Source of the DNA: Amycolatopsis aidingensis | Lineage (GTDB): Bacteria; Actinomycetota; Actinomycetes; Mycobacteriales; Pseudonocardiaceae | DNA length: 64,000 nucleotides | Direction of reading: 5' to 3' | NCBI RefSeq assembly: GCF_018885265.1 | Contig: NZ_CP076538.1 | Coordinates: 372,001 to 436,000, forward strand | Shown: positions 1-64,000 of the stretch, one piece after another | How the letters are laid out: every line of letters starts with the position of its first letter | Numbering within the stretch: the stretch's first letter is position 1 | Notes under the pieces: model-generated | The model's database searches: none | Told to the model about the DNA's origin: nothing | The model's input: the letters and a program-made list of their open reading frames with translations, nothing else | Translations under genes and position numbers: made by a program

Positions 1-380
1 CGGGTGATCCCCTCCACATCGGCCTCGTGGTGCCAGGCGCCCGGCCCCTGCCCGCGGCCGTGGAACAGGTAGAGCACGGGATAGCGCAACGCCGGGTTGT
101 AGCCCTCGGGCAGGGTGACGATCACGTCGTGGTAGTCCCAGGCGATAGCGCGGGTGTCCACCGCGTCGGTGTGGATGTTCACCACGTACGAGCGCGGGGT
201 GCTTTGCAGGACGTTGCGCACCTCGATGCCGTGACCGGAGGTGAAGGTCGGCTGCGGCGCGGCACCCGCGGGCGCCGGCGCGACGGTCAGGGTCGCCAGC
301 AAGGCGACCACGATCGACAGGGCACGGCCCCAGCGCGCTCGCCGCCGGGCGGCAGGGCGTTCGTTCGACCTGGAAACCAC
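1..380 (-). CDS. secreted alpha/beta-hydrolase esterase (PF00756-like), C-terminus off the edge
   Basis: Only the first ~126 residues lie in the window. The start is a GTG preceded by an AGAGGAG ribosome binding site. The N-terminus is Arg-rich, then a hydrophobic core (LSIVVALLATLTVAPAP) ending in AGAA: a typical Sec signal peptide with cleavage near residue 40. The mature part reads VIVTLPEGYNP and YPVLYLFHGRGQ, the first strands and oxyanion region (HGRG) of the esterase D / mycolyltransferase-like fold. The nucleophile serine elbow would lie outside the window, so activity cannot be judged. It is divergent from the PadR gene. An exported esterase or mycolyltransferase-like enzyme is likely; the substrate is unknown. 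Confidence 0.75.
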   Translation of the reverse strand, partial: MVSRSNERPAARRRARWGRALSIVVALLATLTVAPAPAGAAPQPTFTSGHGIEVRNVLQSTPRSYVVNIHTDAVDTRAIAWDYHDVIVTLPEGYNPALRYPVLYLFHGRGQGPGAWHHEADVEGIT

Positions 381-466
381 TCGCCATCTCCTCTGTGCTG
401 GTCCGTTGTCTGCGCGGGTCACGCTAAGTGGGTCCGTTGAAATTCCGATGAAACGGTGGTCGCCGC

Positions 467-483
467 TATGGCAAGTTGCTATA
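467..483. promoter_or_regulatory. inverted repeat, candidate PadR operator
   Basis: The 17-bp site TATGGCAAGTTGCTATA has 8-bp arms around one central base with one mismatch. It lies 27 bp before the PadR start, between the two divergent genes. PadR proteins usually autoregulate by binding such dyads; the link to this protein is inferred. Confidence 0.4.
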
Positions 484-509
484 ATGCATGGCGGACGAAG
501 GGTGTGCTG

Positions 510-1136
510 ATGACAGGGCTGCGACGTGCGGACCGGGATCTGGCCGCGGTGACCGTGCTCGCCCTGCTGCTCCAGGGGCCGCGGCACACCTACGAGATGC
601 ACCGGCTGATCGTCGATACGCACAAGGACTTCGTGACCGGCCTGCCGCGGCGGCTCTACCACGCGGTGGAGCGGCTGGAGCGGGACGGCCTGATCGGGGT
701 GGCCGAGCACAGCCGCGCGGGCAGCCGCCCGGAGCGCACCGTCTACCAGCTCACCGCGCGCGGCAGGTCGGCCCTCACCGATCGGGTGTACCGGCTGCTG
801 GCCACCCCGGACCGGGACGCGACACCGCTGGTCGCCGGGCTGTCCCTGATCGGCTGCCTGCCGGTGGCCCGGGCCCGGCAGGCGCTGGCCGAGCGCGCCG
901 AGGCCCTGGCCGGAGCCGTGCGGCAGACCGAGGAGCAACTGGCGTCCGTGGCGGCGCGGCTGCCCAGGGTGCTGCTGCTGGAGGCCGAGTACGAACGGAC
1001 CCGCCGGACGGCCGAACTCGACTGGGTGCGGGCGCGGCTGGCCGAACTGGATGCGGGCGAGTTGTCCTGGCCCGCCGATCCGCGGCAGTTGCTGCCGATC
1101 GAGGAGGCATTCGATGAGCTGACCGACCAGACCTGA
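510..1136 (+). CDS. PadR-family transcriptional regulator
   Basis: The 208-residue protein has an N-terminal PadR winged helix: LAAVTVLALLLQGPRHTYEMHRLI followed by the wing FVTGLPRRLYHAVERLERDGLI and GSRPERTVYQLTARGRSAL. The C-terminal half is the Vir_C-type helical dimerisation arm (AERAEALAGAVRQTEEQLASV). The ATG at 510 follows a GAAGGG ribosome binding site; an in-frame opening extends upstream to 456 but has no good site. It is divergent from the secreted esterase, which it may control together with itself through the dyad at 467-483. The ligand is unknown. Confidence 0.85.
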   Translation: MTGLRRADRDLAAVTVLALLLQGPRHTYEMHRLIVDTHKDFVTGLPRRLYHAVERLERDGLIGVAEHSRAGSRPERTVYQLTARGRSALTDRVYRLLATPDRDATPLVAGLSLIGCLPVARARQALAERAEALAGAVRQTEEQLASVAARLPRVLLLEAEYERTRRTAELDWVRARLAELDAGELSWPADPRQLLPIEEAFDELTDQT

Positions 1137-1145
1137 CACAAAAAG

Positions 1146-1181
1146 GCCATCGGCGCGGTGCGGCAACACCACGCCGATGGC
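1146..1181. terminator. strong hairpin after padR
   Basis: The arms GCCATCGGCG and CGCCGATGGC, plus inner GGTG/CACC pairs, form a stem of about 14 bp. On the plus strand no T-run follows. On the minus strand the stem is followed directly by TTTTT, so as a classical intrinsic terminator it points leftwards. It may work in both directions. Confidence 0.5.
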
Positions 1182-1277
1182 GAGGCAACCCGAACCGGTC
1201 CACCGGAGCGGATCGATATCCAGGCCGCGACACCTCCAGGGTATCCGATCGCGCTCCATGAAATAAAAGGAGCGAAA

Positions 1278-1988
1278 ATGTCCGAGGGAAATTTCGTCGC
1301 GCATGAACTGCGCGTTCCGGACGTGGCGGCGGGCGCTGCGTTCTACGGCGACCTCTTCGGTTGGACGGCAACCGATTCGCCGACCGGCAGGCAACTGCGA
1401 GCCGGACACCTGACCATCGGCGGGGTGAGCCGGGTGAAAGACGGTATTCCGGCGCACTGGAGCGGTTGCGTGGCGGTGACCGACGTACTCGCCGCGGTGG
1501 ACACCGCCGTGCAAAGGGGCGCCACCGTCACCACGCCGACCGGCGCGCCGGTCGACCTCCCCGGCCAGGGCAAGCTGGCACCGATGCTGGATCCGGCACG
1601 GGGGTTCTTCCTCCTCGCCGAGCCTGCCGCCGAGGTCGCCACCGGCACCGACGGAACCTTCGCCTGGCACCGGCTGTACGCCACCGATCCCGCCGCGGCC
1701 ATCGCCTTCTACCAGGCGGTCCTGCCATGGCGGGCGCCGGTCGCGGGCTCGCACCGGTTCCTGCTGCCGGAAGGGAAGCCGGTGGCCGAGGTCGTCCGCG
1801 CGACCGGGACCGCGCAGCACTGGCTCCCGTACGTGCTGGTGAACGACCTGGAAGCGGCCTGCTCCCTGGCGGCCGAACTCGGCGCCACGGTGCACGCGGA
1901 CCGGCACGCCCTGACCACCGGCGGCCGCTCGCGGGTGATCGTCGATCCGCAGGGTGCCGAACTCGGCCTTTGCGCAAACACCGGGTAG
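1278..1988 (+). CDS. two-domain VOC/glyoxalase-fold protein
   Basis: The 236-residue protein contains two consecutive vicinal-oxygen-chelate modules. The first begins FVAHELRVPDVAAGAAFYGDLFGW; the second begins FAWHRLYATDPAAAIAFYQAVLPW. This is the common actinobacterial layout of a pair of half-barrels within one chain. The ATG at 1278 has a strong AAGGAG ribosome binding site 6 bp upstream; an upstream in-frame extension to 1158 lacks one and runs through the hairpin. Likely roles are small-molecule binding, drug sequestration or lyase chemistry; nothing here fixes the substrate. It stands alone between padR and the SARP gene. Confidence 0.85.
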   Translation: MSEGNFVAHELRVPDVAAGAAFYGDLFGWTATDSPTGRQLRAGHLTIGGVSRVKDGIPAHWSGCVAVTDVLAAVDTAVQRGATVTTPTGAPVDLPGQGKLAPMLDPARGFFLLAEPAAEVATGTDGTFAWHRLYATDPAAAIAFYQAVLPWRAPVAGSHRFLLPEGKPVAEVVRATGTAQHWLPYVLVNDLEAACSLAAELGATVHADRHALTTGGRSRVIVDPQGAELGLCANTG

Positions 1989-2041
1989 TGAATATGTAAC
2001 CATCCAGGGTGGGTGGGCGTACGGCGGAAACCGGGGGCACG

Positions 2042-4819
2042 ATGGGCGGACAGCTACGGCTCGCCGTGCTCGGCCCGCTGCGGGGATGGCGCGGCGAGGA
2101 ACCGCTCGACCTGGGGCCGGTTCGCCAGCAGGCCCTGCTGGCCGCCCTGGTGCTCCGCCCGGATGAGCCGGTCAGCCAGCAGGAACTGCTGGACAGCGTG
2201 TGGGGTGCGGAACCACCGGGGACGGGCGGCAAGGTGGTTCCGGTCTACGTGCACCGGCTACGCAGGTGCCTGCGGGAGGACGGGGCGGCCGCCGCGGACT
2301 CGGTGATCGGCACGAGCCGCGGCGGCTACCGCTTCGTCAGCGCCCGCGTGCGGCTGGACTCGGTGCGCCTTGCCGAACTCGTCGCCGAGGCGGAGGCCGC
2401 CGACCGTGCCGGTGACCTGGCCGCGGCCGTCGAGGCCTATGCCCGCGCCCTCGAACTCTTCCGCGGCGAGCCGCTTTCCGGCCTGCCGGGACCGTTCGCC
2501 GAGGGGGAGCGGTTGCGGCTGACCGAGCGCCGGATCGCCCTTTCCCAGCAGAAGCTGGAGCGGCAGCTGCGGCTCGGGCGGTATGCCGAGGCGATCGCCG
2601 AGCTCTCGGCGCTGCTCCCGGCGCATCCGCACAGTGAGGCACTCGGCGCCCTGCTGATGCGGGCCCTGCACGGCAGCGGCCGCTCCGGCGACGCCCTGGC
2701 CGTGTTCACCCAGCTGCGCAGGCGCCTGGTGGACGACCTCGGAGTGGAACCGGGCAGCAGGCTGCGGCGGGTGCAGGAGGCGGTGCTGCGCGGGGACGAC
2801 GAGTTCCTCGGCGTCACCGTGGTCAGGCAGGCTCGGCCCGCCAGGCCACGCAACGAGCTGCCTGCCGACACCGGCGAGCTGGCAGGCCGGGAGCCCGAAC
2901 TTGCGCGGCTCGGCGCACCGGTGGCGGGCGCGGCGGTGTCGGTGCGCGCCGTGGACGGGGTCGCGGGCGCGGGCAAGACCGCACTGGTGGTCCGGGCGGC
3001 GCACCGGCTGCGCGCGGACCACCCGGATGGCTGTCTGTTCGTGGACCTGCACGGGCACACCGAGGGCCGCGCGCCGCTGCCTGCCGGACGGGCGTTGCGG
3101 CGGCTGCTGCGGGCGGTCGGCTCGGACGACAGCGACCTCCCGGACGATCTGGACGAGCTGGCGGCGTGCTGGCGGTCGGCGAGTGCCCCGTTGCGCCTGC
3201 TGCTGGTGCTCGACGACGCCGCTCGCGCCGAGCAGGTCCGCCCGCTGCTGCCGTCCGGGCCGGGCAGCACGGTGCTGGTGACCAGCAGGCAGCGGCTGGC
3301 CGGGCTGGACGTGCACCGCCGGATCTCGCTGGGCCCGCTGGAGCTCGACGCGGCGGAGCACCTGCTCGGGCACATCGCCGGCCGGCCCGGCACCCCGGCC
3401 GAGCGGCGCCTGCTGCGGGAACTGGCCGGGTTGTGCGGGCGGTTGCCCCTTGCGTTGCGGCTGGCCGGATCCCGGCTACAGGACCGTCCTACCTGGACGG
3501 TCGAACGACTGGTCGAGCGGCTGGCTGACGAGGGCGGTCTGCTCGGCGAACTGGCCGCGGGAGACCGCAGCGTGGCGGCAGCGCTGCGCCTCTCCTACGA
3601 CCGGCTCGCCCCCGCCGAGCAACGTGCCTTCCGCGCGCTCGGCCGGTGCCCGATGGTGCGGTTCGACCGGCTCGTGCTGGCCGCCATGCTCGGCTGCCCG
3701 GCCCGCGCGGCCGAGCAGCTGCTGGACAGCCTGGTCGACGCGAGCCTGCTGGAGCAGCCGGCGGCCGGCCGGTACCGGCTACACGACCTGGTCGCGGTGT
3801 ACGCGCGGCAGGCCGTCGAGCAGGATCCCGCCGACCTCGCCACCGCGGCGAGGACCAGGGTCTACCAGCTGTGGGTGGCCGCCGCCCGCTGCGCGAGTGA
3901 CGGGGGCCTCGCCGGGTACCCGACCGGACCCGAACCACTCCCCGTCCCGTTCACCGGTGCGGAGGAAGCGACCGCCTGGCTGGACGCGGTCGGCGGCGAG
4001 CTCGTCGACGTGGTCGGCCACGCGGCCGCCGACGGGCAGGTCGACCATGCCTGCTGGATCGCCGAGGCCGGGGTCGACTACCTCACCCGCCAGGGCAGGT
4101 ACCACGAGATCCACGCCGCACTGGACCTCGCGCTGCGGCTGGCCGCGCAGGTCACCGATCGGCGGATGGGCTCCGCGCTGCGGCTGTGTATCGGCTACGT
4201 GCACAGCACGCAGGGGCAGTACGAGCGGGCCGGTAGCTGGTTCGGCGAGGCCCTGCGGATCGGGCAGCGCACGGGGGACCGCAGGGAGGAGGCCAGGGCG
4301 CTGGGTGGCCTCGGGATGACCGCCACCGCGCTCGGACGGCATGCCGCCGCGCTGGACCGGTTGACCGAGGCGGTCCGGCTGGCGGGTGAGCTGGAGGACC
4401 ACTGGCTCGCCGCGGTGGCGACCTCCGGCCTCGGCTACCTGCACCATGTGCATGGGCGGCACGAGGAGGCACTGGACTGCTTCGCGCGCTGCAGGCTGTG
4501 GGGAGAGAAGATCGGCAGCCGGAAGATCCTTGGTAACACCGCCTGCGCGGCGGGCAGCGTGTACCTGGAACTCGGCCGGTTCACCGAGGCCGCCGCGGCG
4601 CTGCGCCGCGCGGTCGAGCTGGCCGAGGAACTCGCGGACGTTCAGCTGTGCGCGTTCAGCCTGACCAGGCTGGGCTCGGCCGAGCAGGGGCTGGGGAACC
4701 TGGACACCGCCATCGAACTGCACCACCGGGCACTCGAGATGCTTCCCGAACAGATCCCGGAGAACCTCACCGTGGAGATCCGTGACCGGCTGGCCCGTAG
4801 CACCGCGGTCAGGGGCTGA
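2042..4819 (+). CDS. AfsR-like SARP regulator with NB-ARC and TPR domains
   Basis: The 925-residue protein has an OmpR-type winged helix at about residues 5-95 (LRLAVLGPLRGWRG ... GTSRGGYRFV) and a BTAD helical domain to about 245. A STAND/NB-ARC ATPase follows, with P-loop GVAGAGKT near residue 306, LLLVLDDA as Walker B and GLPLALRLAG as the GxP motif. TPR-like repeats run from about 650 to the end. The length is close to AfsR. The family activates secondary-metabolite or stress genes after nucleotide-dependent oligomerisation. The ATG at 2042 follows a GGGGGC stretch; an in-frame GTG at 2009 is an alternative. A second protein of the same architecture starts at 6411. Confidence 0.9.
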   Translation: MGGQLRLAVLGPLRGWRGEEPLDLGPVRQQALLAALVLRPDEPVSQQELLDSVWGAEPPGTGGKVVPVYVHRLRRCLREDGAAAADSVIGTSRGGYRFVSARVRLDSVRLAELVAEAEAADRAGDLAAAVEAYARALELFRGEPLSGLPGPFAEGERLRLTERRIALSQQKLERQLRLGRYAEAIAELSALLPAHPHSEALGALLMRALHGSGRSGDALAVFTQLRRRLVDDLGVEPGSRLRRVQEAVLRGDDEFLGVTVVRQARPARPRNELPADTGELAGREPELARLGAPVAGAAVSVRAVDGVAGAGKTALVVRAAHRLRADHPDGCLFVDLHGHTEGRAPLPAGRALRRLLRAVGSDDSDLPDDLDELAACWRSASAPLRLLLVLDDAARAEQVRPLLPSGPGSTVLVTSRQRLAGLDVHRRISLGPLELDAAEHLLGHIAGRPGTPAERRLLRELAGLCGRLPLALRLAGSRLQDRPTWTVERLVERLADEGGLLGELAAGDRSVAAALRLSYDRLAPAEQRAFRALGRCPMVRFDRLVLAAMLGCPARAAEQLLDSLVDASLLEQPAAGRYRLHDLVAVYARQAVEQDPADLATAARTRVYQLWVAAARCASDGGLAGYPTGPEPLPVPFTGAEEATAWLDAVGGELVDVVGHAAADGQVDHACWIAEAGVDYLTRQGRYHEIHAALDLALRLAAQVTDRRMGSALRLCIGYVHSTQGQYERAGSWFGEALRIGQRTGDRREEARALGGLGMTATALGRHAAALDRLTEAVRLAGELEDHWLAAVATSGLGYLHHVHGRHEEALDCFARCRLWGEKIGSRKILGNTACAAGSVYLELGRFTEAAAALRRAVELAEELADVQLCAFSLTRLGSAEQGLGNLDTAIELHHRALEMLPEQIPENLTVEIRDRLARSTAVRG

Positions 4820-4922
4820 ACTCCAGCGTGGCGAGGGCGCCGACCAGCCGGGTGGTCGGCGACCGGCTCAGCACTGCAAATATTGTGGCCGCCGGTAGTC
4901 GTCAACAGGAAAGGACTGAGCC

Positions 4923-5756
4923 ATGGCTGGTGTACCCACCGTCACGCTGAACAACGGCGTGCGCATGCCGCAACTCGGCTTCGGCGTGTTCCAGGTGCCG
5001 GAGGCCGAGACCAACGCCGCGGTCACCGCCGCGCTCCAGGCCGGCTACCGCAGCATCGACACCGCCACCGCGTACAACAACGAGGGCGCGGTCGGCCGGG
5101 CCATCGCCGAGTCCGGGCTGGCACGGGACGAGCTGTTCGTCACCACCAAGCTGTGGAACAGCGACCAGGGCTACGACGCCACGCTGCGGGCCTTCGACAA
5201 CAGCCTGGAGCTGCTCGGGCTGGACTACCTCGATCTGTACCTGATCCACTGGCCGGTCCCGGAGCGGGACCGCTACGTGGAGTCCTGGCAGGCGATGGAG
5301 AAGCTGCACGCCGACGGGCGGATCCGGGCGATCGGGGTGTCCAACTTCCACCCGCAGCACCTGCGCAGGCTCGCCGAGAACAGCGATGTGGTGCCCGCGG
5401 TCAACCAGATCGAGCTGCATCCCTACCTGCAGCAGTCCGATCTGCGCGCCTACCACGCCGAGCACGGTATCCACACCGAGGCGTGGAGCCCGCTGGCCAA
5501 GGGCGGCGACCTGCTCGGCGAGCAGGCGGTGACCGAGCTGGCCGACAAGCACGGCCGCAGCCCGGCCCAGATCGTGCTGCGCTGGCACCTGCAGCTGGGC
5601 AACATCGTCATTCCCAAGTCGGTCACCCCGGAGCGCATCCGGGCCAACATCGAGGTCTTCGACTTCGAACTGGCGCAGGCCGACCTGGACGCGCTGGCCG
5701 CGCTGGACCGCGGCGAACGCACCGGGCCGGACCCGGAAACCTTCAACGTGGCATGA
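4923..5756 (+). CDS. aldo/keto reductase (2,5-diketo-D-gluconate reductase type)
   Basis: The 277-residue NADPH-dependent reductase belongs to the AKR5-like group. The canonical tetrad is present: Asp46 and Tyr51 in SIDTATAYNNE, Lys76 in VTTKLW, and His109 in DLYLIHWPV. Downstream are the family motifs RAIGVSNF, NQIELHPYLQQ and the coenzyme-binding IPKSVTPERIRAN. An AGGAAAGGA site lies about 7 bp before the ATG. It is a soluble carbonyl reductase. It stands between the two SARP genes with its own ribosome binding site and no clear operon partner; the substrate is not inferable. Confidence 0.93.
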   Translation: MAGVPTVTLNNGVRMPQLGFGVFQVPEAETNAAVTAALQAGYRSIDTATAYNNEGAVGRAIAESGLARDELFVTTKLWNSDQGYDATLRAFDNSLELLGLDYLDLYLIHWPVPERDRYVESWQAMEKLHADGRIRAIGVSNFHPQHLRRLAENSDVVPAVNQIELHPYLQQSDLRAYHAEHGIHTEAWSPLAKGGDLLGEQAVTELADKHGRSPAQIVLRWHLQLGNIVIPKSVTPERIRANIEVFDFELAQADLDALAALDRGERTGPDPETFNVA

Positions 5757-5819
5757 GGGATTGAGCCGGGCCGTGATCGGGTAAGGCCTCGACTGCGGAC
5801 GCAGGAAAGAGGTGCGGCA

Positions 5820-6299
5820 ATGACCGAAGGCAAGGACGCGGCGACCCCGCCGCAGGACACCGGCCCGCCGGACGAGGCCGAGTCGGATCCGGCCGCCCTG
5901 AACAGCATCGAGGACCTTGACGAGGACCGGCTGCGGGTGGACCCGCTGGAGGCCGGGGTGGAACCGCCGGAGCGGCCTGCCGCGGTGGACCGGTACGGCA
6001 TGACCCCCTTCGAGGAGCACCAGGGCGAGGACCTGGAGCAGCGGCTGGCCCAGGAACAGCCGGACACCCCGGTACCGGGGGTGCGGGAACGCCCGGTGGA
6101 GGCCACCCCGGCGACCGGGCTGGACGAGACCCTCGAGCAGGAGACCATGGACACCGAGCAGGTCGCCCCGGCGGAACCCGGCAGCGAGGACCGCGAGATC
6201 CACACCCCCGCCGAGCGCGGCGGGCAGCACGCCGATGAGGCGGGCGGTTCCGTTGCCGACGCGCTGCGCACCCCGCGGCGCCCGGCAGCTGACGAATAG
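5820..6299 (+). CDS. DUF5709-family acidic protein
   Basis: The 159-residue, very Glu/Asp/Pro-rich protein is probably largely disordered. The core EDLDEDRLRVDPLEAGVEPPERP followed by GMTPFEEHQGEDLEQRLAQEQPD is the hallmark of the actinobacterial DUF5709 family. There is no signal peptide, membrane segment or catalytic motif. A GAAAGAGG site precedes the ATG. Family function is unknown; homologues are usually small single genes. Confidence 0.8.
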   Translation: MTEGKDAATPPQDTGPPDEAESDPAALNSIEDLDEDRLRVDPLEAGVEPPERPAAVDRYGMTPFEEHQGEDLEQRLAQEQPDTPVPGVRERPVEATPATGLDETLEQETMDTEQVAPAEPGSEDREIHTPAERGGQHADEAGGSVADALRTPRRPAADE

Positions 6300-6410
6300 C
6301 CGTCCGCCGGGTGTCCAGCGGGACAACGACTGGCCGCGATCACTTGCTTTCCCGCCGTACACCCTCGATGCTTGCTGCACGCAGCGAAACGTGAGATCAC
6401 GGCGGTGTAC

Positions 6411-9341
6411 GTGCGGTACGGCATCCTCGGTTCCACACTCGTCTCTGGGGCCCCGGTCGGACCTAGGCAGGTCCGGACCGTTCTTGCTGTCCTGCTCAGC
6501 CAGGCCAACCAGCCGGTGAGCACCGAGGTACTGGCCGGTGAGCTGTGGCCGGGCGCGGCGCCCGGTTCGAGCGACGCGGTGCTGCAGGGCCGGGTGTCCA
6601 CCCTGCGCAAGCTGCTCTGCCCGGACCTGCCCGCCCGCTCGCCCCGGCAGCTCATCCGCACCCGGCAGGGCAGCTACACGCTGATCCTGGACGAGGGGGA
6701 GCTGGACGCCGCCGAGTTCGGCAGGCTGGTGCAGGCCGGGCAGCGGGCCGCGGCCCAGGGCGACCTGGCCGAGGCGGCCCGCAACCTGCGGGAGGGCCTG
6801 CGGCTGTGGCGGGGACCCGCGCTGCAGGACACCGGCCGCGGTCCGGTGCTCACCGCCTATGCCGGGGTGCTGGAGCAGCAGAAACTGGCGGCGCTGGAGC
6901 GGCGGTTCGAGGTCGATATCGCGCTGGGCCAGCTCAGCGAGGCGATCGGCGGCCTGACCGAGCAGCTCAGCCAGGACCCGACCCAGGAGAACTTCGCCGC
7001 GCTGCTGATCGAGGCGCTGGTCGCCGCCGGAAGGGGCGCGGCCGCGCGGGAGGTGTTCGACAACACCAGGGCCGCGCTGGAGCGGGTCGGCCTCGCCCCG
7101 GGCCCCCGGCTCTACCAGGCCCGCGAGCAGCTGCAACCGGAGCAACCCGCGCCGGTCCTCGCCCGGCCCGCCACCTGCCCGGCCGAGGTCCCCGCGCAAC
7201 TGCCCGACTTCACCGGCCGGGGCGAGCTGCTGGAACAGATCCGGGCCGCGCTCACCGGCCGCGGTCCGCGGCTGGTGGTGCTCAGCGGGCCGGGTGGGGT
7301 TGGCAAGAGCACCCTGGCGGTGCGCTCGGCGCACCTGCTGCGCCGGGAGTTTCCCGGCGGCCAGGTGGTCGCCGACCTCACCAGCGAACCTGGCCAGCCC
7401 AGCGAGGTACTGCGCCGGTTCCTGCTGTCCATCGGGGTCGCCGAGGACGCCATCCCGCACGGCTTCGTGGAGCGCCAGCAGCTGTGGCGCAGTCGTACCG
7501 CGGACGCGCGGGTGCTGGTGCTGCTGGACGACGCCCGCGACGAGGCGCAGGTGCGCGCCCTGCTGCCGGCCGGAGCCGACTGCGGCGTGCTGGTGACCTC
7601 CCGCCGCCGGATGCTCGGCCTCGCCGGCGCGAAGACCATCGCGGTGGAGGCCTTCGACCAGGACGAGTCCTGGGAGTTGCTGGCCGGGATCGTCGGTGCG
7701 CAGCGGATCGCCGCGGAGCCGGGTCCGGCGCGCAGGCTGGTCGAGCTGTGCGCGGGGCTCCCGCTCGCGGTGCGGATCGTCGGCGCCAAGCTGGCCGCTC
7801 GCCCGCACGAGACGGTGGAGGAGCTGGCGGTGCGGATCGGCGCCGGGCGCGGCAGGCTGGCCGAGCTGCGGGCAGGCGACCTTGATGTCCGGGCCACCAT
7901 CGAGGTGAGTTACGCCGAGTGCACCGAGGGCACCCGCAGGGCCCTGCGCCTGCTCGGCGCGGTCCGCCTGCCCGCGGTGTCCCGCTCCGCGCTCGCCTGC
8001 CTGCTGGACGCGCCGGAGGAGACCGGGGCCGATGTGGCGGAGGCGCTGGTCGAGGCCCAGCTGTTGCAGGTACGCGGCCGGGACGAGCTGGGGCAGCTGC
8101 GTTACCAGCTGCATGATCTGATCGCCGAGTTCGCCGCGGAGAAGGCGCGGGAGGAGGAACCGGCCGGCGTACTGGGCGCCGCACTGGAGCGGATGCTGGA
8201 CTGCTATCTCGCCGCGGGCGGGCGCGACGGCGGGCGGCACAACGCCGCGAGCTGGTGCGCCGCCGAGGCGGACAACGTGTTCGCGGTGACCCGCGCCGCC
8301 CTCGAGCGCGGCTGGTGGGAGCGGGGGTGGCGGCTGGCGGACTCCTTCGCCGAGGTCGCCAAGGTACGGCCGGGTTCGGCCTCGGCGCGCAACGTGACGG
8401 TGCTCGCGCTGCGGGCCGCCCGGCGCTGCGGCGACCTGCGGGCCGAGGCGATCAGCCTGCGCAGGCTGGGCGAGCTGCAGTGGCAGCAGGTCAAGGTGGC
8501 CAGCGCGGTGCGCTACCTCGGCGCGGCCGCGCAGCGGTTCCGTGGCCTCGACGACGGGGCCGAGCTGGCCCGCACGCTGGTCGTCGAGGCCGATGTGCTG
8601 GCCGAGACGGGCAGGGTGGAGCAGGCGCGGGACCGGTTGAACACCGCGCTGGAGGCCGCCAAGCAGGCTGATGACCAGCGGGTCCACGCCGCCGCGCTGG
8701 ACCAGCTCGGCGGCCTGTACTCCGATGCGGGTGATTTCGCCGAGGCCCAGCGCTGCTTCGTCGAGGCACTGCAGCTGGCACGGGAGGCGGGCGACCTGCG
8801 CGGGATCGTGGCGATCCGCAAACGTCTGGCGGACGTGCTGCGCCGGGCCGGGCACCTCGACCAGGCCGCCGAGCTGCTGACCGAGGCGCTGGCCGGGGCG
8901 CGGGAGACCGGGGACGCGCACTGGGAGGCGCACGTGCTGCGCAGCCTCGGCGAGGTGCAGCGCTACTTCGGCGACACCGGCCCTGCCCGCAGCAGCCTGG
9001 CGCGCTCGCTGGAGCTGTTCACCCAGCACGGCCACCGGCATGCCGCCGCGTACTCCCTGCGCAGCCTGGCCGACCTGCAGGCACAGGTGCGCGAGTACGA
9101 GCAGGCCGGGGAGTCGCTCGAGCGCTGCCGCACGATCTTCGAGACGCTCGGCGACCGGCGGGGCCAGGCCTACACCCTGCGCAGCCTTGGTGGGTTGTGT
9201 GTGCGCACCGGACGCTGGGTGCAGGCCGAGCGCTCGCTGCGTGCCGCGCTGACGATCTTCGACGACCTCTCGATGCGCTGGTTCAGCCAGGACGCCGCGC
9301 GTGCCCTCACCCAGACCAGGAACTGGTCCAGCGCGAGCTGA
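6411..9341 (+). CDS. second AfsR-like SARP regulator with NB-ARC and TPR domains
   Basis: The 976-residue protein contains a winged helix (VRYGILGSTLVSGAPVG ... TRQGSYTLIL), BTAD (about 100-245), NB-ARC with P-loop GPGGVGKS near residue 293, Walker B VLVLLDDA and GLPLAVRIVGA, then C-terminal TPR repeats rich in LRSLGEVQ-type units. I place the start at GTG 6411 because SARP proteins normally begin just before the MRYGVLG-like strand and GGCGG sits 5 bp upstream; GTG 6405 or TTG 6372 are also open. It is only modestly similar to the first copy, so the two are probably not a recent duplication. The target is unknown; the adjacent secreted hydrolases are candidates only by position. Confidence 0.88.
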   Translation: MRYGILGSTLVSGAPVGPRQVRTVLAVLLSQANQPVSTEVLAGELWPGAAPGSSDAVLQGRVSTLRKLLCPDLPARSPRQLIRTRQGSYTLILDEGELDAAEFGRLVQAGQRAAAQGDLAEAARNLREGLRLWRGPALQDTGRGPVLTAYAGVLEQQKLAALERRFEVDIALGQLSEAIGGLTEQLSQDPTQENFAALLIEALVAAGRGAAAREVFDNTRAALERVGLAPGPRLYQAREQLQPEQPAPVLARPATCPAEVPAQLPDFTGRGELLEQIRAALTGRGPRLVVLSGPGGVGKSTLAVRSAHLLRREFPGGQVVADLTSEPGQPSEVLRRFLLSIGVAEDAIPHGFVERQQLWRSRTADARVLVLLDDARDEAQVRALLPAGADCGVLVTSRRRMLGLAGAKTIAVEAFDQDESWELLAGIVGAQRIAAEPGPARRLVELCAGLPLAVRIVGAKLAARPHETVEELAVRIGAGRGRLAELRAGDLDVRATIEVSYAECTEGTRRALRLLGAVRLPAVSRSALACLLDAPEETGADVAEALVEAQLLQVRGRDELGQLRYQLHDLIAEFAAEKAREEEPAGVLGAALERMLDCYLAAGGRDGGRHNAASWCAAEADNVFAVTRAALERGWWERGWRLADSFAEVAKVRPGSASARNVTVLALRAARRCGDLRAEAISLRRLGELQWQQVKVASAVRYLGAAAQRFRGLDDGAELARTLVVEADVLAETGRVEQARDRLNTALEAAKQADDQRVHAAALDQLGGLYSDAGDFAEAQRCFVEALQLAREAGDLRGIVAIRKRLADVLRRAGHLDQAAELLTEALAGARETGDAHWEAHVLRSLGEVQRYFGDTGPARSSLARSLELFTQHGHRHAAAYSLRSLADLQAQVREYEQAGESLERCRTIFETLGDRRGQAYTLRSLGGLCVRTGRWVQAERSLRAALTIFDDLSMRWFSQDAARALTQTRNWSSAS

Positions 9342-9442
9342 CCCAACATTTCGCCAAAATGGCCCAGCCGGGGGCGTTGGCGGTAATTAATTTCCCTGCT
9401 CGTCGGCGACATGGTCGATTTCTTGCGGTACTGATATTGGCC

Positions 9443-10426
9443 ATGAGAGCGAGCCGAATGCGAAGCGCGGGGGTCCTCGCGATTCTCGCCTGCCTGCTGT
9501 TCGTGGGTAATCCGGTGGCCGCACAGGCCGCCGATCATCCGAGTTCGGACCTGGAACTCACCAGGGACGACATCCTGGAACGTGGCAAGAGCTGGATCGA
9601 CGAACGAGTTCCCTACAGCCAGAGCAGCTGGCACACCAACCGGTTCGGCACCTACCGGCAGGACTGCTCCGGCTACGTGTCGATGGCCTGGGGCCTGCAC
9701 CAGGTCCGCTGGACCGGCAACATCATGGAGGTCGCCCACCGGATCGACAAGCAGGACCTGCTGCCAGGCGACGCGTTGTGGCTGCACGGCAGCAGCACCC
9801 AGCACATGGCGCTCTTCGTGCGCTGGGCCGACTCCGCCAGGACCAGGGCGGTGGTCTGGGAGGAGTACCGCACCGGCACGGTGGCCTCGGAGCGCACCTG
9901 GTCGGCGAGCCGCACCTCCCGGTTCAACGCCATCCGCTACGACAACGTGCTCGAGGGCGACGCCAAGACCTGCGCCACCGTCCAGCTCAGCTACACCGAG
10001 TACCCCGCGCTGGCCGCCGGCGCGAGCGGTGACCTGGTGCGGGCGGCGCAGTGCCTGCTGATCAAGGCCGGCTACAACACCGGGGAGGACGGGCCGAGCG
10101 GCACCTTCGACGCCAGCACCGCCGATGCGGCCCGGCAGTTCCGCGCCTCGGTCGGCCTGCCCGCCGCGGGCGAGGTGGACGCGCACACCTGGACCGCCCT
10201 GCTGTCGGCCGGCTCCACCCCGATGCTGCAGAACGGTTCCTCGGGTAGCGCGGTGCTGCGCGTGCAGCGTGCGCTCAACGCCGCGCAGTCGGCCGGGCTG
10301 GCCGTGGACGGCCAGTACGGACCGAAGACCGTCGCCGCGGTGCGCGACTACCAGTCCGCCAAGGGACTCGGCGTGGACGGGATCGTCGGGCCGAACACCT
10401 GGAAGGCGTTGCAGGCCGGCCGCTGA
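9443..10426 (+). CDS. secreted NlpC/P60-like hydrolase with two peptidoglycan-binding domains
   Basis: The protein is about 327 residues with a signal peptide (VLAILACLLFVGNPVAAQAA). The catalytic half (about 35-175) contains DCSGYVSMAW, the NlpC/P60-type cysteine motif, and a later STQHMALFVRW carrying the probable histidine. Two PG_binding_1 modules follow: YPALAAGASGDLVRAAQCLL... and the ADGxxGPxT repeat VDGQYGPKT / VDGIVGPNTW. It probably cleaves or remodels cell-wall peptides outside the cell. The ATG at 9443 or 9458 could be used. It lies 33 bp before the chitosanase-like gene, with which it shares its C-terminal modules. Confidence 0.75.
   Translation: MRASRMRSAGVLAILACLLFVGNPVAAQAADHPSSDLELTRDDILERGKSWIDERVPYSQSSWHTNRFGTYRQDCSGYVSMAWGLHQVRWTGNIMEVAHRIDKQDLLPGDALWLHGSSTQHMALFVRWADSARTRAVVWEEYRTGTVASERTWSASRTSRFNAIRYDNVLEGDAKTCATVQLSYTEYPALAAGASGDLVRAAQCLLIKAGYNTGEDGPSGTFDASTADAARQFRASVGLPAAGEVDAHTWTALLSAGSTPMLQNGSSGSAVLRVQRALNAAQSAGLAVDGQYGPKTVAAVRDYQSAKGLGVDGIVGPNTWKALQAGR
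10346..10402 (+). repeat. 57-bp perfect direct repeat, copy 1
   Basis: This stretch, encoding the end of the last peptidoglycan-binding module (around SAKGLGVDGIVGPNTW), is identical at all 57 positions to 11516-11572 in the next gene, including synonymous sites, while surrounding DNA differs. Confidence 0.95.
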
Positions 10427-10459
10427 GCGGCCTGCCGTATGTCGAGAAAGGAGTGTGTG

Positions 10460-11596
10460 ATGCGCAGGATCCTGGCAGGTCTGGCCACCGGTGTGCTGGT
10501 GGCAGGGGCCGCCGTGGTGGGGGCCGCCCCGGCCGCGAACGCCGCCGACCCACCGAGCGGCGACGAGCTGAGCGCGGTGGTGCAGCAGTGCAACCAGCAG
10601 GTATCCAACGGGCGGCTCGCCGAGCGCAGTGGCCAGGCGCGCACCGTCCCGGTCTGTGCCACCGGAAACGCGGTGCACTGGCGCTCCGGCATGACCATCG
10701 ACTGCGATGGCCAGCGAACGGCGAAATGCAACAGCTCCACCGACCCGACCTACTGGCACCAGACCGCGTGGGCCCAGTCGGACGGCAAGTACCTGAACGC
10801 GGAGAAGCTGCCGTATGTCGTGGTGCCCATCTCCACCTCCACCTGGGACCACTACGACTCCGGGATCACCGGCGGCACCGTGGTCGCCGTGGTGTACGAG
10901 GGCAGGGTGGTCTACGGCGTGGTGGGTGACCGTGGCCCGAAGGACGCGATCGGGGAGGCCTCCTACGCGCTGGCCGACGCGCTCGGCATCAACCCGGACC
11001 CGCGCACCGGCGGGGTTTCCGGCAAGGTCGTGGACTACATCGCCTTCCCGGGGGTGGAGGCGAGCCCGATCGAGGACCACGCCGACGCGGTGCGCAAGGG
11101 GCGGCAGGCCGCAGCCGACCTGGTCGCGGGCCGGGAGGGCTGCGTGCGCACCGAGCTGGACTTCACCAGCTACCCGGCGCTGGAGGCCGGGGCGAGCGGG
11201 GACAGGGTGACGGCGGCACAGTGCCTGCTGCGCGCGGCCGGGTACGACATCGGCGATGGCGACCCGAGCGGCACCCTGGACGAGCCGACCATGGCCGCGG
11301 TGCGCAGCTTCCAGTCCGCGGTTGGCCTTCCCGCCGAGGGCACGGTGGACGCGCACACCTGGACCGCGTTGCTCTCCGCAGGTTCCACCCCGCTGCTGCG
11401 GGAAGGCGCCAAGGGCGAGGCGGTGTACCGGGTGCAGCGCGCGGTGAACGCGGCGATCGGGGCACGCCTCGCGGTGGATGGCATCTTCGGGCCGAACACC
11501 GAAGCCGGGGTGCGGGACTACCAGTCCGCCAAGGGACTCGGCGTGGACGGGATCGTCGGGCCGAACACCTGGGGGGCGCTGCAGTCAGGCAAGTAA
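10460..11596 (+). CDS. GH75-type chitosanase with two peptidoglycan-binding domains, secreted
   Basis: The 378-residue protein has a signal peptide (LAGLATGVLVAGAAVVGAAPAANA). The catalytic domain (about 35-215) contains the GH75 hallmarks MTIDCDGQ, with the putative catalytic Asp, and VVGDRGPKDAIGEASYALA, with the Glu, as in fungal-type chitosanases. Two PG_binding_1 modules follow. The ATG at 10460 has an AAAGGAG site. It probably degrades chitosan, a fungal wall polymer, while anchored to a wall or glycan. It likely forms one unit with the upstream NlpC/P60-like gene and ends at the terminator at 11627. Confidence 0.82.
   Translation: MRRILAGLATGVLVAGAAVVGAAPAANAADPPSGDELSAVVQQCNQQVSNGRLAERSGQARTVPVCATGNAVHWRSGMTIDCDGQRTAKCNSSTDPTYWHQTAWAQSDGKYLNAEKLPYVVVPISTSTWDHYDSGITGGTVVAVVYEGRVVYGVVGDRGPKDAIGEASYALADALGINPDPRTGGVSGKVVDYIAFPGVEASPIEDHADAVRKGRQAAADLVAGREGCVRTELDFTSYPALEAGASGDRVTAAQCLLRAAGYDIGDGDPSGTLDEPTMAAVRSFQSAVGLPAEGTVDAHTWTALLSAGSTPLLREGAKGEAVYRVQRAVNAAIGARLAVDGIFGPNTEAGVRDYQSAKGLGVDGIVGPNTWGALQSGK
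11516..11572 (+). repeat. 57-bp perfect direct repeat, copy 2
   Basis: Second copy of the identical 57-bp segment, in the chitosanase-like gene. See 10346-10402. Confidence 0.95.
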
Positions 11597-11626
11597 CCGG
11601 ATCCCGGTAAGCAGACCATTGTGTGC

Positions 11627-11677
11627 GCGGGAATCGGGCAGGGAACTCCCCCTCGCTGCCCGATTCCCGCATTTTTT
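11627..11677 (+). terminator. intrinsic terminator after the chitosanase gene
   Basis: Perfect 15-bp arms GCGGGAATCGGGCAG and CTGCCCGATTCCCGC flank a 14-nt loop and are followed by A then six T. It lies between convergent genes and may also act on the ohr transcript. Confidence 0.9.
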
Positions 11678-11687
11678 GGTCCTTAGT

Positions 11688-12119
11688 TCAGGCCAGCGCG
11701 GCGTCCAGGGTGATCGTGGTGCCGGACAGTGCCTTGCTGACCGGGCAGCCGTCCTTGGCGATCCGGGCCAGCTCGGCGAACCGGTCGGCGTCGATGCCGT
11801 CGATCTCGGCCCGCAGGGTCAGCGCGATACCGCTGATCTTGAAGCCCTCGCCGTCCGGGCCGAGGGTGACCTCCGCGCTCACGTCGATCGAGCGGGCGGT
11901 GAGGTTCTCCTTGCCGAGTACCCCGGACAGGTTCATCGCGAAGCAGGACGAATGCGCGGCGGCGATCAGTTCCTCGGGGCTGGTCTGCCCCTCCGGATCG
12001 CCCGCGCGGGTCGGGAAGGACACCGGGAACTGGCCCGCGTTGGACGAGTCCAGGGTGACCTGCCCCGTGCCGGACTGTAGTCCGCCTTCCCAGTGAGTGG
12101 TGGCATCGCGGCTGGGCAT
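11688..12119 (-). CDS. OsmC/Ohr-family organic hydroperoxide reductase
   Basis: The 143-residue protein carries the two reactive cysteines of the OsmC/Ohr fold in AAAHSSCFAMNLSG and DGCPVSKAL. It reduces organic hydroperoxides using cytosolic thiols. The length matches the family, and the start MPSRDATTHWEGGLQ is typical of the OsmC branch. It lies 36 bp downstream of an OhrR-like regulator on the same strand, forming an ohrR-ohr unit. Induction by organic peroxides through OhrR is expected from the context. Confidence 0.92.
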   Translation of the reverse strand: MPSRDATTHWEGGLQSGTGQVTLDSSNAGQFPVSFPTRAGDPEGQTSPEELIAAAHSSCFAMNLSGVLGKENLTARSIDVSAEVTLGPDGEGFKISGIALTLRAEIDGIDADRFAELARIAKDGCPVSKALSGTTITLDAALA

Positions 12120-12155
12120 GGCATATCTCCTTCTGGGTAGGAATTCCGGGCGCGG

Positions 12156-12608
12156 TCAGCACCCGGAGCTGGTGGCGCGGACCGTGGCGGCGAGGTCCCG
12201 CAGCCTGCGAATGAGGTCGCGGCGGTTCTCCTCGTCCAGGCCCATCGCGCAGCCGATCTCCCGCGGGATGCGCTCGGCCCGGTTCCGCAGCTCGGCCCCC
12301 GCGGGGGTGAGCCGGACCGTGACGCTGCGCTCGTCCGCCGCCTGCCTGCTGCGGGTCAGCAGGCCCCGCGCCTCGAGCCGTTTCAGCAGCGGGGACACCG
12401 TGCCGTAGTCCAGCTGTAGCTCGGCGCCGACCTCCTTCACCGGCCGGGCATCGCGTTCCCACAGCACCAGCAACACCAGGTACTGGGGGTAGGTCAGGTC
12501 CAGCTCGGCGAGCAACGGCCGGTACAGGTCGGTGACCGCCCGGGACGCCGCGTAGAGCGCGAAACAGGCCTGCTCCTCCAGCAACAGGGCGCGGTCGGTG
12601 TTCGGCAT
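12156..12608 (-). CDS. ohrR: MarR-family peroxide-sensing repressor, OhrR-like
   Basis: The 150-residue winged-helix protein begins LLLEEQACFALYAASRAV; the Cys in the QACFALYAASRA motif is the conserved peroxide-sensing cysteine of OhrR. The DNA-binding part reads VKEVGAELQLDYGTVSPLLKRLEARGLLTRSR with the wing DERSVTVRLT. There is an extra C-terminal Cys (TSSGC) that could form a disulfide. It is upstream of and co-directional with the OsmC/Ohr gene; a dyad operator lies 20 bp before the start. Confidence 0.9.
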   Translation of the reverse strand: MPNTDRALLLEEQACFALYAASRAVTDLYRPLLAELDLTYPQYLVLLVLWERDARPVKEVGAELQLDYGTVSPLLKRLEARGLLTRSRQAADERSVTVRLTPAGAELRNRAERIPREIGCAMGLDEENRRDLIRRLRDLAATVRATSSGC

Positions 12609-12628
12609 GCCATAAACATAGCGCGCGA

Positions 12629-12648
12629 TTACATCGTGCGCAATGTAA
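12629..12648. promoter_or_regulatory. candidate OhrR operator upstream of ohrR
   Basis: The dyad TTACAT-8 nt-ATGTAA lies just upstream of ohrR in an AT-richer patch. OhrR operators are AT-rich dyads of this size; the assignment is inferred from position. Confidence 0.5.
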
Positions 12649-12676
12649 ATGCCTGCCGGATTGCCTGCCGGATTGC

Positions 12677-13369
12677 CTACTGGATGCCGATGAACTCGAT
12701 CATCTGCTCCACCGCGTGCGCGAAGAACTCGCTGCTCGGGTCGACGCTGCCGACCAGCTGCCCGAACAACTCGAAGCTGAGCATGCCGAACAGCTGGGTC
12801 CAGGCGATCAGCACCCTGGTCAGCACCCGGCTGGGCAGTTCAGGGGCGAGCTGGGCCGCCAGCCGGGTGGTCTGGATGTCCAGCGTGGCGGAGAGGGACG
12901 GCCCGGTGAAGGCCGGCCGGATCCCGGTGGTGCCCCAGGCCAGCCGGACCACCCCGACCAGGGCGAGCGGAACCCGGGATGCGGGCGGCACGGTGTCCTG
13001 CGGGGCCTGGTAGCCGGGGACCGGCGAGCCGTAGATCAGCGCGTACTCGTGTGGGCGCGCCCTGGCCCACCTACGTGCGGCATGGCAGCACATCCGCCAC
13101 TGCTCGATGGGCACCACCTCCCGCGCGGCCGCCTCCTCGACGGCCGCGCCGATGGCGTCGTATGCGTCGATGATCAGGGCGGTCAGCAGGTGGTCGCGGC
13201 TGGGGAAGTACCGGTAGAGGGCCGAGGACACCATCCCCAGCTGCCGGGAGACGGCGCGCAGGGACAGTCCGTCCGCGCCGACCTCGGCAAGCTGCCTGCG
13301 AGCCTCGTCCTTGATTTCCCTGGTCAGCTCTGCGCGGGCCCGTTCGCGTGCGGTTCGGCTGGTCGTCAC
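12677..13369 (-). CDS. TetR-family regulator with WHG-type C-terminal domain
   Basis: The protein is about 230 residues. The HTH reads GLSLRAVSRQLGMVSSALYRYFPSRDHLLTALI. The ligand domain contains RRWARARPHEYALIYGSPVPGYQAP, typical of TetR_C_33/WHG-type regulators. GTG 13369 is preferred; a TTG at 13405 would extend it by 12 residues but lies next to the operator. It is divergent from the nitroreductase-family gene at 13498, with two copies of a palindrome between them, so autoregulation and control of that gene are likely. Confidence 0.85.
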   Translation of the reverse strand: MTTSRTARERARAELTREIKDEARRQLAEVGADGLSLRAVSRQLGMVSSALYRYFPSRDHLLTALIIDAYDAIGAAVEEAAAREVVPIEQWRMCCHAARRWARARPHEYALIYGSPVPGYQAPQDTVPPASRVPLALVGVVRLAWGTTGIRPAFTGPSLSATLDIQTTRLAAQLAPELPSRVLTRVLIAWTQLFGMLSFELFGQLVGSVDPSSEFFAHAVEQMIEFIGIQ

Positions 13370-13409
13370 CCTTGGCAGTCTGCCAGTTTCGAGATCACCG
13401 GACAAATTC

Positions 13410-13424
13410 GAGAGCGCTGCTCTT
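13410..13424. promoter_or_regulatory. TetR operator, proximal copy
   Basis: GAGAGCGCTGCTCTT differs from the perfect palindrome at 13463-13477 in one base. It lies upstream of the TetR gene. Confidence 0.6.
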
Positions 13425-13462
13425 GACTGTAGCTGCCGCTCTCGTGTTCACTGCTCTTAGTT

Positions 13463-13477
13463 GAGAGCGCTGCTCTC
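13463..13477. promoter_or_regulatory. TetR operator, perfect palindrome
   Basis: GAGAGCGCTGCTCTC is a perfect 15-bp dyad 20 bp before the nitroreductase-family start. A degenerate related half-site pair (GCTCTC...TGCTCTT) lies between the two operators. Confidence 0.65.
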
Positions 13478-13497
13478 GGGATCGAAGGGAGATCGCC

Positions 13498-13941
13498 ATG
13501 AGCACCACCGCCCGTTACCTGGAGCCCGGCCGGGCCTCCGGGGTGATGAACGCCGCCGTCACCGGCCTGACGAAGCTCGGGATCAGCCTGTGGGGGAGCC
13601 GGATCCTGGCCGTGCGCGGGCGGGTCAGTGGTGAGTGGCGCACCGTCCCGGTGAACCTGCTGAGCCACCAGGGTGAGCGCTACCTGGTGGCGCCACGCGG
13701 GCAGACCCAGTGGGTGCGCAACCTGCGCGTGGCCGGGGGTGGTGAGCTGCGGGTCGGCAGGCGGGTCGAGGCGTTCACCGCGACCGAGGTCGCCGATGCG
13801 GACAAGCCCGCGCTGCTGCGTTCCTACCTGCGCCGCTGGAAGTTCGAGGTGGGCGCCTTCTTCGACGGGGTGGACCAGCATGCCCCCGAGGCCGAGCTAC
13901 GCGAGATCGCCCCCGGCTACCCCGTCTTCCGCCTGCTGTGA
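13498..13941 (+). CDS. nitroreductase/quinone reductase family (DUF385, F420-dependent type)
   Basis: The 147-residue single-domain split-barrel protein contains LWGSRILAVRGRVSGEWRTVPVNLL, then GERYLVAPRGQTQWVRNLRVAGGGELRVGRR. The motif WVRNLR plus the Gly-rich strand is the signature of deazaflavin (F420)-dependent nitroreductases such as Ddn. Its ATG follows GAAGGGAG. It is probably a cytosolic reductase of quinones or nitro compounds. It is controlled by the divergent TetR through the palindromes at 13410 and 13463. Confidence 0.88.
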   Translation: MSTTARYLEPGRASGVMNAAVTGLTKLGISLWGSRILAVRGRVSGEWRTVPVNLLSHQGERYLVAPRGQTQWVRNLRVAGGGELRVGRRVEAFTATEVADADKPALLRSYLRRWKFEVGAFFDGVDQHAPEAELREIAPGYPVFRLL

Positions 13942-13962
13942 GTGGCCCAGGGTGAGGTGGGG

Positions 13963-15180
13963 TTACGGGGTGCGTTCAAAGATGGCGGCGAGGCCCTGAC
14001 CACCGCCGATGCACATGGTTTCCAGGCCGTAGCGGGCCTGGCGCCGGTCGAGTTCGCGCAGCAGGGTGGTCAGGATGCGCACACCGGTTGCCCCGACCGG
14101 ATGGCCGAGTGAGATACCGGAGCCGTTGACGTTCGTCCGGTCCCAGTCCGCCTCGCCGAACTTCCACTCCGCGGTGCAGGCCAGCACCTGCGCGGCGAAG
14201 GCCTCGTTCAGCTCGATCAGGTCCAGCTCGCCGAGGGTGAGCCCGGCGCGGGCCAGTGCCCGCTCGGTGGCGGGCACCGGGCCGATGCCCATGGTGCGCG
14301 GGGGCACCCCGGCCACCGCCCAGCTCACCAGCCGGGCGAGCGGGCGCAGGCCCAGCTCGGCCGCCCGTTCCGGGGTGGTGACCAGGCAGGCCGCGGCGCC
14401 GTCGTTCTGCCCGCTGGCATTGCCCGCGGTCACCGTGGCCTCGGGGTCCTGCTTACCGAGCACCGGGCGCAGCTTCGCCAGCGACTCCATACCGCTGTCC
14501 GCCCTCGGGTGCTCGTCCCGCTCCACGGTGGGTCCCGGCTCCCCGCGCTTGCCCGGCGTCGGCACCGGCACGATCTCCTCGGCGAACCGGCCGTCCTCGA
14601 TCGCCGCCACCGCGCGCTGGTGCGAGCGCACCGCCAGCTCGTCCTGCGCGGTGCGGGAGATCCGGTACTCCCGCCGCAGGTTCTCGGCGGTCTCCAGCAT
14701 TCCGCCCTCGACCGGGTGGTGCACCCCGCCCGCGGTGACCCTGGCCCGCGCCAGCCGGTCCTTCAGCTCGACGCCGGGGCCGCGCACGCCCCAGCGCATG
14801 GCGTCGGAGTAGAACTCGACCTGGCTCATGCTCTCCGCGCCCCCGGCGATCACCACGTCGGCGGCACCGGTCTGCACCCGCATCGCGGCGTCCAGCACGG
14901 CCTGCAGGCCGGAACCGCAGCGGCGGTCCACCTGCAGCCCGGCGACCTGCACCGGCATGCCCGCGTCCAGCGCGGCCACCCTGCCGATGGCGGGCGCCTC
15001 CCCGTTCGGATAACACTGCCCGAACAGCACGTCCTCCACCGTGCCGGGCTTCACCCCGGTGCGCCTGAGCAACTCGCGCAGCACCGTGGTGGCCAGTTCG
15101 GTCGCCGGAACGTCCCGGAAGACCCCGCCGAATCGACCGACCGGCGTCCTGACCGGCTCGCAGACCACAGCTGTACGCAT
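13963..15180 (-). CDS. acetyl-CoA C-acyltransferase (thiolase)
   Basis: The 405-residue protein is the usual thiolase length. The nucleophilic Cys88 is in VDRRCGSGLQAV; further motifs are GGAESMS, NGSGISLGHPVGATG with the catalytic His, and CIGGGQG with the second Cys. GGAGG precedes the ATG by 8 bp. It cleaves 3-ketoacyl-CoA or condenses acetyl-CoA. It lies 52 bp behind a hot-dog/SCP2 fusion and a TetR regulator on the same strand, suggesting a regulated beta-oxidation or sterol-chain module. Confidence 0.95.
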   Translation of the reverse strand: MRTAVVCEPVRTPVGRFGGVFRDVPATELATTVLRELLRRTGVKPGTVEDVLFGQCYPNGEAPAIGRVAALDAGMPVQVAGLQVDRRCGSGLQAVLDAAMRVQTGAADVVIAGGAESMSQVEFYSDAMRWGVRGPGVELKDRLARARVTAGGVHHPVEGGMLETAENLRREYRISRTAQDELAVRSHQRAVAAIEDGRFAEEIVPVPTPGKRGEPGPTVERDEHPRADSGMESLAKLRPVLGKQDPEATVTAGNASGQNDGAAACLVTTPERAAELGLRPLARLVSWAVAGVPPRTMGIGPVPATERALARAGLTLGELDLIELNEAFAAQVLACTAEWKFGEADWDRTNVNGSGISLGHPVGATGVRILTTLLRELDRRQARYGLETMCIGGGQGLAAIFERTP

Positions 15181-15232
15181 GCCGAACCTCCATTCGCAAA
15201 CCGCACGCGGCTCACCGGCCACACTAGCGGGA

Positions 15233-15985
15233 TCAGCGAACGGCGTCCCGATGGGCGAGCTCACGGATGGAGTCCCAGGCGCTCACCACGGCCTTGGTGA
15301 ACCGGACGTACTCGTGCGCGTTGCCGGTCGCGTAGAACTGACTGGTCATGGTGCGCGCGATGAAGTCATTACGCGGCGCGCCCGCCAGCTCGGCCCAGGC
15401 CAGTTCGCTGCCGGTGACGGTGAACGTCGGGCCGGCCGGCGTGGACCTGCCCACCTCCACGATGCGTCCTTTGTAGACCCGGATATGCGCCTCCTCGTCA
15501 CCGCAGCGGAACCCGATGGTGCCGTCCATCGGCCGGGTGGCGGAGACGAAGTCCTCGTTGTGTTCCAGGTTGTCGCACAGCAGCTCGGCCCAGGCGACCG
15601 AACCGAAGTCGGTGCGGATGTGCCGCTCGTCCGGGGTGGCCTGCCTGGTGGGCATGGTGAAACTGCCGGTGCCCTCGCCGAGCATGGTGTCGTCCTGGCC
15701 GGTGAGCACCAGATGCCGGTGCAGCAGGCCCCAGCCGTCGCCGCCCGCCCGGCACCGGGTCACCGTTGCGGTCAGCCGGGCACGGTCACCCCGGCGCACC
15801 GGGGCGTGGAAGTTCCACCGCAGGTCGTTCAGCACGCCATGGTCGGACAACAGCAGCGCCACCGTGCCCAGTGCGGCCACAGTGGACGGTTGGGAGGTGC
15901 TGATCGTGGTGCTACCGATCTCGCCATGCTGACCCACCCGGAAGTCTTCCAGGTAGTGGCTCCAGATCTGCGTGGCCTCGCTCAT
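15233..15985 (-). CDS. probable MaoC-like hot-dog domain fused to an SCP2-like domain
   Basis: This 250-residue protein is not firmly recognised. The first ~130 residues (DFRVGQHGEIGSTTIST ... LRWNFHAPVRRGDRARLTATVTRCR ... LVLTGQDDTMLGEGTGSFTMP) follow a MaoC/R-hydratase hot-dog pattern. The last ~120 (IGFRCGDEEAHIRVYKGRIVEVGR ... FTVTGSELAWAELAGAPRNDFI) resemble an SCP2 lipid-binding fold. Its ATG overlaps the TetR stop by 4 bp and a GGAGG site is present, so it is translationally coupled. A role in hydrating or carrying acyl-CoA/sterol intermediates is inferred from the neighbouring thiolase. Confidence 0.6.
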   Translation of the reverse strand: MSEATQIWSHYLEDFRVGQHGEIGSTTISTSQPSTVAALGTVALLLSDHGVLNDLRWNFHAPVRRGDRARLTATVTRCRAGGDGWGLLHRHLVLTGQDDTMLGEGTGSFTMPTRQATPDERHIRTDFGSVAWAELLCDNLEHNEDFVSATRPMDGTIGFRCGDEEAHIRVYKGRIVEVGRSTPAGPTFTVTGSELAWAELAGAPRNDFIARTMTSQFYATGNAHEYVRFTKAVVSAWDSIRELAHRDAVR

Positions 15986-16575
15986 CTCGCCTCCAGCAAC
16001 GCGAGGGCATACCGGGCGTAACGGCGCTCCAGCTCCGCAGCCGGTGGCGGCCCTTCCCCGGCGCAGCAGGCCGACACCCCGACGCACATGGCCAGGATGG
16101 CGCGGCTGGCCTGGTCCGGGTAGGGGGTGTGGAACACGCCTTCGGCCACTCCCTCGGCCACCAGGTCGGCGAACAGCCGCCGATGCTGGTCCTGGGCCTG
16201 CGTGACCCGCAGGCAGGCTTCCGCTTCCAGGTACCGGTACTCGCTGTGCACGATGCGGCTCTCGGCCTGGCGTTCGAGGTCGAACCGGAGGTAGGCGCCC
16301 ACCGCTGCGCGCAGCCGGTCGGTCACCGAGCCGCCCGCGGCCTCGATCGCCGCGCGGGTGCCGGCAAGCTGGTCGTCGCTCGCCCTGCGCAGCAGGGTGA
16401 CCAGCAGGTCGGACTTGGAATCGACATAGTTGTAGACATTGGCGAGGGTGACCTCGGCGAGGCCCGCGATCTGGCGCATGGTGGCTCCGTGGAAACCGCG
16501 AGTGGCGAAGGCGTCGAGCGCGGCGCGGAGAATGGCCTGCTCGACCACCGAACGCCTGGACGAACGCTCGTTCAC
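15982..16575 (-). CDS. TetR-family regulator of a fatty-acid/sterol-type operon
   Basis: The 197-residue protein has the HTH FATRGFHGATMRQIAGLAEVTLANVYNYVDSKSDLLVTLL, followed by a TetR_C_17/KstR2-like helical domain (RLFADLVAEGVAEGVF). GTG 16575 is chosen because sequence upstream is not TetR-like. It is the first gene of a three-gene unit with the hot-dog/SCP2 and thiolase genes and overlaps the next by 4 bp. A dyad 24 bp upstream is a probable autoregulatory site. An acyl-CoA ligand is likely by context. Confidence 0.85.
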   Translation of the reverse strand: MNERSSRRSVVEQAILRAALDAFATRGFHGATMRQIAGLAEVTLANVYNYVDSKSDLLVTLLRRASDDQLAGTRAAIEAAGGSVTDRLRAAVGAYLRFDLERQAESRIVHSEYRYLEAEACLRVTQAQDQHRRLFADLVAEGVAEGVFHTPYPDQASRAILAMCVGVSACCAGEGPPPAAELERRYARYALALLEAR

Positions 16576-16874
16576 CGGGGCCAACCTAGGCCAGGTCGAT
16601 TGAATTATCAATGAGAGATCGGGCGAGCGAACTGGGCTGGCCGGCCTACCTTCGCTTGCCCCACATGCCGGTGAGACAGTCATGGTGACCTTCAGGGGCC
16701 GTCGGAGACGGGGACCGCGAAGATCGCGGAAGCGGCCCGGTCCGGCCGTATCCGCCTGGGCTCCCGCGCGCTCACACCCGCCCCCTCGCTTCGGTTCCCG
16801 GTACTGTGAGACGCGACACGTCGGAATGTCAACCCTGGGTGGGTAAAAATGCCGTCACTTCCGGCCGGGTGGAT
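16576..16874. other. intergenic region, TetR promoter area
   Basis: About 300 bp without a convincing gene. The right end follows the aldehyde dehydrogenase stop, the left end holds the TetR leader with the dyad at 16599. No hairpin terminator with a T-run is evident. Confidence 0.6.
16599..16612. promoter_or_regulatory. candidate operator for the TetR at 15982
   Basis: ATTGAATTATCAAT has perfect 5-bp arms ATTGA/TCAAT around four bases in an unusually AT-rich patch just before the TetR start. Confidence 0.5.
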
Positions 16875-18326
16875 TCAGGAGAGGGCAACGGCCAGGTACC
16901 TGGTGTCCAGGTACTCCTCGATGCCCTCGGCTCCGCCTTCCCGGCCGAAGCCGGATGCCTTGACCCCGCCGAACGGTGCCGCCGGATTGGAAACCAGGCC
17001 GGTGTTCAGGCCGACCATCCCGGTGCGCAGCCCCTCGCCGAGGCGCACCGCGCGTTCCAGGTCCCGGGTGTAGAGGTAGGCGACCAGACCGAACTCGGTG
17101 TCGTTGGCCTGACGTAGCGCGTCCTCTTCGTCACGGAAGGTGGTCACCGGTGCTACCGGGCCGAACACCTCCTCGCGCAGGATCCGTGCCTGCGGCGGCA
17201 CATCGGCGAGCACGGTCGGCGGGTAGAAGAACCCGGTGCCCTCGATGGTGCTGCCGCCGGTGGTCGCCCGCGCGCCCCGGTCGGTCGCATCCGCCACGAG
17301 CTCGACCACCTTGTCCCGCTGCTCGATGCTGACCAGCGGGCCGACCGAGACGCCATCCTCCAGCCCGTGCCCGACCCGCAGCGAGCCGAGCTCCTCGGTG
17401 AGCCTGCGGGTGAACTCCTCGGCCACCGGCTCGGCGACGTGGAAGCGGTTGGCCGCCACGCAGGACTCCCCGTTGTTGCGCAGTTTCGCGGTGACCGCGC
17501 CGCGCACCGCCGCGTCGAGGTCGGCGTCGGAGAACACCAGGAACGGCGCGTTGCCGCCGAGTTCCATGGACATGCGTTGCAGGTTGGGCGCGCACTGGCG
17601 GACCAGCTCGCGGCCCACCTCGGTGGAGCCGGTGAAGGACAGCTTGCGCACTCGCTCGTCACCCAGCACCGGCTCCACCACCCGGCTCGCCGAGGTGCTC
17701 GGCAGCACGTTCAGCACCCCCGGCGGCAGTCCGGCCTCCGCCAGCAGCGAGGTCAGGCTGAGCATGGAGATCGGGGTGAGCTGCGCCGGTTTCACGATCA
17801 TCGTGCAGCCCGCCGCCACCGCCGGGCCGATCTTGCGGGTGCCCATCGCCAGCGGGAAGTTCCACGGGGTGATCAGCAGGCAGGGGCCCACCGCCTGCTT
17901 GGTGACGATGGTCCGGCCGCCGCCTGCCGGGCTGCGGGTGTACCGGCCGTCGATTCGCACCGCCTCCTCGGCGAACCAGCGGAAGAACTCGGCCGCGTAA
18001 GCCACCTCGGCCCTGGACTCGGTCAGGCTCTTGCCCATTTCCATGGTCATCACGGCGGCAAGGTCCTCGGCGCGTTCGGTCATCAGTTCCCAGGCCCGGC
18101 GCAGGATCTCGCCGCGCTGCCTTGGCGGGGTCCGTGCCCAGTCCGGCTGCGCGCGGACCGCGGCCTCGACGGCCCGCTGCGCGTCGGCGGACTGGCCGTC
18201 GGCGACATCGCACAGCCGTTGCTCGCTACCGGGGTCGTCCACCCCGAAGCTCGGGCCGTCGGTGGCGTCGACGAACCGGCCGTCCAGGTAGAGCTGCTTG
18301 GGTGCCTGCTCGATCAGTGCGTTCAT
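16875..18326 (-). CDS. NAD(P)-dependent succinate-semialdehyde-type aldehyde dehydrogenase
   Basis: The 483-residue protein is full length for the family. It shows WNFPLAMGTRKIGPAVAAGCTMIVKPAQLTP (cofactor site), FTGSTEVGRELVR, the catalytic Glu in MSMELGGNAPFLVF and the nucleophilic Cys in NNGESCVAANRF. The pattern is closest to GabD-type succinate-semialdehyde dehydrogenases, which feed GABA carbon into the TCA cycle; related aldehydes are possible. It starts 9 bp after the stop of a DrrA-like ABC ATPase on the same strand, an unusual pairing. Confidence 0.92.
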   Translation of the reverse strand: MNALIEQAPKQLYLDGRFVDATDGPSFGVDDPGSEQRLCDVADGQSADAQRAVEAAVRAQPDWARTPPRQRGEILRRAWELMTERAEDLAAVMTMEMGKSLTESRAEVAYAAEFFRWFAEEAVRIDGRYTRSPAGGGRTIVTKQAVGPCLLITPWNFPLAMGTRKIGPAVAAGCTMIVKPAQLTPISMLSLTSLLAEAGLPPGVLNVLPSTSASRVVEPVLGDERVRKLSFTGSTEVGRELVRQCAPNLQRMSMELGGNAPFLVFSDADLDAAVRGAVTAKLRNNGESCVAANRFHVAEPVAEEFTRRLTEELGSLRVGHGLEDGVSVGPLVSIEQRDKVVELVADATDRGARATTGGSTIEGTGFFYPPTVLADVPPQARILREEVFGPVAPVTTFRDEEDALRQANDTEFGLVAYLYTRDLERAVRLGEGLRTGMVGLNTGLVSNPAAPFGGVKASGFGREGGAEGIEEYLDTRYLAVALS

Positions 18327-18335
18327 GCCGGCCGG

Positions 18336-19304
18336 TTACCCAGCGGCGCGGCTGGGCATACGGGTCAGTGCGAGGAAAACGTCGGCCAGTCCCGGCTGGC
18401 CGAGGGAGAAGGACGGTGTCTCGATCCCCGCCTCGGACAACCTGGCCAGCGCCGGGCCGACGCAGGCCTCCTCGGTGACCAGTGCGCAGAGGCTGGTCGG
18501 GTCGGCGCCGGGCCGGACCTCGGTGCCGAGCGCCGTGGCCAGCAGTTCCCGCGCGTGCGCCCGCTGGGCGGCGTCCCACAGCCGGACGTGCAGCACCCCA
18601 CCATCGACAGCGGACTTCAGCTCGTCGCCGGTGCCCTCGGCGATGACCCGGCCGTGGTCGAACACCGCCATCCGGTCGGCGAGCTGGTCGGCCTCGTCCA
18701 GGGACCGGGTGGTGAGCAGTACGGTCGTGCCGCCCGCGACCAGCGCGCGCACCAGGGCCCAGACCTGGTCGCGGCCGCGCGGGTCGAGGCCGGTGGTCGG
18801 TTCGTCAAGGCACAGCACGTCCGGGGTGGTCACCAGCCCGGCCGCGATGTCCAGCCTGCGGCGCATACCGCCGGAGTAGGTGCCGACCCTGTGGTCGGCG
18901 GCTTCGGTGAGGAGCAGGACTTCCAGCAGCAGGTCCGCGCGGCGCTGGGCGGAATCCGGGGACCGGCCGTGCGACCTGCCGAGCAGGAGCAGGTTCTCCC
19001 TGCCGGTGCGCTCCTCGTCCACCGAGCCGAACTGCCCGGTCAGCCCGATCCGGCCGCGGACGGCCTCCGGTTCGGCCACGACGTCGTGCCCGAACACCCG
19101 CGCCGTTCCGCCGTCCGGCCGCAGCAGGGTGGTGAGCATCCGGACGGTGGTGGTCTTCCCCGCTCCGCCCGGCCCCAGGAGCACGTAGACGATTCCCTGC
19201 GGTACGGCCAGGTTCACCCCGTCCACGGCTAGGGTGCTGCCGAAGCTCTTGCGTAGTCCGGATGCCTCGATGGCGTATCGCGGGCGTGCGGTACCGCTCA
19301 ACAC
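18336..19304 (-). CDS. DrrA-like ABC transporter ATP-binding protein (no permease nearby)
   Basis: The protein is about 322 residues. Walker A is [16 protein letters not shown], the signature is [16 protein letters not shown], Walker B is [13 protein letters not shown], and a C-terminal DUF4162 extension follows. The motif set matches daunorubicin-resistance DrrA ATPases. GTG 19304 is preceded by GAGGAG. The usual DrrB permease is missing: downstream is an aldehyde dehydrogenase 9 bp away and upstream is an unrelated gene. It may pair with a permease elsewhere or be a remnant. Confidence 0.9.
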
Positions 19305-19574
19305 TTCTCCTCGAATCTGCGCGCGACCGGTTCGCCCGCCGGTGCAGCACGGCAGGCGAAACTGAACTGGATGGATGGGCAGGATGATTTCCGCGAGGAA
19401 AAACACTACCCCTAAATCGCAGGATAGCCAAATATGCGAATCGTCGTTCGCGTTTATCGTCGAATGGTGCGAGTGGACGGTCGGTGCCTGTTCCTGAACT
19501 CGCGTCACGGGCTGTCGCCGCGCGAGTTCTTCCACCCGCCTTGAGCGGCAAAAGTCCAGTTCAGGAACAGGCCC
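19305..19574. other. intergenic region upstream of the DrrA-like gene
   Basis: 270 bp, AT-richer than the surroundings (19370-19460), holding the DrrA-like promoter area and the long inverted repeat at 19486-19572. No gene is supported. Confidence 0.6.
19486..19572. repeat. 15-bp perfect inverted repeat with 57-bp loop
   Basis: GCCTGTTCCTGAACT at 19486-19500 is the exact reverse complement of 19558-19572. The right arm ends 2 bp before the stop of the winged-helix gene. No T-run follows. It may be a distant operator pair or a transcript-end structure. Confidence 0.7.
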
Positions 19575-20756
19575 TCAGAACGTCACGTCGACCCGGCGTG
19601 CGCCGCGAAAAGGCGCCAGTGAACCGGCCTCCCGCTCGATGGCGGCGCGCATCGGTTCCACGGTTTCGGTGGCCGCCTCGACTCGCAGGGTGAGCGTGCT
19701 GCCCTGTTTGCGCGGGCGCCACACCCCGGCGACCTCGCCGTCCACGAGTAGCACGCCGGGATTTCCGCTGGTGCGCCAGATTTGGTTGCGTAACGCGGGA
19801 TCGGCGACCAGGCAGGCACGATCCCTTGTGGCGAGTAACGGATCGTGCGCCGGCAGCAGCAGGACGCCACGGGTGGCAGGTGGCTCGCGCAGCAGTGCCA
19901 GGTCCGCCCGCCGGATCCAGCGGTCCTGGCCCGCGTAGTGCACCTCGGTCAGTTCGTCGGTGAGTACCTCGAAGGACCGCCGGGCGTACTCCGGGGACAC
20001 CCCGGCCCAGCTCGCGAACTCGGTGGCGTTGGAAGGCCCGTGGCAGCGCAGGTACCGGCGGAGAAGTTCGGCGCGGGCCGCGGCCGGGCTCATCCGCGGC
20101 AACTCCGTGCCCAGCCATTGCGCCGGCAGCGCGAACCGGGCGGCGCCGCGGCCGGGGGAGTGGATGACCAGCTCGCCGTGCAGCCCGACGACGTAGAGGG
20201 CGAAGCGGACCAGGCTCTGCCCGTAGGTGTTGCGACCGAGTCCGTCCGGCTCCCGCCACGCCGGGCGCAGCCGTGCGGGAAGTTTCTCCGCGATGACCTC
20301 GGCCAGCGCGATCCCGAGCTCGTCCTTGGTCAGCATCCGGTCGTCCAGCACGGCGGGCAGCGCCTCGCGGGTGAGCCGCACGGCTTCGCCCACGGTGAGC
20401 CCGAAGCGCTCCAGGTGATCGCTCGCGCCCCGGATGAAGTGCAGGCGGGACTTCTCGTCGTCCGGGAGCACGCCGGTGGTGAACACTGCCGCGTCCGCGA
20501 CCGGCACCACATGCGGTGCCCCGCGCACGCTCCACAGCTGCACCAGTGTCTTACTGGTGTCCAGCGCGTTCGTCACGTCCTCGGGAGCGAGGCCGTCCAG
20601 CCGGGCGTGCAGGGCCTGCGCCGCCGAGCCCGGCGGGGTGTGCTGTACCCCGATCGCCCCGGCCGCGGGCAGCAGCTCTCCGGCCGGAACCCGCCGGTCG
20701 AGCCGATGCTGGGCAAGGCGGTAGCGCAGTACCTGCGGGCGCTGCACGGTCACCAT
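19575..20756 (-). CDS. winged-helix DNA-binding protein, HTH_42 / AlkZ-like family
   Basis: The 393-residue protein matches the HTH_42 (DUF1006, YcaQ/AlkZ) family, whose known members are DNA glycosylases acting on bulky alkyl lesions and crosslinks. Visible family blocks are GVQHTPPGSAAQALHARL near residue 36, LVQLWSVRGAPHVVPVAD near residue 72, the winged repeats in the middle (RYLRCHGPSNATEFASWAGVS) and the C-terminal LLLPAHDPLLATRD ... NPGVLLVDGEVAGVWR. The glutamine pair of AlkZ is seen only in part (GVQ), so catalytic competence is uncertain. It is divergent from the LLM oxidoreductase gene. Confidence 0.8.
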   Translation of the reverse strand: MVTVQRPQVLRYRLAQHRLDRRVPAGELLPAAGAIGVQHTPPGSAAQALHARLDGLAPEDVTNALDTSKTLVQLWSVRGAPHVVPVADAAVFTTGVLPDDEKSRLHFIRGASDHLERFGLTVGEAVRLTREALPAVLDDRMLTKDELGIALAEVIAEKLPARLRPAWREPDGLGRNTYGQSLVRFALYVVGLHGELVIHSPGRGAARFALPAQWLGTELPRMSPAAARAELLRRYLRCHGPSNATEFASWAGVSPEYARRSFEVLTDELTEVHYAGQDRWIRRADLALLREPPATRGVLLLPAHDPLLATRDRACLVADPALRNQIWRTSGNPGVLLVDGEVAGVWRPRKQGSTLTLRVEAATETVEPMRAAIEREAGSLAPFRGARRVDVTF

Positions 20757-20823
20757 GCGGTCACGATAGCGCCGTTCATGTTACGTTCTAAGCGTCCTGT
20801 AAGTGCCGTTGGTGGAGGGCCGG

Positions 20824-21864
20824 ATGCGGATCGGTGCCCAGCTCAGTTACGCCGGTGGGTTCACCGAGGCGGTCGCGGAGGTCGCGGAACAGGAACGTGC
20901 CGGACTGGACATCGTGTTCGTGCCGGAGGCGTACTCCTACGACGCGGTCAGCCTGCTCGGCTACCTCGCGGCGAAGACCGAACGGGTCGAGCTGGCCTCC
21001 GGCATCCTGCAGATCTACACCCGCACACCCGCGCTGACCGCGATGACCGCGGCCGGGCTGGACTACGTCTCCGACGGCCGGTTCACCCTCGGTCTCGGTG
21101 CGTCCGGGCCGCAGGTGATCGAGGGCTTCCACGGGGTGCGCTACGACGCGCCGGTCGGCCGGACCAGGGAGATCGTGGAGATCTGCCGGAAGGTGTGGCG
21201 CCGGGAACGGGTGGAGTACGAGGGCAGGCACTACCGCATTCCGCTGCCCGCCGAGGAGGGCACCGGGCTCGGCAAGCCGCTGAAGCTGATCAATCACCCG
21301 GTGCGCGAACGGATCCCGATCCTGCTGGCTTCCCTTGGGCCGAAGAACGTCGCGCTGACGGCGGAACTCGCCGAGGGCTGGCAGCCGATCTTCTTCTACC
21401 CGGAGAAGGCGGGCGAGGTCTGGGGCGAGCCGCTGGCCGAGGGCAGGGCCAAACGTGCCCCCGAGCTCGGTGAGCTGGACGTGGTGGCCAGCCTGCCGTT
21501 GGCCATCGGTGAGGACGTGGAGCACCTGCTGGAGCCCTACCGGCACATGGTGGCGCTGTACGTCGGCGGCATGGGAGCGCGGGGCAGGAACTTCTACAAC
21601 GACCTGGCGATCCGCTACGGCTTCGCGGACGCGGCCAAGGAGATCCAGGACCTGTACCTGGACGGTAAGAAGGCCGAGGCGGCCGCCGCCGTACCGGATG
21701 AGCTGTTGCGCGCCATTTCCCTGGTCGGCCCGCTCGGCTTCGTCAAGGAGCGGGTCGCCGCCTTCGCCGAGGCCGGGGTGACCACGCTGCTGGTGCACCC
21801 GCTGGCCGACACCGCCGCCGAGCGCGTCGACCTGATCAGCCGGCTCCGCGACATCACCGGCTGA
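20824..21864 (+). CDS. LLM-class F420/FMN-dependent oxidoreductase
   Basis: The 346-residue TIM-barrel protein of the luciferase-like monooxygenase family contains MRIGAQLSYAGGFTEAVAEVAEQERAG, ELASGILQIYTRTPALTAMTAAGLD, RFTLGLGASGPQVIEGFHG and, at the C-terminus, GPLGFVKERVAAFAEAGVTTLLVHPL. The ATG at 20824 follows GGAGGG. The sequence is of the F420-dependent actinobacterial type; FMN use cannot be excluded. It ends at the first 21-bp repeat array, convergent with the zinc-finger gene. Confidence 0.9.
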   Translation: MRIGAQLSYAGGFTEAVAEVAEQERAGLDIVFVPEAYSYDAVSLLGYLAAKTERVELASGILQIYTRTPALTAMTAAGLDYVSDGRFTLGLGASGPQVIEGFHGVRYDAPVGRTREIVEICRKVWRRERVEYEGRHYRIPLPAEEGTGLGKPLKLINHPVRERIPILLASLGPKNVALTAELAEGWQPIFFYPEKAGEVWGEPLAEGRAKRAPELGELDVVASLPLAIGEDVEHLLEPYRHMVALYVGGMGARGRNFYNDLAIRYGFADAAKEIQDLYLDGKKAEAAAAVPDELLRAISLVGPLGFVKERVAAFAEAGVTTLLVHPLADTAAERVDLISRLRDITG

Positions 21865-21879
21865 CCCCCAGCTCCCCCG

Positions 21880-21970
21880 CGTGTTTGCCCCCACATCCGC
21901 GTGTTTGCCGCCCACGCGCATGCGTTGGCCGTTCCCGCGCACGCATTGGCCGCCCACGCGCACGATCGCC
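21880..21970. repeat. 21-bp intergenic tandem repeat, array A
   Basis: Units with the core GTGTTTGCC or variants (GCGTTGGCC, GCATTGGCC) recur at 21881, 21901, 21922, 21943 and 21964, a period of 20-21 bp. The array fills the gap between the convergent LLM oxidoreductase and zinc-finger genes. Orientation is opposite to array B and the same as array C. Confidence 0.85.
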
Positions 21971-21974
21971 ATGC

Positions 21975-22190
21975 CTAGCGCCGGCTGTACTGCGGAATGT
22001 TCTCCCGCCTGCGCCATGCGGCGTCGCAGTCCCAGCAGGTCGGGTCCAGCCACACGCCGCCGAGCTCCGGGACATCCCCGACCCGCACGGTGACCTCGGC
22101 TCCGCACAGCGTGCGGAACGAGCCGCCCTCATTCGGCGCGCGCCCTTCCAGCGCGTGTCGCTTCCCCTCCGCCTGCTGCCAGCGCAACAT
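21975..22190 (-). CDS. small zinc-finger-like protein
   Basis: The 71-residue protein has a Cys at RTLCGAEVTV and a pair at DPTCWDCDAAWR, plus His near the start (GKRHALEG): a likely zinc site. Such proteins occur in actinobacteria next to Scr1-type XRE regulators. The start is ATG 22190, with GGAGGT upstream. It is divergent from the XRE gene. Function is unknown; a DNA- or protein-binding accessory is plausible. Confidence 0.75.
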   Translation of the reverse strand: MLRWQQAEGKRHALEGRAPNEGGSFRTLCGAEVTVRVGDVPELGGVWLDPTCWDCDAAWRRRENIPQYSRR

Positions 22191-22277
22191 TGCTACCTCC
22201 CGTGTTTCGTCTTGCATCGAGCGTAGCCATCCGTATGCTCAACGCAATCTTGTTGCGGCAACGAGACGGGAGGGGTT

Positions 22278-23141
22278 GTGCCACGCAAAGCTCCGGGGGC
22301 CAAGGCGAAGGGCCTGGGCGCGCAGTTGCGCGTGTGCCGGGAGAACGCCGGGCTGAACCTGCGGCAGGCGGCCGAAGCCGTCGACTGGGACAAGTCCACC
22401 CTGTCCCGGCTGGAGACCGGCAAGCGGAACTTCACCGTGGAGGAGGTCGCGCACCTGCTCGGCGTGTACCGGGTACGCGGCGCGCTGCGCGAGGAGCTGC
22501 TGGCGATCGCGCGAACGATCGACGAACCGGGCTGGTGGGACCAGGGCCTGCAAGGGCTGCCGAAGGAGTCCGCGATCCTGGCCGAGTACGAGTCGCAGGC
22601 GGACCGGATCACCGACTGGGCACCGCTGCTGATTCCCGGACTGTTGCAGACCATGGACTACTCCCGCGCCTGGCTGCTTTCCGTCGGCGCCGATCCGGCC
22701 ACCGTCGAACTGCTGCTCACCGCCCGGCTGCGGCGGCAGCAGATCCTGCACGGCGACGTCCGGTACGTGGCCTTCGTCGGGGAGTCCGCACTGCGCACAC
22801 CGGTCGGGGACGCCGCGACCTCCGCCCGGCAGCTCGCCACCCTGCGCGAGGTCGGCAAGCGCCGCAACGTCTCGATCCGGGTGGTGCCGAGCGCGGCCGG
22901 GCCACATCGAGGGCAACTCGGGTCGTTCCTGGCCATGGAGTTCGCCTCCGCCCCGCCGGTGGTGCTGGTCGAGCTGCTCCGCTCGAGCGTGTTCATGGAC
23001 GAGGACAAGCAGACCGGCCCGTACCTCGCCACCGCCGCCCATCTGGCCGGTGTTGCGCTGGGTGAGACAGAATCGGCTCGTCTGATTGCGCGGATCCAGG
23101 CGAGGTGGAGCAGCCATGACGGAACGGAAGACCTGGCGTAA
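22278..23141 (+). CDS. Scr1-type XRE helix-turn-helix regulator (HTH + DUF5753)
   Basis: The 287-residue protein has an N-terminal HTH (LRVCRENAGLNLRQAAEAVDWDKSTLSRLETGKRNF) and a DUF5753 domain from about 95 (LAEYESQADRITDWAPLLIPGLLQTMDYSRAWL ... RNVSIRVVPSAAGPHRG). The GTG start follows GGGAGGGG. Scr1-type regulators pair with DUF397 proteins, and the stop overlaps the DUF397 gene by 26 bp, making an operon. These pairs behave like toxin-antitoxin or developmental regulators in Streptomyces. Confidence 0.95.
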   Translation: MPRKAPGAKAKGLGAQLRVCRENAGLNLRQAAEAVDWDKSTLSRLETGKRNFTVEEVAHLLGVYRVRGALREELLAIARTIDEPGWWDQGLQGLPKESAILAEYESQADRITDWAPLLIPGLLQTMDYSRAWLLSVGADPATVELLLTARLRRQQILHGDVRYVAFVGESALRTPVGDAATSARQLATLREVGKRRNVSIRVVPSAAGPHRGQLGSFLAMEFASAPPVVLVELLRSSVFMDEDKQTGPYLATAAHLAGVALGETESARLIARIQARWSSHDGTEDLA

Positions 23142-23295
23142 GTCCAGCTACAGCGGCGAGAACTCGAACTGCGTCGAGGTCGCGTTCGGCGCGACGGTCG
23201 CCGTGCGGGACACCAAGGACCGCGCGGGCGGGGTGTTGGTGTTCTCGCCGCGCGCCTGGTCCGGGGCGGTCGCGGCGTGGCGGCCCGCGCGCTGA
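23116..23295 (+). CDS. DUF397-domain protein
   Basis: The 59-residue protein matches the DUF397 family: TWRKSSYSGENSNCVEVAF, VAVRDTKDRAGGVLVFSPRAW. It is overlapped by the end of the XRE gene, as is usual for Scr1/Scr2 pairs, and has a GGTGGAG site. It is presumed to bind or antagonise the XRE partner. Confidence 0.93.
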   Translation: MTERKTWRKSSYSGENSNCVEVAFGATVAVRDTKDRAGGVLVFSPRAWSGAVAAWRPAR

Positions 23296-23303
23296 CGCGG
23301 CGA

Positions 23304-23398
23304 GCAAACGCCTGCGCGTGGGGAGCAAACGCGTGCGCGTGGAGGGCCAAAGCGTGCGCGTGGAGGGCAAACACGCGGATGTGGAGGGCAAACACGCC
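23304..23398. repeat. 21-bp intergenic tandem repeat, array B
   Basis: Five units begin at 23304, 23325, 23346, 23367 and 23388, exactly 21 bp apart, each of the form GCAAACGCGTGCGCGTGGAG with small changes. The array lies between the convergent DUF397 and ABC permease genes and is the reverse orientation of arrays A and C. Confidence 0.92.
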
Positions 23399-23401
23399 GG
23401 G

Positions 23402-23435
23402 GTCGAGCCCGGACCCCCCGAGGTCCGGGCTCGAC
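23402..23435. terminator. bidirectional hairpin terminator
   Basis: Perfect 13-bp arms GTCGAGCCCGGAC / GTCCGGGCTCGAC with an 8-nt loop lie between two convergent genes directly after array B. There is no T-run. Confidence 0.65.
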
Positions 23436-23448
23436 TGTCCCCCAGTGG

Positions 23449-25044
23449 CTAGCCGACGTCGCGGCGGCGGAAGGCCGTCAGGCCCGCGCCGAGGGCGAGG
23501 GCGGCGAGCGCGGTCAGCCACACCAACGGCGCCGCGGTGAACTCGGCGCCGGGCAGCTTCGGCACGTGCGTGAACGGTGAGATGTCCATCAGCAGCTGGG
23601 GCAGCTGCACGGCCGGGCCGAACATGGTGATCAGCACGGCGACCGCGAGCACGCCCCATGCGGCGACCGAGTACTTCGGCCACAGCCCGAACAGCGCCGT
23701 GGCGATGCCGACGATCAGCCACACCGCGGGCAGCTGGGCGAGGGTGCCGGTGAGCACCTCGCCAATGGTGCCGCCGACGTCGTCCACCCGCAGGCCGTGC
23801 GCGAGGCCGACGCCCACCCCGGCGAGCACCATTACCAGCGCGGTGCCCAGAAAGGCGAACACCAAGTGGCTCCCGGTCCAGCCGAGCCTGCTGACCCTGG
23901 TGGCCAGCAGCGGCTCGGCCCGGTAGCCGACCTCCTCGGCGCGCATCCGCAGGGTGGCCTGCACCCCGTAGATCGCGGCGATCGCGCCGAACATCCCGGT
24001 CATCGCGGCGAGGAAGGCCTGGATCATGCCCTCCGAGCCGCCCATCCGCGCGAAGATCTCCCGCGCCTGCGCGCTGTCGCCGATGATGTCGGTGATGCCG
24101 CCCGCGATGGAGCCCATCAGCACCCCGGACACCGCGAAGGCGATGGACCAGCCGAGCAGCGAGCCGCGGTGCAGCCGCCAGGCCAGCGCCAGCGGGCTGC
24201 GCAGCCCGGTCGCCGCGGCGGCCGGACCGGGCCGGGTCGGCACCAGGCCGGCGTCGAAGTCCCGCCGGGGCAGCAGCGCGTAGCCCACGGCGCCGATGAC
24301 CAGCGTGGCGGCCAGTACGAGCCCGAGTACCCACCAGCGCTCCCCGGCGAACGCCCTGATCTGCTGCGTCCAGCCGATCGGGGACAGCCAGGACAGCCAG
24401 GTCGCCTCGCTGGAGTCGCCGATACCGCGCAGCAGGAAGGCGATGCCGAGCGCCGCCGAGGCCATCCCGTTGGCCGTGCGCGAGTACTCGGCGAGCTGCA
24501 CCGCGACCGCCGCGATCGCGGTGAACACCAGCCCGGCCCCCGCGACGGAGAGGCCGAACGCCCATGCCCCCGGCACGGCAACGCCCGAGCCCAGCAGGAG
24601 CAGCGCCTGCAGCACGCCGATCAGCACGCTGGCGCCGCCCGCCACGATCACCCCGGCGGTCAGCATCGCGAACCGCCCCACCACGGTGGAACCGAGTAGC
24701 TCGCCCCGCCCGGTGTCCTCCTCGGCCCTGGTGTGCCGGGTCACGGTGAAGATCGCCATCAGGCCGATCAGCACCGCCATGAAGCCCATCAGCCGCCAGG
24801 CAAGGAACCCGCCCGCGGTTGAGAGGTCGAAGGCCGGGCCGTACAGCAGGGTGATCGAGGGGTTGTTGCCCATCGCGGCGGTCAGGCCGGCCCGCTCGGC
24901 CTGGGTCGGGTACAGCTGCTCGTAGGTGCCCGCCGTGGTGGCGGGCATGACGCTGAGCAGCACGATCCACAGCGGCAGGATGATCCGGTCCCGGCGCAGC
25001 GCGTGCCGTACCAGGTGCCGCGTTCCGATAAGTGGCCTGCTCAT
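23449..25044 (-). CDS. ABC-2-type exporter permease
   Basis: The 531-residue integral membrane protein has two halves of about six predicted spans each ([47 protein letters not shown]; a second half from [15 protein letters not shown]). This is the layout of duplicated antibiotic-exporter permeases of the tetronasin type. Its ATG overlaps the ATPase stop by 4 bp, so the two form one exporter. The substrate is unknown. Control by the divergent GbsR/MarR protein is likely. Confidence 0.92.
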
Positions 25045-25958
25045 TTGCCAGCCCCCGTCGCGTGCCTTCCGGTGGCCTCCTCGGTGTAGTGCCGCAGGAA
25101 CAGCTCCTCCAGGGTGGGCGGCTGGCTGGTCAGGCTGCGTACCCCGATCTGGGTGAGCTGCCGCAGTGCCTCGTCCAGCGCGCTGGTCTCCACGTCGAAA
25201 CGCACCGTGTTGCCCTCGATCTTGAGGTCGTGCACGTTCTCCAGCCGGGAAAGGCCGTTCGGGTGCCCTGCCAGCTCGGCGAAGATCGAGGTGCGGGTCA
25301 GGTGGCGCAGGTCGGCCAGGGTGCCGGACTCCACCGTGCGGCCGTTGCGGATGATGCTCACCCGGTCGCACAGCGCCTCCACCTCGGCCAGGATGTGGCT
25401 GGACAGCAGCACGGTGCGGCCCTGCTCACGCTCCTCCTGGATGGCGTACTGGAAGGTGGCCTCCATCAGCGGGTCAAGCCCGGCCGTTGGCTCGTCCAGG
25501 ATCAGCATTTCCACATTGGACGCCAGTGCGGCGACGATGGCGACCTTCTGGCGGTTGCCCTTGGAGTAGGTGCGGCCCTTCTTCTTCGGATCGAGATCGA
25601 AGCGCTCGATGAGCTCCTTGCGCCTGCGCTGGTCGAGTCCGCCGCGCAGCCTGCCGAGCAGGTCGATCACCTCACCGCCGGAGAGGTTGGGCCACAGGCT
25701 GACGTCGCCGGGCACGTAGGCGAGGCGGCGATGCAGGCTCGCGGCGTCTTTCCACGGATCGCCACCGAGCAGCCGCACGTTGCCGGAGTCCGCGCGTAGC
25801 AGGCCCAGCAGCACCCGGACGGTGGTGGACTTCCCGGAGCCGTTGGGGCCGAGGAAGCCGTGCACCTCCCCGGTGGCGACATCGAGGTTCAGCCCGTCGA
25901 GGGCCTTGGTCCGGCCGAACGTCTTGTGCAGGCCGGAAACAGAGATGGCGTTGTCCAT
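25041..25958 (-). CDS. ABC exporter ATP-binding protein
   Basis: The 305-residue protein has Walker [22 protein letters not shown], an atypical signature [15 protein letters not shown] instead of LSGGQ, Walker [16 protein letters not shown] and the H-loop [12 protein letters not shown]. It is the first gene of a two-gene exporter operon with the permease. The start is 94 bp from a divergent regulator, with a perfect dyad between them. Confidence 0.95.
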
Positions 25959-25978
25959 GGCACGGAAGGTACAGTGAT

Positions 25979-25994
25979 TTCACAAAGTTGTGAA
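25979..25994. promoter_or_regulatory. operator dyad between exporter and GbsR/MarR genes
   Basis: TTCACAAAGTTGTGAA has perfect 7-bp arms TTCACAA/TTGTGAA. It is 20 bp from the ATPase start and lies in the only AT-rich stretch of the divergent region. Confidence 0.65.
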
Positions 25995-26052
25995 GTTAAG
26001 AAAACGTATAGATCGGGTGATCAACCCGATCGTGCTCGGAGAGGATGGCCCC

Positions 26053-26571
26053 ATGTCGAGCAGGCCCCAGTCCCAGCGTGACCCAGGCACCGAGACCGCG
26101 CATCGCGACGAGGACGCCGTGCGCCGCTACGTGGAGCGGCTCGCGCTCGTGCTGAACGAGATCGGCGTCCAGCGGATGTCGGCCCGCGTGTTCGCGACCC
26201 TGATGGCGACCGACAGCGGCAAGATGACGGCCGCCGAGCTCGCCGAGCAGCTTTCGGTGAGCCCGGCGGCCATCTCCGGCGCGGTGCGCTTCCTCGACCA
26301 GCTTGGCCTGGTCGCAAGGGAGCGGGAGCCGGGCGCGCGCCGGGACCACTACCGGCTCCAGGACGACCTCTGGTACGCCACCTTCCTCAAGCGCGACCGG
26401 ATGATGACCATGTGGCGGGATGCCACGCTCGAGGGTGTGCACGTTCTCGGTCCGGACACCCCGGCGGGCAAACGGCTCGCCGATATGACCGACTTCCTGG
26501 AGTTCATGCTCAAGGAGATCCCCGAGCTGTTCGCCAGATGGAAGGCCCAGCACGAGAGCCAGCAGCGGTAG
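26053..26571 (+). CDS. GbsR/MarR-family transcriptional regulator
   Basis: The 172-residue winged-helix protein contains RMSARVFATLMATDSGKMTAAELAEQLSVSPAAISGAVRFLDQLGLVAREREPGARRDHYRL, typical of the GbsR/MarR-like regulators that sit opposite ABC exporters. The ATG at 26053 has GGAGAGGA upstream; a longer frame from 25990 would run into the operator region. It is probably a ligand-released repressor of the exporter. Confidence 0.9.
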   Translation: MSSRPQSQRDPGTETAHRDEDAVRRYVERLALVLNEIGVQRMSARVFATLMATDSGKMTAAELAEQLSVSPAAISGAVRFLDQLGLVAREREPGARRDHYRLQDDLWYATFLKRDRMMTMWRDATLEGVHVLGPDTPAGKRLADMTDFLEFMLKEIPELFARWKAQHESQQR

Positions 26572-26660
26572 GCAGGCCCGGACGGGGCGCCACGTTTGTC
26601 GCCCGGCTAATTTGATAGCAACGTTATCCATATCCGCCGGCCCGTTCGGAATGTGTCGCT

Positions 26661-27264
26661 ATGTCTGTCTCCGCACGTCAGCTCGCTGCGACGGCCTGCA
26701 CCCTTGGCCTCGCCCCGCTGCTGCTCGCCCAGGCCCTACGGGTGCGCGGGCGCACCCCCCGGCTGCCGGGGGCGGGCGGACCGGCGGCGGGTTCGGTCCC
26801 GGGGTGGGGCGCTTCGCTGCGGCTACTGGTACTCGGGAGTCCACAGTGGAAGGGGTCGGTGCGCCGGATCACGAGCAGGCGCTGACCGGCAGACTCGCGC
26901 TCGGCGTGAACGACACCATCGCGCTGCGTTCGGCGGCCCGGTACCGGCGCGAGCTGCTCGGGCTGATCAACGCGCTGCGCGGGCGGCTGGGCCCGGTGCC
27001 CGTGCTGCTGGCCGGAGTGCCGCCTTTGGGACGGTTCCCTGCCCTGCCCTGCCGCAGCCGCTGCGGGCGGTGCTCGGCCTGCGCGCGGGGGCGCTGGCCG
27101 CGGCCGCCAACTCGGCGGCGGCCCTGCCAGGGGTCGCCCACGCCCCGGCCCCGCCGCTGCCTGCCGGGCCGGGAGCCTTCGCCGCGGACGGCTTCCACCC
27201 CGGGCCCGATGGCTACCGGGAACGGGCCCACCGGCTTGCCGCCGCCCTGTACCCGCCGGGCTGA
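26661..27264 (+). pseudogene. SGNH/GDSL hydrolase pseudogene with two frameshifts and an internal deletion
   Basis: The start reads MSVSARQLAATACTLGLAPLLLAQAL, with strand LRLLVLG. The nucleophile block GESTVEGVGAPDHEQALTG continues only in another frame: one G is missing near 26834. ALTGRLA then runs straight into LGVNDT, so roughly 40 residues that separate these blocks in the family are absent. A CCCTG duplication near 27045 shifts frame again before PQPLRAVLGLRAGALAAAAN and the Asp-His block FAADGFHPGPDGYRERA. The catalytic motifs are all recognisable but cannot be read as one chain. The neighbouring FUSC gene is intact. Confidence 0.85.
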
Positions 27265-27281
27265 CCGGGTCTCGTGTGAGT

Positions 27282-29189
27282 ATGGATGCCGTGACCAGGA
27301 CCGACTTCGCGGCGCCGCACTGGCTGGTCCAGCTTCTGCGCAGCACCCCGGAGCCGATGCCGTGGAACCGGGTGGTCCGCGCCGCGTTGGCCCTGGCCGG
27401 TCCCCCCGCGATCGGGTTCGCCCTCGGTGAGCTCGCCCTTGGTGCGCTGGTGTCCACCGGCGCCCTGCCCACCGTGCTCGCCGACTCGGCAGGCTCCTAC
27501 CGTTACCGCGCCGTCCGGCTCGGGGGTGCGGCGCTGGCCGCGACCCTCGGTTTCGGTACCGGCCTGCTCACCGGCTGGGCGCCGGTGCTCTCCATACTCG
27601 CCGTCGTCGGGGTCGCGGCGGTGTCCGCGCTGATCAGCACGGCGGGCAGCAACGCATCGGTGGCCGGGTTGCAGCTGCTGGTGTTCGCGGTGCTCGGCAC
27701 CGGGCAGCACGCGATGAACATCGACCCCGGCGTGGCCATGCTGTGCTTCCTCGGCGGTGCCGCCTGGGGGCTGGTGGTGGCGCTGGCCGCGTGGGCGGTG
27801 CGCGCCACCTCCCCGGAGCGCGGTGCCGTCGCACAGGTGTACATCGAACTGGCCGCCATGCTCTCCGCGAGCGACGAGGAGACCCGCCGCGCGGCCCGGC
27901 ACCAGCTCACCACCGCGCTGAACACCGCATACGACCGGCTGCTGGAGGCACGGTCCTGGCTGTCCGGCCGGGACGCCACCTACCGCGGCCTGCTCAACCT
28001 GCTCGCCGCGAGCACCCCGGCGGTGGAGGCAGGGGTGGCGATGGTGAACGCCAGGCGGCACGCCCCGGCCGAGGTGGTCGACCACCTCGTCGCGGTGGCC
28101 ACCTCGGTACTCGCCCGCGCGCCACTGCCGCCCGCACCCGCGGCCGAGCCCGCGGACCAGGCGCTGGTCGCCCTGTACGCGGGCCTGGCCCGGATCGACG
28201 ACGGGGCCGAGCGCAAGCGCAGGGCGCGGGTGCCGGTGCGCACCCAGCTGCGCGAGTGGGCGGACTCGGTGCTCTCCGGCCCGCTCACCTGGCTGGCCAC
28301 CCTGCGGCTCACCCTGTGTGTGGCGCTGGCCGAGGTCGCCGCGCTGCTGGTTCCGGTCGAGCGCTCCTACTGGATCACGCTGACCGTGGGCATCGTGCTG
28401 AAGCCGGACTTCGGTTCGGTGTTCGGCCGGGCGGTGCTGCGCGGGCTCGGCACCGTGGTCGGGGTCGGGATCGGCGCGGCCGTGCTCGGGCTGGGGGTGC
28501 ACGGCTGGGCGCTGGTGCTGCTGATCGCGTTGTTCGCTGGCGGGGTCGCCGCGGGCAAGGTGCGCAACTACGGGATCCTGAGCGCCTTCGTCACCCCGTT
28601 GATCATCCTGCAGATGGACCTGGCGGCGAGGGGTGACTGGGCGCTGGTGCTGGCCCGGCTGGTGGACACCCTGATCGGCTGCGCGATCGTGCTGGTCTTC
28701 GGCTACCTGCTGTGGCCGGGCAGCAGGCGTCCACAGGTCGGCGGCAAGCTGGCCGAGGTCGCCGACGCCGTCGGCCGCTACCTGGAGCACGGGCTGCGGG
28801 CGGCTGGCTCTGCCGAGCAGCGGGCGGAGCGCTCCCGCTACCGCCGCCGCGCCTACCGCGGGCTGACCGACCTGCGCACGGCCTTTCAGCAGGTCGTGGT
28901 GGAGCCCTCGCCCGCGGGCAGGCAGGCGACCGCGTGGTGGCCCGCGATCGTCGGCCTGGAGCGGGTCACCGACGCGGTGACCGAGGTGGTGGTGACCGTG
29001 GAGCAGGGCGCGCCGGTACCCGATCCGGCGGACGTCGGGCTGCTCACTGCGGCACTGGCCGAGTTCGCCGCCGCGGTCCGGGAGCAGCGCGAACCCGCTG
29101 ACCTGCCGTTACCGTCCACGCAACAGCTGTCCGGGGTGGTCGAGCAGGTGACAGCCGCCTTCGCGGCGGTACGCGGCCCGCGCGGGTGA
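27282..29189 (+). CDS. FUSC-family inner-membrane exporter-like protein
   Basis: The 635-residue protein has two membrane blocks: about residues 25-165 (ALALAGPPAIGFALGELALGALVSTG ... VAMLCFLGGAAWGLVVALAAWAV) and about 345-480 (FGRAVLRGLGTVVGVGIGAAVLGLGVHGWALVLLIALFAGG). Each is followed by a soluble helical region. The block YWITLTVGIVLKPDFGSVFGRAVLRGLGT is the FUSC signature. Relatives include aromatic-acid exporters such as AaeB; the substrate here is unknown. GTG 27276 is an alternative start; neither has a strong ribosome binding site. Confidence 0.88.
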   Translation: MDAVTRTDFAAPHWLVQLLRSTPEPMPWNRVVRAALALAGPPAIGFALGELALGALVSTGALPTVLADSAGSYRYRAVRLGGAALAATLGFGTGLLTGWAPVLSILAVVGVAAVSALISTAGSNASVAGLQLLVFAVLGTGQHAMNIDPGVAMLCFLGGAAWGLVVALAAWAVRATSPERGAVAQVYIELAAMLSASDEETRRAARHQLTTALNTAYDRLLEARSWLSGRDATYRGLLNLLAASTPAVEAGVAMVNARRHAPAEVVDHLVAVATSVLARAPLPPAPAAEPADQALVALYAGLARIDDGAERKRRARVPVRTQLREWADSVLSGPLTWLATLRLTLCVALAEVAALLVPVERSYWITLTVGIVLKPDFGSVFGRAVLRGLGTVVGVGIGAAVLGLGVHGWALVLLIALFAGGVAAGKVRNYGILSAFVTPLIILQMDLAARGDWALVLARLVDTLIGCAIVLVFGYLLWPGSRRPQVGGKLAEVADAVGRYLEHGLRAAGSAEQRAERSRYRRRAYRGLTDLRTAFQQVVVEPSPAGRQATAWWPAIVGLERVTDAVTEVVVTVEQGAPVPDPADVGLLTAALAEFAAAVREQREPADLPLPSTQQLSGVVEQVTAAFAAVRGPRG

Positions 29190-29267
29190 CGGCGCGCTCG
29201 TCACCTTGCGAGATCCGGCTGGTGCGGTTTGATGGGTAGTGTCGCCTATGTGAAGTGAGGAGTTCCG

Positions 29268-29540
29268 ATGGGAATCAACTTCGGCGAGATGAAGCAGAAG
29301 GCTCAGGAACAACTGGGCAAGCACAGCGACAAGGTGGAGCAGGGGCTGGACAAGGCGAGCAAGTTCGCCAAGTCCCGGTTCGGCGACCACTCCGAGAAGA
29401 TCGACAACGCCACCCAGAAGGCCAAGGACGCGCTGCACCGTGGCGCGGGCAGTGACGGTGGTGACGGCGGCGGCAAGGAGCCGCCGAACGAGCCGCCGAA
29501 CGAGCCGGGCGGCGGTCAGCGCCCGCCGCAGGGCCAGTAA
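29268..29540 (+). CDS. antitoxin-like protein of the MT0933/Rv0909 family
   Basis: The 90-residue, highly charged, helical protein begins MGINFGEMKQKAQEQLGKHSDKVEQGLDKASKFAKSRFG and continues DHSEKIDNATQKAKDALHRG, the pattern of the Rv0909-type antitoxin family. It has a repetitive PPNEPPNEPGGG tail. GTGAGGAG precedes the ATG. No toxin gene lies next to it, so a stress-protein role like CsbD proteins is as likely as an antitoxin role. Confidence 0.8.
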   Translation: MGINFGEMKQKAQEQLGKHSDKVEQGLDKASKFAKSRFGDHSEKIDNATQKAKDALHRGAGSDGGDGGGKEPPNEPPNEPGGGQRPPQGQ

Positions 29541-29544
29541 CCGG

Positions 29545-30522
29545 TCAGGCCACCTCGCCGAGTGCGGTGCTGCCGTCGATCCCCACGATCCGGCCACCGC
29601 GCTCGCCGAGTGCGCACAGGCCGTCCCTGGCATCCGGTGCGGCCAGGCTGACCTGTACCGCGGCCCGGGTGGCCGTGCGCAGGTCGGTCATCCGGCGCGC
29701 GCCCTCGTGCCCGGCGTTCACCGTCGCCGCAAGGCCGCCGGTGGAGGCCAGCGAGCCGCGGGCCGCCCCCAGCTTGCCGAGTGCCTCGTCCAGCACCGGC
29801 AGCAATGCCTCCCGGTTTCCCTCGGTCATCGCCCGCACCAGTTCCGGCCGGCTGCCTGCCACCCTGGTGCCGTCGGTGAAGGAGCCAGCCGCCAGGGACG
29901 CCGCCAGTGGGCCACCGGCGGCGCCGGTCGCGGCGAGTACGGCCGCGAGCAGGTGCGGCAGGTGCGAGATCCGCGCGACGGTCTCGTCGTGCACCGCGGC
30001 GGGCACCGGCACCACCTGTGCGCCGAGTTCGATCGCCATGGTGGCCACCTCGGCCCAGGCGGCGAGGTCGGTGTCCGGCTCCACGCAGGCCACCCAGGCC
30101 GCGCCGGTGAACAGCGCGGGGTCGCCCGCGGCCCAGCCGGATGCGGCGCTGCCCGCCATCGGGTGGCCGCCGACGAACCGGGCCCGCGGGACCAGCCGCC
30201 GCACGGATTCCAGCACCGGGGCCTTCACGCTGGTCACATCGGTCAGCAGGCAGGAGGGGGCGTGCTCGGCCACGCTTCGCAGCACGTCGTCCAGCCCGGT
30301 CAGCGGTACGGCGAGCACCACGATCGCGTCCCGCTCGGCCGCTCGGCGCAGCGCCCCCGCGACGTCCGTGCCCACCTGGTACCCCTCGGCCGCTGCCGCC
30401 TCGGCATCCACTGTGGACTCAGTGGCGCCCCAGGTCGTCCTGCCGTCGGTGTTCGCGGCGCGCAGCAGCGAGCCGCCGATCAACCCGAGTCCGATCACAC
30501 AGACATCTCGCACGAGCGACAT
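29545..30522 (-). CDS. tyrA: prephenate dehydrogenase
   Basis: The 325-residue enzyme of tyrosine biosynthesis oxidises and decarboxylates prephenate to 4-hydroxyphenylpyruvate. The NAD site is VCVIGLGLIGGSLLRAA. TDVTSVKAPVLESVRRL and the substrate motif FVGGHPMAGSAASGWAA are diagnostic, as is VARISHLPHLLAA, which carries the active-site His. The stop is 4 bp from the end of the convergent antitoxin-like gene. It is separated by 21 bp from the M20 amidohydrolase upstream on the same strand. Confidence 0.95.
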   Translation of the reverse strand: MSLVRDVCVIGLGLIGGSLLRAANTDGRTTWGATESTVDAEAAAAEGYQVGTDVAGALRRAAERDAIVVLAVPLTGLDDVLRSVAEHAPSCLLTDVTSVKAPVLESVRRLVPRARFVGGHPMAGSAASGWAAGDPALFTGAAWVACVEPDTDLAAWAEVATMAIELGAQVVPVPAAVHDETVARISHLPHLLAAVLAATGAAGGPLAASLAAGSFTDGTRVAGSRPELVRAMTEGNREALLPVLDEALGKLGAARGSLASTGGLAATVNAGHEGARRMTDLRTATRAAVQVSLAAPDARDGLCALGERGGRIVGIDGSTALGEVA

Positions 30523-30543
30523 CTTGCCGCACGGGGCAAGTAC

Positions 30544-31782
30544 TCAGTCCCGCGACGGGCGCAGTGCGTCCAGCGCGAACGCCGCGTACATCGCCACGCC
30601 GTGCGGCAGGGCGTCCTCGTCGTAGTGCACCCGGTTGGAGTGGTTCGGCGCGGCCTCCTCCGGCGGGGTCCCCGGCGGGCAGGCGCCGAGGAAGGCGAAC
30701 GCCCCCGGTACCCGTTGCAGCACGTAGGAGAAGTCCTCGGCCCCCATCAGCGGCTCGTCCATGGTCACCACCTGCCCGGCCCCGAGCACCTCACCCGCCA
30801 GCTCCAGCACCCGCCCGGCCACCGCGGGGTCGTTCACGGTCACCGGGTAACCGGGCTCGATATCCGCGGAGACCCGGCAGTGGTGCGCCTGGCCGACGTG
30901 CTCGCAGATCCGGGGCAGCTCCTCCCTGATCAGGGCGCGGGTCTGCTCGGAAAGCGTGCGGATCGTGCCCTCCAGCTCCGCGGTCTCCGGAATGATGTTG
31001 CTGGTGGTGCCCGCCGCGATCCGGGTCACCGACAGTACGGCGGGGTCGAACACGTTGACCCGGCGGGTGACCATGGTCTGCAGCGCGCCGACCATCGCGG
31101 CCGCCGCGGGTACCGGGTCGACCGCGTGGTGCGGGGCGGAACCGTGCCCGCCCTTGCCGCTGACCAGTACGTCGAACCGGTCGGCGGAGGCCAGGATCGG
31201 GCCGGGCCGGCAGCGCAGCTGACCGCTCGGCGCGTTGGCGTAGATGTGCAGGGCGAAGGCCCGCTCCACCCGCGAGCCCGCCGCGTCCAGCACGCCTTCG
31301 TGGATCATGTGCCGCGCACCGTGGTAGCCCTCCTCGCCGGGCTGGAACATGAACACCACCGACCCGGCCAGCTCGTCAACGTGCTTGGCGAGCAGGTGCG
31401 CCGCGGAGACGAGCATCGCGACATGCGTGTCGTGCCCGCAGGCGTGCATGCTGTCCTCGATCTCCGAGGCGTACTCCGCGCCGGTCTCCTCGGTCAGCGG
31501 CAGCGCGTCCATATCGCCGCGCAGCAGCACCGCGGGACCGGGCAGGCCGCCGCGCAGCACCGCGGTGACCGATCCCACCGTCTTGCCTCGGATGATCTCC
31601 ACCGGCAGGTCCTCCAGCGCGCGCAGTACGGCCTGCTGCGTCCGCGGCAGCTCCAGTCCCTGCTCGGGATGCCGGTGGATGGCCCTGCGTAGCTCCACGG
31701 TGCGGGGCTGCAGAGCCTGTGCCTCGGCCAGCAGTCCGGCGAAGCGGGCATCGGGAAGGGACGGCAGCTCGGTGGGTTCCAT
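30544..31782 (-). CDS. M20-family amidohydrolase (AmhX/HipO-like)
   Basis: The 412-residue protein hydrolyses an N-acyl amino acid or related amide in the cytosol. Motifs are IHRHPEQGLELPRTQ, the metal ligands in MHACGHDTHVAM, MFQPGEEGYHGARHMI with catalytic Glu and metal ligand, and GKGGHGSAPHHAVDPV in the dimerisation lid. The C-terminal METAL His appears in APNHSNRVHYDED. The order matches amidohydrolases that use two metal ions. It precedes tyrA on the same strand. Confidence 0.94.
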   Translation of the reverse strand: MEPTELPSLPDARFAGLLAEAQALQPRTVELRRAIHRHPEQGLELPRTQQAVLRALEDLPVEIIRGKTVGSVTAVLRGGLPGPAVLLRGDMDALPLTEETGAEYASEIEDSMHACGHDTHVAMLVSAAHLLAKHVDELAGSVVFMFQPGEEGYHGARHMIHEGVLDAAGSRVERAFALHIYANAPSGQLRCRPGPILASADRFDVLVSGKGGHGSAPHHAVDPVPAAAAMVGALQTMVTRRVNVFDPAVLSVTRIAAGTTSNIIPETAELEGTIRTLSEQTRALIREELPRICEHVGQAHHCRVSADIEPGYPVTVNDPAVAGRVLELAGEVLGAGQVVTMDEPLMGAEDFSYVLQRVPGAFAFLGACPPGTPPEEAAPNHSNRVHYDEDALPHGVAMYAAFALDALRPSRD

Positions 31783-31859
31783 ACCTTCGATAGTCGCATT
31801 CCTGGACGGCTTGAGGCATTGCGCGTGCTTTCAGCGGACGGGCGGCATACGGTGTGCGC

Positions 31860-32342
31860 ATGGCGGTGCAGGAGGCGATCACGGGTTTCGCGGTGGCCGT
31901 GATCCGCGAGGACGGGCGATGGCGGTGCAGCCCGCTGGACTCCGCCGCGCTCACCGAGCTGGATGCCGCGATCACCGAACTGGGCAAGCTACGGTCGACC
32001 GGCGCGGTGTTCGGTCTGCTGGCGGTGGACGACGAGTTCTTCGTGATCGTCCGGCCGAGTCCAAGAGGCGCATCCCTGCTGCTCTCGGACGCGGCGGCGG
32101 CACTGGACTACGACATCGCGGCGGACGTGCTGGACCTGCTCCGGGTGGACCCCCCGGACGAGGACGACGAGGCGGTGTGGCCGGAGGGTGACCTCGAGGT
32201 GCTCGCCGACTTCGGCCTGCCAGGGGTGGAGATGCAGGTGATCGTCGCGGAGGTCGACCTGTACCCGGACGAGCAGCTGCAGATGGTCGCCCAGCGCTGT
32301 GGTTTCGACGAGCAGTTCAACGCCCTGCTCGACGAGCTCTGA
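31860..32342 (+). CDS. tRNA adenosine deaminase-associated protein
   Basis: The 160-residue acidic protein is conserved in actinobacteria immediately before tadA: GFAVAVIREDGRWRCSPLDSAALTELDAAITELGKLRSTGAVFGLLAVDDEFFVIVRP ... DDEAVWPEGDLEVLADFGL. No enzyme motif is visible. It ends 17 bp before tadA. A partner or regulator of TadA is inferred only from conserved linkage. Confidence 0.88.
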   Translation: MAVQEAITGFAVAVIREDGRWRCSPLDSAALTELDAAITELGKLRSTGAVFGLLAVDDEFFVIVRPSPRGASLLLSDAAAALDYDIAADVLDLLRVDPPDEDDEAVWPEGDLEVLADFGLPGVEMQVIVAEVDLYPDEQLQMVAQRCGFDEQFNALLDEL

Positions 32343-32359
32343 ACGGCTGGAGGAGGCGG

Positions 32360-32827
32360 GTGCAGGACGAGGCCGCCGTACGGGCGGCGATCGAGGCCGC
32401 GCGGGCCGCCGTCGGCACCCCGGACGTCCCGATCGGCGCCGCGGTCTTCGCCCCGGACGGCACCCTGCTGGCCACGGCCCGCAACGCGCGGGAGGAACTC
32501 GGTGACCCCACCGCGCATGCCGAGGTCCTGGCCCTGCGGGCGGCCGCGCGGGCGCACGGCGACGGCTGGCGGCTGACCGGATGCACCCTCGCGGTCACCG
32601 TGGAACCGTGCACCATGTGCGCCGGGGCGCTGGTACTCGCGCGGGTGGCCAAGCTGGTGTTCGGCAGCTGGGAGCCGCGGACCGGCGCGGTGGGCTCGCT
32701 GTGGGATGTGGTGCGGGACCGCAGGCTCAACCACCGTCCCGAGGTGCGCGGCGGCGTGCTGGAACGGGAGTGTGCCCTGCTGCTGGAGGACTTCTTCGCC
32801 GGGCACCGGCCTCACTCCGCAGGGTGA
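32360..32827 (+). CDS. tadA: tRNA-specific adenosine deaminase
   Basis: The 155-residue zinc deaminase converts A34 to inosine in tRNA-Arg(ACG). The zinc ligands are His53 and Glu55 in TAHAEVLALR, and Cys84 and Cys87 in EPCTMCAGALV. Length and motif spacing match TadA. The GTG start follows GGAGG. It is downstream of the TadA-associated gene. Confidence 0.95.
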   Translation: MQDEAAVRAAIEAARAAVGTPDVPIGAAVFAPDGTLLATARNAREELGDPTAHAEVLALRAAARAHGDGWRLTGCTLAVTVEPCTMCAGALVLARVAKLVFGSWEPRTGAVGSLWDVVRDRRLNHRPEVRGGVLERECALLLEDFFAGHRPHSAG

Positions 32828-32862
32828 TCTTCCTCAGGGTCACGTGATAGATGCTCCGTTCG

Positions 32863-32868
32863 GGGTAT
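32863..32868 (+). promoter_or_regulatory. possible stress-sigma -10 element upstream of csbD-like gene
   Basis: GGGTAT lies 51 bp before the CsbD-like start and resembles the -10 of SigB-type stress promoters in actinomycetes. A convincing -35 GTTT is not obvious. Weak. Confidence 0.25.
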
Positions 32869-32918
32869 CCGAAGGATGTCCGGTGCATCTTGCCCGGCGC
32901 CCGTAGGAGGAGGATCGA

Positions 32919-33134
32919 ATGAGCTTGTTCGACAAGGCGAAGGACAAGGCCGAGCAGGCCGTCGGCAGCGCCAAGGAGAAGCTCGGTGAGCTGACCGGCA
33001 ACGAGGAACTGGCCGACTCCGGCAAGGCCGACCAGACCAGTGGTGAGGTCAAGGAGGCTGGCCATGAGCTGAAGGACAAGGCCGCCGGTGCCGTACAGGA
33101 CGTCAAGGACCGGTTCGGCAACCAGGAACGGTAG
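32919..33134 (+). CDS. CsbD-family stress protein
   Basis: The 71-residue, highly charged protein reads KAKDKAEQAVGSAKEKLGELTGNEELADSGKADQTSGEVKEAGHELKDKAAG, the CsbD consensus. It is cytosolic, probably disordered to helical, and usually induced by general stress. GTAGGAGGA precedes the ATG. Confidence 0.93.
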   Translation: MSLFDKAKDKAEQAVGSAKEKLGELTGNEELADSGKADQTSGEVKEAGHELKDKAAGAVQDVKDRFGNQER

Positions 33135-33219
33135 CGACATCGCTGCGCACGGACGTGGACACGGTCGCGGGGGACCCGGCCTTCGAGGGGCAGGTGAGGG
33201 ATGCAGTATCGTGTCCGGC

Positions 33220-33306
33220 GGTAGCGTGTCCGAGCGGCCGAAGGAGCTCGCCTCGAAAGCGAGTGACGGTTAACCCCGTCCGTGGGTTCAAATCCCACCG
33301 CTACCG
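33220..33306 (+). tRNA. tRNA-Ser(CGA)
   Basis: Class II tRNA with a perfect acceptor stem GGTAGCG/CGCTACC, anticodon stem CTCGC/GCGAG with loop CTCGAAA (anticodon CGA at 33254-33256, reads UCG), a long variable arm and a T-arm with TTCAAAT. Discriminator G, no encoded CCA. Confidence 0.96.
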
Positions 33307-33314
33307 CGCTTGTG

Positions 33315-33351
33315 GGCCCTGGCCCGTGGCAACACGGGCCAGGGCCTTTCT
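33315..33351 (+). terminator. intrinsic terminator of tRNA-Ser(CGA)
   Basis: Perfect 14-bp arms GGCCCTGGCCCGTG / CACGGGCCAGGGCC with a GCAA tetraloop, followed by TTTCT. Confidence 0.93.
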
Positions 33352-33363
33352 AATGTGTGCCGG

Positions 33364-34101
33364 GTGCAGACCTACGACCGGATCGGCGTCGACTACGCCA
33401 AGGGGCGCCGCACCGACCCCAGGTGGCAGACGGTCATCGAGGACGCGCTGGGCGGGGCGCGGTCGGTGCTGAACATCGGCGCGGGCACCGGATCCTACGA
33501 ACCGGCCGGGCGCACGCTGCTGGCCGTCGATCCCTCCGCGGAGATGCTGTGCCAGCGGCCGGGCGAGGCCGCACCCGCGGTACGGGCGGTGGCCGAGCGG
33601 CTGCCGGTGCGCGACGGCGCCGCGGACGCGGTACTGGCCGTGCTCACCGTGCACCACTGGACCGAATGGCGGCGCGGGCTCGCCGAGCTGCGCCGGGTAG
33701 CGCCGCTGCGGGTGGTGCTGGCCTACGACACCCGGCTGCACGCCGACTACTGGTTCGTCCGGGAGTACGTCCCTGAGCTGGCCGAACGGGAACTGGCCCG
33801 GCCGTCAGCCGCGGACATCGCGCCGGTGCTCGGCGCGCGCCGGGTGGTGCCGTTGCCGGTGCCGTGGGACTGCACCGACGGCGTCTTCCCCGCCTACTGG
33901 CGGCGTCCCGCCGCCTACCTCGATCCCGGCGTCCAGCGCAACTGCTCCGCGCTGGCGCAGGCCGATCCCGAGGCCCTCCGGCGCGGACTGCGGCGGCTGC
34001 GCGCGGACCTTGCCGATGGGCGGTGGCAGGAACGGCACCGCGACCTGCTGGACCGGACCGAGTTCGACGCCGGGTTCCGGTTGCTGATCTCACAGGACTG
34101 A
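33364..34101 (+). CDS. class I SAM-dependent methyltransferase
   Basis: The 245-residue protein has motif I SVLNIGAGTGSYEPAGR, LLAVDPSAEML for the ribose-binding acidic loop, and DAVLAVLTVHHWTEWRRGLAELRRV as motif III. Similar to UbiE/Methyltransf_11 proteins; the substrate is unknown. The GTG lies 13 bp after the tRNA terminator T-run with no clear ribosome binding site, so leaderless translation is possible; GTG 33355 is an alternative. Confidence 0.85.
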   Translation: MQTYDRIGVDYAKGRRTDPRWQTVIEDALGGARSVLNIGAGTGSYEPAGRTLLAVDPSAEMLCQRPGEAAPAVRAVAERLPVRDGAADAVLAVLTVHHWTEWRRGLAELRRVAPLRVVLAYDTRLHADYWFVREYVPELAERELARPSAADIAPVLGARRVVPLPVPWDCTDGVFPAYWRRPAAYLDPGVQRNCSALAQADPEALRRGLRRLRADLADGRWQERHRDLLDRTEFDAGFRLLISQD

Positions 34102-34144
34102 ACCCCGACCATCCCAGGAAAGGCGGTAGGCTGGTCATATATTT

Positions 34145-34156
34145 GAACGATCGTTC
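34145..34156. promoter_or_regulatory. perfect palindrome upstream of the SMR gene
   Basis: GAACGATCGTTC is a perfect 12-bp palindrome in an AT-rich patch 19 bp before the SMR start. It resembles QacR/TetR-type operators and probably binds the TetR encoded next to the exporter. Confidence 0.6.
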
Positions 34157-34174
34157 GACTTATTTGGGGGTCCG

Positions 34175-34495
34175 ATGGCTCACCTGCTGCTGCTGGCGGC
34201 GATCCTGGCCGAGGTGACCGGCACCATCGCGGTCCGCTTCTCGGACGGTTTCTCCCGGCCGGTGCCCTCCGTCGTGGCCGTGCTCGGCGTGGTCGGCGCC
34301 TACTTCCTGCTCTCCCAGGTGCTGAAGCAGGGCATGGGTGTCGGCGTGGCCTACGGGATCTGGGCCGCGATGGGCGTCAGCCTGGTCGCGGTCATCGGGA
34401 TCTTCCTCGGCGACGGGCTCACCTGGATCCAGGGCCTCGGGGTCGCCCTGGTGATCGGGGGAGTGCTGGCCCTGGAGCTGGGGGCGGCACACTGA
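34175..34495 (+). CDS. SMR-family small multidrug exporter (EmrE/QacE-like)
   Basis: The 106-residue protein has four membrane spans. The essential membrane Glu is in LLAAILAEVTGTIAVRFS; LLSQVLKQGMGVGVAYGIWAAMGV is the conserved second/third span with the Trp. It works as a dual-topology or hetero dimer, exchanging protons for cationic compounds. It is followed after 4 bp by a TetR gene, and preceded by a palindrome. Confidence 0.95.
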   Translation: MAHLLLLAAILAEVTGTIAVRFSDGFSRPVPSVVAVLGVVGAYFLLSQVLKQGMGVGVAYGIWAAMGVSLVAVIGIFLGDGLTWIQGLGVALVIGGVLALELGAAH

Positions 34496-34499
34496 CCGG

Positions 34500-35054
34500 G
34501 TGACCGAACCCCAGGACGGCCGCAGGGCACGCGGCGAGCGCAAACGCGCCGCGATCATCGCGGCCACCCTGCGGGTGGTGGAGCGGGACGGGGTCGCCGG
34601 GGTCAGCCACCGTGCCGTGGCAAGGGAGGCCGGGGTGGCGGGCAGTGCCGCGGTCTACTACTTCGCCACCCTGGACGACCTGCTGGTGGCCGCGCTCACC
34701 GCGGCGGCCGAGGACTACGCGCGCCAGCTGCGCGAGATCATCGACGGCGGCGGGGACGAGATCGACGGGCTGGCCGAGCTGATCGTGGCCGCGGCCGGGC
34801 CTGGCCGCAGTCGCGCACTCGCCGAGCGCGAGCTCACCCTGCTGGCCGCCCGCAGGCCAGCGCTGCGCGGGGTGGCGAGGCACTGGCGGGACATGGTGGC
34901 GGATGTGGCGCGCAAGCACACCACCGATCCGCGCACCGTGGAGGCAGCGGTCGCCGCGGCCGACGGCCTGTGCGCCAGGGTGCTGCTGGACGCCGAACCG
35001 CTGAGCGTGGCGCAGGTCGCCGACCTGCTCCGGCACGCCATGCGGCTGAGCTGA
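34500..35054 (+). CDS. TetR-family regulator of the SMR exporter
   Basis: The 184-residue protein has the HTH GVAGVSHRAVAREAGVAGSAAVYYFATLDDLLVAALT and a TetR_C domain with a helical ligand pocket. The GTG start is 4 bp after the SMR stop; the two are one operon. Autoregulation through the palindrome at 34145 is the simplest model. Confidence 0.9.
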   Translation: MTEPQDGRRARGERKRAAIIAATLRVVERDGVAGVSHRAVAREAGVAGSAAVYYFATLDDLLVAALTAAAEDYARQLREIIDGGGDEIDGLAELIVAAAGPGRSRALAERELTLLAARRPALRGVARHWRDMVADVARKHTTDPRTVEAAVAAADGLCARVLLDAEPLSVAQVADLLRHAMRLS

Positions 35055-35183
35055 GTGGGCGTACGCGCGCGGGGCAGCGTCCAGGTTGGTGTCCGGTGTT
35101 CACCGGACACCAGCGCGTTCCCCCAGCCCGTAACCTGCCCTCGAACCGCGACAAGATCGTTCCACCGAAGGGGGATACGAGAC

Positions 35184-35531
35184 ATGAAGGCACGCATCAT
35201 CGCCGTGCTGGCCACGACCGCGGCCGTGTTCGGCCTGATGACCAGCCCCGCGCACGCCTACGGACGTGACTTCACCCGAACCTGCGACGGAGAGAAAACC
35301 ACCTACACCGCCTACACCACGAACGACGGAGATTACGCCTACACCCGGAAGAACGGGGGCCACTGGGCCTCCTGCAAGGGCCACGCCTGGGTCCGCATCA
35401 AGATGGGCGGCCACTGGTACGCCTGGAAGCACGACTCCCACGTCGCCAAGATCGACGGTACCGCGCCGATCCAGATGGCCCAGCACAAGGGCTGCTCCAC
35501 GTGTCACGTCTACACCACCGCACCGTTGTGA
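35184..35531 (+). CDS. small secreted protein of unknown function with CxxCH motif
   Basis: The 115-residue protein has a clean signal peptide (IIAVLATTAAVFGLMTSPAHA) and a mature part of about 90 residues rich in Tyr, His and Lys: CDGEKTTYTAYTT, ASCKGHAWVRIKMGGHWYAWKHD. Four cysteines include a CSTCH near the C-terminus, which matches CxxCH heme-attachment spacing but is equally compatible with two disulfides. GAAGGGGGA precedes the ATG. I do not recognise a family. Confidence 0.8.
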   Translation: MKARIIAVLATTAAVFGLMTSPAHAYGRDFTRTCDGEKTTYTAYTTNDGDYAYTRKNGGHWASCKGHAWVRIKMGGHWYAWKHDSHVAKIDGTAPIQMAQHKGCSTCHVYTTAPL

Positions 35532-35551
35532 CCGGCGACAGGCGCTGAGAA

Positions 35552-36385
35552 TCAGGACCAGGCTGGGAAACCCAGCCCGTGCCCGCCGGCGTAGGCGGCA
35601 ACCGCCGGCGGGCTCCAGCCTGCCAGCGCCGCCGGGTCCGGGCGGTGCACCTCGACGCCGAGCGGGCGGCAGACCTCGATCGGGTCGCGGGCGTGCGGGC
35701 CCCACATCGGCACCGAGAGGTCCCCTCCTGGGCAGGTGGACAGCGCGCACAGCAGGTCCTGCTCGGCGAAGAACTCGAAGTGGTCCCCAGCCCGCGCGGG
35801 GCAGGCCCGCATGAAGTACCGGTCCTGCGCGTTCAGCCCGGTGCACTGGAACACGTTCAGCACGTCGTGCACGTCGAACTCGGTCAGCCCGAACGGCAGC
35901 ACCGCGCGCACCAGGTTGGAATGGCAGTGGAAGTCGAAGTCCGCGCCGGTGAGCATCCGGTTCACGTACGGGTCGCAGCGGGTGCCGAGCAGGTCGTGCA
36001 CCCGCCCGCCGTCGGCGTCCACCCCGTAGCCTTCCAGCGAGTCCCCCGTGATCGTCACCAGCGGCCGCAGGTAGGGCAGGGTGGACCACAGCCGGTCGAA
36101 GGTGCTCACGTGCGCGCCCTGTAACTGCCGGGTGCGGGAGGCCCACAGCCGCTCGCGCGGGTTGTGCCGGTTCCAGATGTTCAGGTCGCCGACCTGCGGA
36201 CCCTCGATGGCGACGATCCGGCACAGGTGCCCGGCAGGCACCTCCCAGGCCAGCCCGGACCGGATCGGCAGCACGAACTCCGACACCGGGGTCCGCTCCG
36301 CCGCGGCGATCCGCCGGTACAGCTCGCGATCCACATCGAGCGCGCCGCCCTGGTACGCGGCGGGTGGTGTCCCGGTGGCATCCAT
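35552..36385 (-). CDS. DUF1989 / urea carboxylase-associated family protein
   Basis: The 277-residue protein shows VPAGHLCRIVAIEGPQVGDLNIWNRHNPRERLWASRTRQLQGAHVS and CDPYVNRMLTG, FHCHSNLVRAV, the pattern of DUF1989 proteins, which carry conserved Cys/His likely to bind a metal. Relatives sit next to urea carboxylase or act in small-molecule metabolism. The ATG is 2 bp after the IniR-like stop, so it is translated with that regulator rather than with any urea gene. Confidence 0.85.
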   Translation of the reverse strand: MDATGTPPAAYQGGALDVDRELYRRIAAAERTPVSEFVLPIRSGLAWEVPAGHLCRIVAIEGPQVGDLNIWNRHNPRERLWASRTRQLQGAHVSTFDRLWSTLPYLRPLVTITGDSLEGYGVDADGGRVHDLLGTRCDPYVNRMLTGADFDFHCHSNLVRAVLPFGLTEFDVHDVLNVFQCTGLNAQDRYFMRACPARAGDHFEFFAEQDLLCALSTCPGGDLSVPMWGPHARDPIEVCRPLGVEVHRPDPAALAGWSPPAVAAYAGGHGLGFPAWS

Positions 36386-36387
36386 GC

Positions 36388-38856
36388 CTATGGCCTCCCC
36401 GTTCGGTCCTCGAGCACCGACCGTAGCCGGGACAGCAACTCGGCCCGGCTGGCCGCGCCGAGTCGTTGCCGCATCCGGGCCATATGGTGCTCGACGGTCT
36501 TGGCCGAGATGAACAACCGGTCACCCACCTGCCGGTAGGTCAGCCCGGCCACTACCAGCTCTGCCACCTGCAGTTCGCGCTCGCTCAGCCTGCCGCGCTC
36601 GGCGGGCACGGCAGGCTCCTCCGGCTGCGCGGGCTGCCCCTGCATCGAGCGCGCGATCTCCAGCAGGCCGACCATCGCCTTGCGGTCGGCGGTGCGGATG
36701 GCCGCCTGCCCTGCCAGCCGCGCGCCGTCCCAGCGCAGGCCGGCCTCGTGCAGCCCGCGGGCCGCCTGCTCCACCTGTTCCTGATCCACCGCGCCGCGGA
36801 CCACCGCCAGCCAGCACCGTGCGGCCGCGGCGAGCACCGCCGCGTATGCGCCGTTCCCAGCGCCCGCGCTGAGCGCGTCGGCGTGCGCGGCGGCCTCCTC
36901 CTGCCGCTCGGCGATGATCGCGCCGTGCAGCCCACCCCAGTGCAGCGGCCAAGTCCACAGTGGAGGGTGGTCGAGTGCGGCACACAGCTCACTCGCCCGG
37001 CGCAGATGCGGGGCGAGGCGTTCGGTGTCGCCGAGCCGGGCCGCGGCGACCGCGAACTCGCCGAACGGCAGCAGGGTGAACAGGTCCACCGGGTGCCGGA
37101 TCACCGCCGTACAGGCCTGTTCCCAGATCCGGTGCAAGCCGGCGACATCGCTCGCCCTGCGGGCCAGCCCCACCCGCAGCGCCACGGCGAACAGCCAGTC
37201 CCGCGGCGCGAGCCCCGTGCCCGCCTCCGCCAGCAGCGCGCCGGCCCGCTCGGCCTCGCCGCGCAGCATCGCGACCCAGGCCAGCAGCAGCCGGTGCCGG
37301 GCGGCAAGGATGTCGCCACCGCACCGGGCCGCGCCCGCGTCCCGCAGCAGGGTCTCGGCAATGGTCAGCTCCCCGGAGTGGATCGCAACCAGCGCGCCGA
37401 GCGCGGCCGGGCTGTCCGGGAGCAGCACGGTGCGCCCCACCGGTTCCAGCATCTCCGCGGCACTCACCAGGGTGGACAGCGCCGCCGTCGGCGCACCGGC
37501 CACCGAGGCGAGCAGCCCCTCCGCGGTGTCGGTGAGCGCGGTGGCCAGCAGGGTGGGCGGCTCGTCGGCGGGCGCACCCGCGAGTGCCTCCCGCGCCTCG
37601 CCGGGCCTGCCGGTGCCGAGCAGCCCGATGGCCGCGCAGGCGGCGTCCAGGGTGCCCCCTGCCCACCGGTGCATCCGGGTGGCCCGGTCCAGCCTGCCGC
37701 GGTGCGCCAGCACCGTGCCCGCCACCCGCGCCGCCTCGGCCCGCCCTGGTGCGCCCGCGGTGGCGATCACCTCGTCGGCCAGCCGCAGCGCGGTGTCCAG
37801 CTCCCCTGCCCGCGCCGCCGCCGCTGCCCTGCGGGCGCCGATATCCGCCGGGCGGGTGCCCGCGGCCACCGCCGCGTCCAGCAGCCGGGTGGCCAGCGCA
37901 GGCTCGGACCCGATGGCCTCCGCTGCCGCGGCCTCGAACACCGCGGCCGAGCCGGGACCGCCGAGCCCCGACCCCGGACCGGTGTCCAGCAGCGTCCTGG
38001 CCAGATGCAGCACCGGGGCCTCCCGCTGCAGCAGCAGCCCGGCCAGCCGCTGGTACAGCGCGGCCCTGCGTTCGGCGGGGACCAGCACGGCCAGTGCGCG
38101 GGCGCCGATCGGCAGCAGCCTGCCCTCCAGGTCGAGCAACCCGGTGGCGCGGGCGGACTCCAGCACCTCGCCCACCCGTTCCGGCTCCCGGTCGAGCAAC
38201 CCGGCCAGCAGTCCGGCGTCCAGCCGGGTCCCGGTCCCGGCGGCCAGCAGCAGTTGCAGGGTGTCCTCCCCGGCGCGATCCAGCTCGTGCCGGAAGCCGG
38301 TCAGCGCGGCTTCCGGGATCCGTGGCTCGGGGTCCCTGCCGAGGGCCTGCCCGAGCCGGTGCACGAATCCGGGGATGCCGCCGGTCTGGGTACGGGTGAA
38401 CTCGATCAGCCGATCCGGGGCCGGCCTGCCGGTGGTGGCGGCGAGCAGGGTCGCGGTGCCCCCGTGGTCCAGCGGGCGCAGCACCAGCTGCCCGGCGAGC
38501 CCGCGCAGCACACCGGCAAGGGTGTCCGGCAGCGGCCACGGCCTCGCGGCCAGCACCAGTCCCGCGCCGCCCTCGGTGGCCAGGGCGGCGAGCTCGGCCA
38601 GCGCGGGCTCGGCGAGCTCGTGGGCGTCGTCCACCAGCACCAGGCCCTGCTCCGGCCGGCTCGTGCCGGGCCGGAACCGGTGCACCGGCAGTCCGGCGCG
38701 GGCGCAGTCCCGGTCGAGGTGGTCCAGTACCGCGGTCTTGCCGTAGCCGCCGGGCGCGACAACCGCCAGCCGGGGCCGGGCGAGCCTCCGCTCGGCGATG
38801 TCCGCGCACAGCTGGCGGGTGGGTCCGTCCAGGACCGGGAGAGCTGGTTGGCTCAA
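36388..38856 (-). CDS. LuxR-family ATPase regulator, IniR-like
   Basis: The 822-residue protein has an N-terminal STAND-like ATPase with Walker A APGGYGKTAVL near residue 35 and Walker B GLVLVDDAHELAE, a long helical middle, and a C-terminal LuxR HTH (LSERELQVAELVVAGLTYRQVGDRLFISAKTVEHHMARMRQRLG) near residue 760. It overlaps the Hsp70-like gene by 4 bp and lies opposite an iniB/iniA/iniC-like operon. In mycobacteria the regulator beside iniBAC is IniR (Rv0339c), a LuxR-type protein of similar size; identity is inferred from architecture and context. It probably activates the facing operon under envelope stress. Confidence 0.85.
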   Translation of the reverse strand: MSQPALPVLDGPTRQLCADIAERRLARPRLAVVAPGGYGKTAVLDHLDRDCARAGLPVHRFRPGTSRPEQGLVLVDDAHELAEPALAELAALATEGGAGLVLAARPWPLPDTLAGVLRGLAGQLVLRPLDHGGTATLLAATTGRPAPDRLIEFTRTQTGGIPGFVHRLGQALGRDPEPRIPEAALTGFRHELDRAGEDTLQLLLAAGTGTRLDAGLLAGLLDREPERVGEVLESARATGLLDLEGRLLPIGARALAVLVPAERRAALYQRLAGLLLQREAPVLHLARTLLDTGPGSGLGGPGSAAVFEAAAAEAIGSEPALATRLLDAAVAAGTRPADIGARRAAAAARAGELDTALRLADEVIATAGAPGRAEAARVAGTVLAHRGRLDRATRMHRWAGGTLDAACAAIGLLGTGRPGEAREALAGAPADEPPTLLATALTDTAEGLLASVAGAPTAALSTLVSAAEMLEPVGRTVLLPDSPAALGALVAIHSGELTIAETLLRDAGAARCGGDILAARHRLLLAWVAMLRGEAERAGALLAEAGTGLAPRDWLFAVALRVGLARRASDVAGLHRIWEQACTAVIRHPVDLFTLLPFGEFAVAAARLGDTERLAPHLRRASELCAALDHPPLWTWPLHWGGLHGAIIAERQEEAAAHADALSAGAGNGAYAAVLAAAARCWLAVVRGAVDQEQVEQAARGLHEAGLRWDGARLAGQAAIRTADRKAMVGLLEIARSMQGQPAQPEEPAVPAERGRLSERELQVAELVVAGLTYRQVGDRLFISAKTVEHHMARMRQRLGAASRAELLSRLRSVLEDRTGRP

Positions 38857-40079
38857 CTGCCGTCCTTCTGCTCGGCGGGCTCGGCCTTGGCCGCGGCACG
38901 GTTCCTGCGCCGGGCGGACAACCGGGACCGTGGTGGTTCCAGCGGGGTGATCTCGACCGGCGGCCGGGGCGGCGGCGGTTCGAGCTCTGGCTCCGGCTCC
39001 GGCGCGGGCACCAGCGCCACCTGGTCGGTGGGATGCACCGGACCCGCGGTACGGGACAGCGCGGCCAGCGTGGCGAGGGCGGCACCGCGTGCGGCCGCAG
39101 CCGCGGGATCGGCCTCGATGCCGGGGCGCTGGCCGAAGGCGGACTCGACCAGCTCGGACACCAGCGGGATACGGGCCGTACCACCGGCGAGCACCACCGC
39201 GGACGGCTCCCCGGCCGGCACGGCATCGGCCGTGCGCCGCGCCAGCCGCACCGCCTCGGCGAGCGCGGGGCGGGCGAGTGCGTCGAACTCCGCCCTTGTC
39301 ACCCGCACGCCCGCGGCCGGAAGGTCGGCCTCGGTGCTGACCGAAAGCTGCTCCTTCGCCCCGGCGCAGGCCGCGCGCAGCCCGGCCATGGCCGCGTCGG
39401 GCAGCGGCTCCTGCTGCGCGAGCCGGGCCAGCACGTGCGTGCTGAGCAGGTCGTCCAGCTCCGCGCCCGCGCCCGGCTGCTCGCCGTGCGCCAGCGGCTC
39501 GAACCCGGCCTCGGTACGGCGCAGCACCGTGGCCTCGGCCTGCTCACCGCCGATCCGGCAGACCAGCAGCGCGCTGCCCGGCTCCATGCCGTGCCTGCCG
39601 AGGTGGTCCTCCGCCACCGCGACCGGGTTCGGCAGCAGCAGCACCCCCGGCAGGCCGGCCTCGTGCAGGGCCTCGCCGAGCAGGCCGCGGCGGTGCGCGC
39701 CCCAGCTCGCCGGATGGGTCACCGCGATCCTGGTCGCCTCGTCCCGTTCGGCCTCGGCCACCCGGTCGGCGATCCATCCCGCGAGCACCGCGGTCAGTAC
39801 CTCGGCTGGGTAGCAGTGGTCGCCGAGCACGAAGGGGGTGTCGTCGCCGACCCGGCGCAGGAACCCGCGCGCGATGCGTTCCGGCTCGGCGCCCGCCCGC
39901 TGCCGGGCGGCCCGCCCGGCCAGCACGGTGCCCTCGTGGCAGACATGCAGCACCGACTCCATCCACGGCATACCGTCCAGCGGGACCGGCTGCGGATCGC
40001 CCCAGCTCTGCTCGCCGTAGCGAAGGATCGCGGCCTTACTGCGCGTGCCACCCAGATCAATGCCCAGGACGTAGCGCAT
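38853..40079 (-). CDS. Hsp70-like ATPase lacking a substrate-binding domain
   Basis: The 408-residue protein has an actin-like/Hsp70 nucleotide-binding domain: MRYVLGIDLGGTRSKAAIL (phosphate 1), ATRIAVTHPASWGAHRR, LLPNPVAVAEDHLGR and AVVLAGGTARIPLVSEL (adenosine motif). It ends after about 345 residues with a Pro/Glu-rich linker and a basic tail (RRRNRAAAKAEP). No beta-sandwich substrate domain is present. It is the first gene of a unit with the IniR-like regulator, and divergent from the iniB-like gene. It may be a switch or sensor rather than a chaperone. Confidence 0.88.
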   Translation of the reverse strand: MRYVLGIDLGGTRSKAAILRYGEQSWGDPQPVPLDGMPWMESVLHVCHEGTVLAGRAARQRAGAEPERIARGFLRRVGDDTPFVLGDHCYPAEVLTAVLAGWIADRVAEAERDEATRIAVTHPASWGAHRRGLLGEALHEAGLPGVLLLPNPVAVAEDHLGRHGMEPGSALLVCRIGGEQAEATVLRRTEAGFEPLAHGEQPGAGAELDDLLSTHVLARLAQQEPLPDAAMAGLRAACAGAKEQLSVSTEADLPAAGVRVTRAEFDALARPALAEAVRLARRTADAVPAGEPSAVVLAGGTARIPLVSELVESAFGQRPGIEADPAAAAARGAALATLAALSRTAGPVHPTDQVALVPAPEPEPELEPPPPRPPVEITPLEPPRSRLSARRRNRAAAKAEPAEQKDGS

Positions 40080-40331
40080 GGTGGCGGTTCCTTCACGGGG
40101 TACCTCGGTAGGGGGTCGGCCTTTCGTACCAAAGGGTTACCCCGCGGGGACAGCCCCGAATGGGCTGCGCCGCCGACTCCCTAATCCCCTAACGCCCACC
40201 CGTTCGGGTGCCGTGGCGAGCACGGGGACGAGCCCCGATGTGCGCACAACCCCCGGCTCCTAGCGTTTTCCGTGGCGCCGCGCGGCCGGCCGCCCAGCGC
40301 CACCCACCCTTCCCGTACTAGGAGACTTCCG
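40080..40331. other. divergent promoter region of the ini-like locus
   Basis: 252 bp with no gene. It holds the hairpin AGCCC-5 nt-GGGCT at 40152-40166, a CCCCGCGGGG palindrome at 40140, and the direct repeat CCCTAAT/CCCTAAC near 40179-40192. One of these may be the regulator site. No clear -10/-35 pair was found. Confidence 0.45.
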
Positions 40332-41591
40332 TTGCAGAACGCTGACCAGACCCTGCACGACTTCGTGCTCAACCTGCTCACCGACGCCACCGCAAGGTCC
40401 TGTTTCGCCGAGGACCCCGCCGGGACACTCGCCGGAGCCGGCCTTTCCGACGTGACCGCGCAGGACGTCCAGGAGGTCGTCCCGCTGGTGCTGGACTACG
40501 CCCAGCTGCCGGCCCCGGTGCCGGGGATCGACTCGCTGGACGGCGCCGGGCTGCCCACCGAGGGCGCCGCGGACGCGATCGCCCAGCTGCGCGCCGTGGC
40601 GGAGGCCGCCGGTGCCCCGGACGTGGGTAGCTTCACCCTGTCCGGTGAGGGCAGTGCGGACGGCTTCACCGGCGTGGGCAGCGTGCGCAGCGAGACCTTC
40701 GAGGCCGGTGCGGACGCCGACCTCACCGGCAGCCTGAGCGGGGTCGCCGGGGGCGTCAGCGGCGGCACCGCCGAGGCCGGCGCGTTCCAGGCCAACGCGG
40801 CGGCCGGTGCGGACGGGGTCACCGCGGGTGGCGAGTTCGGCAACGCGCAGGTGGTCGGCAACGGTCACCTCGCCGCGAGCACCGACGGCGTGAGCGCCGG
40901 GTTCGAGCTGGCAGGCACCGGCTTCTCGGTGGAGGGCAGCGGCGCGGGCAACACCGAGGAGTTCGCGGTCGGCGGTTCCACCATGTCCCCGCTCGGCGAC
41001 TACGGCTTCGAAAGCGCTGGCGAGTTCGGTGAGCTGGGCGACCTCGACCTGGACACCGAGGCGCTCGGCCGGGGCGGCGAGGCCGCGGGCGGCACCGTCG
41101 CCACCTATGTCTCCTCCGGCGGCCAGGCCTTCGCCGACGGCGTTTCCACCGGCGCGGAGACGGTGAGCGGCCAGCTCGAGGACGCCGGCGCGGGCGAGGC
41201 CGCGGATGCGGTGCGCACCGGGGCCGAGACGGTGTCCGGGCAGGTTTCCTCGGCCACCGCCGAGGTGCCGCGGACGGATGACCTCACCGGCGGGCTGGAC
41301 GACCTGCCCGCCACCGAGGTGCCGGACACCGGTGACCTGCCGGAGCTTCCCGAGCTGCCCGAACTTCCGGACCTGGCAGGCAGGCTGCCTGGCGAGCTTC
41401 CCGAGCTGCCGGTGGCCAACCCGCTGCCGGATGTCGACCTGCCGGAGACCGACCCGACCGCGGTGACCGAGCAGGTGACCGACACCGTGACCGACACGGT
41501 CGGCGACAGCCCGCTGGGTCAGGTCACCCAGCAGGGCGCCGACCTGCCGAACCCCTCCGGCATCGCCGACGACCTGAGCCTCGGCGGCTGA
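40332..41591 (+). CDS. IniB-like protein with N-terminal IniB domain and Gly/Ala/Ser-rich body
   Basis: The protein is about 419 residues. The first ~55 (ADQTLHDFVLNLLTDATARSCFAEDPAGTLAGAGLSDVTAQDVQEVVPLVLD) match the IniB N-terminal domain. The rest is low complexity, rich in Gly, Ala, Ser, Glu and Pro, with repeated VSGxLxxA and PELPELPELPD segments. The TTG start is supported by AGGAG nine bases upstream. It is first of three genes with the two dynamin-like GTPases, in the same order as mycobacterial iniBAC. It has no classical signal peptide. Confidence 0.85.
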   Translation: MQNADQTLHDFVLNLLTDATARSCFAEDPAGTLAGAGLSDVTAQDVQEVVPLVLDYAQLPAPVPGIDSLDGAGLPTEGAADAIAQLRAVAEAAGAPDVGSFTLSGEGSADGFTGVGSVRSETFEAGADADLTGSLSGVAGGVSGGTAEAGAFQANAAAGADGVTAGGEFGNAQVVGNGHLAASTDGVSAGFELAGTGFSVEGSGAGNTEEFAVGGSTMSPLGDYGFESAGEFGELGDLDLDTEALGRGGEAAGGTVATYVSSGGQAFADGVSTGAETVSGQLEDAGAGEAADAVRTGAETVSGQVSSATAEVPRTDDLTGGLDDLPATEVPDTGDLPELPELPELPDLAGRLPGELPELPVANPLPDVDLPETDPTAVTEQVTDTVTDTVGDSPLGQVTQQGADLPNPSGIADDLSLGG

Positions 41592-41672
41592 TCAGGGCGC
41601 GGTTGGAGCCGGGTCGGCCGAGATGGCGGGCCCGGCTCCGTTCACCGGCTGTAAAGGGGGACACTCGGCTCG

Positions 41673-43481
41673 ATGACCGCACCGCCGTGGCTCGACGTGC
41701 TCGACGACACGGTCCGGGCCTGCACCACCCACCAGCGCCCGGACCTGGTCCAGCGGTTGCGGGAAAGACGAGCCCAGCTGCTGGACGGCCAGCTGCGGGT
41801 GGCGGTCCTCGGCCAGGCGGGCCAGGGCAAGAGCCAGCTGATCAACGCACTGGTCAACGCGCCGGTGTGCGCCACGGGGGACGACCACACCACCACCGTG
41901 CCCGCGATCGTCCGGCATGCGGACAGCCCGGCCGCCGTGCTGGTGACCGATCCGGTGCCTGATGCCGGCACCGGCGGGCCGCCCGCGCTGGAGGCCACCG
42001 CTGGCAGGCGGACCGTGCCCATCGAGTCGGCCACCGCGCTGGCCAACCGCGAGGCCGCTGGCGGCGTGCTGCGCGCCGAGGTCGGCCTGCCCCGCAAGCT
42101 GCTGTCCAGCGGACTCGCGCTGATCGACACGCCACCCGCGGTGGATCCCGGTGCGCTGCCATCGGCCGACGCGACCCTGCTGGTCTCCGACGCCACCAGG
42201 GAGCTGTCCACCGGCGAGCTGGACCTGCTGGCCGGGGTGCTCGAGCTGTGCCCGACCGTGGTGGTCGTGCTGACCAAGATCGACCTGGTGGCGAACTGGC
42301 GGCGGGTGGCCGAGCGCAACCGGGCCCGGCTGGCCAGGGACGGGCTGCGGGCACCCGTCGTCCCGGTCTCGGCGAACCTGCGGCTGGCCGCGGCCCGTGC
42401 CGGGGACAGGGAACTGGCGGCCGAATCCGGGTTCGGCGAGCTGGTCCGGCTGCTCAGCCAGGACCTCGCCGGGCAGGCCGAGCTGCTGGCCCGCCGTTCG
42501 GTGGCCGCGCTGGCCGGGCTGGCCGTCGAGCAGCTGGCCGACCAGGTGCGCGCCGAGTACACCGTGACCCAGCAGGCGGACACCGCGGAGCTGACCGCGC
42601 GCTGGCACGCCGCGAGCAGGGAACTGGAACGGTTGCAGCGGGAGTCGGCCCGCTGGCAGACCCTGCTTTCCGACGAGGTGGCCGACCTCACCTCCGATGT
42701 GGAGTTCGACCTGCGCGAGCGGACCCGCCGGATCCTGCACGAGGTGGACGACTATTTCGAGGTCGCCGACCCGGCGAAGAACTGGCCGGAGTTCGCGGAA
42801 TGGCTGCGGGAGAACCTGACCGCCGTGGCCGAGGCCAACTCCGGCTGGCTGCTCGACCGCTTCGACTGGATCACCCGCAGGCTGGCCCGGCTGGTCGCGC
42901 GGGACACGGCGGACTCGCTGCCCGAGTCCGCAGGTCGCGACGGCGCCTTCGACCACGTCGGCGAGCTGCGGATGCCCGCGGTGGAACGGTTCGGCATCGG
43001 GCAGAAGCTGTTCGTCGGCATGCGCGGCTCCTACAGCGGCCTGCTGATGTTCGGGCTGGCCAGCACCGTGGCCGGGCTGACCCTGATCAACCCGATCTCC
43101 ATCGGCGCCGGGGTCGCGTTCGGTGCGAAGAGCGTGTTCGAGGAGCGGGGCAACCGGCTCAAACGCCGCCAGTCCGCGGCGAAGAACGCAGCGCACCGCT
43201 ACGTCGACGACTTCTTTCTCGGCTACGGCAAGCACAGCAAGGACACCACCCGGCTGATCCACCGGGCCCTGCGCGACCGGTTCGCCGGGGTGGCGGAGGA
43301 GCTGCGGGCGGAGATCTCCGAGTCCGCCAAGGGGATCAAGCGTCTCATCGACGCCGAGACCACCGAGCGCGCGGCGCGGGCGCAGCAGCTCAAACTCGGT
43401 ATGGACGAGCTGACCCTGCTGCGCAGGCGGGTGCACGCGCTCGGCACGGTCCCCGCAGCCCGGCGCGAGCTGACCGCGTGA
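41673..43481 (+). CDS. dynamin-like GTPase, IniA-like
   Basis: The 602-residue bacterial dynamin-like protein has G1 VLGQAGQGKSQLINAL, switch I GDDHTTTVPA, G3 LALIDTPPAVDPG and G4 VVVLTKIDLV. A long helical stalk follows, with a hydrophobic paddle (GLLMFGLASTVAGLTLINPISIG) near residue 455 that would touch the membrane. IniA of M. tuberculosis is a membrane-remodelling dynamin-like protein induced by isoniazid; this is the likely orthologue by order. It overlaps the second GTPase by 4 bp. Confidence 0.9.
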   Translation: MTAPPWLDVLDDTVRACTTHQRPDLVQRLRERRAQLLDGQLRVAVLGQAGQGKSQLINALVNAPVCATGDDHTTTVPAIVRHADSPAAVLVTDPVPDAGTGGPPALEATAGRRTVPIESATALANREAAGGVLRAEVGLPRKLLSSGLALIDTPPAVDPGALPSADATLLVSDATRELSTGELDLLAGVLELCPTVVVVLTKIDLVANWRRVAERNRARLARDGLRAPVVPVSANLRLAAARAGDRELAAESGFGELVRLLSQDLAGQAELLARRSVAALAGLAVEQLADQVRAEYTVTQQADTAELTARWHAASRELERLQRESARWQTLLSDEVADLTSDVEFDLRERTRRILHEVDDYFEVADPAKNWPEFAEWLRENLTAVAEANSGWLLDRFDWITRRLARLVARDTADSLPESAGRDGAFDHVGELRMPAVERFGIGQKLFVGMRGSYSGLLMFGLASTVAGLTLINPISIGAGVAFGAKSVFEERGNRLKRRQSAAKNAAHRYVDDFFLGYGKHSKDTTRLIHRALRDRFAGVAEELRAEISESAKGIKRLIDAETTERAARAQQLKLGMDELTLLRRRVHALGTVPAARRELTA

Positions 43482-44920
43482 GCGGTTCGGGGGGCCCGGC
43501 GCTGGCGCGGCGCACGAGGGTGCTGCTGGAACAGGCGCTGGAGCTGTACCGCGACAGCGCGCGGGCCACCACCTGGCTGCGGCGGCATCTGGCCAGGCTG
43601 GACGACCCGCTGCGGCTGGCCGTGCTGGGCCCGCAGTCCTGCGGCAAGTCGACCCTGGTGAACGCGCTGGCCGGGGAGCGGGTCGCGCCGATCGAGGTGG
43701 CGGGCTGGCAGCCGCCCGCCTGGTACCGGGCGGCCCCGGAAGCACGGGCGGTCGGCTACCCGCGGTCCGCGCCCCCGTTCGAGCTGGCCGTGCGGCGGGC
43801 GGAGCAGGAGGTGTGGCTGGACGGCGAGGCGGCCCCCGGCCCGGTGGACCGGGTGGAGCTGGACTGGCCGAACCGTGCCCTGCGCGAGCTGACCCTGGTG
43901 GACACCCCCGGGCTCGATCGTGCCGAGGCCGCGCCGGTGGTGGAGGGGGTCAGCACCGAGGCCGACGCCGTGCTGTTCCTGCTGCCCAACCCGGCGCAGG
44001 CGGATCTCGGCTTCCTGCGCGCGACCCGCCAGCACCCGATCGCGCGGGCGGCGCCGGTGCACGCGCTGGCCGTGCTGTCCAGGGCCGACGAGCTCGGCGG
44101 TGGCCGGGTGGACGCACTGATCTCGGCGCGGAAGGTCGCACGGCGGCACCGCAGGGAGGGCGAGACCGGCCTGCTGTGCCAGGACGTGGTTGCCGTCGCC
44201 GGGCTGCCCGCGGCCGCGGGCCGGACCCTGCGCGAGCCGGAGTTCGCGGCGCTGGCCGAGCTGGCCAGGGTGCCGAAGGCGGAACTCGAGCCGTACCTGC
44301 TGTCCGCGGACCGGCTGGCGGGGCCGGAGTTCCCCGCCCCGGTGGACGCGGGCACCCGCGCCGGGCTGCTGGAGCGGTTCGGGCTGTTCGGGGTGCGGCT
44401 GGCGAGCACCCTGCTGCGCCGTGAGGCCGGCAGCCAGGCCGAGCTGGCCGCGCGGCTGGTGGCGCGCAGCGGGCTGGACGAGCTGCGCGAGTCCGTCGGC
44501 CGGTACCTCACCGGCAGACGGCCGGTGCTCAAGGCGCGGGCCGCGCTGATCGCGCTGGAGGTGGTGCTGCGGATGGAACCCCGCCCGGGGTCCGCCGCGC
44601 TGGCCGCCGAGCTGGAGCGGGTGGTTGCCGGGGCGCACGAGTTCCGCGAGCTGCGGGCCCTCGCGGAGTTGCGCGGTGGCCGGGTCACCCTGCCCGATGA
44701 GCTGCGGGACGACGCGCTGCGCCTGCTCGGCGACGAGGGCCAGGCCCCCGCGGAGCGGCTGGGCATGGCGGACGCCGAGGCCGCCGAGGACGGAGTGCTC
44801 CGGCAGGCCGCGGCCGTGGCCCTGCGCCGCTGGCAGCAGCACGCGGAGAATCCCGCCCTCGGCGCAGCCGCCCGCCGTACCGCCCACACCCTCGTCCGCA
44901 CCTGCGAGGGCCTGCTCTGA
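43478..44920 (+). CDS. dynamin-like GTPase, IniC-like
   Basis: The 480-residue partner GTPase has G1 VLGPQSCGKSTLVNALAG, G3 LTLVDTPGLDRAEA and a degenerate G4 VLSRADELGG (SRAD rather than TKxD). It is shorter than the IniA-like protein and lacks an obvious hydrophobic paddle. The GTG start overlaps the previous stop (GTGA), giving coupled translation and a 1:1 pair, as for heteromeric bacterial dynamins. Same order as iniA-iniC. Confidence 0.88.
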   Translation: MSGSGGPALARRTRVLLEQALELYRDSARATTWLRRHLARLDDPLRLAVLGPQSCGKSTLVNALAGERVAPIEVAGWQPPAWYRAAPEARAVGYPRSAPPFELAVRRAEQEVWLDGEAAPGPVDRVELDWPNRALRELTLVDTPGLDRAEAAPVVEGVSTEADAVLFLLPNPAQADLGFLRATRQHPIARAAPVHALAVLSRADELGGGRVDALISARKVARRHRREGETGLLCQDVVAVAGLPAAAGRTLREPEFAALAELARVPKAELEPYLLSADRLAGPEFPAPVDAGTRAGLLERFGLFGVRLASTLLRREAGSQAELAARLVARSGLDELRESVGRYLTGRRPVLKARAALIALEVVLRMEPRPGSAALAAELERVVAGAHEFRELRALAELRGGRVTLPDELRDDALRLLGDEGQAPAERLGMADAEAAEDGVLRQAAAVALRRWQQHAENPALGAAARRTAHTLVRTCEGLL

Positions 44921-44924
44921 GCAG

Positions 44925-44942
44925 GCCACTCACAGCAGTGGC
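44925..44942. terminator. weak hairpin after the iniC-like gene
   Basis: GCCACT-6 nt-AGTGGC, without a T-run. May mark the end of the ini-like operon. Confidence 0.3.
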
Positions 44943-45031
44943 GCTGGGTAACCGTTGTGCGCATGTCTTCCGTCGTTCACCCGTCTGGGTAAGGATGCCC
45001 CGAACGCAACCTTGCGATGAGAGGACAACCC

Positions 45032-47509
45032 GTGACCCTGCCCGCAAGACGTGGCGCCCTCGCGGGTGCCGCCGCCGTCACGATGACCCTGAGCCTGGTC
45101 GCCGCCCCGGTGGTACAGGCAGCGCCGAGTACCGGTGCGGTGATCGCCGAGGTCTACGGCGGAGGCGGCAACTCCGGGGCCACGCTGACCCACGACTTCG
45201 TCGAGCTGACCACGGTCGGCGACACCGGGGTAGCCCTGGACGGCTGGAGCGTGCAGTACCTGCCCGCCGCGCCGAGCGAGCGCAGCCAGTGGCAGGTCAC
45301 CGAGCTCACCGGCAGTGTCCAGCCGGACGGCAGCTACCTGGTCGGCCAGGCCAGGGGCGCCGGCGGCTCGACCCCGCTGCCGGAGCCGGACGCCGAGGGC
45401 CGGATCGCGATGAGCTCCCGCGCGGGCACCGTGGCGCTCGTCGCCGGCACCGCCAAGCTGACCTGCCTGACCGCGGCGGACTGCGCCGCCGACACCCGCA
45501 TCGTGGACCTGGTCGGCTACGGCGACGCCGTGGTGCGGGAGGGATCGCCTGCGCCGGGGACGGACAACACCACCTCGGTCGCCCGCACCGGGCCCGCCGA
45601 CACCGACGACAACGCCGCGGACTTCACCGAGGGCGAGCCGAACCCGCGCAACGCGGCGGGGGAGACCCCCGGCGGGGACGAGCCCGATCCGGTCACCGCC
45701 CGGATCCACGACATCCAGGGCACCACCCGGATCTCCCCGCTGGACGGCGAGCGGGTCACCGGGGTCACCGGGGTGGTCACCGCGACAAGGACCTTCGGCT
45801 CCAGCAGGGGTTTCTGGTTCCAGGACCCGGAACCGGACGCCGACCCGCGCACCAGCGAGGCCCTGTTCGTCTATACCGGCGACACCGGGTTCGCGCTGTC
45901 CCCCGGCGACGCGGTCAGCGTGACCGGCACGGTCAAGGAGTACTACCCGGACTACTCGGAAGACTCGAAGTACCAGTCGCTCACCGAACTCGGTAACGCG
46001 GAGTGGACGGTGACCTCCTCGGGCAACCCGGTTCCGGAAGCCACGGTGATCCAGCCGGACACCGTTCCGGACGAGCTCACCGCGCTGCCGGGCGGGAACA
46101 TCGAGCCGCTGGAGCTGCGGCCGGACACCTACGCGCTGGACTTCTGGGAGGCGCGGGAGAGTGAGCGGGTCAGTGTCGCCGACGTGCGGGTGGTCGGGCC
46201 GAGCACGCGATACAACGAGCTGTACGTGACCACGAAGCCGGAGCAGAACCCCAGCGCCCGCGGGGGCACCGTGTACCTGGGTTATGACCGGCCGAACACC
46301 GGCATTCTCAAGGTGGAGTCGCTGATTCCCTTCGCCGAGCGGCCGTTCCCGCGGGCGAACACCGGGGACACGCTCTCCGGCCGCACCGCGGGCCCGGTGG
46401 AGTACGACCAGTACGGCGGGTACACCCTGTTCGCCAGCGAGCTCGGCAAGGTCACCGACAACGGGCTGGAGCGGGAGACCACCCGCCGCCAGCGCAGCGG
46501 TGAGCTCGCGGTGGCCACCTACAACCTGGAGAACCTCTCGGCGGTCAATGAGCAGGCCAAGTTCGACGAGCTGGCCGGCGGCATCGTGCACAACCTCGCC
46601 AACCCGGACATCGTCACGCTGGAGGAGATCCAGGACGACAACGGCCCGGACGGCAGGGGCGACGGCGTGGTCGGTGCCGAGCAGACCCTTGGCAGGCTGG
46701 TGGCTGCGATCGAGGCCGCGGGCGGCCCGCGGTACGAGTGGCGGCAGATCGACCCCCAAGACCTCGCCGACGGTGGCCAGCCTGGCGGCAACATCCGGGT
46801 CGGCTTCCTGTTCAACCCGGAACGTGTATCCTTTGTGGATCGTCCGGGCGGGGACGCGACCACCCCGGTCGAGGTGGTGACCGAGCGGGGCGAGCCACGG
46901 CTTTCCGTCTCGCCGGGCCGGATCGACCCGGCCAACGCGGCATGGGAGGACAGCCGCAAACCGCTGGTCGGCGAGTTCGTCTTCGGTGGCCGTACGGTGT
47001 TCGTGGTGGCCAACCACTTCGCCTCCAAGGGCGGGGACGAGCCGACCCACGGCCGGTTCCAACCGCCGACCCGTGGCTCCGAGGTGCAGCGGATCAAGCA
47101 GGCGGAAGTGGTCCGCGCCTTCGCCGACGACCTGCTGGCCGCCGACCCGCGGGCCAACCTGGTGGTGGCAGGCGACCTGAACGACTACCCGTTCTCGCCC
47201 GCCGTGCGCACGCTGACCGAGGGCGGCGCGCTGGAAGCGCTGATGAACACGCTGCCGGAGCGCGAGCGGTACAGCTACATCTACGAGGGCAACTCCCAGG
47301 TGCTGGACCACGTGCTGGTCTCGGACGCCCCGCGCGGGGTGGACTACGACGTGGTGCACATCAACGCGGAGTTCGCCGAGCAGGCCAGTGACCACGACCC
47401 GCAGGTGGTCCGCTTCCGCCCGAGCACCGGAAACCCGGTCTCGGACGCGCTGAACGACCTGCTGGACTGGCTGGAGCGTATCTTCGGCTGCCTCCCGCAC
47501 CGGTCCTGA
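45032..47509 (+). CDS. secreted ExeM/NucH-family endonuclease
   Basis: The protein is about 825 residues with a signal peptide (GALAGAAAVTMTLSLVAAPVVQAA). Domains in order: lamin-tail domain (IAEVYGGGGNSGATLTHDFVELTT), a central OB-like region (IHDIQGTTRISPLDGERVTGVTGVVTATR), and an endonuclease/exonuclease/phosphatase domain (VATYNLENLS ... ANHFASKGGDEP ... VVAGDLNDYPFSPAVRTL ... SDHDPQVVRF). GTG 45032 with GAGAGGA is preferred over ATG 45017. It probably degrades extracellular DNA for nutrients or biofilm turnover. It ends at the hairpin before array C. Confidence 0.92.
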   Translation: MTLPARRGALAGAAAVTMTLSLVAAPVVQAAPSTGAVIAEVYGGGGNSGATLTHDFVELTTVGDTGVALDGWSVQYLPAAPSERSQWQVTELTGSVQPDGSYLVGQARGAGGSTPLPEPDAEGRIAMSSRAGTVALVAGTAKLTCLTAADCAADTRIVDLVGYGDAVVREGSPAPGTDNTTSVARTGPADTDDNAADFTEGEPNPRNAAGETPGGDEPDPVTARIHDIQGTTRISPLDGERVTGVTGVVTATRTFGSSRGFWFQDPEPDADPRTSEALFVYTGDTGFALSPGDAVSVTGTVKEYYPDYSEDSKYQSLTELGNAEWTVTSSGNPVPEATVIQPDTVPDELTALPGGNIEPLELRPDTYALDFWEARESERVSVADVRVVGPSTRYNELYVTTKPEQNPSARGGTVYLGYDRPNTGILKVESLIPFAERPFPRANTGDTLSGRTAGPVEYDQYGGYTLFASELGKVTDNGLERETTRRQRSGELAVATYNLENLSAVNEQAKFDELAGGIVHNLANPDIVTLEEIQDDNGPDGRGDGVVGAEQTLGRLVAAIEAAGGPRYEWRQIDPQDLADGGQPGGNIRVGFLFNPERVSFVDRPGGDATTPVEVVTERGEPRLSVSPGRIDPANAAWEDSRKPLVGEFVFGGRTVFVVANHFASKGGDEPTHGRFQPPTRGSEVQRIKQAEVVRAFADDLLAADPRANLVVAGDLNDYPFSPAVRTLTEGGALEALMNTLPERERYSYIYEGNSQVLDHVLVSDAPRGVDYDVVHINAEFAEQASDHDPQVVRFRPSTGNPVSDALNDLLDWLERIFGCLPHRS

Positions 47510-47520
47510 ACCAGCGGCGG

Positions 47521-47553
47521 CACGCCGAGCGCACCCCCGCGCTCGGCGTGTTT
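47521..47553. terminator. intrinsic terminator between convergent genes
   Basis: Perfect 12-bp arms CACGCCGAGCGC / GCGCTCGGCGTG with a 6-nt loop and TTT, overlapping the start of array C. Confidence 0.8.
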
Positions 47554-47618
47554 GCCGCCCACATACGCGTGTTTGCCCGCCACGCGCGTGGGTTTGCCGT
47601 TCCCGTACGTGCGGGCCG
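47548..47618. repeat. 21-bp intergenic tandem repeat, array C
   Basis: GTGTTTGCC-like cores start at 47548, 47569, 47590 and, degenerate, 47611, exactly 21 bp apart. It lies between the convergent nuclease and coiled-coil genes, like arrays A and B. Confidence 0.85.
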
Positions 47619-47620
47619 CC

Positions 47621-47986
47621 TCAGCGGGCGCGCCAGCCGAGGCTGAGGATGGCGTGGTTCAGTTCCTGGTAGGCGGGCCGCACATCCTCGAGGTAGCGGT
47701 CCAGCCACTCGCCCCTTGCCGAGTCGATCGGCTCCGGGGCCGCCCCGGCCTCCAGCCAGGACAACCGGTCGATGTTGTCGGCCGCCATCCGCCACCAGCG
47801 GTTCGCCCGTTCGGCGGTGGTCTGCTCTCGCTCGACGGCGGCGGCGACCTCGGCCTCGGCGGTGGCCCGCGCGGCGGCCAGCTCGTCGGCCCGGTTCAGC
47901 TCCCAGGACCGCAGGTCGTCCGCGGCCTTGCGGGCCAGCCCGATGATCTCCTTGTACCGCATCGCGGCCGTGCTGCCTTCGGTCAT
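47621..47986 (-). CDS. coiled-coil protein, last gene of the FtsK-like operon
   Basis: The 121-residue protein is dominated by a long amphipathic helix (RYKEIIGLARKAADDLRSWELNRADELAAARATAEAEVAAAVEREQTTAERANRWWRMA) and ends in a helical YLEDVRPAYQELNHAILSLGW. It has no signal peptide and no known motif. The ATG overlaps the FtsK-like stop by 4 bp. I do not recognise a family; it is probably a structural partner of the ATPase. Confidence 0.75.
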   Translation of the reverse strand: MTEGSTAAMRYKEIIGLARKAADDLRSWELNRADELAAARATAEAEVAAAVEREQTTAERANRWWRMAADNIDRLSWLEAGAAPEPIDSARGEWLDRYLEDVRPAYQELNHAILSLGWRAR

Positions 47987-50760
47987 TCCTCGTCTCCCGG
48001 ATCCGGTTGGTGGAAGGGAATGATCACCTCGGGCGCGCTGTGCGTGCTGCGATCGAAGAACAGCGCGCGGCCAGGGCGCGGCGCCCAGTGCACCACCTGG
48101 CCCGCGCAGAACGGGCTGAGCTCGCTGCCCTGCACGTCCAGCGCGGCCCAGGCGCCGATGTCGTCGGTCCCGGTGAAGCCCAGGGTGTCCTTCAGTCTGC
48201 TGACCCCGCGCCACCAGCCGAGTACGTGCAACCCGTTGGCGGGTCCCTGCTTGAGCAGCACACGCAACTGGTCCAGCCCGCTGGCCTGGCCGGGTGACTT
48301 CTGCTCCAGCGCGGGCAGCGCCGCGTCCACGCCGTACAGCGTCACGATCCGTTTGATGTCTACATCGGACAGATCATCGGCGAGGGCGTGTACCCGTCCG
48401 GAGAGATCGGCCGGTGCCACCAGCTCCACCTTGTGCCCCGCACCGGCCAGCCAGTCGCACAGGCCGCTGACCGCCTCGGTGCAGGTCTCCACCAGGCAGC
48501 TGAGCACGAACACGGCCTCGCCGGGCTGGTACTGGCGGGCGAGCGAGCGCACCGCAGAGTTCAGAATGGACAGTGCTTCCTTCTGCGTGGTACCGAGCAC
48601 CGCCACGTTGCGGCCGGGGGCGCCGGACAGCTCCACCCCGCGGGCGGACTCGGTGACCTCGATGGACTGGCCGAGCAGCGCCTTCGGCCTGCTCACGTAC
48701 TCCAGTTCGGTGAACGCGCGGGACTCCTCCAGCACCGGAGCGTGCGCCCCGTCGAACAACCGGGGCCGCTGGGACGAGGCGGCATAACGTTCCCACAGCC
48801 GTTGCTGCAAGCCGGGGAAAACGCCCTTCGCGCTAGCGTCCGGGATATGCGCGAGCTGGTTGCCGTGCGCCACCCCGGAGTCGTGGTTGACCACGGCATG
48901 CCACTTCGGCGCGGACACCGCGGCCTGGTTGGTCTCGGACAGCACCCGGCGCGCCTTGGGCATCGCGATCCGCAGCGTGCACTGCTCGAAGACCGCGGGC
49001 TTGCCCCAGAACGCCTCGATCCCGGCCACGTCCTGGCTGGCCAGCACCAGGTGGATGCCCTGCGAGCGGCCGCGCCGGGCGATGTCCTCCAGCAGCGAGG
49101 TGGCCAGCGCGGTGACCGTGTCCCGGCCCGCGAACAGGTACTGGAACTCGTCGATCACCGCGACGATCCGTGGCCAGTGCCCATCCGGGTCCTGCTCGCG
49201 CAGCTCGGCGAGGTGGGTCACCTCGTGGTCCTTGGCCGCGGCCGAACGCCTGCGCAGCTCGTCGGCGAGGAACCGCAGCAGCGCGAGCCCGAACTCCCGG
49301 TCGGTGTTCACGTTCACCCCGACCAGCCGGGCATGTGGCAGCCAGCTCTCGTCCTTGCGGCCCGGCGCGAGCCCGGCGAAGGACACGCCTTCCTTGAAGT
49401 CCAGCAGGTACAGCGCGAACTCCTCCGGCGAGTAGCGCGCGCACAGGCTGCCGAGCAGGGCGTACAGGAAGTTGGTCTTGCCGGAGCCGCTCGGCCCGCC
49501 GATCAGTGCGTGCGGGCTGGCGTCACCGATCACCACCTCCACCGGCTCGCCCTCGTAGAACCCGACCGGGGCGCGCAGTTCCCTTGCCGAGCGATCCTTG
49601 CCGAGCTCGGTTGGCAGCAGGTCGGCGAAGGAGCGCGGACCGCCCTGCTTGGCGATGAGCGCCTCGGCGATCCGGCTCGCCGCGGTGCCGACCTGCCCGG
49701 CAGGCAGCGGCCGGTCCAGCCGGACCACCAGGTCGGAACCGGTCATGCTGGTGATCGCGTGCCGCTCGTCGAGCAGGCTGATGCTCTCCACCGCGCCGCC
49801 GAGCGCGGTCGGCACGTCCACCAGGATCAGCGAGATGCCCGCGGCGAGCGCCCCGGAGGCCACCCGCTTCAGCTCGCGCAGCTGCTCGGGTTGCAGTTCC
49901 TCGCCGTTGCCGTAGAGCACGGCGATCCGCCATGGTTCGATCCGCCGCCCGGTGTCCCTGCGCGCGGCCTGCAACGAGGTGTACCCCGCCTGCATGGTGT
50001 GCGCGTGGATCCGCCGGATGTGCCCGGCCAGCTCGTCCAGCAGGTCGACCAGCCGGGTCGGGTCGTGCACGGTGAGCGCGCTGGTGCGGCTCAGGGCGTA
50101 GAAGTTCGGCAGCACCGCGGTGAGCTGCCCGACGTCCCAGAGGTGCACCCGCACCGCGCCGGGCTCGAAGGTGCTGAGCACCCGGATCAGCAGGTTCTCC
50201 ACCAGCGCGTCGATGCTCGGGCGGGTCTTCGGCGCGGAGGTGATGGAAAGGTGCGACTCGTCCAGCAGCGGGACCGCGACATCGAAGGTCAGCTCGGTGC
50301 CGGGGGTGCGGCCGGTGTCACCTCCATCCACCACGGCCGAGCCGATCCGCCACAGCTCCGGGGCGATCACCCCGCTGTGCGTTCCGACCCGGCCGAGCCA
50401 CTCGCCAGGGGGTTTGCCCGCGGCGCCGGGAGCACTGGCCGCGACCAGCTCCCGCAACCGGTTCGGCCCGTCGGACCATTCCCCGTAGAACTGCTTACGG
50501 ACCGTGTCCAGCCAGGCGAACACCCCGGCCATCTCCGGTTCGTTCGCCCGCTCGACGACCCGCGGGTCCGCCGCGGCCTGCTCGATCCCGGCCTGGACGA
50601 TCGACTGCTCCAGCTCCAGCTTGGCGAGCTGGTTCTCGGCCGACTTCCTGGCATTCGTCGCCGCACCAAGGGCGAGCCCGATCTGCTTGCGCAGCTGATC
50701 CAGCGCGGAGATCACCCGCGCGCGTTGCTCGCCGGCCTTCCTTCCGATCACGCGGGTCAC
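47983..50760 (-). CDS. soluble FtsK/SpoIIIE-type ATPase with three ATPase-fold repeats
   Basis: The 925-residue protein has no membrane span. Residues 1-65 form a coiled coil. Three segments repeat the same strand-helix-strand pattern: about 170-215 (LSITSAPKTRPSIDALVENL), 418-460 (HALIGGPSGSGKTNFLYALL, with Walker A at 421-429) and 719-760 (VAVLGTTQKEALSILNSAVR). Only the middle copy has Walker A and Walker B (RIVAVIDEFQ at 531-540), plus HLVLASQD. The others look catalytically dead. This recalls EccC of type VII secretion, where one of three ATPases is active, but the membrane anchor is missing. The GTG start directly follows the TAG of the upstream small gene. Confidence 0.88.
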   Translation of the reverse strand: MTRVIGRKAGEQRARVISALDQLRKQIGLALGAATNARKSAENQLAKLELEQSIVQAGIEQAAADPRVVERANEPEMAGVFAWLDTVRKQFYGEWSDGPNRLRELVAASAPGAAGKPPGEWLGRVGTHSGVIAPELWRIGSAVVDGGDTGRTPGTELTFDVAVPLLDESHLSITSAPKTRPSIDALVENLLIRVLSTFEPGAVRVHLWDVGQLTAVLPNFYALSRTSALTVHDPTRLVDLLDELAGHIRRIHAHTMQAGYTSLQAARRDTGRRIEPWRIAVLYGNGEELQPEQLRELKRVASGALAAGISLILVDVPTALGGAVESISLLDERHAITSMTGSDLVVRLDRPLPAGQVGTAASRIAEALIAKQGGPRSFADLLPTELGKDRSARELRAPVGFYEGEPVEVVIGDASPHALIGGPSGSGKTNFLYALLGSLCARYSPEEFALYLLDFKEGVSFAGLAPGRKDESWLPHARLVGVNVNTDREFGLALLRFLADELRRRSAAAKDHEVTHLAELREQDPDGHWPRIVAVIDEFQYLFAGRDTVTALATSLLEDIARRGRSQGIHLVLASQDVAGIEAFWGKPAVFEQCTLRIAMPKARRVLSETNQAAVSAPKWHAVVNHDSGVAHGNQLAHIPDASAKGVFPGLQQRLWERYAASSQRPRLFDGAHAPVLEESRAFTELEYVSRPKALLGQSIEVTESARGVELSGAPGRNVAVLGTTQKEALSILNSAVRSLARQYQPGEAVFVLSCLVETCTEAVSGLCDWLAGAGHKVELVAPADLSGRVHALADDLSDVDIKRIVTLYGVDAALPALEQKSPGQASGLDQLRVLLKQGPANGLHVLGWWRGVSRLKDTLGFTGTDDIGAWAALDVQGSELSPFCAGQVVHWAPRPGRALFFDRSTHSAPEVIIPFHQPDPGDEE

Positions 50761-51006
50761 CTACAGCCGTGCTTCATAGCGGGTCAACAGCTCGTCCGCG
50801 TTGTCCAGCCTTCCGGTCTGGGTGTCGAGTTGGTCGAAGGCCTTGGCCAGTTGCGGCGGGAGCCAGGGTTGGGCCTGTGCTTGCGCATCCACGATGGCGC
50901 GCCGGGATTCCTGCAGCAACCCTCGGGCCCGATCGAAGTGCGCCCGCGCGTCGTCCATCCCGCCGTGCACCGCGGCGAGCAGGTGGCGCAGCTCGTCCAG
51001 CGACAT
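50761..51006 (-). CDS. 81-aa helical protein of WXG100 size
   Basis: The 81-residue, all-helical protein reads LDELRHLLAAVHGGMDDARAHFDRARGLLQESRRAIVDAQ, then a PWLPP break and LAKAFDQLDTQTGRLDNADELLTRYEARL: a helix-turn-helix hairpin of the size of WXG100 proteins, but no WXG motif. The turn carries PWLPPQ. It sits 3 bp after the 86-aa gene and ends directly at the FtsK-like GTG. No family is recognised. Confidence 0.8.
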   Translation of the reverse strand: MSLDELRHLLAAVHGGMDDARAHFDRARGLLQESRRAIVDAQAQAQPWLPPQLAKAFDQLDTQTGRLDNADELLTRYEARL

Positions 51007-51009
51007 CGG

Positions 51010-51270
51010 CTACAGCCGCGCGGAGTACGAGTCGGCCGAGGAGATGCAGGCCTGGATCGTGCTCTGGGTGCCGTTGATGCCTTGCAGGGCTTCGGCGAGC
51101 AGCCCGTGTGCCTGGTTCACCTCGGCCTGGGTGCTGCCTGAGGTCGCCGCGGCCAGTGACTGCTGGGCTTCCTCCAGGGCTTGGGCGGCCTGTTGCAGGG
51201 CGGCAATGCTGGCGGAAGCCTTCTCGTTCGCGAGGGCGATCCCCGCGCGGATCTCTTCCACTCCGGGCAT
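51010..51270 (-). CDS. 86-aa helical protein of WXG100 size, first gene of the FtsK-like operon
   Basis: The 86-residue protein reads VEEIRAGIALANEKASASIAALQQAAQALEEAQQSLAAAT, a polar turn SGSTQ, then AEVNQAHGLLAEALQGINGTQSTIQACISSADSYSARL: a second helical hairpin, Ala/Gln-rich with one Cys. AAGGAG lies 9 bp before the ATG. It heads a four-gene unit with gaps of 3 bp, 0 bp and a 4-bp overlap. No WXG and no clear C-terminal secretion motif. Function unknown. Confidence 0.82.
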   Translation of the reverse strand: MPGVEEIRAGIALANEKASASIAALQQAAQALEEAQQSLAAATSGSTQAEVNQAHGLLAEALQGINGTQSTIQACISSADSYSARL

Positions 51271-51390
51271 GGGGCGGACTCCTTGGAGCTGGGTAGGTCT
51301 ACCTTCAACAAACCTAGCGTGACCGGGCGATTCCGGACAGACGGCGGGTGGGTGTTCGACTGGTCCTATGGGGGTTCTCCCCCGCGAATA
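51271..51390. other. intergenic region, promoter side of the FtsK-like operon
   Basis: About 120 bp between the operon start and the tRNA hairpin. It must hold the operon promoter on the minus strand. No strong promoter match is visible. Confidence 0.4.
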
Positions 51391-51437
51391 TGGCTGGCGG
51401 CGTGTCCCGAGGTTGTCTCGGGACACGCCGCCAGCCA
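51391..51437 (-). terminator. 21-bp perfect hairpin after tRNA-Ser(GGA)
   Basis: Arms 51391-51411 and 51417-51437 are exact reverse complements over 21 bp with a 5-nt loop, ending 5 bp from the tRNA 3' end. No T-run follows on the minus strand. It probably acts as the tRNA terminator or processing structure. Confidence 0.75.
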
Positions 51438-51441
51438 GGTG

Positions 51442-51528
51442 CGGAGGATACGGGATTCGAACCCGTGAGGGCTTTCACACCCAACACGATTTCCAATCGT
51501 GCGCCTTAGGCCGCTCGGCCAATCCTCC
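51442..51528 (-). tRNA. tRNA-Ser(GGA)
   Basis: Minus-strand class II tRNA with acceptor stem GGAGGAT/ATCCTCC, anticodon loop TTGGAAA (anticodon GGA at 51494-51492, reads UCC/UCU), long variable arm and T-loop TTCGAAT. Discriminator G, no encoded CCA. Confidence 0.96.
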
Positions 51529-51785
51529 GCGGAAGAGAGTAGCAGAGTGGCCCCTGACCTGCGGATACGGGGTCTGAGCTGCGATGACGGGATACGCGCC
51601 GCCGCGGGCGCGGGGACCGTGGCCGTCGCGTGCGGGCCGCCGGACGGCCGTACCGGGCCGCGCCGGGGAGCCGCCGCGCGCCTGGTGAACGATTGGTGAA
51701 CGAATGGTGGCCATCCCGGTGCTGCCGGAGTGACCCGCTTTGCGTTTTCCGGTGGAGATCCGCTGGTGGGCGGCCGATTCGGCGG

Positions 51786-51804
51786 TTCAATTCAGACAAT
51801 TGAA
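51786..51804. promoter_or_regulatory. inverted repeat upstream of the NRPS cluster
   Basis: TTCAATT-CAGAC-AATTGAA: perfect 7-bp arms with a 5-bp spacer, about 65 bp upstream of the promoter-like -35. A candidate operator or activator site for the cluster. Confidence 0.5.
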
Positions 51805-51868
51805 AAATACCGCTTTCCCTGGTGGTGTGCGGTGTTTCGTTCATTTCCTGGGATGTGCACCACCTCCC

Positions 51869-51897
51869 TTGACCCTTCCCGGTCGGGTACTCAAGAT
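51869..51897 (+). promoter_or_regulatory. candidate vegetative-sigma promoter of the NRPS cluster
   Basis: TTGACC and CAAGAT are separated by exactly 17 bp, an acceptable HrdB/SigA-type promoter. It would start transcription near 51904, leaving a leader of about 170 nt. Confidence 0.4.
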
Positions 51898-52072
51898 GAA
51901 AGCCGTTCGGTTTTGGCGCGTACCGCGGTATCGGCAGAAGCATCCACGCTGCCACGCCTTACTTGCGAGTGCACCAGTGATCACGGCCTTCCCGTGGCGT
52001 AGCGGGAGCGGGGTCCGATTTGTTGCGGACCTCATTGATTGAAATATGTACCAACAACCCCGAGGAGGGGCA

Positions 52073-52930
52073 ATGCGCCCTGGGCAGAATTTACGGAACA
52101 ATGTTTCAGAAGGTGGCGTAACGCCGCTTATCGGAGTCTTCGACATGTTCTCCGCGTCGGTGGCGGCGCAGCACTACGACGGGTTCTTCGTGTCCGGGTT
52201 CGGCTTCGCCGCGTCGTACTACGGGCTGCCGGATATCGGGTTCATCGCCTGGCCGGACATCGTGAGCTTCGTCCAGCGGCTGCGCCTCGCCTTTCCAGGG
52301 CATCACCTGCTGGTGGACATCGATGACGGCTATGTCGACCCGGAGGTGGCCTGCCACGTGGTCGAGCACCTGGAGGCGATCGGTGCCTCCGGGGTGATCC
52401 TCGAGGACCAGAAGCGCCCCCGGCGCTGCGGCCATGTGGAGGGCAAGCAGGTGCTGCCGCTGCCGGAGTACCTCGAGAAGCTGGAGCTGGTGCTGCGAAC
52501 CCGCCGCGACCTGCTGGTGGTGGCCCGCACGGACGCCACCGAGGAAGCCGAGATCCTGCGCAGGGCCGAGGCGCTGGCGGCGACCGACGCCGACGTCATC
52601 CTGGTCGACGGCGTGCGCAGCGCGGACTGGATCACCAGGATCCGTTCGGTGATCGGGGACAAGCCGCTGCTGTTCAACCAGATCGCGGGCGGGAAGTCCC
52701 CGCGGCTCTCGCTGTCGGAGCTGGAACGGCTCGGTGTGGACGTCGCGATCTACAGCACGCCCTGCCTGTTCGCCGCGCAGTCGGCGATGGACCGGGCGCT
52801 GACCGCGCTGAAGCACAACGACGGCCGGTTGCCGCAGGGCGAGGACCAGGTCGGCGTCGCAGAGTCGCTGCTGCTGCTCGAGCAGAACATCAGCAGGCAC
52901 CACCCGAAGCCGGCGCTGGTCGGCAGCTGA
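52073..52930 (+). CDS. isocitrate lyase/PEP mutase superfamily enzyme
   Basis: The 285-residue TIM-barrel protein contains the metal-binding LLVDIDDGYVDPEVA and the mobile-loop motif LEDQKRPRRCGHVEGKQVLP, where the Cys is the catalytic residue of lyase-type members (K[KR]CGH). Then come DLLVVARTDATEEAEI and PLLFNQIAGGKSPRLS. This favours C-C or C-O lyase or hydrolase chemistry over PEP mutase proper, whose loop is EDK-type without the Cys. GAGGAGGGG precedes the ATG. It is first of three genes with the transporter and the NRPS. Confidence 0.88.
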   Translation: MRPGQNLRNNVSEGGVTPLIGVFDMFSASVAAQHYDGFFVSGFGFAASYYGLPDIGFIAWPDIVSFVQRLRLAFPGHHLLVDIDDGYVDPEVACHVVEHLEAIGASGVILEDQKRPRRCGHVEGKQVLPLPEYLEKLELVLRTRRDLLVVARTDATEEAEILRRAEALAATDADVILVDGVRSADWITRIRSVIGDKPLLFNQIAGGKSPRLSLSELERLGVDVAIYSTPCLFAAQSAMDRALTALKHNDGRLPQGEDQVGVAESLLLLEQNISRHHPKPALVGS

Positions 52931-53003
52931 GGCAATCCGGCGCCAGGGCGGTCCCGGCGCACCAGCCATGCGCCGGGGCCGCCCGGTCCGGGAGGAGGCT
53001 CCC

Positions 53004-54002
53004 ATGATCCATCCACTGAAACACGTGAGTCGGTTTGTCGATCCCTATCTCCTGGCGCTCCTCGGCACGGTCGCGCTGGCCTCGGTGCTGCCCGCGCGGG
53101 GCGCCGGTACCGCGGTCGTGGACGGCGGCGCGGATATCGCGGTCGGTCTGCTGTTCTTCCTCTACGGCGCCCGGCTCTCGCCGCGCGCGGTGGCCGACGG
53201 GGTGCGGCACTGGCGACTGCACCTGGTGGTGTTCGCCAGCACCTTCGTGCTCTTCCCGCTGCTCGGCCTTGCCGCGCACGCGCTGGTGCCCGCGGTGCTC
53301 ACCAGTGAGCTCTACGTCGGGCTGGTGTTCCTGTGCGTCCTGCCATCCACCGTGCAGTCCTCGATCGCCTTCACCTCCATCGCCAGGGGCAACGTCCCCG
53401 CGGCCATCTGCAGCGCCTCGCTGTCCAACCTGGCCGGGATCGTGCTCACCCCGGTGCTGGTCGGCCTGTTGCTGGCCACCAGGGGTGGTATCTCCGCGCA
53501 GCCGATGCTGGACATCGGCGTGCAACTGCTGCTGCCGTTCGCGGCCGGGCAGCTGCTGCGGCGCTGGATCGGGGAGTGGATCACCCGCAACCGGCGGGTG
53601 CTCGGGTATGTGGACCGCGGCTCGATTCTGCTGGTGGTGTACTCGGCGTTCAGCCAGGGAGTGCAGGCCGGGATCTGGCAGCAGTTGCCGGTGCCGCGGC
53701 TCGGCGCGCTGCTCGCGGTCAGCGCGGCGCTGCTCGGGCTGGTGCTGCTGGTCACCAGTGGCAGCGCACGCTGGCTCGGTTTCAACCTCGAGGACCGGAT
53801 CGCGATCGTGTTCTGCGGCTCGAAGAAGAGCCTGGCCAGCGGGGTTCCGATGGCGGCGGTGCTGTTCGCCGACCAGGGCGTCGGGCTGATCGTGCTGCCG
53901 CTGATGCTGTTCCACCAGCTTCAGCTGATGGTCTGCGCCGTGCTGGCCCGGCGCTATGCCAATGCCAGGACGGCGCTCGCACCGGTACCGGTGGCGTCAT
54001 GA
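53004..54002 (+). CDS. bile-acid:sodium-symporter-family permease (SBF-like)
   Basis: The 332-residue protein has about ten membrane spans: YLLALLGTVALASVLPARG, DIAVGLLFFLYGARLS, YVGLVFLCVLPSTVQSSIAFTSIARGN (the discontinuous core helix), FCGSKKSLASGVPMAAVLF and others. This is the SBF-like branch that includes YfeH-type proteins. It probably moves an organic acid or a product of the cluster. GGAGGAGG precedes the ATG. Its stop overlaps the NRPS start (ATGA). Confidence 0.9.
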   Translation: MIHPLKHVSRFVDPYLLALLGTVALASVLPARGAGTAVVDGGADIAVGLLFFLYGARLSPRAVADGVRHWRLHLVVFASTFVLFPLLGLAAHALVPAVLTSELYVGLVFLCVLPSTVQSSIAFTSIARGNVPAAICSASLSNLAGIVLTPVLVGLLLATRGGISAQPMLDIGVQLLLPFAAGQLLRRWIGEWITRNRRVLGYVDRGSILLVVYSAFSQGVQAGIWQQLPVPRLGALLAVSAALLGLVLLVTSGSARWLGFNLEDRIAIVFCGSKKSLASGVPMAAVLFADQGVGLIVLPLMLFHQLQLMVCAVLARRYANARTALAPVPVAS

Positions 54003-57000
54003 CCACCGTCGCCGGGAGGAGTCTGCGCGGCCTGCGAACCGTGTTCGAAGCCACCCGCGCCGTCCGGCCGGATGCCGTGGCGCTGGAGTGCGGGGCGAGC
54101 AGTCTGACCTACGCCGAGCTGGACGTACGCGCCAACCGCCTCGCGCACTACCTCGCCGCGGCCGGGGTGCGGCCAGGCGGCAGGGTCGGCATCCGGCTGC
54201 CCCGGTCGGTGGATGCCTACGTCGCGCTACTGGCCGTGGTGAAGGCGGGCGCGGTCTTCGTCCCGATCGACCCGGCCGCCCCGCCGGACCGGGTCACCTT
54301 CATTGCCGCGGATGCCGCGCTGTCCCTCCTGCTCTGCGCCGAACCGCCCGCGCGCACCCCGCCGTGCCCGGTGCTGCGGATGTCCGAGATCGAGCCGCGG
54401 GTGGCGGGCTACCCGCCCTGGCAACCGGAACCCGAACCGGTACCGGACGCGGCCGCCTACGTCATCTACACCTCCGGCTCCACCGGGAGGCCCAAGGGGG
54501 TGGAGGTGGCCCAGTCCAGCATCATGCACTTCCTGGAGGTGGCGACCCCGATCTACCGGGTGTGCCCCGGTGACCGGGTCTACCAGGGGATGACCCTCGC
54601 CTTCGACTTCTCGATCGAGGAGATCTGGCCGACCTGGGCGGTGGGCGCGACGCTGGTAGCCGGTCCGGAGGGCGAGGGGCGGTTCGGCGCGGGACTCGCC
54701 ACCTTCCTCGCCGAGCGCCGGATCACGGTGCTGTACTGCGTGCCCACCGTGCTGGCCACCCTGGACGCCGAGCTGCCCGCGCTGCGCACCGTGATCGTCG
54801 GCGGGGAGGCTTGCCCGGCTGAGCTGGTACGCCGGTGGAGCAGGGTCGGCAGGCTGATGCTGAACACCTATGGCCCGACCGAAACCACGGTGACAGCTAC
54901 CTGGGCCGAACTGCACCCTGGGCGGCCGGTCACCATCGGCAGGCCGTTGCCCGGATACCGGGTCGAACTCCTTGACGAGCACCTGCGCCCGGTGCCGGAC
55001 GGCACGGTCGGCGAGATATGCGTCAGCGGGCCGGGGGTGGCCAGGGGCTACCTGAACCGGCCCGAGCTGACCGCGGAGCGGTTCCGCCGCACCGAACACG
55101 GCCGGGTCTACCGGACCGGGGACCTCGGGCGGGTGCTGCCGGGCGGGGAGATCGCCTTTCTTGGCCGGGCGGACAGCGAGGTGAAGATCCGGGGGCATCG
55201 GGTGGACCTGCAGGAGGTCGAGGGCCTGCTGCTCGCCGACGATGCGGTGACCGGTGCCGCGGCCAAGCCGCTGTCCGGTGGCACCGGGCTGGCCGCCTAT
55301 GTGACCACCGGTGTCGCGGCCCCGGACCTGCCTGCCCGGCTGCTGGAGCTGCTGCGCCGGAACCTGCCCGGCTACCTGGTGCCCAGTCATCTCGAGGTGC
55401 TGGACACGTTGCCGACGCTGCCGAGCGGGAAGGTCGACCGGGGCGCGCTGCCCGAGCCCGGCGGGGGACGGACGCTCCCGCGCTCAGGTCCGGTCCTCGC
55501 CCCTGCCACTCCCGCCGAGCGCGCGATCGTCACGGTCTGGGCCGAGGTGCTGGACCTCGCGCCCGAGCGGGTGTCGGTGACCGCGGACTTCTTCACCGAT
55601 CTCGGCGGGCACTCGCTGCTGGCGACCACGGTGGTTGGGCGGCTGCGTGCCGAGGGGACGGCGCCAGGGCTTTCGGTTGCCGAGCTGTACGCCAAGCCCA
55701 CGGTTCGTGGGCTGGCAGGCACGATCGAACGGCACGGTCCTCGGGAAAGGACGGTCGAGCCAGACGCTCTCGTACCCCGCCGCGGGGTCGTGGCCCGAGC
55801 CGGGCTGGCGCAGCTGGCCTGCAGGCTGGCCTTGCTGCTCCTGATCGGCGCGCCGGTGGCGGCGGTGGTCGCCGTCCGGGGTGGCGCGCCGGACGCGACC
55901 GTGCTGTGGCAGGGCGGGCTGGTGGCGCTGGCGAGCCTGTTACCGGGTCGGTTGCTGCTTCCGATCCTCGGGGTGCGGCTACTGAGCGCGGGTTTGCGGC
56001 CGGGCGACTACCCGCTGTGGGGCGGTACCCATGTGCGGGTCTGGCTGATCGGGCAACTCCTGGCGCTGGCGCCGCTCGGCTCGCTCGGCGGTTCGCCGCT
56101 ACTCGGCCCGTACCTGCGGGCACTCGGGGCCAGGGTCGGCGCAGGCTGCCAGCTTGCCACCGCTGGGATCACCCTGCCGTCCCTCACCGAGATCGGCGCC
56201 GGCGCCGCGGTGGGCTACGGCGCACGGCTGGAGACGGTGCGGGTGACGGGCGGGGTGCTGACCCTGGGCCACGTCTGCCTCGGCGCACGGGCCTTCGTGG
56301 GCGCTGGTGCCGTGCTGGCGCCCGGTTGCCGGGTGGCAGACGGCGGGCAGCTGGCCGAGCATTCGCTGCTGGCAGCCGGGCAGTCCGTGCCGCCAGGCAG
56401 GCGGTGGACCGGTTCGCCTGCCGCCAGCGATGACCCGGACCCGGTGCTGGCGGCGGTGGAGCGGTTGCCCGCCGTGCCGCCATGGTCCGGCAGGCTGCTG
56501 CTCGGGTTCGCGGTGAGCTGGCTGGCCGTGGAGCTGCTGCCGTTCGCGGCCGCGGTGCCCGGCCTGCTGCTGGTGTGCCGGGCACTGGCCGGTGGTGCCG
56601 GTGCGGCCCTGCTGGCCGCACTGGCCGCGGGGCCGCTGTTCGTGTTCACTACCTGTCTGCTGGTGCTTGCCGGAAAGCACGCCGTGCTGCGCAGGACGCC
56701 GACCGGGATCCTGCCTGCGCGTTCCGCGCTCGGGGTGCGCAAGTACCTCAGTGACAAGTTGCTGGAGATCAGCCTGGCGACCACCCCGACGCTGTACGCC
56801 ACCCTCTACACGGTCGGGTGGTTGCGCGCCCTCGGCGCGCGGATCGGTCCACGGTCCGAAGTGTCCACCGTGGCTCATATCGACCCGGATCTGCTGCGGC
56901 TCGGCGCGGAGTGCTTCCTCGCCGATCAGGTGATGGCCGGGCCTGCCGTCCACCACCGTGACTACCTGGTACTCGGAAACACCACAATGGAGCGACGTTC

Positions 57001-57919
57001 CTTTGCCGGGAACGCCGCGCTCGCGCGGTCCGGCAGCCTGCTCGGCGCCGGATCGCTGGTCGGCGCGCACAGCCTGGCACCGCGGCACGCACCCACGGGG
57101 ACGTCCTGGATCGGCTCCCCGCCGATCCGGTTGCCGCGCCGGGAGAGCAGCCCGGATTTCGCCGAGGAGCTGACCTTCCGGCCCGCGCCGGGGCGGGTGG
57201 CAGGCAGGCTGGCGATCGAGTTCCTCCGGGTGGTGCTCCCGGCCACCGTACTGGCGGTCGCGGTGCTCGGCGGCTTCCTCGTCCTGCTCGCCGCCGGGCG
57301 CTCCGGCGGCCTGCTTGCCGCCGTGGTGCTGGCCCCGGTTTTGCCGCTCGTCGCCGGACTCGCGGTCGTGCTCGTTGTCGTCTGTCTCAAGTGGATCATC
57401 GTCGGGCGGTACCGGCCACGAGTGGAACCGCTGTGGGGAACCTTCGTCCGGCGGACCGAGCTGATCACCGGGCTGTACGAGGCGGCGGCGGTGCCTGCGT
57501 TGCTCGGCGCGCTCGCCGGGACCCCGCTGCTGCCGGTGTTGCTGCGGCTGTTCGGCGCCCGGATCGGCAGGCGGGTGTGGCTGGCCAGCACCTTCCTCAC
57601 CGAGTTCGACCTGGTGCGGATCGGCGACGATGCCGCCATCGGTCCGCTGACCTCGTTGCAGACGCACCTGTTCGAGGATCGGGTGATGAAGATGTCCACC
57701 GTCGCCGTGGGCGCGGGCGCGAGCATCGGACCGCGTTCGGTGGTGCTCTACGACGCGGTGATCGGCGCGGGCGGGAACCTGGACGCGTTGTCCCTCGCGA
57801 TGAAGGGGGAGCGGCTCGAGCCGGGGACCGACTGGCGCGGGATCCCCTGCCGTGCGGTGTTCAGTGCGCCACCCGCATGTCCCGCGCGCGCACCGGTTCG
57901 CCGCAGGCCGGGCAGGTGA
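53999..57919 (+). CDS. Pls/PosA-family membrane non-ribosomal peptide synthetase
   Basis: The 1306-residue protein is nearly the length of epsilon-poly-L-lysine synthetase Pls (about 1319). Order: adenylation domain 1-490 (A3 YVIYTSGSTGRPKG at 154; YGPTETT at 291; A10 LPSGKVD at 474), carrier domain about 505-575 (DLGGHSLL with Ser539), then six membrane helices in three pairs (about 605-660, 830-895, 1070-1132) separating three hexapeptide-like soluble domains (about 665-815, 940-1050, 1160-1290). The family polymerises a single amino acid through side-chain amide bonds. It overlaps the symporter gene by 4 bp. Its 3' end overlaps the convergent HxlR gene by 59 bp. Confidence 0.9.
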   Translation: MTTVAGRSLRGLRTVFEATRAVRPDAVALECGASSLTYAELDVRANRLAHYLAAAGVRPGGRVGIRLPRSVDAYVALLAVVKAGAVFVPIDPAAPPDRVTFIAADAALSLLLCAEPPARTPPCPVLRMSEIEPRVAGYPPWQPEPEPVPDAAAYVIYTSGSTGRPKGVEVAQSSIMHFLEVATPIYRVCPGDRVYQGMTLAFDFSIEEIWPTWAVGATLVAGPEGEGRFGAGLATFLAERRITVLYCVPTVLATLDAELPALRTVIVGGEACPAELVRRWSRVGRLMLNTYGPTETTVTATWAELHPGRPVTIGRPLPGYRVELLDEHLRPVPDGTVGEICVSGPGVARGYLNRPELTAERFRRTEHGRVYRTGDLGRVLPGGEIAFLGRADSEVKIRGHRVDLQEVEGLLLADDAVTGAAAKPLSGGTGLAAYVTTGVAAPDLPARLLELLRRNLPGYLVPSHLEVLDTLPTLPSGKVDRGALPEPGGGRTLPRSGPVLAPATPAERAIVTVWAEVLDLAPERVSVTADFFTDLGGHSLLATTVVGRLRAEGTAPGLSVAELYAKPTVRGLAGTIERHGPRERTVEPDALVPRRGVVARAGLAQLACRLALLLLIGAPVAAVVAVRGGAPDATVLWQGGLVALASLLPGRLLLPILGVRLLSAGLRPGDYPLWGGTHVRVWLIGQLLALAPLGSLGGSPLLGPYLRALGARVGAGCQLATAGITLPSLTEIGAGAAVGYGARLETVRVTGGVLTLGHVCLGARAFVGAGAVLAPGCRVADGGQLAEHSLLAAGQSVPPGRRWTGSPAASDDPDPVLAAVERLPAVPPWSGRLLLGFAVSWLAVELLPFAAAVPGLLLVCRALAGGAGAALLAALAAGPLFVFTTCLLVLAGKHAVLRRTPTGILPARSALGVRKYLSDKLLEISLATTPTLYATLYTVGWLRALGARIGPRSEVSTVAHIDPDLLRLGAECFLADQVMAGPAVHHRDYLVLGNTTMERRSFAGNAALARSGSLLGAGSLVGAHSLAPRHAPTGTSWIGSPPIRLPRRESSPDFAEELTFRPAPGRVAGRLAIEFLRVVLPATVLAVAVLGGFLVLLAAGRSGGLLAAVVLAPVLPLVAGLAVVLVVVCLKWIIVGRYRPRVEPLWGTFVRRTELITGLYEAAAVPALLGALAGTPLLPVLLRLFGARIGRRVWLASTFLTEFDLVRIGDDAAIGPLTSLQTHLFEDRVMKMSTVAVGAGASIGPRSVVLYDAVIGAGGNLDALSLAMKGERLEPGTDWRGIPCRAVFSAPPACPARAPVRRRPGR

Positions 57920-58298
57920 GCCGCGGGGTCACCGTGGTCTCGCAGGCGCGGTGGGTCAGCCGCACCGGCGGGCCCTCCTCGCCGGCCATCCACCGGTCGC
58001 CCCAGGCCATCAGGGACACCACGACCGGGTAGAGGTCCAGCCCCTTCTCGGTGAGCCGGTACTCGAACCGGTCCGGCCGCCGGGCGTAGCGGGTCCGGTG
58101 CAGCACCCCGTCCTCGGTGAGCGCGCGCAGCCGCTCGGCCAGCACCGGTCGCGGCGCACCGGTCCGCCGCTGGAAGTCCTCGAACCGCCGGGTGCGGTTG
58201 AAGGCCTCGCGCAGCACCAGCATGGTCCAGCGCTCGCCGACGACCGACAGGGCGCGGGCCACCGAGCAGTCCTCGTTCCGGATCTCCGACCAGCGCAT
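57861..58298 (-). CDS. HxlR-family transcriptional regulator
   Basis: The 145-residue protein shows the HxlR winged helix: DCSVARALSVVGERWTMLVLREAFNRTRRFEDFQRRTGAPRPVLAERLRALTEDGVL and the wing RRPDRFEYRLTEKGLDLYPVV. A CPACGEPVRARD tail may bind zinc together with upstream Cys. The N-terminal Cys in EDCSV could be a redox or aldehyde sensor as in HypR-like proteins. The gene ends inside the 3' end of the NRPS gene on the opposite strand. It is divergent from the PaaI thioesterase. Confidence 0.92.
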   Translation of the reverse strand: MRWSEIRNEDCSVARALSVVGERWTMLVLREAFNRTRRFEDFQRRTGAPRPVLAERLRALTEDGVLHRTRYARRPDRFEYRLTEKGLDLYPVVVSLMAWGDRWMAGEEGPPVRLTHRACETTVTPRLTCPACGEPVRARDMRVAH

Positions 58299-58319
58299 GT
58301 GACCGATACTACCTTGCCG

Positions 58320-58356
58320 GTTAGAAAAGTGAACTTATAGGGTTCAGTTTCCTAAC
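58320..58356. promoter_or_regulatory. long imperfect dyad between hxlR and paaI
   Basis: Arms 58320-58334 (GTTAGAAAAGTGAAC) and 58342-58356 (GTTCAGTTTCCTAAC) match at 13 of 15 positions when reversed. The site lies in the divergent promoter region and is a likely HxlR operator. Confidence 0.6.
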
Positions 58357-58373
58357 CCGCTTGGGAGGACGCC

Positions 58374-58823
58374 ATGACCGCCGTGGACCCCGCCGGTATG
58401 TCCGGACTGGAACTGCTCCGCCTCGCCAGCACGCTGCCCGAGGAGCAGCGCCCGCCGGGTATCGGTTCGCTGCTCGGCATGGAGATCGAGGAGGTCGAGG
58501 AGGGCAGGGTGGTCTTCGGGCTGCGGCCCCGCCCGGAGTTCGCCAACCCGCTCGGCACGGTGCACGGCGGGATCCCGTCCACGGTGCTGGACTCCGCGAT
58601 GGCCTGCGCCGTGCACACCACGTTGCCCGCCGGTGCCGGGTACACCTCGCTGGAGCTGAAGGTCAACTTCGTCCGCACGATCCGGCTGGACGAGGAGTGG
58701 ATCCGCGGCGAGGGCACCGTGATCCATGTCGGCACCCGCACCGCCACGGCGGAGGGCCGGATCACCGATGCGGCGGGGCGGTTGCTTGCGCACGGCACTA
58801 CCACCTGCATGCTGTTCCGCTGA
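58374..58823 (+). CDS. PaaI-family acyl-CoA thioesterase
   Basis: The 149-residue hot-dog protein contains FANPLGTVHGGIPSTVLDSAMACAVHTTLPAGAGYTSLELKVNFVRTI, the HGG motif and the helix with the catalytic Asp typical of PaaI/4HBT thioesterases. GGGAGGAC precedes the ATG. It hydrolyses an acyl-CoA or aryl-acyl-CoA and is probably controlled by the divergent HxlR protein. Confidence 0.93.
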   Translation: MTAVDPAGMSGLELLRLASTLPEEQRPPGIGSLLGMEIEEVEEGRVVFGLRPRPEFANPLGTVHGGIPSTVLDSAMACAVHTTLPAGAGYTSLELKVNFVRTIRLDEEWIRGEGTVIHVGTRTATAEGRITDAAGRLLAHGTTTCMLFR

Positions 58824-58843
58824 CCTCGCTGCCGGAACGCGGC

Positions 58844-61057
58844 CTACCCTGGCGCCTCCTGTAACCGGTGCGCGAGGCCGGTGTGCCTGCGTCCCGCGCC
58901 GACCGCGCGCACCGCCTGCCCGATGGCCTTCTTCGAGCCCACCAGCACGACCAGCTTCTTCGCCCGGGTCACCGCGGTGTAGAGCAGGTTGCGCTGCAAC
59001 ATCATCCACGCGCTGGTGGTCACCGGGATCACCACGCAGGGGTACTCGCTGCCCTGCGAGCGATGGATGCTCACCGCGTAGGCGTGGGCGAGCTCGTCCA
59101 GCTCGGTGAACTCGTACTCCACCTCCTCCTCGTCATCGGTGCGCACGATGAGCTGCTGCTCGTCAAGGTCGACCCGGACGACCACTCCCTGGGTGCCGTT
59201 GAACACCCCGTTCGCGCCCTTGTCGTAGTTGTTGCGCAGCTGGGTGACCTTGTCCCCGGCCCGAAAGACCCGCCCGCCGAACCTGCGCTCCGGCAGGTCG
59301 GGCCGGGGCGGGGTCAGGGCCTCCTGCAACAGGGCGTTCAGCGCGCCTGCCCCCGCGGGGCCGCGGTGCATCGGGGCCAGCACCTGCACGTCCCGCCGCG
59401 GGTTCAGGCCGAACTTGGCCGGGATACGCCGGGCCACCACGTCCACCGTCAGCTTCGCCGCCTCCTCCGGATCGTCCACATTGAAGTGGAAGAAGTCCGG
59501 AAGCCCTTTGGTGAGCGGGTATTCCCCGGCGTTGATCCGGTGCGCGTTGGTGACGACGCCGGACTCGCCAGCCTGGCGGAAGATCTGGGTCAGCCGCACG
59601 TGCGGCACCGGCGTTCCAGGGGCGAGCAGGTCGCGCAGCACCTCACCGGCGCCGACCGATGGGAGCTGGTCCACGTCTCCGACCAGCAGCAGGTGCGTGC
59701 CGGGGGCGATGGCCTTGGCCAGCTTGTTGGCCAGCAGCAGGTCCAGCATGGAAGCCTCGTCCACCACGACGAGATCGGCCTCCAGCGGCCGGTCCCGGTC
59801 GTATGCGGCGTCCCCACCCGGCTTGAGCTCGAGCAGCCGGTGCACGGTCGCCGCCTCGTGCCCGGTGAGTTCGGTGAGCCGCTTGGCCGCACGCCCGGTT
59901 GGCGCGGCCAGCACGATCTTGGCCTTCTTCGCGGCGGCGAGCAGCACGATGGAGCGTACGGTGAAGCTCTTGCCGCAACCGGGCCCGCCGGTGAGCACCG
60001 AGATCCGCTCGGTGAGTGCCTGCCGGACCGCGGACTCCTGCTCCGGGGCCAGTTCGGTGCCGGTCCGGCCGTGCAGCCAGGACAGCGCCTTCGCCCAGTC
60101 GACGCCCGCGAAGGCGGGCAGCCGGTCGGCGCTGGTGCGCAGCAGCCGCAGCAGCTGGGCGGAAAGCGAGATCTCCGCGCGATGGAAGGGCAGCAGGTAG
60201 ATGGCTCGCACCTCTTCGCCGTCCGCGTCGGGGATCTCCTCGCGCGCCACGCCCTCCTCATCCACCAGCTGCGCCAGGCAGTCGATCACCAGTCCGGTGT
60301 CCACCTGCAGGATCTTGATCGCCTCGGCGATGAGTTCCTGGTCCGGCAGGAAGCAGTGCCCGTTGCCGGTGGCCTCGGAGAGGGTGAACTGCAGGCCGGC
60401 CTTGATCCGTTGCGGGCTGTCGTGCGGGATGCCTACCGCCTTGGCGATCGTGTCGGCGGTCTTGAACCCGATTCCCCACACGTCCGTTGCCAGCCGGTAC
60501 GGCTCGGTGCGCACGACCTCGATCGAGGAGTCGGCGTACTGCTTGTAGATCCGCACGGCCAGTGAGGTGGACAGCCCGATGCCCTGGAGGAAGACCATCA
60601 CCTCCTTGATGGCCTTCTGCTCCTCCCACGCCTTCGCGATCAGCGCGGTGCGTTTCGGCCCGAGTTTGGGTACCTCGATCAGCCGGTCCGGCTCGTGCTC
60701 GATCACCTCGAGCGCGCCGACCCCGAAGTGGTCGACGATCTTCTCCGCGAGCTTCGGGCCGATGCCCTTGATCAGCCCGGAACCGAGGTAGCGGCGCACC
60801 CCCTGCACCGTCGCGGGCAGCACGGTGCTGTAGTCCTCGACGTGGAACTGCTTGCCGTACTGCGGATGTGAGCCCCACCGGCCGACCATCCGCAGCGCCT
60901 CACCCGGCTGCGCGCCCAGCAGCGAGCCCACGACGGTGACCAGGTCACCCCCGCGGCCGGGATCCACCCTGGCGACGGTGTAGCCGGTGTCCTCGTTGGC
61001 GAAGGTGATCCGTTCCAGCGTCGCTTCCAGCACAGACCCACGAAACGGTTGCGGCAC
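58844..61057 (-). CDS. recD2: SF1B DNA helicase RecD2
   Basis: The 737-residue protein has the N-terminal RecD2 region with tandem helix-hairpin-helix modules (GSGLIKGIGPKLAEKIVDHFG; VPKLGPKRTALIAKAWEEQ), helicase motif I LTGGPGCGKSFTVR near residue 357, motif II LVVVDEASMLD, LLLVGDVDQLPSVGAG for motif III and the C-terminal AVSIHRSQGSEYP and YTAVTRAKKLVVLVG for motifs V/VI. It unwinds DNA 5'-3' in repair, independent of RecBC. The start is a GTG. Downstream of the SIS gene by 42 bp on the same strand. Confidence 0.95.
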   Translation of the reverse strand: MPQPFRGSVLEATLERITFANEDTGYTVARVDPGRGGDLVTVVGSLLGAQPGEALRMVGRWGSHPQYGKQFHVEDYSTVLPATVQGVRRYLGSGLIKGIGPKLAEKIVDHFGVGALEVIEHEPDRLIEVPKLGPKRTALIAKAWEEQKAIKEVMVFLQGIGLSTSLAVRIYKQYADSSIEVVRTEPYRLATDVWGIGFKTADTIAKAVGIPHDSPQRIKAGLQFTLSEATGNGHCFLPDQELIAEAIKILQVDTGLVIDCLAQLVDEEGVAREEIPDADGEEVRAIYLLPFHRAEISLSAQLLRLLRTSADRLPAFAGVDWAKALSWLHGRTGTELAPEQESAVRQALTERISVLTGGPGCGKSFTVRSIVLLAAAKKAKIVLAAPTGRAAKRLTELTGHEAATVHRLLELKPGGDAAYDRDRPLEADLVVVDEASMLDLLLANKLAKAIAPGTHLLLVGDVDQLPSVGAGEVLRDLLAPGTPVPHVRLTQIFRQAGESGVVTNAHRINAGEYPLTKGLPDFFHFNVDDPEEAAKLTVDVVARRIPAKFGLNPRRDVQVLAPMHRGPAGAGALNALLQEALTPPRPDLPERRFGGRVFRAGDKVTQLRNNYDKGANGVFNGTQGVVVRVDLDEQQLIVRTDDEEEVEYEFTELDELAHAYAVSIHRSQGSEYPCVVIPVTTSAWMMLQRNLLYTAVTRAKKLVVLVGSKKAIGQAVRAVGAGRRHTGLAHRLQEAPG

Positions 61058-61099
61058 GCCTTACACCTACCACGCCACGGCCGCGTGCGGGCGCACCCG

Positions 61100-61831
61100 T
61101 CAGCGCAGCGTGGCCAGCTCCGGGATCCGCTCGCCGTAGCGGGCGAGCAGGTCGGCGTTGCGCTCGTCCCCGCCGGGCACGTTGGAGCTCGTCCACACCG
61201 GAAGCCGGACGCCACGCTCGTCCGCGAGGTCGTGCAGCCGTGCCAGCAGCATGGACCACAGGTACGCGCCGAGGATGGTGGATACCGCGCAGGTACGCGG
61301 CTCCTCGCCCGGGTACACCACGTCGCCGGGCGGCACACCGGTGTCCAGCACGATGGTGGCGTGGTCGGCCAGCCTGCTGCCCGCGCGGTCGGTGGCCTCC
61401 GCCGAGGCGGGCAGCGAGGTCACCGCGAGTACCGGCACGTCCCTTGCCCGCGCCTCCTTGGCAATCTCCACCGGGTAGGGGTTCCGGCCGCTGGTGGAGA
61501 ACACCACCATGACGTCCGGCGGTACCGGCGCCGCCGACTGCACCAGCGCCCGCCCGCGGCCGAACTCCCGCTCGGCGTCCGTGCTGCGCAGCGCGCCGGT
61601 CAGCGGCAGCACCGCCGGTTCCCACAGCGGGCGTACCGCGGCCAGGCCGCCCGCCCGGTAGAAGGTCTCGCACACCATCGCCAGCGAATGACCCGCACCG
61701 GCCGCGTGCACCACCCCGCCGCTCTCGATGGCGTTCAGCACGAGCCCGGCGGCAGCGGGAATCGCTTCCGCACAACCCTGGTCCAGGTCATCCAGCAGCG
61801 ATCGGATGCGTTGACGAGCTACTTCGGCCAT
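61100..61831 (-). CDS. SIS-domain phosphosugar-binding protein
   Basis: The 243-residue protein has one SIS fold: GGVVHAAGAGHSLAMVCETFYRAGGLAAV, VMVVFSTSGRNPYPVEIAKEARARDVPVLAVTS and a C-terminal DRAGSRLADHATIVLDTGVPPGDVVYP. The STSGRNPYPVE loop binds the phosphate of a sugar phosphate. Similar to the single-SIS isomerases near amino-sugar genes. GAGGAGG lies near the start. A dre-like site 86 bp upstream suggests control by a DasR/NagR GntR regulator and N-acetylglucosamine metabolism. Confidence 0.88.
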   Translation of the reverse strand: MAEVARQRIRSLLDDLDQGCAEAIPAAAGLVLNAIESGGVVHAAGAGHSLAMVCETFYRAGGLAAVRPLWEPAVLPLTGALRSTDAEREFGRGRALVQSAAPVPPDVMVVFSTSGRNPYPVEIAKEARARDVPVLAVTSLPASAEATDRAGSRLADHATIVLDTGVPPGDVVYPGEEPRTCAVSTILGAYLWSMLLARLHDLADERGVRLPVWTSSNVPGGDERNADLLARYGERIPELATLR

Positions 61832-61916
61832 CGGCGAGGTGCCTCCTCGGGAAGTCGGCGCGGTGGTTTTGCGGCGCGGCGGCGGTTCGGGGGGCAACGC
61901 TAGGGACAGCGGGACA

Positions 61917-61932
61917 ATTTGTCCAGACCAAT
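61917..61932 (-). promoter_or_regulatory. dre-like (DasR-type) site upstream of the SIS gene
   Basis: On the minus strand: ATTGGTCTGGACAAAT. Compared with the Streptomyces DasR consensus ACTGGTCTAGACCAGT, it matches 12-13 of 16 bases including TGGTCT-GAC. Assignment rests on pattern and on the neighbouring phosphosugar gene. Confidence 0.5.
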
Positions 61933-62019
61933 ACATTCACGGTCAACATAATGCTGATATGAGCCGTTCGGCCTAGCTGTGTTCGAGAAGGCGCGATCGT
62001 GACGCACGGCGCACCGGGC

Positions 62020-62739
62020 TCAGTGGGGATTGGGGTCCAGCAGGTCGATTCCGGCACTGTCCGGCAACGGTCGCTCCGGGTCGGGCCGCAGCCCGCGCTC
62101 GCCGAGCATGCCCTCGATCAACCGCCACACCGACCGGGCCAGCTCGGCGGTGAACTGCTCGGCCGTGCCGCCTTCCGCCTCGGCCAGCCACCGGCCGATC
62201 GCGGCCTCGACGAAGGCGACCAGCCCGAAGGCGAACGGTTCCATGCCGCGCTCGTCCAGGCCCGCCGCGCGCAGGGCCCCGGCGAGCAGCCTGCCGAGGT
62301 TCACCGCGAACGTCCCGGTGAAGTCGGTGATCGCGTCGCCGCGGCCGGCGGGATCCCGGCGGGAATGCCGGACCAGGTAGCGGTAGAGCTGCCGGTGGGT
62401 GCCGAGCCAGCGCACGATGGTGTCGATCGCCGAGGTGATGATCTCGTTCGGCGAGCCCCCCGCCCGCCAGACCGGGGCCAGCTCGGCCATCAGCCGCCGC
62501 ACGATGCGCTGGCACACCGTGTGCTGCAGGTCGGCCTTGCCCTCGAAGTGCCGGTACAACCGGGGCCGGGCGACCCCGGCTTCCGCGGCGATCTGTTCGG
62601 TGAGCACGTCCGGGCCGTACCGTTCGATCGCGGTGATCGCGGCCTCGGCGAACTCGGCACGCCTGCGCTCGCGCTGCCCCTCCCAGCGGGTGGCTCGGCC
62701 GTCCGGCCTGCCCGTGCTGCCCTTCACTCCACCTGCCAC
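62020..62739 (-). CDS. TetR-family regulator
   Basis: The 239-residue protein has the HTH YGPDVLTEQIAAEAGVARPRLYRHFEGKADLQHTVCQRI, then a large ligand domain (WLGTHRQLYRYLVRHSRRDPAGRGDAITDFTGTFAVNL). The start is a GTG with GCGGAG; a second GTG at 62725 is possible. It is 10 bp behind the SDR/acyl-reductase gene on the same strand, so it probably regulates lipid metabolism including that gene. Confidence 0.85.
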   Translation of the reverse strand: MAGGVKGSTGRPDGRATRWEGQRERRRAEFAEAAITAIERYGPDVLTEQIAAEAGVARPRLYRHFEGKADLQHTVCQRIVRRLMAELAPVWRAGGSPNEIITSAIDTIVRWLGTHRQLYRYLVRHSRRDPAGRGDAITDFTGTFAVNLGRLLAGALRAAGLDERGMEPFAFGLVAFVEAAIGRWLAEAEGGTAEQFTAELARSVWRLIEGMLGERGLRPDPERPLPDSAGIDLLDPNPH

Positions 62740-62749
62740 CTCCGCAAAC

Positions 62750-64000
62750 CTACCCCCGCCACAGCAGGCGGGTGAGGGTGGCGACCACGGCGACCACCGG
62801 ATGCCTGCGGCCCTCGGCCTGCCGGGTGTCCGGCGCGGTTTCCGGCATCGCCTGGTATGCCGCCAGATGAGTAAGGGTGCGCATGGTGTGCGGGGCCAGC
62901 CGGTCGGCGAGGTCGGCCGCGGTGCCCGCTGGCAGGTTGACCACCTCGGGGCGGCGTTCCAGCGCCCGCACGATCATCGTCGCCGCCTGCTCCGGGCTGA
63001 GCGAGGGCAGCCTGCGGAACACCTTCGCGCTCGGCGCGCTCATCGCGGTCCGCACCAGCGGCACCCGCACCGAGCTGAAGGTCACTCCCTCGGCCAGCAG
63101 GTCCCGCCCGGCCACCTTGCCGAACTCGTCCAGCGCGGCCTTCGAGGCCAGGTACGCGGAGAACCGCGGGGTGTGGTTCTGCAGGCCCTGCGTGGTGACG
63201 TTGACGATATGCCCGAACCGCTGCTCGATCATCGCGGGCAGCAGGGCGAAGGTCAGCCGTAGCGGGGCGAAGTAGTTCAGCGCCATGGTGCGCTCGTAGT
63301 CGTGCAGCCTGCCGGTGGAGTGTGCCACCGAACGGCGGATCGACCGGCCCGCGTTGTTCACCAGCATGTCCACCGCGCCGTGCTCGGCGAGCACCTGCTT
63401 GACCATCGCGTCGACCGCCTCGGGGTCGGTCACATCGCACGGATGGATTTCGGCTCGCCCGCCCGCCGCCTGGATCTCCTCGCGCACCGCGGTCAGCTCG
63501 TCGGACCGCCTGGCCACCAGCAGCACGATGGCACCATGGCGTGCCACCCGCAGTGCGGTGGCCCTGCCGATCCCGGAGGACGCACCGGTGATCAGCACCC
63601 GCCTGCCACGCAGCGGGTTGCCGCGTGCGCTCCTGCGGACCCGGTCGGCATCCAGCTGCTCGGCCCAGTACCGGTACAGCCGCCCGGCGTAGCTGGAAAG
63701 CGGCGGGCACTCGATGCCGGTTCCGGCCAGTGCCGCGCGGGTGGCGGTGGTGTCGAACCGGACCGCGAGGGTGAGTACGGGCAGCACCTCGGCCGGGATT
63801 CCGAGCTCGGTCAGCGCGGCGGCGAGTGCCTGCTGGCGTACCGAGGATCGCCGCCGGGCGAGCGCGTGTCCGGCCCGGCGCAGCGCGCCGGAAAGGTTCA
63901 CCGGCAGGGTGCGCACGATCCGCGGGCCACCCGCCGCGCCGACAAAGGCGTTGTACACCTCGTGCAGGGGCTGCGGTTCGGGCGCGGCGAGGTGATAGGT
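62750..64000 (-). CDS. fatty-acyl reductase-like SDR protein, N-terminus off the edge
   Basis: About 416 residues of the C-terminal part are visible; the frame stays open to the window end (TYHLAAPEPQPLHEVYNAFVGAAGG), which looks like the end of a NAD_binding_4/male-sterility reductase domain. From about 63610 leftward is a complete SDR domain: GRRVLITGASSGIGRATALRVARHG, VDMLVNNAGRSIRRSV, the catalytic pair in FSAYLASKAALDEFGKV (Tyr, Lys). This two-domain layout is typical of AcrA1 (Rv3391)-type acyl-CoA reductases for wax or long-chain alcohol synthesis. The first in-frame GTG inside the window at 63958 is not the real start. Confidence 0.85.
   Translation of the reverse strand, partial: TYHLAAPEPQPLHEVYNAFVGAAGGPRIVRTLPVNLSGALRRAGHALARRRSSVRQQALAAALTELGIPAEVLPVLTLAVRFDTTATRAALAGTGIECPPLSSYAGRLYRYWAEQLDADRVRRSARGNPLRGRRVLITGASSGIGRATALRVARHGAIVLLVARRSDELTAVREEIQAAGGRAEIHPCDVTDPEAVDAMVKQVLAEHGAVDMLVNNAGRSIRRSVAHSTGRLHDYERTMALNYFAPLRLTFALLPAMIEQRFGHIVNVTTQGLQNHTPRFSAYLASKAALDEFGKVAGRDLLAEGVTFSSVRVPLVRTAMSAPSAKVFRRLPSLSPEQAATMIVRALERRPEVVNLPAGTAADLADRLAPHTMRTLTHLAAYQAMPETAPDTRQAEGRRHPVVAVVATLTRLLWRG

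Follow-up and report, generated by a model that had tools for sequence, protein, structure and literature searches.

The described synthetases closest to the one analysed here are Pls (epsilon-poly-L-lysine synthetase), PosA, PddA of the poly-D-Dab system and the poly-diaminopropionate and poly-diaminobutyrate (PDAP/PDAB) synthetases. According to the accessible part of PMC10522769, an Asp at place 1 and a Glu at place 3 of the adenylation-domain pocket are the rule for a cationic side chain, the Glu binding the side-chain amine, while the PDAP/PDAB synthetases are recognised by a Phe at place 2. Among acid-forming enzymes a particular Ser is a marker of oxalate producers (accessible part of PMC3256194), and BASS carriers transport pyruvate, glycolate, pantoate and 2-keto acids (accessible part of PMC10645422). 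The earlier note on this DNA considered the coupling of a Pls gene to an ICL/PEP-mutase-family enzyme to be undescribed; this agrees with the titles and abstract beginnings of the papers listed, in which no paper joining such an enzyme or an SBF carrier with Pls was found.

The window is a stretch of 64,000 nucleotides from Amycolatopsis aidingensis. Between positions 52073 and 57919 it carries three intact, co-directional genes on the + strand. The first (52073..52930, 285 aa) encodes an enzyme of the ICL/PEP-mutase superfamily, the second (53004..54002, 332 aa) an SBF-like (PF13593) membrane carrier and the third (53999..57919, 1306 aa) a single-module NRPS of the Pls/PosA family. Open reading frames and Pfam/NCBIfam scores thus confirm the three-gene locus that had been proposed from the letters, and the claimed 4-bp overlap of the carrier and NRPS genes can be read in the sequence as a stop/start ATGA on the + strand at 53999..54002. 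The ATG at 52073, preceded by CCCCGAGGAGGGGC, was preferred as the start of the enzyme gene over a possible upstream ATG at 52046 because 288 aa is the median length among its 120 best relatives. A promoter-like box, TTGACC-N17-CAAGAT, is located at 51869..51897 (+ strand), upstream of the enzyme gene and separated from it by some 175 bases. The promoter scan of the locus called no consensus promoter, and no terminator-like site was found on the + strand inside the three-gene unit. The search for an upstream RNA element found none, the sole match at gathering score being a tRNA at 51442-51528. Other neighbours of the NRPS gene encode an HxlR regulator, a hotdog thioesterase and a RecD2-like helicase.

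The NRPS scores 545.6 bits in NCBIfam TIGR02353 ('Pls/PosA family', cut-off 423.1) over residues 636-1283 and also matches the AMP-binding and PP-binding domains of Pfam. Its adenylation (A) domain is encoded at 54044..55450 (+ strand; PF00501 and a weak PF13193 match) and its carrier (T) domain at 55523..55723 (+ strand; PF00550, 48.9 bits), with the phosphopantetheine motif GGHSLL at residues 536-541. The C-terminal membrane/hexapeptide polymerisation region follows at 55769..57916 (+ strand; residues 591-1306), as judged from TIGR02353, the hydrophobic pairs and PF00132. Hydropathy analysis gave hydrophobic clusters at residues 597-662, 832-897 and 1070-1139, plus 1155-1186, with soluble stretches between them, and the hexapeptide-repeat match (PF00132) covers residues 762-791; the A-T-(TM pair plus soluble) x3 layout and the family that the earlier note had assigned therefore hold. 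No Pfam match to a standard C or TE domain occurs in the protein, which departs from the near-invariant columns of its relatives at 6 of 235. It shares with the Pls/PosA type the A and T domains followed by the family C-terminal region, the three membrane-helix pairs and the pocket Asp and Glu.

The pocket code, assigned via motifs and the spacing in PosA, reads DFEYIGTVT (D203, F204, E207, Y246, I266, G268, T290, V298 and T299). Places 1-3 are D-F-E in all 118 aligned sequences, the window sequence counted, and F204 stands at the place that marks the PDAP/PDAB type. The combination of Phe and Glu, as in the poly-diaminopropionate/diaminobutyrate synthetases, indicates that the product is likely a short-chain cationic homopolymer. 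Six code strings of this group were searched for in the literature, and none was found in print.

The enzyme matches PEP_mutase PF13714 of Pfam with 102.5 bits (cut-off 31.5). It contains the metal site DIDDGYVD and the catalytic loop EDQKRPRRCGH, in which Cys119, Gly120 and His121 are invariant in 120 aligned sequences (window included); the catalytic RRCGH loop described before is therefore real, and it corresponds to the K/R-R-C-G-H loop of oxaloacetate hydrolase (OAH), with C119 and H121 in 120/120. DIDDGYVD is also kept in 120/120, whereas the solved OAH 3lye has DMDTGYGG, and the enzyme was not filed as an OAH since DIDDGYVD replaces the metal-site motif D-x-D-T-G-Y-G-G. Ser228 aligns with a Ser in 3lye and 1zlp and with a Pro in 3fa3. 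It occupies the place of the late-strand marker Ser of OAH, and we infer from the alignment that it is position 281 of PMC3256194.

The closest solved relatives of the enzyme are oxaloacetate acetylhydrolase, petal death protein and 2,3-dimethylmalate lyase. A profile query placed dimethylmalate lyase on top, and Foldseek of the structure model gave oxaloacetate acetylhydrolase 3m0j as the best match; the model (mean pLDDT 80.2; rmsd 5.4-8.2 against the matches listed) confirms no more than the fold. Assignments as methylisocitrate lyase (prpB, 130.6 against a cut-off of 354.4) and as the PEP mutase equivalog (PEP_mutase, 56.9 against 319.55) were rejected, no NCBIfam equivalog was over its cut-off, and no solved relative fell inside the subfamily of the enzyme. 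The enzyme comes closest to oxaloacetate hydrolase and the 2-alkylmalate lyases, with a conserved motif of its own. As the TGYGG of the characterised members is absent from this subfamily, it may catalyse a different reaction. The carrier encoded behind it scores 338.1 bits in SBF_like PF13593 (gathering cut-off 25) and 53 bits in PF01758 SBF and shows hydrophobic segments by hydropathy; small acids of the kind that BASS carriers transport would fit the adjacent enzyme.

The distribution of the genes separates the pair from the NRPS. Among the 80 best of 382 relatives of the enzyme in one-genome-per-species data, 34 have the carrier immediately downstream (two of these 80 loci are too short to tell), as do 22 of 30 family loci drawn from 48 enzyme-positive genomes (1 too short). 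No carrier was found at this place in 44 of those 80 loci and in 7 of the 30 family loci, so the pair is not universal; the next commonest neighbour group occurs in 12 loci at scattered places, and groups with a fixed place occur in at most 7 loci. An NRPS within 6 kb of the enzyme is present in 1 of the 80 loci, that of A. arida, 73 of the 80 having 6 kb of downstream sequence. The enzyme-carrier pair is a conserved unit independent of any NRPS. Close relatives of the NRPS occur in 64 of 390 family genomes and the enzyme in 48; both are present in 13, slightly more than the 7.9 expected (Fisher p 0.039 without correction for relatedness), which is a point against full independence of pair and synthetase, and they are adjacent in 3, so that the NRPS adjoins the pair in 3/64 close-NRPS genomes and 3/48 enzyme genomes.

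A genome-context search for the three genes in a fixed order had been suggested in the earlier note, and here its expectation largely failed: the close NRPS lies away from the enzyme in 61 of the 64 genomes, and neither enzyme nor carrier was found in any of 23 NRPS regions outside the linked clade. Homologous NRPS genes thus largely stand without these neighbours, which is what the note had said would speak against it, and a fixed three-gene cluster beyond one clade was rejected. With the pair conserved without the NRPS and the NRPS mostly unlinked, the enzyme and carrier are not specific to the polymer. Inside that clade the arrangement is real. The three linked NRPSs group together with a support of 100 in a tree of 42 rows, and two other genomes, with NRPS C-terminal parts 84% and 67% identical to that of the window, retain the gene order and the overlap, which argues against chance. 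Both the ATGA overlap and the promoter-like box, with a spacing of 17 or 18, recur in these genomes (locus L189 of G206 and locus L009 of A. arida). When the 350 bases preceding the enzyme match were scanned in all 80 loci, a looser form of the box turned up in one of them, again L009. One NRPS clade with a shared ATGA and box means that, among the rows compared, the linkage has a single origin. The surrounding locus is partly syntenic among the linked genomes, and the gene immediately downstream of the NRPS is different in A. arida. The conservation of overlap and box despite this difference suggests that the three-gene unit itself is useful, and since the unit survived with both features, co-expression of the three genes in this clade was probably selected for.

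We hold with moderate confidence that two independent modules lie on one transcript, an acid enzyme-carrier unit and a diamino-acid polymer synthetase. The first would be an actinobacterial two-gene unit in which the ICL/PEP-mutase-type enzyme splits or hydrolyses a C-C bond of a small 2-oxo or 2-hydroxy di-acid, in a reaction resembling that of oxaloacetate hydrolase or of the 2-alkylmalate lyases, and the SBF-like carrier takes the substrate or product of the enzyme across the membrane in one direction or the other. In the second, the A domain would activate a short diamino acid (2,3-diaminopropionate or 2,4-diaminobutyrate) and load it onto the T domain, after which the membrane-embedded C-terminal region would link the residues via their side-chain amines into a secreted cationic homopolymer; neither enzyme nor carrier would take part in the polymer chemistry. 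At the root of a small Amycolatopsis-type clade, the synthetase gene would have been placed directly behind the carrier gene and fixed there with the four-base overlap, so that all three products are made together.

A closer functional tie is unlikely in our judgement: the enzyme would make an organic acid (e.g. oxalate and acetate from oxaloacetate) that the carrier exports and that lowers the pH or accompanies the secreted polycation, so that the polymer accumulates and stays active, the overlap matching the doses. Epsilon-polylysine accumulates at acid conditions. Ser228 corresponds to a Ser in oxaloacetate hydrolase and petal death protein and to a Pro in dimethylmalate lyase, the modelled enzyme is best matched by the acetylhydrolase 3m0j, and overlap and box are conserved; a Ser marker of oxalate producers is described in the accessible part of PMC3256194. 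However, 45 of the 48 enzyme genomes have no adjacent synthetase and 61 of the 64 close synthetases lie away from the enzyme, DGYVD replaces the TGYGG of known oxaloacetate hydrolases, dimethylmalate lyase rather than oxaloacetate hydrolase heads the profile query, and the carrier may work in either direction. A fully matched device, in which an oxaloacetate-hydrolase-like enzyme of a new subfamily would make a di-acid, the carrier would export it as acidifier or counter-ion and the coupled synthetase would make poly(diaminopropionate or diaminobutyrate), appears improbable; if true, it would be the first synthetase of a cationic homopolymer to be paired with a co-secreted acid module of its own. 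The genes could also be accidental neighbours, the NRPS having been inserted behind the pair and the overlap being an inherited junction without selected benefit. We consider this unlikely as well: the linkage is confined to one clade and the locus is partly syntenic, so simple descent could keep the arrangement, but the junction survived down to 67% NRPS C-terminal identity and the box persisted.

Monomer supply bears on a further alternative. No known monomer gene was found among the neighbours of the NRPS gene, whereas PddB and PddC, the positive control, adjoin the synthetase in A. anabasis; such adjacency may not define the PDAP branch, for which the accessible text does not place njxA/njxB relative to the synthetase gene. 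Candidate genes for both the diaminopropionate and the diaminobutyrate route occur elsewhere in the source genome. Of the 64 NRPS-positive family genomes, 49 carry the SbnA-type diaminopropionate synthase family TIGR03945, against 189 of the other 326 (tallied by hand from two lists; Fisher p 0.005 with no correction for relatedness or genome size), a distribution that could favour diaminopropionate as the monomer; however, the copy that scores best in the three linked species sits in a siderophore-type locus. The aminotransferase family TIGR00709, a diaminobutyrate source, does not discriminate because it was over cut-off in 6/6 genomes tried. That the enzyme supplies or trims a monomer or terminal acid, with the carrier exporting polymer or importing monomer, much as the earlier note had proposed, is improbable: the genes are adjacent and translationally coupled, and the extra Asp by the metal site (DIDDGYVD, 120/120) could hold an amine, but the enzyme occurs with an identical motif in many genomes without an adjoining synthetase, those candidate genes lie elsewhere, and SBF-like carriers are not known to export polymers. 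A precedent for the coupling is the racemase gene pddB, which is translationally coupled to the synthetase gene of the poly-D-Dab system (accessible part of PMC8225329), although other enzymes make diaminopropionate and diaminobutyrate in the routes described (accessible parts of PMC4668381 and PMC8225329).

The new poly-amino-acid pathway that the earlier note had envisaged is therefore partly supported. The synthetase family and the coupling stand; the idea of one pathway for all three genes is not supported, since the pair recurs without the NRPS, and a known synthetase type seems to have joined a widespread two-gene unit in one small group. If the two-module reading holds, the locus would contribute a probable synthetase of short-chain cationic polymers for which the A domain allows a clear prediction, and it would flag an uncharacterised, widespread actinobacterial enzyme-carrier pair whose probable role is to cleave small organic acids and transport them. 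A functional coupling, if real, would account for the way in which a polycation producer handles acidity and counter-ions, which is of practical interest for polylysine-type food preservatives.

Compared with known systems, the window NRPS resembles the PDAP synthetase of Streptomyces albulus PD-1, which likewise has one A-T module and then a membrane region with three tandem soluble domains (accessible part of PMC4668381), and it shares the Phe at pocket place 2 with the PDAP/PDAB synthetases (accessible part of PMC10522769), the likeness to PDAP being one of description, not of sequence. The PDAP monomer is reported there to come from NjxA and NjxB, homologues of cysteine synthase and ornithine cyclodeaminase, neither of which was seen to be encoded beside the window NRPS. 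The PddA/PddB/PddC poly-D-Dab system of Streptoalloteichus hindustanus, with a homologue in Amycolatopsis anabasis (accessible part of PMC8225329), agrees in family, Phe-Glu pocket and a translationally coupled partner; there the coupled gene encodes a DapF-like racemase, followed in A. anabasis (L241) by a gene for an aminotransferase, and neither of these adjoins the window NRPS. The pocket of PddA is DFECLSCVS against DFEYIGTVT, and the C-terminal part of its homologue (family hit G200, taken as that of A. anabasis) is 44% identical to that of the window; on these differences in identity, pocket and neighbours an assignment as a PddA-type system was rejected. Pls and PosA share TIGR02353, the domain order and the pocket Asp and Glu. 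An epsilon-polylysine type was rejected, as a paralogue in the source genome carries the pocket taken as that type (DAESIGTVV). PosA has the pocket DMEHNGTVSK and a single-gene operon (accessible part of PMC10522769). The enzyme has the fold, the metal-binding Asp pair and the K/R-R/K-C-G-H loop of oxaloacetate acetylhydrolase, petal death protein and 2,3-dimethylmalate lyase, and the Ser at the hydrolase marker place as in oxaloacetate hydrolase and petal death protein. Its identity to solved superfamily members is at most 29% in the structural matches listed, and its invariant DIDDGYVD replaces the D-x-D-T-G motif of the aligned relatives. The carrier, compared by family scores, belongs to the superfamily of the BASS/SBF carriers (PanS, ASBT-NM and plant BASS1/2/5/6), with 338 bits for PF13593 SBF_like far above the 53 bits for PF01758 SBF, and the small organic acids of that superfamily would suit the enzyme.

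Positions 52073-57919 of the window carry three co-directional genes on the plus strand. The first (52073-52930, +) encodes an enzyme of the isocitrate lyase/PEP mutase superfamily (PF13714 in the family scan), the second (53004-54002, +), which starts after a gap of 73 bases, an SBF-like membrane carrier (PF13593 at 338 bits in the same scan), and the third (53999-57919, +), which overlaps the carrier gene by ATGA, a single-module NRPS with AMP-binding and PP-binding domains. The latter matches TIGR02353 ('Pls/PosA family') with 545.6 bits against a cut-off of 423.1, and its hydropathy profile shows the family's three membrane pairs with soluble stretches between them. Gene frames, ATGA overlap, family scans and hydropathy all bear out the description of the three genes in the earlier note. 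Compared with 117 other NRPSs (the 120 best matches minus the window's own and two short sequences), the synthetase departs from only 6 of the 235 columns in which at least 97% of the sequences share one residue, so it looks intact.

The synthetase and the enzyme are adjacent in only three of the 390 genomes compared from the host's family, namely those of Amycolatopsis aidingensis, A. arida and a further species (G206). The three-gene linkage is real. In a tree of 42 rows the three synthetases form one clade with a support of 100, and the ATGA overlap is kept in all three genomes. All three also have TTGACC and CAAGAT, separated by 17 or 18 bases, upstream of the enzyme gene (51869-51897 in the window); a looser form of this box occurs at one of the 80 best enzyme loci, which is that of A. 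arida. The neighbour on the far side of the synthetase differs in A. arida, so the unit of three genes has persisted while its surroundings changed.

Directly 3' of the NRPS the window has an HxlR-type regulator (57861-58298, -) and a hotdog thioesterase (58374-58823, +), which are kept in G206 and replaced in A. arida. The gene at 45017-47509 (+) encodes a large protein that has an Exo_endo_phos (nuclease/phosphatase) domain and, below the cut-off, a match to the Lamin Tail Domain; the G206 locus also holds a clustered relative.

With E-value limits of our own choice (1e-120 for the synthetase, 1e-70 for the enzyme) and one genome per species, a close relative of the NRPS C-terminal region was found in 64 and the enzyme in 48 of the 390 family genomes. 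Both occur in 13 genomes versus 7.9 expected (Fisher p 0.039, uncorrected for relatedness); they are far apart in Saccharopolyspora rosea and on separate contigs in Longimycelium. Neither the enzyme nor the carrier was found near synthetase relatives outside the linked clade in any of 23 regions (18 of about 14-20 kb and five of about 7 kb). The five shorter regions come from a class-wide draw of 296 genomes, in which five others had a synthetase relative at E up to 1e-250. Several relatives lie near a BPL_N (PF09825) protein or a membrane HGSNAT_cat/DUF418 protein (L207:11348-12100, L205:11738-12913 and similar; identified by Pfam in one case each). Neither protein is known as part of a polymer pathway.

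The enzyme-carrier pair is common but not universal. Among the best 80 of 382 enzyme relatives, drawn from one-genome-per-species data, 34 have the carrier directly downstream on the same strand (two loci were too short), and the carrier adjoins the enzyme in 22 of the 30 family loci examined (one was too short). Other neighbours do not recur in like manner; the next commonest group occurs at 12 loci but in variable positions, and no group near a fixed position exceeds 7 loci. The carrier is a member of the bile-acid/sodium symporter superfamily, in which plant and bacterial proteins are described as transporters of pyruvate, glycolate, pantoate and 2-keto acids (PMC10645422). An enzyme predicted to make or break such acids and a carrier predicted to move them form a sensible pair.

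The nearest solved relatives of the enzyme in a single-sequence search are oxaloacetate acetylhydrolase, petal death protein and 2,3-dimethylmalate lyase, while a profile search instead ranks dimethylmalate lyase first. The best structural match of the enzyme model is oxaloacetate acetylhydrolase 3m0j (TM 0.75, 29% identity). The enzyme retains the RRCGH loop and the two metal-binding Asp residues. Ser228 corresponds to Ser in oxaloacetate hydrolase and petal death protein and to Pro in dimethylmalate lyase; such a Ser is reported as a marker of oxalate producers (PMC3256194). We do not class the enzyme as an oxaloacetate hydrolase, because DIDDGYVD replaces the D-x-D-T-G of the solved relatives. 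This motif is invariant in 120 of 120 aligned sequences and also occurs in the 25 sequences of a second alignment that includes Nocardia and Mycobacterium. It thus marks a separate subfamily, which is represented in Streptomyces, Actinomadura, Kutzneria, Amycolatopsis, Nocardia and Mycobacterium. Our searches found no characterised member.

Read with the published PosA spacing, the A-domain pocket is D-F-E-Y-I-G-T-V-T, and D-F-E fills the first three places in all 118 aligned sequences. Asp at place 1 and Glu at place 3 are described as conserved in cationic homopolymer synthetases; those for diaminopropionate and diaminobutyrate polymers have Phe at place 2, which is proposed to restrict substrate length (PMC10522769). 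By this rule, one or other of these two amino acids is the likely monomer. Candidate sources of both (TIGR00709 and TIGR03945 members) lie elsewhere in the genome. SbnA-type genes are present in 49 of the 64 genomes with a close synthetase versus 189 of the 326 others, an association that is suggestive at most. In the three linked species the best-scoring SbnA-family diaminopropionate synthase lies at a conserved locus (L236, G000:C1:773000-792900, in A. aidingensis; L237 in G206; L238 in A. arida) beside an IucA/IucC-type synthetase (Pfam on L238 only), a pyridoxal decarboxylase and an apparent substrate-binding protein; it resembles a staphyloferrin-B-type siderophore cluster. A second Pls-family gene of the A. 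aidingensis genome (G000:C1:4788667-4792515; L002, L208) has the pocket DAESIGTVV and is taken as the polylysine type. Of the 30 best Pls-family loci among the first 150 family genomes, 23 show this pocket, which means that genes of this type are widespread in the family.

A single recruitment of a known kind of polymer synthetase into the operon of a common organic-acid pair is the economical explanation of the locus; a shared transcript may do no more than synchronise the two activities. The most interesting reading, of low probability, is a direct tie, in which, for example, the acid would be exported as an acidifier or counter-ion for the polycation; it draws on the predicted enzyme chemistry and on the accumulation of polylysine in acid cultures. 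A role of the enzyme in making or processing the monomer, as proposed in the earlier note, is less likely, because 45 of the 48 family genomes with the same enzyme and active-site motif have no adjacent synthetase and because of the separate TIGR00709 and TIGR03945 candidates.

Amycolatopsis anabasis is named as a carrier of coupled homologues of the poly-D-Dab synthetase PddA and its partner PddB (PMC8225329). Its synthetase, our positive control (L241), has the pocket DFECLSCVS and is followed directly 3' by a DAP_epimerase-family gene and then by a class III aminotransferase gene, whereas the window synthetase has neither kind of neighbour. The enzyme-carrier pair (L036) and the PddA-PddB-PddC-like cluster (L241) of A. 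anabasis stand at separate places, which makes this species a natural control with the two modules uncoupled.
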